Assembly: GCA_030596025.1 (NCBI GenBank)
Contig: JAUVKW010000014.1
Coordinates: 1-32,884, forward strand
DNA from: Bacteroidota bacterium
Lineage (GTDB): Bacteria > Bacteroidota > Bacteroidia > Bacteroidales > VadinHA17
Direction: 5' to 3'
Length of the DNA: 32,884 nt
This document shows, one piece after another, positions 1 to 32,884 of the stretch; position 1 is the first letter of the stretch, and each line of letters starts with the position of its first letter. The translations under genes and the position numbers were made by a program. The notes beneath the pieces were generated by a model. That model was not told the origin of the DNA. It saw nothing but the letters and a program-made list of their open reading frames with translations, and did not search any database.

Positions 1-30
1 TCATGCTTAACCCGAACAAATTAATGTTAT

Positions 31-220
31 GGCAGGTCTTCTGACTTTCCCGGTTAGAACCACCTTCCCAATATAAATTCCGAACTTACCGGAATTGAAT
101 ATTAGTGGTTGATAAGACACTAACCTTTTTACAGGATCACATCAGCGGGTACTGTTCAGGATTATTCATTATTACAAATCACCTGATTCCCTTTTCATCA
201 ATCGTAAAGATTCATACGAT
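31..220 (-). promoter_or_regulatory. Cobalamin (B12) riboswitch
   Basis: Read on the minus strand, this segment has the conserved cobalamin-riboswitch blocks in the right order. First is GATGAAAAGGGAATC (about 200-186), then the ACAGTACCCGCTGATGTGAT block (about 155-135). Next come a CCACTAA segment (about 117-111), TTGGGAAGGTGG (about 73-62) and the 3' B12-box-like AAGTCAGAAGACCTGCC (47-31). A small hairpin with arms ATCGTA/TACGAT lies at the 5' side (201-220). The regulated gene must lie to the left, outside the window. An ATG on the minus strand at bases 4-2 could be its start, but too little is present to say. In Bacteroidota such switches usually control B12 transporters or B12-independent isoenzymes. 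Confidence 0.88.
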
Positions 221-2406
<2,186 letters not shown>

Positions 2407-2503
2407 AGAACCATATAAATAATGTTGATAAATAAATAATCCTGTCAGTACTTTTATCAGACTACTATAACAAATAATGAGCCTTTTTTCTTAAACTTGC
2501 AGA

Positions 2504-3076
2504 ATGGAATTGTTTTCTAAAGTCCGCTCAAGTGTCACCAGTCTGGTTGTTAAAAGACTTCTAAAATCAAGGAAACGTAATAAGAAAGTATATAACCTGT
2601 CAACAGCCAGAACAATCGGTCTTATTTTTGATGGCACCAATCCCAAAAATTTTGATGGGGTATATGATTTTTACAAATCACTGAAAGAAAAAAAAATCAA
2701 TATTTCAATCCTTGGTTATGTTCAGCCTAAAAATATTCCGGATAACTTTTTGATAAAAAAAAATATTCATTTCTTTACCACCAAAGAAGTGAACTGGTAT
2801 TTCAAACCTAAGAATACTGAAGCTCTTAAATTTGCTGACAAAAAATTTGACATATTAATCAATCTTGATCTCAACCAGGAGAAGGTAATAAGTTATATTG
2901 TTTCGATATCATTGGCAAGATTTAAGGTAGGTCGCTTTGTGAAAGGAAGCAATTACAATGATTTGTCAATTCGTATGGATCAGGAACCAACACTTGAATA
3001 TTTTATTCAGCAGATATGGCATTATCTCGAACTAATTAATCGTCCGGATCTCAGACCAAAATTTGAGAATGTGTAA
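2504..3076 (+). CDS. DUF6913-like conserved Bacteroidota protein
   Basis: This 190-residue protein has a basic N-terminus (residues 17-31 rich in K/R) followed by an alpha/beta-looking core (about 35-150) with hydrophobic strands such as TIGLIFDG and FDILINLDL. From memory it resembles the DUF6913 family, small conserved proteins of Bacteroidota with no assigned function. There is no signal peptide, membrane segment or recognisable catalytic motif. The ATG at 2504 is the only methionine near the N-terminus. A box close to the -7 consensus (TAAACTTG, 2492-2499) ends only four bases before it, so the mRNA could be leaderless or nearly so. It converges on secA with a 20-bp gap. Function unknown; the family name needs a profile search. 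Confidence 0.72.
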   Translation: MELFSKVRSSVTSLVVKRLLKSRKRNKKVYNLSTARTIGLIFDGTNPKNFDGVYDFYKSLKEKKINISILGYVQPKNIPDNFLIKKNIHFFTTKEVNWYFKPKNTEALKFADKKFDILINLDLNQEKVISYIVSISLARFKVGRFVKGSNYNDLSIRMDQEPTLEYFIQQIWHYLELINRPDLRPKFENV

Positions 3077-3096
3077 ATCCGGTATTATTTCTCTTT

Positions 3097-6000
3097 TTAT
3101 CTGCCGGCCGGCAATTGTTCTCCTGCACTGCCTCCGGGTCGCCCATGACATTGCTTATATTTCTTACCACTACCGCATGGACAGGGATCGTTTCTGCCAA
3201 TCTTCTTTTCCATTCGAATAGGTTGGGTTTTTTGTGGTTCTTCCTTACCTCCCGTGCTTGAAGCAGAATCTCTATAAGAAGGGGCATCGGTCTTAGAGGT
3301 TCTCATGCTGCTTGTGTCAAGGCTCCTTCTTCCCCTGGATTCTTTCACTTGCGCAGGATCAGCAACAGGAATTTGTCCCTTCATAAGAGTTGCAATTACT
3401 TCCTTATTTATTTTACTCATCGCTCCTGTAAATAGCTCAAAGGACTCAAACTTATAGATCAGGAGGGGGTCTTTTTGCTCATAACTGGCAGACTGAACTG
3501 CCTGCTTCAGGTCATCAAGTTCACGTAAATGCTCTTTCCATGCCTCATCTATAGTAGCCAGAAGTACGGTCTTCTCATAGGATTTCACAAGCTCCTTTCC
3601 TTCTGATTTGGCTGATTTCTCCAAATTGGTAATAACCTGAAACACCCTTACTCCATCGGTAACAGGTACTACAATATTTTCATAAACATGTGACTGACGC
3701 TGATATACATCTTTAATAACAGGATAAGCCTGTTTTGCAATGAATTCTTCTTTCCTCTGGTAGGTTTGAAGCACTAAATCATTGATCTTATCAGAAATTG
3801 CAGCAGGATTAGATCCTAAGAACTCCTTTTCATCAAAGGGAGATTCGATTGAAAAAGTACGAAGCAATTCAATGCCAAATCCTTCAAAATCTCCTTCGGA
3901 ATGATAAATTTCAGTAAGATTTTCGGAAACGTCGAATATCATATTGGCTATATCAACACTTAACCTTTCTCCATATAAAGCGTGCCTTCGCTTCTTGTAA
4001 ATCACTTCCCGTTGGGAATTCATTACATCATCATACTCCAGTAGTCTCTTCCGAATTCCAAAGTTATTCTCTTCCACCTTTCTTTGAGCTCTTTCAATTG
4101 ACTTAGTGATCAATGAGTGCTGGATAACTTCTCCTTCTTTCAGTCCCATTTTATCCATTAAACCGGCTATTCTTTCTGTTCCAAACAGGCGCATCAGGTC
4201 ATCTTCCAGAGATACAAAAAACTGAGAAGATCCAGGATCTCCCTGACGTCCGGCTCTTCCTCTGAGCTGCCTGTCAACCCTTCGTGATTCATGCCTTTCA
4301 GTTCCTATAATTGCAAGTCCACCAGCCTCTATTACCTCATGAGACAACTTAATATCAGTACCCCTACCTGCCATATTTGTGGCAATTGTTACCTGTCCGG
4401 CTATTCCGGCTTCCATCACAATATCCGCCTCCCTCTGATGCAACTTAGCATTTAAAACGTTGTGATTGACGCCTTTCATCTTGAGCATCCTGCTAAGTAA
4501 TTCTGAAACTTCAACCGAGGTAGTACCAACCAGTGAAGGCCTGCCTTCCTTAGATAAACTCACAATTTCATCGATTACAGCCGTGTATTTTTCACGCTTT
4601 GTTTTATATACCAGATCTTCCCTGTCATCTCTGATAACAGGAACATTTGTGGGTATCACTACCACATCAAGCTTATAGATATCCCATAATTCACCTGCTT
4701 CAGTTTCAGCAGTTCCGGTCATCCCGGAAAGCTTATGGTACATTCTGAAATAATTCTGAAGAGTTATTGTAGCAAAGGTTTGGGTTGCTGCTTCCACCTT
4801 CACATTTTCTTTAGCTTCAATTGCCTGGTGCAATCCATCTGAATATCTCCTGCCCTCCATGATTCTTCCGGTTTGTTCATCAACAATTTTAACTTTATTG
4901 TCAATTAACACATATTCAACATCCTTCTCAAAAAGGGTATAAGCTTTAAAAAGCTGGTTCATAGTATGAACTCGTTCCGATTTCAAAGCATAATCCTGTA
5001 AGATTCTATCTTTTTCAATGAGCTTTTTACTATCATCGAAATCAGTACGTTCGAGCTCTGCAACCTGCTCCCCAACATCCGGAAGAATATAGAAACTAGC
5101 ATCTTCGGCAGAAGTTGTAACCATATCCAATCCTTTATCCGTCAGCTCTATTGTGTTTTGCTTTTCATCAATAATAAAATACAGCTCATCTGTTACCTTA
5201 TACATTTCTTTGCTGTTATTCTGCATATAGAAATTCTCGGTCTTATGCATAAGAATTTTCATGCCCTCCTCACTCAGGTATTTTATTATGGCATTATTTT
5301 TTGGAAGGCCTTTATGAGCACGAAGTAATAATAAGCCTCCTTTCTCACTATTGCCAGCGGCAATTTCCTTTTTTGCCTCAGAAAGAATTTGAGTAACTAA
5401 TTTTCTCTGAGCATTGTATAAAGTAAGAACCTTAGGTTTTAAATCATCAAAATATTGATTGTCTGCCTGTGCAGTGGGTCCAGAAATAATCAGGGGAGTT
5501 CTTGCATCATCTACCAGTACAGAATCAACCTCATCAACAATTGAATAATTATGCTTCCGCTGAACAAGATCATTGGGGTTAATTGCCATATTATCTCTCA
5601 GGTAATCAAAGCCAAATTCATTATTGGTACCAAATGTAATGTCAGAATTATAGGCTTTTCTTCTTGCTTCAGAATTTGGCTGATGCTTGTCTATACAATC
5701 CACTGTAAGTCCATGAAACTCATAAATTGGACCCATCCATTCTGAATCTCGTTTAGCAAGATAATCATTCACAGTCACAAGGTGCACACCTCGTCCTCCC
5801 AGGGCATTTAAGAAAACCGGAAGAGTAGCAACCAGGGTCTTTCCTTCCCCTGTTCCCATTTCAGCTATTCTACCTTCATGCAAAACAATCCCACCAATAA
5901 GCTGAACATCATAATGCAGCATATTCCATTTTGTAATATTGCCACCTGCAAGCCAGGAGTTCTTGAAAATGGCTTTATCTCCCTTGATCTCCACATGATC

Positions 6001-6435
6001 ATGACGGGCTGCTAAATCTTTATCAAAGTCATTAGCCAGTACTTCTACGCTTTCATTTTCTTTAAACCTCCTGGCCGTATCTTTAATGATTGCAAATGCT
6101 TTGGGCAAAGCTTCATCCAGGGTAGCATCCAGCTTCTCTGTAATAGCTTTTTCCAGCTTATCAATATTCTGATAAATGTTTTCCTTATCACGTACATCAA
6201 CCTCATCTGACTCTCCCTGCACTTTTAATTCAGTAAGCTTTTCATTATCCTCATGAATCTGATCTAAAATATATTTTCTTAACTCTGCTGAACTTTGCCT
6301 CAATTCATCATTTGAAAAACCTGCAAGTTTATTGTATTCCTCCTTGATTTTCTCCACTCTCGAAGATACTTCCTTAATATCCCTGTCAGATTTGTTTCCA
6401 AATATCTTTCTTGTAATACCACTTATTATTCCCAT
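3097..6435 (-). CDS. secA: Preprotein translocase ATPase SecA
   Basis: SecA is the ATP-driven motor that pushes unfolded preproteins through SecYEG at the inner membrane. The 1112-residue length is typical for Bacteroidota and longer than the roughly 900 residues of E. coli. The extra length includes an insertion in the first nucleotide-binding domain (about residues 325-440). Visible motifs are Walker A (MGTGEGKT, 193-200), Walker B (DEVD, 301-304), the MAGRGTDI helicase motif and the [11 protein letters not shown] motif. The C-terminal SecB/lipid-binding zinc motif is intact (C1085, C1087, C1096, H1097). About 15 residues rich in Gly/Ala/Arg follow it. The ATG at 6435 matches the family N-terminus. 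It is transcribed divergently from the large secreted propeller protein. Confidence 0.98.
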
Positions 6436-6542
6436 CTTCTATCTATTTCTATCAATATTAAAAATTCAATAAATACTATAATCCTGCTGAAATGAATCTT
6501 TAGCTTTCCAATAATTCTTAAGATGAATTTCTAACAAGATTG

Positions 6543-6550
6543 CAAAGGTA
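6543..6550 (-). promoter_or_regulatory. Putative secA promoter -7 box
   Basis: The minus strand reads TACCTTTG followed by CA, a perfect match to the Bacteroidota -7 consensus TAnnTTTG. It lies about 108 bases upstream of the secA start. No good TTG -33 element is seen at the right spacing, so this rests on the -7 box alone. It would give a 5' leader of about 100 nucleotides. Confidence 0.45.
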
Positions 6551-6595
6551 CGGTTTTTAGCATAATAATTGGTTTGATTTTTGTTTGATCAATGA

Positions 6596-6628
6596 TTGTG
6601 CTCTACATAATAAAAAAGTTTATATTTG
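6596..6628 (+). promoter_or_regulatory. Putative promoter of the secreted propeller gene
   Basis: A perfect TAnnTTTG -7 box (TATATTTG, 6621-6628) follows a TTG (6596-6598) with a 22-bp spacer, within the range for Bacteroidota housekeeping-sigma promoters. Transcription would start near 6635, giving a leader of about 37 nucleotides to the ATG at 6672. Confidence 0.6.
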
Positions 6629-6671
6629 TTTTGCTGGGGATGGGTTCCGGCAATACTAAATAATTGGGTGA

Positions 6672-9600
6672 ATGGGTAAATTCAATTCTCTATTTTTTTT
6701 GGTAAGAATATTGTCAGTGCTGATATTTCTGGCAGCACCCATGGATAGTTATGCTCAAGCCTGGTTAAAGAATTTATCTGAACAAGAACTGGATTTAGAT
6801 GATATTAAGACTGTAGAGCAATTCAAAAGCATTCAAAAATCATTCAATGAGTATTGGGAATTAAGGGATATAGAGAAAAGTAGTGGGTATAAGCAATTCA
6901 AGAGATGGGAATGGATGATGGAGCCCAGGGTTGCAAACGATGTAAACAGGAATAATATACTATGGACTGAATTCCTGAATTCAACAAAAAAGACAACAGA
7001 AGGAAATTGGATACAGCTTGGGCCGAAATCTCCACCTGTAAGTATAGGCACAAGCAATCCTGTGGGTTCTGGCAGAATTGATTGTATAGCCTTTCATCCC
7101 GACGATCCTGATATTTTCTGGATCGGTTCTCCTACCGGGGGGCTATGGAAAACAATAAATGGTGGAACCAGCTGGGAGACCCTGACAGATAATTTGCCTT
7201 CTATTGGAATATCTGATATCGCAATTCACCCTGACAACCCTGATATCATATACATTGCCACAGGAGACCGGGATGCAGGCGAGTTGTATTCTGCAGGAGT
7301 TCTTCGTACCTCTGATGGTGGTCTGAACTGGACACCTACGGCATTGAGTTTTGATCAGGATGAGCTTGTTTATGTATATCGTCTTTTGATCAGACCAGAC
7401 AAGCCGGATACTCTTATTGCAGGTACCAATGAAGGAATATATCTCCTGAGCAACGATGGTACTCAAAAAACCAAAGTACAGGAAAGCGGAAAATTTAAGG
7501 ACCTTGAATTCAAACCCTCTGATCCGAGTATTATTTATGCTGCCAGTTACAGCTATGGTAACGCCACAGTTCTTCGATCCACCAATGGAGGACAATCTTT
7601 TAGCCCAGGCTTTGGCACTATAGAAAATGCCGATATAAGAAGAATTGAACTTGCAGTTAGCCCAAACAACTCCGACCTGGTTTATGCCCTCTGTGCTGAT
7701 GTTGCTGATTCAAAATTTCAGGGATTATATTATTCTTTGAATTCAGGAGTTGATTGGGTAAGCGTAGCAAACAGTTCAAAAAACCTTTTAGGACGATCCC
7801 CTGATGGAAGTGATGATGCAGGCCAGGGCTGGTACGACCTCGCACTGGCAATTTCTCCGGCAAATCAAAGTGAAGTGTATGTTGGAGGAATAAACATATG
7901 GAGAACCCTGAATGGAGGAAGTCAATGGACAATTGTATCTTCTGGATCAAACCAGGCATCCAATTATGTACATGTAGATCAGCATATACTCGAGTATCAT
8001 CCACTTACCGGAGAATTATTTTCAGGCAATGACGGAGGTATCTATAAAAGCTCAAACCAGGGTATATCATGGACTGACCTTAGTTCAAACCTGGAAATTC
8101 TGCAGATCTATAGAATGGGTATTTCTGAGCAATACTCAAATTTAATGCTTATGGGAAGCCAGGACAATTCTTCAATTCTTGCTGATAATTCGAATTACCA
8201 GGTAGTAAAAGGAGGAGATGGAATGGAATGTATCATTGATCCGGAAGATCCAAATATCCTTTATGCATCTTCCCAATACGGGAATATTGGAATCTCATAT
8301 GATGGTGGAAACAATTTTGCATCTATCCGGCCAGACAAGGATGAAAAAGGAGCATGGGTAACTCCTTATATTATGCACCCTGAAGAAAACAATATACTTT
8401 ATGCAGGATATACTAATCTGTATAGAACAGGAGACATGGGAGAACACTGGACCAATCTTGGCACTAATCTGGCAAACAATGACAAGTACAGATCTCTTGC
8501 AATTGCACCCTCTAATCCCAATATAATACTGGTTGCAAACAGGTATAAGATCTGGAAGACTATTGATCGTGGAATTTCGTGGACGGAAATAACAAATGGA
8601 TTACCACCCCTACCACCTGGAATAATTACATATATAGCTATAGCAGAATACAATCCAAATAGAATCTGGATAACTATCTCAAACTATACCAAAGAGGAAA
8701 AGGTATATACATCAGAGAATGGGGGAAACACCTGGACTAATTATTCTTCAGGTCTCCCGAATGTTCCTGCAAACTGTATAATAATTGAAAAAGGAAGCAA
8801 ATCAGGATTATACCTGGGTACTGATATGGGCGTTTATTACCGGAACAGGGACATGGACGAATGGATAAGCTTTAGTAATGATCTGCCTGTAGTAATTGTA
8901 AATGAGCTTGAGATCTTCTATCCTGATGCAAAGATCAGGGCTGGAACTTATGGCCGGGGTCTCTGGGAAAGTGAACTTTATTCTTCTGCATTACCCGGTT
9001 TATTTGCCGAATTTGAAGCAAACAGAAATGATGCATGTATTGAGGGCAAAATCAGGCTCATAAGTCATTCAACATTTGATTCTGATAGCCTCCAGTGGGT
9101 ACTTCATGATACAATAAATACAATTTTCTCACCCAATAAGGATACTGTCCAACTGCATTTCCAATCAGCCGGACTTAAAGATATTAGTCTGATTATATTT
9201 AAAGATGGTCTTAGCGACACCTTAGTTCGTCACGGTTTCATTGAGATTAAATCTTCCATGGATATCTCTATTATTCCAGGTCTTGAGGAACTTGGCGGAT
9301 ATATCTGGAAGGGAGACAGCATTCAAATTGAAGCAATGGGTGGTGATAACTATGTTTGGACACCTGCAATTGGATTGAACCAATTTAATGGCGCAATAAT
9401 TAAAGCCAGAGTAGATTCAAACATTAGCTATAAAGTTACAGCACTGGATGGCCAGTGCATGGATGTTGATTCAGTTCAGCTAGTAGTGCACATATATGAT
9501 TCAATTAAAAATGCCATTCCTTTGAATTATGAAGAAAATGGACCATTTATTAATTATAGTGCTTCGGTAGAGGAAAATGAGCCACACCCTCCCCTGGGAG

Positions 9601-10235
9601 ATTGCAACACTCAAACAGACTGGTGCGATGAATTCGGAACCGGAGAGAATGTCCTTGGTAATTCGGTTTGGTTTACTTTCCAGGGACCTGCTTCAGGGGT
9701 AGTCTCCATTGACTCACGCGGATTTGACAACCAGATTGCTCTTTACGATGCTCCTAGTCCTGAAAATATTATTTCCGGAAATTATTCCATACTTGCAGCA
9801 AATGATGATTATTATGGTACTGAAGATAATTTTGCAGCTTCTATCAGAAATGTAGGAAATCTTGTAGAAGGACAAACATATTGGGTTCAGGTGGATGGAA
9901 GTGGCGGAAATACAGAAGGGACTTTCTATCTCACTCTTAATGACTTTCCATTGGCTAAACCCAGCCTGTCTGATACAAAGACCAGTTATGAATTTAAAAT
10001 ATTCCCAAATCCGAATCCCGGGAGTTTCACAATACAAATTGAATCTGAAGTAGAAGAGGCCATAAGTCTTGAAGTTATTAGCCTCCATGGGCAATTGTTG
10101 TATTCCAGAGCTCTCACACTTCAAAGAGGTAAGCAAAATATTCCAATGTACCTGGGTAAAATATCATCTGGAATTTACCTTGTGAAAATTACCACTCCAA
10201 GCCTTATCAGTATTCAAAAAGTGATTATTGAGTAA
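6672..10235 (+). CDS. T9SS-exported beta-propeller protein
   Basis: This 1187-residue secreted protein begins with a signal peptide (residues 1 to about 29, hydrophobic core LSVLIFLAAP, then a cleavage-like SYAQA). Residues of about 110-770 form VPS10/BNR-type propeller repeats. They show recurrent D-x-G/N-G-G-x-x-W blades and HPD(D/N)PDI strands, as in sortilin-like and YCF48-like proteins. Next is a beta-sandwich region (about 775-935), then a pre-peptidase-C-terminal-like domain (about 950-1095) with acidic, possibly Ca-binding loops. Residues 1108-1187 are a type A T9SS sorting domain: FPNP motif, then a GxYxVKI strand near the end. The protein should cross the outer membrane through the type IX system and be surface-attached or released. 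No catalytic residues can be assigned. A binding or adhesion role is plausible but unproven. Confidence 0.9.
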   Translation: MGKFNSLFFLVRILSVLIFLAAPMDSYAQAWLKNLSEQELDLDDIKTVEQFKSIQKSFNEYWELRDIEKSSGYKQFKRWEWMMEPRVANDVNRNNILWTEFLNSTKKTTEGNWIQLGPKSPPVSIGTSNPVGSGRIDCIAFHPDDPDIFWIGSPTGGLWKTINGGTSWETLTDNLPSIGISDIAIHPDNPDIIYIATGDRDAGELYSAGVLRTSDGGLNWTPTALSFDQDELVYVYRLLIRPDKPDTLIAGTNEGIYLLSNDGTQKTKVQESGKFKDLEFKPSDPSIIYAASYSYGNATVLRSTNGGQSFSPGFGTIENADIRRIELAVSPNNSDLVYALCADVADSKFQGLYYSLNSGVDWVSVANSSKNLLGRSPDGSDDAGQGWYDLALAISPANQSEVYVGGINIWRTLNGGSQWTIVSSGSNQASNYVHVDQHILEYHPLTGELFSGNDGGIYKSSNQGISWTDLSSNLEILQIYRMGISEQYSNLMLMGSQDNSSILADNSNYQVVKGGDGMECIIDPEDPNILYASSQYGNIGISYDGGNNFASIRPDKDEKGAWVTPYIMHPEENNILYAGYTNLYRTGDMGEHWTNLGTNLANNDKYRSLAIAPSNPNIILVANRYKIWKTIDRGISWTEITNGLPPLPPGIITYIAIAEYNPNRIWITISNYTKEEKVYTSENGGNTWTNYSSGLPNVPANCIIIEKGSKSGLYLGTDMGVYYRNRDMDEWISFSNDLPVVIVNELEIFYPDAKIRAGTYGRGLWESELYSSALPGLFAEFEANRNDACIEGKIRLISHSTFDSDSLQWVLHDTINTIFSPNKDTVQLHFQSAGLKDISLIIFKDGLSDTLVRHGFIEIKSSMDISIIPGLEELGGYIWKGDSIQIEAMGGDNYVWTPAIGLNQFNGAIIKARVDSNISYKVTALDGQCMDVDSVQLVVHIYDSIKNAIPLNYEENGPFINYSASVEENEPHPPLGDCNTQTDWCDEFGTGENVLGNSVWFTFQGPASGVVSIDSRGFDNQIALYDAPSPENIISGNYSILAANDDYYGTEDNFAASIRNVGNLVEGQTYWVQVDGSGGNTEGTFYLTLNDFPLAKPSLSDTKTSYEFKIFPNPNPGSFTIQIESEVEEAISLEVISLHGQLLYSRALTLQRGKQNIPMYLGKISSGIYLVKITTPSLISIQKVIIE

Positions 10236-10310
10236 CTTTCCTCCCACTTTTTGATATTTTTATATTCTAAATGCAGCGATCATGAAATCAATGCGTCATT
10301 TAGTTGAACA

Positions 10311-10856
10311 ATGAACAATAAAGAACAGGGATTTATTAATCTGAACCAGGAGATTATTGACGGTTGTGTTGCTGGAGATCAGAAGGCTCAATTTCAATTG
10401 TACAAGCAGTATTATTTGAGCATGTACAATACAAGCCTGAGGATAGTCAGAAGCGAAGCGGAAGCTGAAGATATTATGCAAGACTCCTTTCTGTCAGCAT
10501 TTGAAAAAATTCAGACCTACGAAGGAAAAGTGAGTTTTGGAGCATGGCTAAAGCGGATAGTAGTTAATAAATCCTTAGATGCACTGAGGAAAAAAAAGGT
10601 AGAGCTGATTGAATTACAGAACCATGAAGTAGAACAAGAAGAATCAATTGATGAAAATGAAAGAACATATCAAATTGAAGAAATCAAGAACTCTGTGGAG
10701 CTACTCCCTGATGGTTATCGTGTGGTACTTTCCTTATATTTGTTTGAAGGATATGACCACCAGGAAATTGCAGGCATTTTAGGGATAAGTGATTCAACAT
10801 CCAGGTCGCAGTATACCAGGGCGAAGTTAAGACTACTAGAACTTATAAAAAAATGA
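10311..10856 (+). CDS. ECF-family RNA polymerase sigma factor
   Basis: This 181-residue protein is a group IV (ECF) sigma factor that would direct RNA polymerase to its own small regulon. Region 2 lies at about 24-95 and includes the typical AEDIMQDSFLSAF segment. Region 4 lies at about 124-180 with a helix-turn-helix (HQEIAGILGISDSTSRSQYTRAKLRL). There is an acidic linker (106-118). The ATG at 10311 gives a normal N-terminus. It overlaps the next gene by four bases (ATGA at 10853-10856), so the two are translationally coupled. The next gene encodes a single-pass membrane protein, as expected for a sigma/anti-sigma pair. The upstream region lacks a good TAnnTTTG box, which fits autoregulation but does not prove it. 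Confidence 0.93.
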   Translation: MNNKEQGFINLNQEIIDGCVAGDQKAQFQLYKQYYLSMYNTSLRIVRSEAEAEDIMQDSFLSAFEKIQTYEGKVSFGAWLKRIVVNKSLDALRKKKVELIELQNHEVEQEESIDENERTYQIEEIKNSVELLPDGYRVVLSLYLFEGYDHQEIAGILGISDSTSRSQYTRAKLRLLELIKK

Positions 10857-11410
10857 GCAAATTAGAAAAATACATCAAGGATAATAATCAATCTTTCCTG
10901 GTTGAGCCTCATGAAGGACATTTTGACCGCTTTAAAGCCAAAATGGATAATCAGGCTTTTTCGGGAAGGAAAATCAGACTTTTTCCTCAAATCCTGAAGG
11001 TAGCTTCCATAGTTGTTCTCATTGTTATTTCTTCCTTGTGGACTTATGAGAAATTATCAAACAATAATATTTCTGAAGGAATTTCCTTAAGCGATGTTTC
11101 GCCGGAATACATGGAAGTTGAACAGTTTTATGCACAGAAGGTAAGCATGACTTACACGCAGATGGATAGAACAAATTTGTTTTCAGATGAGGAGCAAAAG
11201 AAAATAGTGATGCACGAGCTTACAGAAATGGACTCAATCTATAAGAACCTCAAAAAAGATCTGGAAATAAACCCGGATGATGAGCGAATTATCAATGCTA
11301 TGATAGAACATTACCAACTCAAGCTTGAAATTATGAGTAATATCCTTGGACAATTACAGGAAATAAATGATAACTATAAACAGACAGACCATGAAAACAA
11401 TGAAATCTAA
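10853..11410 (+). CDS. Putative anti-sigma factor, single TM
   Basis: This 185-residue protein has a short cytoplasmic N-terminal part (1-45), one transmembrane helix (about 46-64, ILKVASIVVLIVISSLW) and a charged periplasmic part (about 65-185) predicted to be mostly helical. The N-terminal segment (HFDRFKAKM) resembles the start of Bacteroidota proteins encoded directly after ECF sigma factors. I see no canonical HxxxCxxC zinc anti-sigma motif, so the call rests on topology and context. The start overlaps the sigma gene stop, and the gene overlaps the following one by about 20 bases. The probable role is to hold the sigma factor at the inner membrane until an envelope signal arrives. Confidence 0.68.
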   Translation: MSKLEKYIKDNNQSFLVEPHEGHFDRFKAKMDNQAFSGRKIRLFPQILKVASIVVLIVISSLWTYEKLSNNNISEGISLSDVSPEYMEVEQFYAQKVSMTYTQMDRTNLFSDEEQKKIVMHELTEMDSIYKNLKKDLEINPDDERIINAMIEHYQLKLEIMSNILGQLQEINDNYKQTDHENNEI

Positions 11411-12467
11411 ATTTTTTCTCAGCTTATTGCTAATAGCAGTTGTATCTCTTACTGTTAATGCTTCTGAAGTTTCAAAAAAACTGAATCATGAGTTTACAAT
11501 CAATGAAAACTCCATCCTTATCCTCCAAAATAAGTATGGGAAAATTGATGTGCAAAACTGGAATGAAAAGAAAGTAAGCATCGAGGTGGAAATTATGATC
11601 CAGTATCCTAATAAGGAAAAGGCTGAAAAATTACTAGAGTACCTGGATGTAAACTTTTCTACTTCAGGAAATGAATGTAAAGCCATCACAAAAATTGATG
11701 AAAGATTTAATAAGTTAAAGGGAAATAATTGGGGGAATGATAAGGAATTCCATATTAATTATACTGTGAAGATGCCCAAAGATCTTGATCTCGATCTCTA
11801 TAATAAGTATGGAGATGTATATATCGATGAATTAACCGGCTATTCAAAAATCAATGTTAAATATGGAAATCTCCAGGCAAACAAAATACTGAGAAATGAT
11901 ACCAAGCCACTTTCTTCCATTGTCCTTGGATATGGCAAAGGAGATGTTACAGAAGTTGGATGGATGAAAATAGAGATCAAATATTCAAAGCTGAATATTG
12001 AAAAGAGCCGTGCACTTGTTGTTCAAAGTAAATATTCTAAACTTTATATTGATAAAGCCAGCTCAATTGTTTCTGAGTCTAAATATGATTCTTATGATAT
12101 TGGAACACTTGACAATTTCGTGATCGAGGGTGCATATTCAGGTTATAAAATTGGGTATCTGGGCAAAAAATTATCCCTGGAAACAAAATACACCGGAACC
12201 ACCATTGAAAAGATTCCGGCCAGTTTTGAACTCATTAAAATAGAAAATAGCTATGGGGGAATTAAGCTGGGAATTGCTAGTGATGCATCTTACCATCTTA
12301 AGGGAGAAGCAAGATATGCAAAGATCTCCTTCCCCTCCAGCAACAATATGAACAGAATTGAAAAATCAAATTCCGCAACATATGATGGAATTGTAGGAAA
12401 CTCTTCAGATCCAAAAGCCAGGATTGTAATTTCCACAAGTTATGGCGGTGTTAAATTAGACTACTGA
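11391..12467 (+). CDS. Periplasmic beta-helix (DUF4097-like) protein
   Basis: This exported protein of about 358 residues has an N-terminal signal peptide (KFFLSLLLIAVVSLTVNA, cleavage after VNA). The rest is built from short repeats containing KYG, KYS or SYG followed by a strand (NKYGKIDV, NKYGDVYI, VKYGNL, IKYSKLNI, SKYSKLYI, NSYGGIKL, TSYGGVKL). This is typical of right-handed beta-helix DUF4097/adhesin-head-like proteins often linked to ECF operons in Bacteroidota. I prefer the ATG at 11391 (11400 is equally possible) over an in-frame ATG at 11367, because it puts the signal peptide at the terminus. It is the last gene of the sigma operon and is followed by a strong terminator. The molecular function is unknown; it may be a target or sensor of the envelope response. 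Confidence 0.8.
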   Translation: MKTMKSKFFLSLLLIAVVSLTVNASEVSKKLNHEFTINENSILILQNKYGKIDVQNWNEKKVSIEVEIMIQYPNKEKAEKLLEYLDVNFSTSGNECKAITKIDERFNKLKGNNWGNDKEFHINYTVKMPKDLDLDLYNKYGDVYIDELTGYSKINVKYGNLQANKILRNDTKPLSSIVLGYGKGDVTEVGWMKIEIKYSKLNIEKSRALVVQSKYSKLYIDKASSIVSESKYDSYDIGTLDNFVIEGAYSGYKIGYLGKKLSLETKYTGTTIEKIPASFELIKIENSYGGIKLGIASDASYHLKGEARYAKISFPSSNNMNRIEKSNSATYDGIVGNSSDPKARIVISTSYGGVKLDY

Positions 12468-12493
12468 TCAAACAATTAATTTCCATTATAACA

Positions 12494-12530
12494 AAGTGCC
12501 AGGCGGTTTAAAACTTGCCTGGCACTTTTT
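12494..12530 (+). terminator. Rho-independent terminator of ECF operon
   Basis: An 11-bp perfect stem (AAGTGCCAGGC / GCCTGGCACTT, 12494-12504 with 12517-12527) has a 12-base loop. The last two stem bases begin a run of five T (12526-12530). It lies 27 bases after the stop of the beta-helix gene. This is the cleanest terminator in the window. Confidence 0.93.
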
Positions 12531-12567
12531 AGTTTATTTACTTTTGATTTTTTTCGCTTTCTGAAAA

Positions 12568-12594
12568 TTGAACTGAGACAATTTATTAACTTTG
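12568..12594 (+). promoter_or_regulatory. Putative promoter of outer-membrane protein gene
   Basis: A perfect -7 box (TAACTTTG, 12587-12594) is preceded by TTG (12568-12570) with a 16-bp spacer, slightly short. Transcription would begin near 12601. That rules out the upstream in-frame TTG at 12600 as the start codon and supports the ATG at 12621. Confidence 0.55.
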
Positions 12595-12620
12595 TCATAT
12601 TGATTTTTAGGCTTTCTAAA

Positions 12621-13379
12621 ATGAAGAAATTTCAACTACTGCCGGTTTTATTGACATTCGCTTTTCTTAGCTCAATCAACTTGTATTCACAAGAGCAAAC
12701 AGAACTGCCTGATTCTGGATATAAAAGGAATGTAATCAAATGGAACATAACACCATTTTTACTCTTTAGTAAGAAAAATATTAACCTGTCTTATGAAAGA
12801 ATTCTATCTCCATACCGCTCATTTTCTGTAAATGCGGGTTATTTCGAACTCCCTAAAATGGCCCTTCTGGATAGTTTTAGTTTAGAAAGTGTTACCAATA
12901 AAAAGGGATTTAATGTTTCAGGTGACTATCGTTTTTATTTCAAAAACCGGAACAAAAAAATGGCTCCTGATGGCTTATACTGGGGAATATTTAGTTCATT
13001 TTACCACACTCAGGTTGGAATGGATATAACTGTACTTGACAATCCTGATATTCAGGGAAGTCTATCATTTAGAGGAAAATTCAATGTTCTTAATGCCGGA
13101 ATTGAATTGGGTTATCAGTTTGTAATAAAAGAAAGGCTTACCCTTGATTTAATATTTGTTGGCCCTTCCGCATCCTTGTATAACCGGGATCTAAAACTTG
13201 ATGGAGAAATAGATTCAGAGGAATATGAAGAATATTTACAGGCAATTCACGATATCCTGGTTAGTATTTTTCCCGGATTTGAGCAATTGGCCGGGGATGG
13301 TTTCTTAAATGTTAGTGGGGCTAACTTTAGTATGGGCTATGGATTCAGGTATCTGTTCCAGATTGGATACAGATTCTAA
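12621..13379 (+). CDS. Outer-membrane beta-barrel-like protein
   Basis: This 252-residue protein has a signal peptide (MKKFQLLPVLLTFAFLSSINLYSQ, cleavage near YSQ-EQ). It continues with alternating amphipathic beta strands and ends in a terminal aromatic (GYRF), the usual signature of an outer-membrane barrel. The strand pattern (SYERILSPYRSFSVNAGYF, DYRFYFKNRN, GIELGYQFVIKERLTLDLIF, FRYLFQIGYRF) resembles DUF3575-type small barrels of Bacteroidota. One acidic insertion (about 198-215) is probably an extracellular loop. The gene is alone between the ECF-operon terminator and a convergent NhaC gene. The substrate or role is not evident. Confidence 0.75.
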   Translation: MKKFQLLPVLLTFAFLSSINLYSQEQTELPDSGYKRNVIKWNITPFLLFSKKNINLSYERILSPYRSFSVNAGYFELPKMALLDSFSLESVTNKKGFNVSGDYRFYFKNRNKKMAPDGLYWGIFSSFYHTQVGMDITVLDNPDIQGSLSFRGKFNVLNAGIELGYQFVIKERLTLDLIFVGPSASLYNRDLKLDGEIDSEEYEEYLQAIHDILVSIFPGFEQLAGDGFLNVSGANFSMGYGFRYLFQIGYRF

Positions 13380-13477
13380 ATCTTGTTGTATTATAGTAGA
13401 ATCTATATGTATTGACTTTGAATAGTAAGCTGGTTTTCCGGTTTTATTCCAATCTTCCAAAATTCCATTTATATGCA

Positions 13478-14887
13478 TTAGCTTCCTGGAATTGTTTCAT
13501 CATCGCGTTTTATGGGAGCTATTGCAAAACCAGTAAAACCATACAATAGGGCGAACAAGAATCCTGTATAACACATTACAGCCCAGGGAACGTAAGAAAG
13601 GGTATCAACACCCAGCGTTCCGGCAATAAAAACTCCGGCAATACTCCAGGGAATTAAGGGCACTATCACTGTGCCACTATCCTCGGTTGTACGGGATAAG
13701 TTCTTTGCTGCCATATTAAATTTCTTATATGCCGGAGCAAATAACTCGCCCGGAATCAATATTGATAAAAATGAACTTCCGGTCATGATAGCAGTACCCA
13801 TAGATGCAAATACTGATGCGGCAACAATCTTACCTGCCGTATTGGCAACTCTTAACAAGCGTTCAAGGATCACGTCCAGCATTCCTGTACTTTGAATAAT
13901 TCCTCCAAAGGCGAAAGCACAAAAAGCTATCAGGGTAACATGCATCATATCAACCATCCCCCCCCTGGTAAATAAGGTGTCTACAATAGGTTCACCACTA
14001 TGAAATATGTAGCCAGTAACCATAGAACCAATAGAAGTCTTTAGATTCAGACCCTGTATCAGGATGGCAAGAACAACAGCAAGAACAGATGAAAGAAGCA
14101 TATTGGGAATTACCGGTTTTTTTAATATTGCAGATCCAAGTGTGACAATGGGTGGAATAATCAAGACCCAGTGAAAAGTAAAATTATCACGAATAGTTTG
14201 CATGATAATATCAGTCTTTTCAAGAGAAACACTTCCAGCTCCATGTGATGACAATCCAAGTATCAGATATACTACCATTCCTATAAGCCAGGCAGGAGTA
14301 GTTGTCCACAGCATATGTTTAATATGGTCAAACAAGTTACTGCGGGTAGCTATAGGTGCCAGGTTTGTAGTATCTGAAAAAGGGGATAACTTATCTCCAA
14401 AGTAAGCTCCTGCAACAATCGCTCCGGCTGCCTGGCCCAGTGGAATATTCAGTCCATGAGCAATTCCTATAAAGGCAACACCTACCGTCCCGATGGTTCC
14501 GTAAGAGGTCCCGGTAACCACTGAAATAAGTGAGCATACAAGCGAGGCTGTTACAAGAAAATACTGTGGCGAAATAATTTTCAATCCATAATAGACCAGC
14601 ATTGGAATAGTCCCGGCGGCAATCCACGAGCCAATCAGAGCTCCCACAACTATAACAATAAGCATTGCTGGCATACCTTTCATCATGCTTTTTATAATGC
14701 CATTTTCTATCTCTTTATATGAATATCCCAGATATAAAGCAATGAAACCAGCAACCGTTGCTGCAGCAATTAATAAGATCTCTGCATTAAGGTGTAAAAG
14801 TCCATATCCAAATCCCAGGAAGACAGCAATGGCAATCAGGGGTATCAGAGATAGTGTAAACGAGGGAACTTTTTTTGTTTTCGTCAT
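13478..14887 (-). CDS. nhaC: Na+/H+ antiporter, NhaC family
   Basis: This 469-residue inner-membrane protein exchanges cytoplasmic Na+ for external H+ (some family members use other ion or organic-acid couples). It has about 11-12 hydrophobic helices and the NhaC signature GAYFGDKLSPFSDTTN (about 160-175), where the acidic and Thr/Ser residues sit in the ion path. I place the start at the ATG at 14887 (MTKTKKVPSF). The upstream in-frame ATG at 14938 would add 17 polar residues not usual for the family. It is the last gene of the long minus-strand run and lies 133 bp after the M14 peptidase. It may belong with peptide uptake and sodium balance, but the context is weak. Confidence 0.9.
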   Translation of the reverse strand: MTKTKKVPSFTLSLIPLIAIAVFLGFGYGLLHLNAEILLIAAATVAGFIALYLGYSYKEIENGIIKSMMKGMPAMLIVIVVGALIGSWIAAGTIPMLVYYGLKIISPQYFLVTASLVCSLISVVTGTSYGTIGTVGVAFIGIAHGLNIPLGQAAGAIVAGAYFGDKLSPFSDTTNLAPIATRSNLFDHIKHMLWTTTPAWLIGMVVYLILGLSSHGAGSVSLEKTDIIMQTIRDNFTFHWVLIIPPIVTLGSAILKKPVIPNMLLSSVLAVVLAILIQGLNLKTSIGSMVTGYIFHSGEPIVDTLFTRGGMVDMMHVTLIAFCAFAFGGIIQSTGMLDVILERLLRVANTAGKIVAASVFASMGTAIMTGSSFLSILIPGELFAPAYKKFNMAAKNLSRTTEDSGTVIVPLIPWSIAGVFIAGTLGVDTLSYVPWAVMCYTGFLFALLYGFTGFAIAPIKRDDETIPGS

Positions 14888-15020
14888 TTTGGTCAAGTTT
14901 TTCAATGTATAATGCTTACTATATTTCCTGCCTGTCATTAAGGTATTAGTGGCTATTTTTCATCTTGCCACCAAGGCACAATCCTGACGGCAGACAGGAA
15001 TTCACCAAGCTAATTTAAAG

Positions 15021-16604
15021 TTAATCGTTTATAAAAGGAACCACCAATTCCATAGATATTGAACCCGGTAAACGCACAATGGGATATTCCCTTCCTTCTT
15101 CCAGATATTCATCAAAACAATACTGAAGCATACTCCTCTCTGCTACAATCCCATAACTTGATTGAGGCTCAAGAAGCAAGGGAATAAGCTTAGAGGCATT
15201 TTGATTTAACAACACCAGAATTGAACCAGCCTCAATTAGCCTGTTTTCCGTCCATTTATAAACGTCTACCTCTTTATGTGATTTTTCCTCATCAATACCC
15301 TCAGTTACATGCCTTATTCTGTACAGCTCAACATTCAACTGTGAATCCTTTTTCAAACTATGCATCTCAATATCATGTCTTCCTATAAGATCTATCAATT
15401 TTTTCTCTCCGGATGAAAATATATAGGCAACCGGTTTTGTAACACTCTTTTTTATTTTCACAAGAGGTTCATATCTCTCAAGATCAATTTCAATGTGCTT
15501 CCATTTGTATAGGTCAAATACCGGGAATCTTAAAGTCGGGTTTAAGCTATCAGGGAAGTAATCCATCTGGATATGAGATAAGTGCTCCTCTCCATTATTC
15601 TCAAGCAACAATTTTTTTTGAGCTTCATTTACAAGTTTAATTATCTTACTGCTATTCTGGTTCATAGTTTCCAAGAAAGAAAACAAAGCTGCTATTTGTC
15701 CTTTTGTCCTATATTCTATATTTTGTTTGGGATCTGGAAATCTCTTCCCCTCAAAAATAAATGAAAGATTATTATATATACCAAAACTCTGCCGGCCATC
15801 ATTAATATTAGTGGTACTATGGCGAACCCTGGTTTGCTCTGATGGAGGTCCTCCAACTATATACCTGCTATATGTAAATCCTCTTTCTTTTATGAGTGTC
15901 CCAATCTGTGGCATTAATACATTACGTGAAAATGCAATAAGTTCGGGATCAACATTCACATTGGTAGCTCCACCAAGCATTTCATCGGCATCCTTAATCA
16001 TTCCCTTTTCTACCCATCTTCGGCTGATTGAATTGTATTCATGAATATCCAGGGTGACTTCAGGGTTCCATTTTTTATATAGCCTATGTAAGGCCTGTAC
16101 TTCAGGTTCGCTTATAACAACATGATTCCGGTTTAAATCCATGTTATTTGCATTTCTTCTTTTCAGTACTTCTCCCCCATCAGGATTTACCATTGGAATC
16201 AATATCAGGTCGATATTTTTCAATATAGGCGATTTCTCCCTCACCAGGTCGCGGGCAACAAACAGCGCCGCTTCTTTCCCTGAGGGCTCATTACCATGTT
16301 GCTGACAAAATACCATAACTACTGGTTTTTCAGCACGCTGACTACCGAACTTTGAACTTTCGGTAATAAAAAGTGCCGGAATCTCCCTTCCCTGAACAGA
16401 TTTACCAATTATTTCAAGTGAAATTTCTTTATGCTTTGAACTTAATTCATTTAAGTAATTCATCATGGGCTTGTGTTGAGTCAGTTTTGTAAACTGACTT
16501 TCCTCTAATGGTGTTTTCAATGGTATGGATCCATAAATAAACAGCATTAGAAATATCAGGGGAATAACAGTCCTGAACCAGATTGCTTTTTTACTATTTG
16601 TCAT
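15021..16604 (-). CDS. M14-family zinc carboxypeptidase, exported
   Basis: This 527-residue metallopeptidase begins with a hydrophobic segment (about 7-25), a signal peptide or membrane anchor. It has the M14 zinc-site HxxE (H103, E106 in QQHGNEPSGKEA) and a later zinc ligand H188 (TLDIHEYNS). Other conserved features are an NPDG motif and a DLNRNH substrate-binding motif. The probable catalytic Glu is E285 (FIFEGK). The C-terminal part (about 330-527) lacks obvious M14 motifs and may be a beta-rich accessory domain. The start at 16604 is preferred over 16685 because the longer form adds 27 residues encoded partly by the palindromic repeat DNA. It probably trims C-terminal residues from peptides outside the cytoplasm. 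Its neighbour is an isoaspartyl dipeptidase. Confidence 0.85.
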   Translation of the reverse strand: MTNSKKAIWFRTVIPLIFLMLFIYGSIPLKTPLEESQFTKLTQHKPMMNYLNELSSKHKEISLEIIGKSVQGREIPALFITESSKFGSQRAEKPVVMVFCQQHGNEPSGKEAALFVARDLVREKSPILKNIDLILIPMVNPDGGEVLKRRNANNMDLNRNHVVISEPEVQALHRLYKKWNPEVTLDIHEYNSISRRWVEKGMIKDADEMLGGATNVNVDPELIAFSRNVLMPQIGTLIKERGFTYSRYIVGGPPSEQTRVRHSTTNINDGRQSFGIYNNLSFIFEGKRFPDPKQNIEYRTKGQIAALFSFLETMNQNSSKIIKLVNEAQKKLLLENNGEEHLSHIQMDYFPDSLNPTLRFPVFDLYKWKHIEIDLERYEPLVKIKKSVTKPVAYIFSSGEKKLIDLIGRHDIEMHSLKKDSQLNVELYRIRHVTEGIDEEKSHKEVDVYKWTENRLIEAGSILVLLNQNASKLIPLLLEPQSSYGIVAERSMLQYCFDEYLEEGREYPIVRLPGSISMELVVPFIND

Positions 16605-16628
16605 AACTATGGTTTTGTTTATGATATT

Positions 16629-16719
16629 GATTACGCACCATTGGTGCTTACATTTGTTATATATATTCTGATCCATGGGCTTCACCCATGTCTGTTGATT
16701 ACCGCACCTTTGGTGCTAA
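16629..16719. repeat. Cluster of short palindromic repeats
   Basis: Two near-identical copies of a short palindrome occur. One is GCACC-ATT-GGTGC at 16635-16647 and the other GCACC-TTT-GGTGC at 16704-16716. Each sits in a shared frame of GATTAC before and TTA/TAA after. Between them is another hairpin, CATGGG-CTTCA-CCCATG (16674-16690). The cluster fills the gap between the isoaspartyl dipeptidase and the M14 gene. It looks like a REP-type intergenic palindromic element rather than a terminator, since there is no T-run. Confidence 0.7.
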
Positions 16720-16758
16720 GAATAATATTAAACTTCCAGAGCCCCAAAGGGAAAAACA

Positions 16759-17919
16759 CTAATCTTCAAAAGTTCCTTTTCTTAATAATTTTCCTTTCCT
16801 GGTCATCATTACCCCGTTTGCAAAAAGATACTCTATCTCATTTTTATCATCCAAAAGCACAAGATCAGCATCTTTTCCAACTTCTATATGACCCTTATTT
16901 GTTAGTTTTAAAATTTCTGCGGGGTTCGATGTAACCACTGGCAATGCTTTCTCCCATGGCATAGCTTCATTACTTACCAATTCAATAAGTGTATGAAAAA
17001 TAGCATCAGGACTTCCTATTCCCAACTTCACTAATCTTCCCTCTTCAAAAACAGGGAGTGAACCACAGCCATCTGAGGTAACCGTAATATGATTCAAGGG
17101 TACACCTGCATCCAGTAGTTCAGCTACAGCCCGGGAAGCTTTGTTATTTTCATACCCAAACTCTTTCGGATATGCAGTGAGATCAATATATCCGTTTTTT
17201 CCATATGTTTTTGCCTCGGCAAGAAGATGATCATTGCGGTTACAATGTGTAGGTAAGAATTGAGTAAACTGCAAATCACTTCTTTCAACTGCCTTATAAA
17301 TCAGATCAAAGGGATTCTTTCGGTTGCCAATGTGCAAATTTACAATCCCGGATTTCCCTGAGAACATCCCTCCAATCCTTGCATGTACGGCCATCCTTAT
17401 CAGCTCCCTGACTGAGGGTTCTGAGGACCTGTGATCTGAGATAGCCACTTCCCCAACACCAATAATCTCATCAATCAAGGAAATATCTCTACCTACATCT
17501 CCCAATATCGTTGGAGTTGGAACCTGGTAGGCTCCGGTGTACATCCAGGCAGAAACACCCTCGGCTCTCAGTGATTTAACCTTCATTAAAACACCTTCCA
17601 GGTTTCTGGTCATACCATCTGTTCCCAGCAAACCAATAACTGTAGTAACCCCTGCATGTAGCATTTGGCTCAACTGAAGTTCAGGAGTACGTGTAGAGGG
17701 CCCACCCTCACCACCCGAACCGGCAATATGAACATGGCCATCAATCAGTCCTGGAATAGTTTTCATACCTGAGCCGTCGATTATTTCCATATCAATTTTA
17801 GAAAATCTTTGATCAATAAGGTTATTTCCAACTGCCAGTATTTTCCCTCCACCGATTAATATGTCTGTTTTTCCCAAATACTCAGGTGCATAAACATCGG
17901 TTTTCTCAATAAGTATCAT
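16759..17919 (-). CDS. iadA: Isoaspartyl (beta-aspartyl) dipeptidase IadA-like
   Basis: This 386-residue amidohydrolase would hydrolyse beta-aspartyl dipeptides left from the breakdown of isoaspartyl-damaged proteins. Key features are the HVH zinc ligands (H62, H64 in GLIDGHVHIAGSGGEGGP) and the AISDHRS motif (about 159-165). Later come IVNLHIGN and LPTHCNRN (two metal-binding His) and TVTSDGCGS (catalytic Asp). The length matches E. coli IadA (390). The start at ATG 17919 is chosen because the upstream in-frame codons to 18009 overlap cysQ and have no family counterpart. One oddity: at the place of the carboxylated lysine that bridges the metals in E. coli IadA, this protein has E157 (GVGEVAISDHRS). 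It follows cysQ by 61 bp and precedes the M14 peptidase. Confidence 0.9.
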   Translation of the reverse strand: MILIEKTDVYAPEYLGKTDILIGGGKILAVGNNLIDQRFSKIDMEIIDGSGMKTIPGLIDGHVHIAGSGGEGGPSTRTPELQLSQMLHAGVTTVIGLLGTDGMTRNLEGVLMKVKSLRAEGVSAWMYTGAYQVPTPTILGDVGRDISLIDEIIGVGEVAISDHRSSEPSVRELIRMAVHARIGGMFSGKSGIVNLHIGNRKNPFDLIYKAVERSDLQFTQFLPTHCNRNDHLLAEAKTYGKNGYIDLTAYPKEFGYENNKASRAVAELLDAGVPLNHITVTSDGCGSLPVFEEGRLVKLGIGSPDAIFHTLIELVSNEAMPWEKALPVVTSNPAEILKLTNKGHIEVGKDADLVLLDDKNEIEYLFANGVMMTRKGKLLRKGTFED

Positions 17920-17980
17920 AATTTCTATTGTTTTGGATCTAATACATCCATTTTCTTCTATATTTTCATTAGACAAGAGC

Positions 17981-18817
17981 TTAACTCCTGTACAATTTCG
18001 ATTTGGCAATAAACCATGGATTCAATAAATCAGGCTTATTATAATTCAAGGGAGTGCTATCAAGCTTCACAACACATCCTCCTGATTCGTTTATAATTAT
18101 ATGACCGGCTGCAATATCCCATTCCATTGTAGGTCCCATTCTGGGATAAACATCCGCTTTCCCCTCTGCTATAAGGCACAATTTTAATGAGCTACCTGCA
18201 GGTACTAAATCTATTTTCTCACCCTTTCCCTTAAGTTCCCTGATAAAATCTTCAGTTTCTTGTGAAAGATGTGAACGACTGGCAACGACTCTTATCCCCT
18301 CTCCCTTTTTATGGTCAGGTAACTTCATTGACTTTTTCAGTAGCTGTTCAAAGTCCTCCTCATTCAGATCCTTATGTTCCACATTTTCAAGCTTGTAGGC
18401 ACCATGACCTTTAAGTGCAAAATATAGCTGCTTCAGAACCGGTAAATAAACAACACCAAGGATGGGTATATTCTTCTCCATCAAAGCTATGTTAACGGTA
18501 AACTCATCATTCCTCTTAATAAACTCTTTGGTTCCATCCAGGGGATCAATTAACCAGTACATTTCCCAGTCCTTACGAATCTCCCAGGAAATTTCTGAGC
18601 CTTCTTCACTAAGTACAGGAATACCAAAATCTTTAATCCCGTCAACAATTATTGAGTTTGAAGTTTTATCAGCCAGGGTAAGGGGTGAATTATCCTCCTT
18701 CATTTCAATATTAAAATCTGAACCACCATAGACCTCCATAATAGCATCTCCTGCAATAAGGGATAAGCTTAATGCCTTTACCAGAAGCAAACGTATAGAA
18801 GATAATCCTGAACTCAT
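17981..18817 (-). CDS. cysQ: 3'(2'),5'-bisphosphate nucleotidase CysQ
   Basis: CysQ dephosphorylates 3'-phosphoadenosine 5'-phosphate, the toxic by-product of sulfate assimilation and of sulfotransferase or carrier-protein chemistry. This 278-residue protein belongs to the inositol-monophosphatase fold. It has the metal-binding motifs E71/E72 (LSEEGSE), D91-x-L-D94-G-T (WLIDPLDGTKEF) and D234 (EWDIAAGHIIINESGG). The start at 18817 lies only four bases after the stop of the SLC13 permease gene, so the two are almost certainly cotranscribed. A sulfate-type permease next to CysQ supports the sulfur-assimilation reading. Confidence 0.95.
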   Translation of the reverse strand: MSSGLSSIRLLLVKALSLSLIAGDAIMEVYGGSDFNIEMKEDNSPLTLADKTSNSIIVDGIKDFGIPVLSEEGSEISWEIRKDWEMYWLIDPLDGTKEFIKRNDEFTVNIALMEKNIPILGVVYLPVLKQLYFALKGHGAYKLENVEHKDLNEEDFEQLLKKSMKLPDHKKGEGIRVVASRSHLSQETEDFIRELKGKGEKIDLVPAGSSLKLCLIAEGKADVYPRMGPTMEWDIAAGHIIINESGGCVVKLDSTPLNYNKPDLLNPWFIAKSKLYRS

Positions 18818-18821
18818 ATAG

Positions 18822-20600
18822 TTAAAAGTAAAGTAAACTTAAAACAAGGACTGTAACAATCATATACATAATTGTTAAAGGAAAGCCCAGTCGAAAGAAA
18901 TCTTTAAATGAATAGTTTCCGGGTCCATATACCATTAGATTTGTTTGGTAACCAATGGGGGTAATAAAATTGGCTGCTGCTGCATAAGCTACAGTCAAAA
19001 TAAAAGGTTTTGGATCAAGTCCGAGCTTAAGAGACATGGTCAGAGCAATTGGAAAAATAAGAGCAACTGCAGCCTTCCCTGTTATATAGGCCCCCAAAAC
19101 AGAAGTAACAATAAAAATACCAATCAAAACGCCATATTTCCCAAGAGGAGTAAAAATGGAAATGAAAAAATTAGCAAACATTGGAGCAACCCCGGATTTT
19201 GTCATTGCTATCCCAAGAGCAAGAGACATTACAATAATTAAGCCCAGATTGTAATCAATGCTCATGGTAAGATCTTTGGGATTGGTTAGCTTAAGAATAA
19301 AGGAAACAAGCAAGAGTATAATTAAGCCCATGAAAAGCGAAATAATTTGAAAAGCAGAAAGAAAAATAGCCAGCATAAGTCCACCTAAGAGGATTACAAT
19401 TTTATAGGTTTCCACCTTTGAAAATTCTTTTATCCTGGAAATCAGGTAAAAATCCTGTGTATTCCTAATTCTCTCTCTGAATTGATCACCGGCATACAAA
19501 AGCAGAACATCTCCGGCTTCAATCTCCACGCCATTCATTTCACCTGATATTCTTTCCTGGTTACGGTGGATGCTGATAACTGCAGCATCAAACCTTGACC
19601 TAAAGTTGATTTGCTTCAAAACTTTACCAATAAACATTGAATTATGTGAAACCACAACTTCCACCACCTCTGTTCTTTTCTTCCTGTGAAGCATACCAAC
19701 GGAGGGAATTGTAAGACCCGAATTTGCATCCATAAGATCGGCAATAGGTGCCTTATCCCCGGCAAAAACAAGTAGATCTCCTGCCTCAATCAGTAAATTA
19801 TTTGAAACCACAAAAAGAACCCTATTCTGTCTTCGAATTTCAACCAGGTACAGCCCATACAAGTTCCTTAATCCAGAATCACCAACAGTTTTCCCAACCA
19901 GGTTTGAATTCTTCTTTACCTGAGTTTCTACAAGGTAATTTCTATTGTTCTCAGTTGATGTATCTTCTTCTGCAATTTTATCCGGAAGAACCTTGTTTCC
20001 AAAAAGATATATATATATAAACCCAATGATAATCATTGGAAATCCAACATATACAAAATCAAAAATATTTAAAGGTTTTATTCCCGGAATGATATTTTGA
20101 TCCACAACCAATCCGTTTACAATTAAATTTGTTGAAGTCCCAATAAGAGTAGCGCAGCCTCCTAATATTGCTGCATAAGAAAGTGGCATCAGCAACTTGG
20201 ATGGAGATATATTATGCTTTTCTGACCACAATTTCACATAAGGCATCATTACCGCCACAAGTGGTGTATTGTTTAAGAAAGCAGAAAAGCCTGCAACAAA
20301 AAGCATCATTCTGGTCAGAAAACCCTTGTAGGTCCTGGATTTAGAAAAAACTCTTCCAAACAACAACTCTGACACATTAGTCCTGCGAATGGTATCTCCA
20401 ATAAGCAATAACATTATTATTACCATTACCTGCTCATTTGCAAAACCACTTAAAATTTCTTTTGGGGTTAAAATACCAGATATCCCCAGTATTGCTATGC
20501 CGATAACAAAGGTAAGTGCGGGCCCATAAAGGTCCATATATAGTGATACAATAATGAAGATCACCACAAGAACTACAAGAACAAGATCAAATGTTATCAT
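18822..20600 (-). CDS. SLC13-family anion permease with RCK_C domains
   Basis: This 592-residue inner-membrane permease belongs to the divalent anion:sodium symporter (SLC13/ArsB-like) superfamily. It has two hydrophobic halves (about 1-190 and 400-592) with repeated family motifs (FLNNTPLVAVMMPYV, GTSTNLIVNGL, ITGKAAVALIFPIAL). They flank a soluble insert with two TrkA-C/RCK_C domains (about 205-285 and 300-385). This layout is typical of bacterial and algal sulfate permeases of the SAC1/SLT type. The start at ATG 20600 (MITFDLVLVV) is preferred over 20654, which adds 18 non-membrane residues. Coupling to cysQ four bases downstream makes sulfate the most likely substrate; other dianions remain possible. 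Confidence 0.88.
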   Translation of the reverse strand: MITFDLVLVVLVVIFIIVSLYMDLYGPALTFVIGIAILGISGILTPKEILSGFANEQVMVIIMLLLIGDTIRRTNVSELLFGRVFSKSRTYKGFLTRMMLFVAGFSAFLNNTPLVAVMMPYVKLWSEKHNISPSKLLMPLSYAAILGGCATLIGTSTNLIVNGLVVDQNIIPGIKPLNIFDFVYVGFPMIIIGFIYIYLFGNKVLPDKIAEEDTSTENNRNYLVETQVKKNSNLVGKTVGDSGLRNLYGLYLVEIRRQNRVLFVVSNNLLIEAGDLLVFAGDKAPIADLMDANSGLTIPSVGMLHRKKRTEVVEVVVSHNSMFIGKVLKQINFRSRFDAAVISIHRNQERISGEMNGVEIEAGDVLLLYAGDQFRERIRNTQDFYLISRIKEFSKVETYKIVILLGGLMLAIFLSAFQIISLFMGLIILLLVSFILKLTNPKDLTMSIDYNLGLIIVMSLALGIAMTKSGVAPMFANFFISIFTPLGKYGVLIGIFIVTSVLGAYITGKAAVALIFPIALTMSLKLGLDPKPFILTVAYAAAANFITPIGYQTNLMVYGPGNYSFKDFFRLGFPLTIMYMIVTVLVLSLLYF

Positions 20601-20698
20601 ACACCCATCATAAAGACTATTTTCCCATAAGTTCCAATGGAAAAATATACGCAAAGCGAGATATAAAATTAACGAACCTCTTAAATTCTACAAATAAA

Positions 20699-21244
20699 TC
20701 AAAACTTATTTTTAAAGGGCAAAAAGGTCATGAAGTCTGCATGATGCACAACATAGGCTTCGGTAGACCTTTTCACAAGATCACCCTCAGCCGCATGGGC
20801 AGCAATTATGTGACAGACTTCAGCCGGCACTCCACATTGTTCTGCCAGGGAAACCCCCGAAAATGGATGCCTTAAATACTTTCCGTATTGCCCCTGAACC
20901 GACTCTCCTTCATTGTTTTTCTCATATTCAAGTAATTTTCCTACATCTGCCAGAATGGCTCCGGAAATAAGAATGTCCATATTCACCGGTAACTCTTCTC
21001 CGAAAAATTCGTTCATTTTCAAACCGCTTTCACGGGCAATATGTACAACTGCCCTCTTATGTGCCATAAAACTCACTTTTAAGTCAGGGCCTGCCAGTAA
21101 GGTAAATGGAATTTTATTAAGATCTTCCGGACTCATAACGCTTTTTTTCAAAGCTAAAGCCCAGGTTTTTGTGGTTTGTTCCCGGAGATCCGGATCTTTA
21201 ATCCATTCCAGCTCGGGCCATAATTTCCTCAGTTCTTCAATCAT
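20699..21244 (-). CDS. HD-domain-like protein with degenerate HD pair
   Basis: This 181-residue cytoplasmic protein has the helical layout of an HD-family metal phosphohydrolase. It shows H62 (FMAHKRAVVHIA), a central ILADVGKLLEY, H126 (LRHPFSG), H145/H150 (HIIAAHAAEG) and a final HHAD (D170). In the canonical family the centre reads HD. Here the His is Ala (A99-D100), so the metal site is altered or uses other His residues. The start at ATG 21244 lies 22 bp after the stop of the dehydrogenase gene, so the two are probably one operon. The upstream ATG at 21280 would overlap that gene. The substrate is unknown. Confidence 0.78.
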   Translation of the reverse strand: MIEELRKLWPELEWIKDPDLREQTTKTWALALKKSVMSPEDLNKIPFTLLAGPDLKVSFMAHKRAVVHIARESGLKMNEFFGEELPVNMDILISGAILADVGKLLEYEKNNEGESVQGQYGKYLRHPFSGVSLAEQCGVPAEVCHIIAAHAAEGDLVKRSTEAYVVHHADFMTFLPFKNKF

Positions 21245-21266
21245 ATTTTTCTGCTTATTTTGCACC

Positions 21267-22460
21267 TTATAAATTACCAATTATTGCATCTGCTATCTGA
21301 TGAGTAGAAGCCGCACCATTTTTAAGGGCATCTACTGATCCTTTCATTTTCTTCATATCATATGTCTGTACTTTTCCCTCGCTAATTGTTTTAGCCACTG
21401 CCTTCCTTATTTTATCTGAGATTTCATTCTCATCAATAAAATCAAGCATCATACAAGCTGACTCAATCATTGCTATTGGATTAACAATAGATTCAGGATA
21501 ATCAGCATATTTTGGGGCTGAGCCATGGGTCGGTTCAAATACCCCAACTCCTTCATCATTGAACTGAGCACTACAGGCAAATCCCAGGCCTCCAATTAGT
21601 CCTGCAAAACCATCAGAAACAATATCACCAAACATATTTCCAGCAACTATAACACCATAATCTTCAGGGTTTTTGGTAAGCCACATCATCTGGGCATCAA
21701 TGTTGGTATTCCATAATTGAATTTCCGGAAAATCCTTTTTCTGTATCTCTTTTGCAAGCCTGTACATCATTCCGGATGTTTCCCGAATAACATTTGGCTT
21801 TTCACAAAGAGTAACAGATTTATATTCATATTTCCTGGCATATTCAAATGCTGCAAAGAGTATTCTTTCAGTGGCCTTCCTGGTAAAGATTCTTGTAGAT
21901 ACAGACACCTCCTCCCTGGGAGTTGCCCCGAAATTAGTTTTAAATTTTGGGTGTGTCATTAAAGCATCATAAACCTGATCTGGCGGATTTGACCATTCCA
22001 CTCCACCATACAAGCCCTCTGTATTCTGACGGAAAATGGCTACATCCACAGCCGGTTCTTCAATTTCATTTCCTGTTCCCCTCCGCACAAAATTCAATGG
22101 ATTACCGGTATATGTATGACAGGGACGGATACAAATATCCAGATTAAAATGTTGCCTGAGACCTACAATTGGACTGGCATATACCAAACCGGTATCACGC
22201 AATTTGGGATCTAATTCCTGGCTTGCCTCCTCTTTGGGTTTAGAAGTAATTGCCCCAAACAAAGCCACTTTATGTTTCTGTATTAAGTCAATGGTACGTT
22301 GTGGCAATGGATTTCCTTCAGAACGCCAGAATTCCCAGCCAATATCTCCTTCAATATACTCTGCATCAAAACCAGCAGAGCTTAAAACTCTAATTGCTTC
22401 CTCAAGCACTACTCGCCCGATTCCATCTCCGGGCATACTTACAATTGTTCTTTTAGCCAT
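21267..22460 (-). CDS. Isocitrate/isopropylmalate dehydrogenase family
   Basis: This 397-residue enzyme belongs to the beta-decarboxylating dehydrogenases, which oxidise and decarboxylate 3-substituted malates (isocitrate, isopropylmalate, tartrate, homoisocitrate). It has an N-terminal MPGDGIG, a substrate loop GLRQHFNLDICIRP (about 100-113) and a FRQNTEGLYGG loop. It also has the metal-binding GNMFGDIVSDGFAGLIGGLG and the cofactor loop THGSAPKYAD. Lys-Tyr at 317-318 matches the K-Y pair that marks NADP+ use in E. coli isocitrate dehydrogenase; NAD+ enzymes such as LeuB have Asp there. I therefore lean to NADP-linked isocitrate dehydrogenase. No leu or lys biosynthesis genes are near. The HD protein follows 22 bp downstream. 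Confidence 0.87.
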   Translation of the reverse strand: MAKRTIVSMPGDGIGRVVLEEAIRVLSSAGFDAEYIEGDIGWEFWRSEGNPLPQRTIDLIQKHKVALFGAITSKPKEEASQELDPKLRDTGLVYASPIVGLRQHFNLDICIRPCHTYTGNPLNFVRRGTGNEIEEPAVDVAIFRQNTEGLYGGVEWSNPPDQVYDALMTHPKFKTNFGATPREEVSVSTRIFTRKATERILFAAFEYARKYEYKSVTLCEKPNVIRETSGMMYRLAKEIQKKDFPEIQLWNTNIDAQMMWLTKNPEDYGVIVAGNMFGDIVSDGFAGLIGGLGFACSAQFNDEGVGVFEPTHGSAPKYADYPESIVNPIAMIESACMMLDFIDENEISDKIRKAVAKTISEGKVQTYDMKKMKGSVDALKNGAASTHQIADAIIGNL

Positions 22461-22572
22461 TTTCTGGTGTTTTATTAATTGTTAAATAATCTGGTAAATT
22501 TAGCACAAATTCTCACTTAGAGAAAGATGTTTTATAGTAGTTTTTATCATGTTTAAACAATTTATTTTTTTC

Positions 22573-22580
22573 TAATTTTG
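22573..22580 (+). promoter_or_regulatory. Putative pepD promoter -7 box
   Basis: TAATTTTG matches TAnnTTTG perfectly and lies 24 bases before the ATG at 22605, with transcription expected near 22587. The -33 region is only T-rich. The box overlaps the in-frame TTG at 22578, so that codon is unlikely to be the translation start. Confidence 0.5.
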
Positions 22581-22604
22581 CAGCACATAATTTTGACTGA
22601 CTCA

Positions 22605-24074
22605 ATGAACAATATATCAGACCTGCCAGGCCATCCTATCTGGGATTATTTTAGTGAAATTCTTCAAATACCCAGGGCTTCAGGAAAAGAAGAAAAAATT
22701 CTTCTATACCTGAAAAACTTTGCTCAAAATCACAATCTTACTTACTTGCAGGATAAGCCAGGTAATCTGTTGATTAAAAAAAATGCAACTAAGGGTAAAG
22801 AAAATCTGGAGATCATTATACTTCAGAGTCATATAGATATGGTATGTGAAAAAAATATGGGCACTAAACATGATTTCGACAAAGATCCTATACAAGTTCA
22901 AATTTATGATGGCTGGATAAAAGCAGATGGAACCACCCTTGGTGCTGATGATGGTATTGGAGTTGCATCACAGCTTGCCATATTAGCTTCCACAGAGATT
23001 GAACATGGTTCAATTGAATGTTTGTTTACTGTTGATGAAGAAAGTGGGATGACAGGTGCAATGGAATTGGGAAAGGATCTGCTGAGAGGGAAGATACTAT
23101 TAAATTTAGATTCGGAGGATGAAGGTGAACTTTTTATTGGTTGTGCCGGAGGAATTGATACACTTGCCACTTTTGAGATAGCCTATGTAAAAACTCCTGG
23201 CTCACATACTGCTTTCAAACTTTTTGTAAATGGACTGAAAGGAGGACATTCAGGAGATGAAATTCACAAAGGTCTTGGAAATTCAATAAAAATTTTGAAC
23301 AGGATACTCTGGAAAGGCAGCAAGAAATTTGACTTGAAAGTTAATAATTTCAGCGGAGGAAATTTAAGAAATGCCATTCCCAGGGAAGCGTTCTCCACTT
23401 TTGTGATTCCGAATGAGAATATTCAATCCTTCTGGACTTTCTTTTCTGAATTTTCAGACACAATAGAAAAAGAATATTCAAAAACTGACCCGGGTCTGCA
23501 TATCAAACTTGAAGAGACAGATCTTCCAGGTAAAGTTTTTGAAAGATCCTTTCAGGATGGTTTGTTATCTGCTATATATGCCTGTCCTCATGGGGCAATT
23601 AGTATGAGTTATGATATTGAAGGGCTGGTGGAAAGTTCTACCAATCTGGCATCTGTTAAACAGACTAACAATAAAACCCTGGAAATAACTACCAGTCAAA
23701 GGAGTTCTGTGGAAAGTGCAAAAACTGATATTTCCCAGATGGTTGAAAGTGTGTTTTTATTATCGGGAGCTAAAGTAAAACACACTGGTTCTTATCCTGG
23801 CTGGACACCCAATACAGATTCAAGGATTCTTGGAATTACCAGATCGTCATATGAAAAACTTTTTGGCAAAAAAGCAGATGTAAAAGCTATCCATGCCGGA
23901 CTAGAATGTGGTCTCTTCCTTAAGAAATATCCTGAACTTGACATGATCTCTTTTGGACCCACAATAAAGGGAGCACACTCTCCTGATGAGCGCCTGCATA
24001 TTGAAAGCACTTATAAATTCTGGGATTTACTGCTGGAAGTTCTAAAAATGATACCGGAAAAACACAAGATTTAA
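22605..24074 (+). CDS. pepD: Aminoacyl-histidine dipeptidase PepD (M20)
   Basis: PepD is a cytoplasmic zinc dipeptidase (Xaa-His and broad dipeptides) that completes peptide degradation. The 489-residue length matches the family. M20 metal and catalytic motifs are present: SHIDMV (H76, D78), GADDGIG (D115) and DEESGMTG (catalytic and zinc Glu about 145-146). There is a later His in IHAGLECGLF and a final GPTIKGAHSPDERLHI. The dimerisation/lid domain occupies about 200-380. The ATG at 22605 (MNNISDLPGHP) gives the usual N-terminus. The gene faces the dehydrogenase divergently and is followed by a dense inverted-repeat block shared with the convergent rubredoxin gene. Confidence 0.95.
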   Translation: MNNISDLPGHPIWDYFSEILQIPRASGKEEKILLYLKNFAQNHNLTYLQDKPGNLLIKKNATKGKENLEIIILQSHIDMVCEKNMGTKHDFDKDPIQVQIYDGWIKADGTTLGADDGIGVASQLAILASTEIEHGSIECLFTVDEESGMTGAMELGKDLLRGKILLNLDSEDEGELFIGCAGGIDTLATFEIAYVKTPGSHTAFKLFVNGLKGGHSGDEIHKGLGNSIKILNRILWKGSKKFDLKVNNFSGGNLRNAIPREAFSTFVIPNENIQSFWTFFSEFSDTIEKEYSKTDPGLHIKLEETDLPGKVFERSFQDGLLSAIYACPHGAISMSYDIEGLVESSTNLASVKQTNNKTLEITTSQRSSVESAKTDISQMVESVFLLSGAKVKHTGSYPGWTPNTDSRILGITRSSYEKLFGKKADVKAIHAGLECGLFLKKYPELDMISFGPTIKGAHSPDERLHIESTYKFWDLLLEVLKMIPEKHKI

Positions 24075-24177
24075 TAAAAAGTAAATTTCGGTATTCAATT
24101 TGCGGAGAACTTCAATAAATGAAGCTACTCAGTGATGAGAGATGAGAAGTGAGAAATGAGTGATCATTCCAATATTC

Positions 24178-24264
24178 TCCCGAAAAATAAAAAATCTTTG
24201 ATTTTTGTTATTTTTCGAGGATCCTCGAAAATCTAATCCCGTAAAGCGGGAAAGATTTTCGGGA
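24178..24264. repeat. Nested inverted-repeat block
   Basis: Outer arms TCCCGAAAA (24178-24186) and TTTTCGGGA (24256-24264) are exact inverted repeats. Inside are three further hairpins. The first is CGAAAAATAA/AAAATC (24181-24196) with its imperfect inverse (24200-24217). The second is a perfect 20-bp palindrome with half-site TTTTCGAGGA (24212-24231). The third is a two-tier stem, CGAAAATCT/AGATTTTCG around TCCCG/CGGGA (24226-24261). These can fold in competing ways. The block lies between convergent pepD and rubredoxin, so it may terminate both. Its nested design also resembles a small palindromic mobile element. A purine-rich imperfect repeat (GAGATGAGAAGTGAG, about 24138-24152) lies beside it. 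Confidence 0.75.
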
Positions 24265-24297
24265 CATTATTCCAGTTTTCCAATCTTCCACTAAAAA

Positions 24298-24462
24298 TTA
24301 TTCGTCCATTGGAGAGAAATCTTCTTTCTTAACGCCACATACAGGACACATCCAATCGTCAGGAATTTCTTCAAATGGTGTTCCCGGAGAAATTCCTCCA
24401 TCAGGGTCACCTTCTTCCGGGTTATAGATATATCCGCAAACTGAACATTGATATTTTTTCAT
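24298..24462 (-). CDS. Rubredoxin
   Basis: This short gene encodes 54 residues beginning [19 protein letters not shown] and ending SPMDE. It has both CxxCG knuckles of rubredoxin (C6, C9 and C39, C42), which bind one iron with four cysteines. The aromatic/Gly pattern (Y4, Y11, Y13, W37) is also conserved. Rubredoxin is a small cytoplasmic electron carrier, commonly serving reductive detoxification of oxygen species in anaerobes. The start lies 24 bp after the citF stop on the same strand, so it could be the last gene of the citrate-lyase operon. No partner oxidoreductase such as rubrerythrin is in the window. Confidence 0.96.
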
Positions 24463-24486
24463 GAGATAAAAATTAATAAATAGTTT

Positions 24487-26109
24487 TTATTGCTTTACTT
24501 TTCTTACAGAATCCAATAAAGTACCATCCACCCATTTAATTACGGCAACAATATCTTCTTCCAATTTTGGCTTTTCAGGTTTTCCGCAAATCTTTTCAGC
24601 TTTGTCTTGAAGCTCTTCTATGGTCATAATTGGTAAACCAGATCCTTTTACAGCTTTGATAAGATCCTTGCGTCCTGGATTTATTGCTATTCCTCTTTCA
24701 GTAACAACAACATCTATCAGTTCCCCGGGACCGCAAAGTGTAGTTACTTCATCAACAATTACCGGAATTCTGTCCCTGAAGAGGGGAACAGGAAGAATTA
24801 CTGTCTTTGAAAACAGACAATTCTGCCAGCCACCCATTCCATGTAAAAGATAGCCATCGGAATGTGTAACAACATTTGCATTGAAGTTGACATCAATTTC
24901 TGTTGCGCCAAGAATTACCACATCCACAAGGCTGGCAAAATTCCCTTTACCATGATAGTTATAAGAAGTAAATGGACTGGTTGAAATATGTCGTGAATTT
25001 TCTGCCATTGAACGCACACCTTCAAGATCAAATGTCTGTCCATCAAGAATGTATTCTACAAGACCTTCTTCAAGCATGGAAACCAGATATTTGTTGCTCC
25101 CCCCCCTGGCAAAACGGGCCTTAATTCCTTTTTCCTTCATTATTTTCCTGAAGAACTCTCCAACAGCCAGAGATGTCCCTCCTGCACCTGATTGAAAAGA
25201 AAAGCCCTCCTTAATTATTCCTGCATGCTCACAAAACCTGGCTGTTAATTCTGCCAGGAAAAGCCTGTCAGGACTTTTTGTTATTTCAGTGGTTCCTGAA
25301 ATAATCTTTTCGGGGTCTCCCAGTTTGTCAACCTGCACGGTATAATCAACATAGTTACCCTGAATTTGCCATGGATAACATGGAAATGGAACCATATTAT
25401 CAGTAACAACAATAACTTTTTCAGCATATTGGGAGTCAGCCAGGGCAAAACCCAATAATCCTGTAGATGAAGGTCCTGACAATCCATTTGCATTGCCAAA
25501 TGAATCGGCACAACCTGCTCCAATAACAGCAATATCTATCTGTACTTCACCATCCTGAACAGCCTGATATCTTCCACCATGTGATCTGAGAACACCAAGG
25601 CCTTTCATTTTACCTTCTGAGGTAAATCTTCCCAGAGGCCCGTTCATGCTTCCTTCAATATGGTGAATGGTACCGTCTTTCAGGTATTGAATTAAGTGCT
25701 CATGACATGGAAATGAGGCTGAGGGAAACCAAATTAAGTTCTTTACCCCCAGGTCATGTGCAATGTCAAATATTTGATTGGCAAGATAATCTCCATTTCG
25801 GAAATGATGATGGGTAGAAATGGTCATACCGTCCTTTAAACCAGCCTTTACCAGTGCTTCTCTCAAACTCGCAAGCAGCTTATTTCCATCATCCGGATAG
25901 TCGGCACAGGAAACTCCCCTGGGTCCGAATTTTGCAGTTTTTGGCTTATGCTTTGCAATCCCTTTATATGGAGTTTGAGCTTCTCCGTTCACATTTTTCG
26001 GAACCCACCTGCCAGCAGCATTCTTAACTTTTTCAGAATCTTTCAATATCATTTGGTATTTGTAATTTGGTGCTTCATTAATAAAATCCCTGACTTTATG
26101 AACAGACAC
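24487..26109 (-). CDS. citF: Citrate lyase alpha subunit CitF
   Basis: CitF is the CoA-transferase-type subunit of citrate lyase. It swaps acetyl for citryl on the acyl-carrier subunit before CitE cleaves citryl-ACP to oxaloacetate and acetyl-ACP. The 540-residue protein has family landmarks: MTISTHHHFRNGDYLAN, NLIWFPSASFPCHEHLI, the glycine-rich FSFQSGAGGTSLAV and DVVILGATEIDVNFNANVVTHSDGYLLHGMGG. The reading frame opens with GTG at 26109, directly after an in-frame TGA. The GTG is seven bases past the citDE stop, consistent with translational coupling. The next Met is residue 20 (ATG 26052), which is a weaker alternative. A citramalate or other 2-hydroxyacyl substrate cannot be excluded by sequence alone. 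Confidence 0.93.
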   Translation of the reverse strand: MSVHKVRDFINEAPNYKYQMILKDSEKVKNAAGRWVPKNVNGEAQTPYKGIAKHKPKTAKFGPRGVSCADYPDDGNKLLASLREALVKAGLKDGMTISTHHHFRNGDYLANQIFDIAHDLGVKNLIWFPSASFPCHEHLIQYLKDGTIHHIEGSMNGPLGRFTSEGKMKGLGVLRSHGGRYQAVQDGEVQIDIAVIGAGCADSFGNANGLSGPSSTGLLGFALADSQYAEKVIVVTDNMVPFPCYPWQIQGNYVDYTVQVDKLGDPEKIISGTTEITKSPDRLFLAELTARFCEHAGIIKEGFSFQSGAGGTSLAVGEFFRKIMKEKGIKARFARGGSNKYLVSMLEEGLVEYILDGQTFDLEGVRSMAENSRHISTSPFTSYNYHGKGNFASLVDVVILGATEIDVNFNANVVTHSDGYLLHGMGGWQNCLFSKTVILPVPLFRDRIPVIVDEVTTLCGPGELIDVVVTERGIAINPGRKDLIKAVKGSGLPIMTIEELQDKAEKICGKPEKPKLEEDIVAVIKWVDGTLLDSVRKVKQ

Positions 26110-26116
26110 TCAATAC

Positions 26117-27337
26117 TTATTTATCCCCACTTCTCTGCCACAAACCTAAATCCACAGCCAGGTCTATTGTTTTTTGTGCCCTCTTAACAACCGGAGCATC
26201 TATCATTTTTGTTCCAAGAGAAACAACACCCAGGCCATCCTCCTTTGCTTTTTGGAAAGCTTTAACAATTCGTGCAGCCTTATCAACTTCATCCATACCC
26301 GGGTAAAATTCTTCATGAATTACCTGTATTTGTCTTGGATGTATGCAACCCATACCTTCAAAACCCAGGGATCTGGATTTCCTGACCGCTTGCCTTAATC
26401 CCTCCATATCACCAACATCCGAAAAGACCGAATCAATTGGTTGAATTCCTGCAGCTTTACATGCATTTATCAATCTGGTGCGGGCATACAGGGACTCATC
26501 TCCATTGCTGGTGCGCCTTACACCTATATCTGCTGTGTAATCTTCCAGTCCTATTGCCATAGCCACAATGTTTGTTGAAGAAACAGCAATTTCAAAGGCT
26601 TTCTCCACACCCAGGGCACTTTCAATAATCGGCATCAGGAAAACAGTGTCATCTTTTACTGCCAGTTCTTTCAGTCTGGAAATTTCATCCTCTAATTGAA
26701 TTATTTGCTCAGGGCCCTCACATTTGGGCACCAGGATTAAATGTACATTATGATTTACAATAAATGCAAGATCTTTTAAACCGGACGGGAACTGGTTGAT
26801 TCGAACCATTCTTTCCGTACCCATAAAATCAAGTTGCCGTAAAGCATTACGCACCAAAAACCTAGCTTCATATTTCTTTTCTGGTGATACAGAATCTTCA
26901 AGATCCAAAATCAAGCCTCCAGGCTGATGAACTCCTGCATTCAACATTAAACTGGGAGAGTTGCCTGGTAAATACAGGCGGCTAAACCTGAACCTTTCAT
27001 TTTCTGATTTATAAAGATTTTCTGCAATCATATCAGGTAAAAATTCCTTTTCTGACTTAACATGGGACTTAATCAGAGCTTCCATTCTTGCTAAAATAAC
27101 AAAAGGTAAAGCACCGGAATCCTGAATGGTAACACGGGCGTTCTTTATCTCAAAAAAAACTAAGATATCTCTAAGCATCTCACGAATAGACTTTCCATAC
27201 ATGGAATTCACTTTAGAGTTCAAATCAATCTCTAAACCCCCTTTTGTCAGAAGTCCCATGCTTACCTGACAATCGGAGCGAACCCCGGGGCCGTAATTAC
27301 CAAAAATTAATTTATCCTTTTCTATTGGCTTTGCCAT
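26117..27337 (-). CDS. citE: Citrate lyase CitD-CitE fusion (ACP + beta)
   Basis: This 406-residue protein joins two subunits that are separate in Klebsiella and E. coli. Residues 1-95 resemble the acyl carrier protein CitD. They share the segment DSGALPFVILARMEALIK (73-90) with the CitD motif D-K-G-A-L-x-x-x-L-R-A-R-x-E-A. They also have a VRSDC segment, where S21 is the likely prosthetic-group site. A linker (96-117) leads to a CitE lyase domain (about 118-406) of the HpcH/HpaI-CitE TIM-barrel family. That domain has LYLPGNSP, GLILDLEDSV (E147, D148), the LMPIIESALGV strand and AIGLEDYTADIGV. citF follows seven bases after the stop. No ligase or prosthetic-group genes (citC, citX, citG) are in view. 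Confidence 0.9.
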   Translation of the reverse strand: MAKPIEKDKLIFGNYGPGVRSDCQVSMGLLTKGGLEIDLNSKVNSMYGKSIREMLRDILVFFEIKNARVTIQDSGALPFVILARMEALIKSHVKSEKEFLPDMIAENLYKSENERFRFSRLYLPGNSPSLMLNAGVHQPGGLILDLEDSVSPEKKYEARFLVRNALRQLDFMGTERMVRINQFPSGLKDLAFIVNHNVHLILVPKCEGPEQIIQLEDEISRLKELAVKDDTVFLMPIIESALGVEKAFEIAVSSTNIVAMAIGLEDYTADIGVRRTSNGDESLYARTRLINACKAAGIQPIDSVFSDVGDMEGLRQAVRKSRSLGFEGMGCIHPRQIQVIHEEFYPGMDEVDKAARIVKAFQKAKEDGLGVVSLGTKMIDAPVVKRAQKTIDLAVDLGLWQRSGDK

Positions 27338-27357
27338 ATTATTCTGATTGAGTTATA

Positions 27358-27365
27358 CAAATATA
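27358..27365 (-). promoter_or_regulatory. Putative citDE-citF promoter -7 box
   Basis: The minus strand reads TATATTTG, a perfect TAnnTTTG, 20 bases upstream of the citDE ATG. This gives a very short leader. The -33 region is only T-rich. The box suggests that citDE starts its own transcript rather than depending on the epimerase gene upstream. Confidence 0.5.
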
Positions 27366-27425
27366 ATCATAGTCTTTATGAAAAAACAGAAATCCACTGT
27401 ATCGATTTGCTTTTCTGCAAACGGC

Positions 27426-27839
27426 TTAATCCTTGTTTTTATTTTCGCATATTTCAATAAGTACTCCCGATGTAGAACCAGGGTGAAGAAATGCTATATC
27501 CAGGCCATCTGCACCTTTTCTCGCTTTCCTGTCAATCAAATCTATTCCGGTTTCCTTCATATTATGAAGTCTTTTTTCTATATCATTCACCGCAAAAGCA
27601 AGATGATGCATTCCTTCTCCTCTCTTTTCAATAAACCTGGCAATGGGGCTGGCAGCTTCTGTAGCTTCTAACAATTCAATTTTAGTTTCTCCAATTTTAA
27701 AAAATGCAGTTCTTACCTTTTGGTCTTTCACTTCCTCAATCTTATAACATTTATAACCCAGCATTTCTTCGTATAATGAAATGGATTTATCCAGGTCTTT
27801 CACTGCAATTCCGATATGTTCAATCTTAGATGGCTTCAT
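27426..27839 (-). CDS. mce: Methylmalonyl-CoA epimerase
   Basis: This enzyme interconverts (R)- and (S)-methylmalonyl-CoA, linking B12-dependent methylmalonyl-CoA mutase with propionate formation or use. The 137-residue length and vicinal-oxygen-chelate fold fit the family. The N-terminal EHIGIAVKDLDKSISLYEEMLGY (metal His at residue 8) is typical. ETKIELLEA, GEGMHHLAFAVNDI (second metal His) and SGVLIEICE (final metal Glu) complete the metal site. The ATG at 27839 is the natural start. It has its own promoter and lies 88 bp upstream of citDE on the same strand, so loose co-expression is possible. Confidence 0.95.
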   Translation of the reverse strand: MKPSKIEHIGIAVKDLDKSISLYEEMLGYKCYKIEEVKDQKVRTAFFKIGETKIELLEATEAASPIARFIEKRGEGMHHLAFAVNDIEKRLHNMKETGIDLIDRKARKGADGLDIAFLHPGSTSGVLIEICENKNKD

Positions 27840-27867
27840 TTTATTAAAAACTATTTAACAATGTGAA

Positions 27868-27896
27868 CAAAGATATTCATTTCCAAGCTAGTCAAA
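27868..27896 (-). promoter_or_regulatory. mce promoter
   Basis: The minus strand shows TTTG (27896-27893), a 17-bp spacer and TATCTTTG (27875-27868). This matches both elements of the Bacteroidota consensus. Transcription should start near 27862, giving a leader of about 22 nucleotides to the mce ATG. It is the best two-element promoter in the window. Confidence 0.68.
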
Positions 27897-28026
27897 GAAT
27901 GATAATTGTCAAATATCTATGCCTTGGCTGGAACTGCTAAATTCACACACAAACAAATATACATATCTTAAGTATCTGACATATAATTAAGATCACAAAC
28001 TCAAGCAAATTCCTAAGAAGAATAAA

Positions 28027-28236
28027 GGTGATCTATCTCACCTAATTACCATAATACATATCATTTGCATTTGAATCGATGGGAATCAATAAACGAATAC
28101 ATTTATTTTCAGGTTTATTGGAGACTGCTGAAACATCTCCACATGTACCTTTTTTGGACATAAAACCACCAGGTTATGTGCCGGGAGAAGTCCATATGAG
28201 CAATTATATGGAAGCGGAATAGAATTAAATATATTG
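28027..28236 (+). repeat. Tandem repeat unit 1 with dyad GGTGATCTATCTCACC
   Basis: First of three related units in the long intergenic region between mce and the methyltransferase operon. It begins with the 16-base dyad GGTGATCTATCTCACC (28027-28042; arms GGTGA/TCACC, centre TCTATC). An ATAC motif follows exactly 70 bases after the dyad start (28097). The second half (ATTATATGGAAGCGGAA, about 28204-28220) resembles the end of unit 2 (GTATGGCGGAA). It is the most diverged unit. Confidence 0.65.
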
Positions 28237-28445
28237 GGTGATCTATCTCACCATTAACTGAGAAGAGATGTCACTGTAAGAAAGATTTATTGAGGGGTAA
28301 TATATTATACTTTTAACTTGGGTATTTTATATGCCTTAGAAAAATGATTTTGAGCTGATTTAAAAAGAGGTAAGATCTGTAAGATTTTATTCAGGGGATA
28401 ACATACTAAAAATTTTAAGTATGGCGGAAACTTAGAGGCATAAAA
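28237..28445 (+). repeat. Tandem repeat unit 2 with dyad GGTGATCTATCTCACC
   Basis: The unit begins 210 bases after unit 1 with an identical 16-base dyad (28237-28252). ATACTTTTAACTTGG lies at +70 (28307) and TTATATGC at +90 (28327). Between dyad and ATAC it aligns without gaps to unit 3 (21 of 30 bases match just after the dyad). No ORF is supported here. Confidence 0.72.
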
Positions 28446-28565
28446 GATGATCTATCTCATCATTTTGAGATAATTGATATCACTAAAAGAAGTGAAACAT
28501 AATTGAATAAAAGAAATACTTTTAAATTGGACTAATTATATGCTCTTTAGAAAGAAACAAATTTA
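28446..28565 (+). repeat. Partial repeat unit 3 with dyad GATGATCTATCTCATC
   Basis: The unit begins 209 bases after unit 2. Its dyad is GATGATCTATCTCATC (28446-28461): positions 2 and 15 have both changed (G to A, C to T), so pairing of the arms is kept. ATACTTTTAAATTGG lies at +70 (28516) and TTATATGC at +90 (28536), exactly as in unit 2. It ends about 35 bases before the methyltransferase ATG, so its conserved 3' part could hold the operon promoter. Confidence 0.72.
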
Positions 28566-28598
28566 AAATAAATAATAAAACCCTAAATTCTATTAATT

Positions 28599-29588
28599 AT
28601 GGAAACAACACAAGTGCAAGTAAAAGTCGCCAGAACACTGACTGAAAACCAGGTTGCCTTTTTATCACGTATGCTTGATCAGGGCGGACCCGAGGAAAAA
28701 GATTACAAAAGATTATGTTTATTAGTAGACAGTCTTGATGAGTCGGGCCATGAGGAAATGCGCGACATCATGGCTCCCCTTCTTACAAACCTTGATACAA
28801 TGCATGGTTTTGCTGCCTCAAAACCTTATGGTTATGCAGGAGATTTTGAGATGATTGAAATGATTTATGAAAACCGTACTACCAGTGATACACGATTTCA
28901 GAAATGGGATCAATGGTGGCACAGTGAATCTGCCTCAAGGGCAGTAAAAAACAGAAAGGATTTTTTCATTAATCTAATGACCGAACTCGAAGCAAAATCA
29001 AATGAACCAAAAGAAGTATTAATTCTGGGATCAGGGCCAGCCACCGATGCTTATGAATATCTAAAGGCTAATCCAAATTCAAAAATCAGTTTCGATCTTC
29101 TTGACCTCGATGAAAATGCCATTGCCTACGCAAAGAAAAGAAATGCTGAATTTCAGGATAAGATGAACTTTTTTAAGATTAATGTGTTGAGATTCAAAAC
29201 ACATAAACAATATGACATGATATGGAGTGCCGGTTTGTTTGATTATTTCAAAGAAAAGCATTTTATTTACTTGTTGAAAAAATACTCGGCTTTCCTGGCT
29301 GAAAATGGGGAAATGGTAATTGGTAATTTCTCAAAAAATAATCCTACCAGAAACCTGATGGAGGCCATAATTGAATGGGACCTAAACTATCGTTCAGATT
29401 ATGAATTAATAGAAATGGCAAAAAAAGCTGAGTTTGAAAGTGAACAAATCAAAGTGGACAGGGAGCCCCTGGGAGTAAATTTGTTTCTTAGAATAAACAA
29501 AGATACAGGAGTAAATGAAAACAAAGTAGAAATTGCACAGTTACGCGAGGAACCAAAGTCAAGTATTGAGGCGTTTTCTATGAATTGA
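28599..29588 (+). CDS. PhcB-like SAM-dependent methyltransferase
   Basis: This 329-residue protein has an N-terminal helical domain (1-130) with the motif KPYGYAGDFEMIEMIY (75-90) and a C-terminal Rossmann methyltransferase domain (about 135-300). The latter shows SAM motif I VLILGSGPATD (140-150), acidic FDLLDLDENAI after strand 2, and DMIWSAGLFDYF after strand 4. From memory, the GYxGD segment plus this Rossmann domain is typical of proteins annotated as extracellular factor (3-hydroxypalmitic acid methyl ester) biosynthesis, the PhcB group. PhcB makes a fatty-acid methyl-ester signal in Ralstonia. Here the gene opens an operon with a sensor kinase 21 bases downstream and a response regulator, which supports a signalling role. 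The substrate is not proven, and a generic small-molecule methyltransferase is the alternative. Confidence 0.75.
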   Translation: METTQVQVKVARTLTENQVAFLSRMLDQGGPEEKDYKRLCLLVDSLDESGHEEMRDIMAPLLTNLDTMHGFAASKPYGYAGDFEMIEMIYENRTTSDTRFQKWDQWWHSESASRAVKNRKDFFINLMTELEAKSNEPKEVLILGSGPATDAYEYLKANPNSKISFDLLDLDENAIAYAKKRNAEFQDKMNFFKINVLRFKTHKQYDMIWSAGLFDYFKEKHFIYLLKKYSAFLAENGEMVIGNFSKNNPTRNLMEAIIEWDLNYRSDYELIEMAKKAEFESEQIKVDREPLGVNLFLRINKDTGVNENKVEIAQLREEPKSSIEAFSMN

Positions 29589-29609
29589 TAGGGGTCCTTG
29601 CAAAGACCG

Positions 29610-31589
29610 ATGAAGAAAAAGAATAAATTATTTTACAATTTGTTTCCTGCTGGTTTAACCTCATCTCACGGGATGAGGTTAAATCCTATTACCCTTTCCT
29701 TTAAGGCTGCTCAAAAGCCCCTTGAAAAAGAATTTCTTTATAATTATTATACTCAATCCTTATTTCAATTCCGGTTTGCCCTTGTCCTGGCTCTGATCTT
29801 TTATGATTTATTTGCATTTCTTGATTCAGCAGTGGTTCCCGATGCTGATAATATCTTATGGATTGTCAGATTCTATATTGTGACCCCCGTTCTCCTCGTG
29901 GCCATGGGCCTTTCATTCACTAAATCATTTCATAAATATATGCAGGTCATCATAATGGTGGCCTGGGGAATTACGGGTTTTGGGATCATACTAATGACCC
30001 ATATTGTTTCTGCAAAAGGAGTATACTCCTACTATGCCGGACTGATACTAATATTTATTTTTGGCTATACTTTCATAAGGGCCAGATTCATTAATGCCTC
30101 AATTATTGGCTGGTTGCTGGTAATTATTTACGAGGTTGATGCCCTGTGGTTCGCACAAATTCCCCGGGACACTTTTATGATCAATAATTTCTTTTTTATC
30201 GGGGCCAATATCATCGGAATGTTCACGAACTATTCCCAGGAGCTTAGCTCCAGAAAAGATTTTTATTTGAAAAAACTATTGGTTACTGAACAAGAGAAAG
30301 TAACTGCTGCAAATGAAGCTCTTGAAAAAAGAGTAAAAGAAAGAACTGTTCAACTAACTAAAACAAATATTGAATTAAGCAAAGAAATAGAACAACGGAA
30401 ACTTCATGAACAGGAAAGGAATAAACTCGAGGTCCAGTTACTTCAATTACAGAAAATGGAAACCATTGGGACCCTGGCCGGTGGAATTGCTCACGATTTT
30501 AATAATATCCTGACCCCCATCCTTGGTTATACTGAAATGGCAATGGAGGAACTTGATGAAGACAGTAACCTGATGTATGATATTGAACAAATCTACAATG
30601 CGGCAATAAGAGCAAAAGATCTGGTTCAGCAAATTCTCACATTCAGCCGGCAGGTTGAAGTGGATAAAAAGCCACTTCAGATGCACCAGGTAATTACTGA
30701 AGTAATGAACCTGGTAAAAGCTTCTTTCCCATCCAATATTCAGATTGTACAAAATCTTGATCCAAGCTGCGGAACGATAATGGCAGATGCCACGCAAATT
30801 CACCAGGTGATCATGAATCTTTCCACTAATGCCTACCATGCCATGATGGATGCAGGAGGCACATTGAAGATAAGCCTTAAATCCATAGAGGCAAATCAAG
30901 CTATGGTTAGAAAAATTCCGAAATTAGAATTGAAGACATATGTATGTACAACCATACAGGATACCGGTCATGGCATGGATAAACATACTTTAACCAGGAT
31001 TTTTGAACCGTTTTTTACAAAAAAGGAAGTTGGTGTCGGATCGGGTCTGGGTCTTTCTGTTGTACATGGAATTGTGAGTAGCTACGATGGAGCCATAACC
31101 GCTGAAAGCGAAATAGGTAAAGGCACTACCTTTAATATTTATCTGCCCCAGTACAGTTCAAAGGATAGTAATAATAATATGAATCGCATAAAGGTTCAAA
31201 AAGGGAAAGAACATATTTTGTTTGTTGATGATGAAGAAGATATCACTTTTATGGGAAAAAGAATGCTGGAAAGCCTTGGATATTCAGTAAGCGTACATAC
31301 AAAAAGCCTGACAGCACTGGAAGAATTTACCTCAAATCCTGGCATTTACGATCTTCTTGTAACAGACCAGACTATGCCCTACTTATTGGGTACTGAATTA
31401 ATAAGAAAAGTCAGGGAGTTAAAACCCGGAATAAAAGCCATCATTATTACCGGCTATGGCGACACCATCACTGAGGAAATGAAAATCATGGAGAAAATTG
31501 ATGCCGTAGTGATTAAGCCGCTAATTTTAAGTAACTTTAGCAATCTGATAAGAAAGGTACTTGACGAGAAAAACTATAGAAAAAATTAG
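29610..31589 (+). CDS. Hybrid sensor histidine kinase, six-TM input
   Basis: This 659-residue kinase has an N-terminal membrane domain of about six helices (residues about 48-215) with only short loops. It would suit sensing of a hydrophobic or membrane-dissolved ligand. A coiled coil follows (about 225-282). Next is a HisKA domain with phospho-acceptor H295 (GGIAHDFNNILTPILGY), then a HATPase_c domain with N, G1 (DTGHGMD) and G2 (GSGLGLSV) boxes. Last is a C-terminal receiver with phospho-acceptor D586 (LLVTDQTMP) and K near the end (VVIKPL). The ATG at 29610 is chosen over the TTG at 29598. The stop is three bases before the response-regulator ATG. A six-TM kinase beside a PhcB-like gene parallels PhcS. 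Confidence 0.9.
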   Translation: MKKKNKLFYNLFPAGLTSSHGMRLNPITLSFKAAQKPLEKEFLYNYYTQSLFQFRFALVLALIFYDLFAFLDSAVVPDADNILWIVRFYIVTPVLLVAMGLSFTKSFHKYMQVIIMVAWGITGFGIILMTHIVSAKGVYSYYAGLILIFIFGYTFIRARFINASIIGWLLVIIYEVDALWFAQIPRDTFMINNFFFIGANIIGMFTNYSQELSSRKDFYLKKLLVTEQEKVTAANEALEKRVKERTVQLTKTNIELSKEIEQRKLHEQERNKLEVQLLQLQKMETIGTLAGGIAHDFNNILTPILGYTEMAMEELDEDSNLMYDIEQIYNAAIRAKDLVQQILTFSRQVEVDKKPLQMHQVITEVMNLVKASFPSNIQIVQNLDPSCGTIMADATQIHQVIMNLSTNAYHAMMDAGGTLKISLKSIEANQAMVRKIPKLELKTYVCTTIQDTGHGMDKHTLTRIFEPFFTKKEVGVGSGLGLSVVHGIVSSYDGAITAESEIGKGTTFNIYLPQYSSKDSNNNMNRIKVQKGKEHILFVDDEEDITFMGKRMLESLGYSVSVHTKSLTALEEFTSNPGIYDLLVTDQTMPYLLGTELIRKVRELKPGIKAIIITGYGDTITEEMKIMEKIDAVVIKPLILSNFSNLIRKVLDEKNYRKN

Positions 31590-31592
31590 AAT

Positions 31593-31964
31593 ATGGCAAG
31601 AGTTCTGATCATTGACGATGAGCCTAATATTTTACTTATGCTCAAGAAAATGCTTGAAAGGTCAGGCTATGTCGTTGATATGGCCATAAATGGCAAGGAA
31701 GGTCTGGAGCTATTTGCCAAATTCCCTGCTGACTTAATTATTACTGATATTGTAATGCCTGAAAAAGAAGGCCTGGAAACTATCAGGGAAATTAAGAAGG
31801 ATCATCCTCATGTGAAAATTATTGCAATTTCAGGTGGGGGAAGAATTGATTCCACTGAGTATCTTGCCTCTGCCCGTTTATTTGGCGCCTCCAGGATCTT
31901 TCAAAAACCATTCAAACAAAAAGAAATAGTTGCGGCAGTTAAGGAGCTTCTGTCCGAACAGTAA
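31593..31964 (+). CDS. Single-domain CheY-like response regulator
   Basis: This 123-residue protein is a lone receiver domain. It has the acidic pair D8/D9 (LIIDDEP), phospho-acceptor D52 (DLIITDIVMP), a Ser at the switch Thr/Ser position (IIAISGGG) and the conserved K105 (IFQKPF). There is no DNA-binding or enzymatic output domain, so it must act through protein contacts or as a phosphate relay. It starts three bases after the hybrid kinase stop, making it the obvious partner: H295 to D586 and/or D52. A hairpin 16 bases after the stop closes the operon. Confidence 0.93.
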   Translation: MARVLIIDDEPNILLMLKKMLERSGYVVDMAINGKEGLELFAKFPADLIITDIVMPEKEGLETIREIKKDHPHVKIIAISGGGRIDSTEYLASARLFGASRIFQKPFKQKEIVAAVKELLSEQ

Positions 31965-31980
31965 GTGAGTGACTGCTTAA

Positions 31981-32016
31981 TTATTCGTCTGATCACTTGA
32001 GTGATCTGACGAATAA
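31981..32016 (+). terminator. Hairpin after the signalling operon
   Basis: A 17-bp inverted repeat with one mismatch (TTATTCGTCTGATCACT against AGTGATCTGACGAATAA, 31981-31997 and 32000-32016) has a two-base centre. It follows the response-regulator stop by 16 bases. The T-run is delayed (about 32025-32032), so it may act as a terminator or as a near-perfect palindromic protein site before the next gene. Confidence 0.6.
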
Positions 32017-32048
32017 AACAAATGATTTTTTTCGGTCGTAAAAATTGT

Positions 32049-32056
32049 TACATTTG
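32049..32056 (+). promoter_or_regulatory. Putative promoter -7 box of Tricorn-like gene
   Basis: TACATTTG matches TAnnTTTG and lies 96 bases before the ATG at 32152. The -33 region is a T-tract (about 32025-32032), without TTG. Together with the hairpin just upstream, it suggests that the protease gene has its own transcript. Confidence 0.42.
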
Positions 32057-32151
32057 AATCCCCTTTTAACCCCCTTTTATACATATTAGACTGCAGGGTC
32101 TTATGGATATCTGTTTAGTATTTTTTTTATTATAACATTAATCAAAACATT

Positions 32152-32884
32152 ATGAAAAAGAATGTATTGTTGCTTCTGATTTTGACACTTATGTCAAGTC
32201 AATTGATCAGCGCCGGTGAGGCCCGCTTGTTAAGATTTCCTGCCATTCATGGAGATCAGATAGTTTTTAGTTATGCTGGTGATCTTTATACTGTAGATGC
32301 CAATGGAGGAATGGCCCGTAAACTTACTACTCACAATGGCTATGAGGTATTTCCAAAGTTTTCTCCCGATGGTAAAACCATTGCCTTTACAGGTCAGTAT
32401 GATGGGAATACGGAAGTATTTAGTATTCCTTCAGAAGGAGGAATACCCAATAGACTCACCTTTACTGCAACTCTTGGCAGAGATGATATAGGTGATAGAA
32501 TGGGCCCAAATAATATTGTAATGGCGTGGACCCCGGATAGTAAACACATTGTTTACAGATCGCGGAAGCAATCCTTTAATGCTTTTACGGGACAACTATT
32601 TAAGGTTTCTGTTGATGGTGGACTTTCCGAAGAAATCCCTATTTCAAAAGGAGGATTCTGCTCCTACTCTCCTGATGGTAAACAATTGGCCTTCAATTGG
32701 GTATTCAGGGAATTCAGAACATGGAAATACTATGAGGGAGGAATGGCAGATGATCTCCGGATCTACGATTTTGAAACCGGTGAAGTAGAGCAAATCACCA
32801 AAACCATAAACCAGGAAATCATTCCAATGTGGATAGAAGATGAAATTTATTTCCTGTCAGATCGTGAGCGGACAATGAATCTTT
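32152..32884 (+). CDS. Tricorn-like protease, N-terminal part (truncated by window)
   Basis: The frame from ATG 32152 stays open for 244 codons to the window end. It begins with a signal peptide (MKKNVLLLLILTLMSSQLISA, cleavage near ISA-GEA). The rest shows PD40/WD40-like propeller strands of the Tricorn family: GDLYTVDANGGMARKLT, FSPDGKTIAFTG, YDGNTEVFSIPSEGG and YSPDGKQLAF. Full-length Bacteroidota Tricorn homologues are about 1050-1100 residues, with six- and seven-bladed propellers, a PDZ domain and an S41-type serine protease domain; those parts lie beyond the window. The signal peptide suggests periplasmic peptide degradation rather than the cytoplasmic role known in Thermoplasma. Confidence 0.88.
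   Translation, partial: MKKNVLLLLILTLMSSQLISAGEARLLRFPAIHGDQIVFSYAGDLYTVDANGGMARKLTTHNGYEVFPKFSPDGKTIAFTGQYDGNTEVFSIPSEGGIPNRLTFTATLGRDDIGDRMGPNNIVMAWTPDSKHIVYRSRKQSFNAFTGQLFKVSVDGGLSEEIPISKGGFCSYSPDGKQLAFNWVFREFRTWKYYEGGMADDLRIYDFETGEVEQITKTINQEIIPMWIEDEIYFLSDRERTMNL

Follow-up and report, generated by a model that had tools for sequence, protein, structure and literature searches.

Three palindromes of the CRP type lie in the 760-bp region ahead of a three-gene array in the window, by which we mean the whole stretch of 32,884 nucleotides of DNA from an uncultured Bacteroidota bacterium analysed here, and these candidate operator sites are the main new result of this study. The array consists of plus-strand genes, tightly packed according to the ORF calls, for a methyltransferase (MT), a hybrid sensor histidine kinase (HK) and a stand-alone receiver protein (RR) (Table 1). 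Judging from the sequences, we lean towards the view that they constitute a self-contained small-molecule signalling circuit of a PhcB/PhcS-like kind, with an acyl (methyl-ester) signal and with CRP-like output and feedback. Its supporting basis is homology, gene order, co-occurrence and motif sharing, and all parts of the circuit can be named, DNA sites included.

Table 1. Features of the MT-HK-RR locus and its upstream region, in window coordinates.
Feature	Position	Strand	Basis
Operator 1 (candidate), GGTGATCTATCTCACC, CRP-type dyad GGTGA-N6-TCACC	28027..28042	+	motif evidence
Operator 2 (candidate), GGTGATCTATCTCACC, 210 bp after operator 1	28237..28252	+	motif evidence
Operator 3 (candidate), GATGATCTATCTCATC, 209 bp after operator 2, 153 bp before MT start	28446..28461	+	motif evidence
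MT (329 aa), putative signal synthase; class I SAM-dependent methyltransferase, KPxGYAGD family	28599..29588	+	ORF, Pfam, profiles, tree, model
HK, hybrid sensor histidine kinase; 659 aa with the ATG start, 663 aa with the TTG start	29610..31589	+	ORF, Pfam
Sensor domain of HK (residues 37-221) with six transmembrane segments; homologue of the PhcS input domain	29718..30272	+	profile match, hydrophobicity, model
Predicted phospho-accepting H295 of HK, in GGIAHDFNN	30492..30494	+	sequence, HisKA match
C-terminal receiver domain of HK, candidate phospho-acceptor D586	31215..31535	+	Pfam, sequence
RR (123 aa), stand-alone receiver protein without DNA-binding domain; D52 as candidate phospho-acceptor	31593..31964	+	ORF, Pfam, sequence

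HK most likely starts at ATG 29610, 21 bp past the MT stop, and not at the listed TTG 29598, because HK proteins of relatives start at the equivalent position. With gaps of 21 bp between MT and HK and 3 bp between HK and RR, a single MT-HK-RR transcript is likely. Pfam assigned MT to the class I methyltransferases, HK to HisKA, HATPase_c and Response_reg, and the 123-aa RR to a single Response_reg match. Together with a GYAGD motif at MT residues 78-82, and with an HK N-terminus that contains six hydrophobic segments and was modelled with six helices, these assignments bore out a sequence-only reading of the locus, which had described a GYAGD-motif methyltransferase, a hybrid kinase with a compact six-transmembrane (six-TM) input domain and a lone receiver as third gene. 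That reading had also remarked that no obvious phcR-type gene was present and that the kinase carried its own receiver instead; no phcR-type gene was found downstream of the array among the window ORFs, and HK does carry a Response_reg domain.

Within the GYAGD motif, G78, Y79, G81 and D82 were invariant in an alignment of 14 relatives, and position 80 was A or P. Profile comparison matched MT to PhcB, the enzyme that makes 3-OH MAME/PAME (PMC8578825), with an E value of 3.8e-33 and 27% identity over 240 columns, and the PhcB catalytic-domain motifs KPxGYAGD, GxGPA, GLFDY and W.L..R were present in MT. The alignment starts at PhcB residue 210, with only about 55 residues of MT ahead of the match, and the N-terminal domain of PhcB (about 180 residues) is absent from MT. 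In the tree, the PhcB sequences formed one clade (100/95) with MT outside it. MT belonged to a Bacteroidota clade whose sister was a set from green sulfur bacteria (98/92), and this clade was nearer, over long branches, to a polyketide synthase (PKS) methyltransferase domain than to PhcB. A joint clade of MT and PhcB was not rejected (AU test p 0.08), the deep order of the tree being unsure because of the long branches. Since MT lies outside the PhcB clade and lacks the N-terminal domain, it should not be called PhcB; of the PhcB-type synthase proposed earlier, the homology of the catalytic domain stood, and the identity of clade and of overall domain make-up did not.

Family annotation could not settle the membership of MT, because NCBIfam held no model recognising PhcB of Ralstonia pickettii, and a search of the PDB by sequence returned, apart from generic class I methyltransferases, no solved structure related to the MT family. 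The predicted model of MT (mean pLDDT 71) has helices at residues 16-133, followed by a Rossmann domain at 138-300 with higher confidence; it is uninformative on the substrate, because its fold search matched generic class I methyltransferases only, e.g. Coq5 and ChlM. Circumstantial indications come from MT-family members in acyl contexts, one being the last domain, behind an ACP, in an Enterobacter PKS, and others adjoining fatty-acid desaturases in Deinococcus and in one further genome (G313). The PKS, encoded on an Enterobacter ludwigii plasmid (L171:5634-8771), ends in KS-ACP-MT with a methyltransferase domain of the window MT's family; no thioesterase domain was matched in this protein, and its product is possibly released as a methyl ester. 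Another related MT is fused to an N-terminal cNMP-binding domain and is encoded beside a SpoIIE-type phosphatase gene (L159:5541-6998). For the window MT itself, we infer a 3-hydroxy fatty-acid methyl ester as the product.

The kinase core of HK resembles CckA/VirA-type hybrids. Its membrane domain, for which a relationship to PhcS had been suggested, proved homologous to the PhcS sensor in profile comparison (E 2.1e-6 over 181 columns), whereas unrelated membrane proteins of the window, compared as controls with the window sensor family, gave E values of 0.1-0.54. A plasmid of the cyanobacterium Pseudanabaena encodes, next to an MT, a kinase that shares the HK sensor domain (E 4.7e-16). The HK sensor model (pLDDT 76) had no convincing match in the PDB, and a joint profile of the HK sensor and PhcS gave a single weak match, to the membrane region of adenylate cyclase 8 (E 0.035), which agrees with a weak AC_N match in Pfam.

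A different six-TM kinase accompanies MT in the genomes of family f42, which encode FMO protein and are thus green sulfur bacteria. Their MT, of the sister clade, adjoins a six-TM hybrid kinase as in the window; this kinase, of about 705 aa, has two receivers and a core closest to LuxN, no adjoining lone RR was seen, and its six-TM sequence appears unrelated to that of HK (no match of the window sensor to the green sulfur six-TM set, which includes no authenticated CqsS sequence; probability 0.5%, E 0.11). CqsS of Vibrio and LqsS of Legionella likewise combine a compact six-TM input domain with pairing to a signal synthase, but the synthase in those systems is a PLP-dependent enzyme, whereas that of the window is a methyltransferase. 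Six-TM domains of the CqsS/LqsS design bind lipophilic ligands, and kinases like CqsS have been listed for both Chlorobia and Bacteroidetes in a published cluster analysis (PMC4821796); we found no prior description, in the open-access literature, of such kinases paired with the MT family. The MT family recurs beside six-TM kinases in Burkholderiales, on the Pseudanabaena plasmid, in Bacteroidota and, with the LuxN type, in green sulfur bacteria.

It is conceivable, although we consider it unlikely, that MT makes some other acyl-derived signal, such as a methyl ether, an alpha-methyl compound or a non-hydroxylated ester, which HK senses within the same circuit. The separation of the MT clade from PhcB would fit such a product, as would the pairing of green sulfur MTs with kinases of the LuxN type, which have a six-TM domain without sequence relationship to PhcS, and the O-methyltransferase-like relative behind the ACP of the PKS; the retention of PhcB catalytic-domain motifs in MT and the homology of the HK sensor to that of PhcS argue against it.

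The array was surveyed in 60 relatives, mostly represented by fragmented and in several cases incomplete assemblies. MT was present in 20 of them, among which is the window's own genome, and HK followed directly in 19 of the 20; in the other (G021) the contig ends after MT and HK starts another contig. RR came after HK in every complete locus, so that the three genes do stay together in related genomes, as an operon of the kind first proposed should. The order MT-HK-RR is kept while the flanks vary between genera, and these three genes are therefore the unit. A chance set of neighbours was rejected, as the genes recur in order wherever a contig covers them, the exception being G011 (L257), which keeps HK-RR without any MT and may harbour a signal eavesdropper or a decaying system. 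In one genome with a single contig (G005; L043, L044), MT is broken in two, with its C-terminal part beside HK-RR and the other part 178 kb away, owing to either an inversion breakpoint or a misassembly. Divergent from MT in the window (24487-27839, minus strand) are genes for a CitF-like protein, for a CitE-like protein that carries a CitD-like ACP domain at its N-terminus, and for a glyoxalase/epimerase; these are kept beside MT in several genera.

The sensor domain was detected in 20 of 20 MT-positive and 2 of 40 MT-negative relatives (Fisher 5.5e-14, without phylogenetic correction), G003 and G011 being the only MT-negative ones with a strong match. In a wider, evenly drawn sample of 345 Bacteroidota genomes (in the GTDB sense, green sulfur bacteria included), MT was found in 12 and the sensor domain in 9. 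The window-type sensor domain also occurs on other Bacteroidota kinases in genomes without MT, and together with G011 this means that a self-made ester is not what the domain senses in every case. Its occurrence without MT also lends something to a reading that we regard as rather improbable, namely that MT has a housekeeping role, modifying a membrane lipid, a quinone or a cofactor, and is regulated by HK-RR as a sensor of membrane or redox state; the CRP/FNR type of the operator recogniser described below, whose family is frequently linked to redox or cAMP, and the purely generic fold matches of MT would suit it as well. The patchy distribution of MT (12/345) argues against a housekeeping role, however, and a synthase-receptor pair accounts better for the repeated association of the MT family and six-TM kinases across four lineages.

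The CRP-like dyads ahead of MT amount to three matches in the window where 0.13 were expected, and TGA-N6-TCA is present in all three. The strict pattern GRTGANNTANNTCAYC was found at five places in the 3.1-Mb own genome, three of them ahead of the MT operon, one in the gap that separates a CRP-type gene from a divergent receiver gene (C143:445) and one upstream of an SprB-repeat adhesin and PorP/SprF (C220:16599), while a reversed control of the pattern gave zero matches in that genome. The upstream region (28024-28598) looks like degenerate tandem units of about 210 bp with one dyad each, and a congener (G001) has the same three-site spacing (209, 212). On contig C220, a pair of operator-like dyads with a separation of 23 bp (L180:5577-5615) is located about 180 bp upstream of the gene for a 1484-aa SprB-repeat adhesin of the T9SS type, with PorP/SprF next; this adhesin is a possible gliding or adhesion target of the regulator, as a hint from a single genome.

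Among MT-positive genomes with upstream sequence, 15 of 19 had the dyad upstream of MT. Other sites in relatives were mostly within ORFs or ahead of unrelated genes, and only the MT operon and a CRP-like gene recurred as motif-bearing loci. That the operators serve the divergent epimerase/CitE/CitF genes, with the MT operon regulated otherwise, is very doubtful. In its favour, the divergent gene at 27426-27839 (minus strand) and operator 1 are 188 bp apart, and the site in G014/G023 is about 900 bp from MT and closer to the divergent gene. Against it, in G049 and G010 a different, co-directional gene precedes MT, so that the site there, still 133-179 bp upstream of MT, is unlikely to serve a divergent gene, and members of the genus have their nearest site at -153/-154 relative to MT.

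The CRP-type gene encodes a protein with cNMP_binding and HTH_Crp_2 domains, and its orthologues (at least 39% identity) had a dyad 70-152 bp upstream in 16 of the 19 cases with upstream sequence. With a scoring matrix made solely from these 16 promoter sites, the three window sites reached 21.4, 21.4 and 21.0 bits, and no other window position exceeded 10.8 bits. In the MT-negative genomes G003, G016 and G025, GRTGATNTANNTCAYC, near-identical to GRTGANNTANNTCAYC, occurs only ahead of the CRP-like gene. An orthologue was present in 14 of 15 genomes with an MT-upstream site compared to 1 of 4 without (p 0.016, without phylogenetic correction); G020, G031 and G042 had neither the site nor the orthologue. 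The recognition helix, TTKESFIR, retains the E and R residues through which CRP makes its contacts with GTGA. In the own genome the gene is probably split across the ends of contigs C143 and C80, which carry near-identical N-termini. At loci L179, L249, L251, L252 and L186, from several genera, a gene for a single-domain receiver and one for a PiT-like transporter are oriented divergently to the CRP-type gene, and the dyad sits in between. We consider the operator sites and the CRP-like regulator, neither of which the sequence-only reading had noticed, to be the likely output of the MT-HK-RR system.

A scan of named genomes recovered 80 loci of the Burkholderiales type, nearly all in the phcBSRQ layout, including that of R. 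pickettii (L096). The window shares with the PhcBSRQ systems of Ralstonia and Cupriavidus (3-OH PAME / 3-OH MAME) a homologous MT catalytic domain and six-TM sensor domain, the gene order synthase-kinase-receiver, and receiver proteins without a DNA-binding domain. In addition to the differences of MT noted above, HK is a hybrid with its own receiver, which PhcS of R. pickettii is without; PhcR (receiver + kinase) has no counterpart; the lone receiver replaces PhcQ, which has a C-terminus of about 200 aa behind its receiver; and the candidate regulator is CRP-like, in contrast to the LysR-type PhcA. As far as sequence comparison can tell, the window system would work like PhcB/PhcS, yet it is no member of PhcBSRQ. 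PhcS is thought to hand phosphate to receiver proteins without a DNA-binding domain (PMC11960443), and PhcQ, one such protein, binds PhcA (PMC13320629).

In the circuit that we favour, MT would methylate an acyl substrate, probably a 3-hydroxy-acyl group on ACP or the free acid, to give a membrane-permeant ester. Given the homology of its sensor to that of PhcS, HK would sense this ester inside the six-TM bundle and, as its domain make-up suggests, would control through H295 the phosphorylation of its own receiver and of D52 in RR. RR might then contact the CRP/FNR-type regulator encoded elsewhere; this link is speculative and is drawn by analogy with PhcQ and PhcA. From the motif evidence, the CRP-type protein would bind the three palindromes of the operon and its own promoter, closing a feedback loop.

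We know of no well-described small-molecule cell-cell signal in Bacteroidota or green sulfur bacteria with known synthase, receptor and target promoter, and none was found in the open-access literature; nor did that literature yield a description of a methyl-ester quorum system in Bacteroidota, in agreement with the sequence-only reading. We tentatively suggest that the locus may represent a lipid-ester quorum sensing native to Bacteroidota, with its own synthase clade and a CRP-like regulator dedicated to it through feedback, and, as part of the same suggestion, that one synthase family is paired with two kinds of sequence-unrelated six-TM receptor, PhcS-like in the window and LuxN/CqsS-like in green sulfur bacteria. 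If true, this would extend Phc-type lipid signalling beyond Burkholderiales and would show a synthase family switching its receptor partner.
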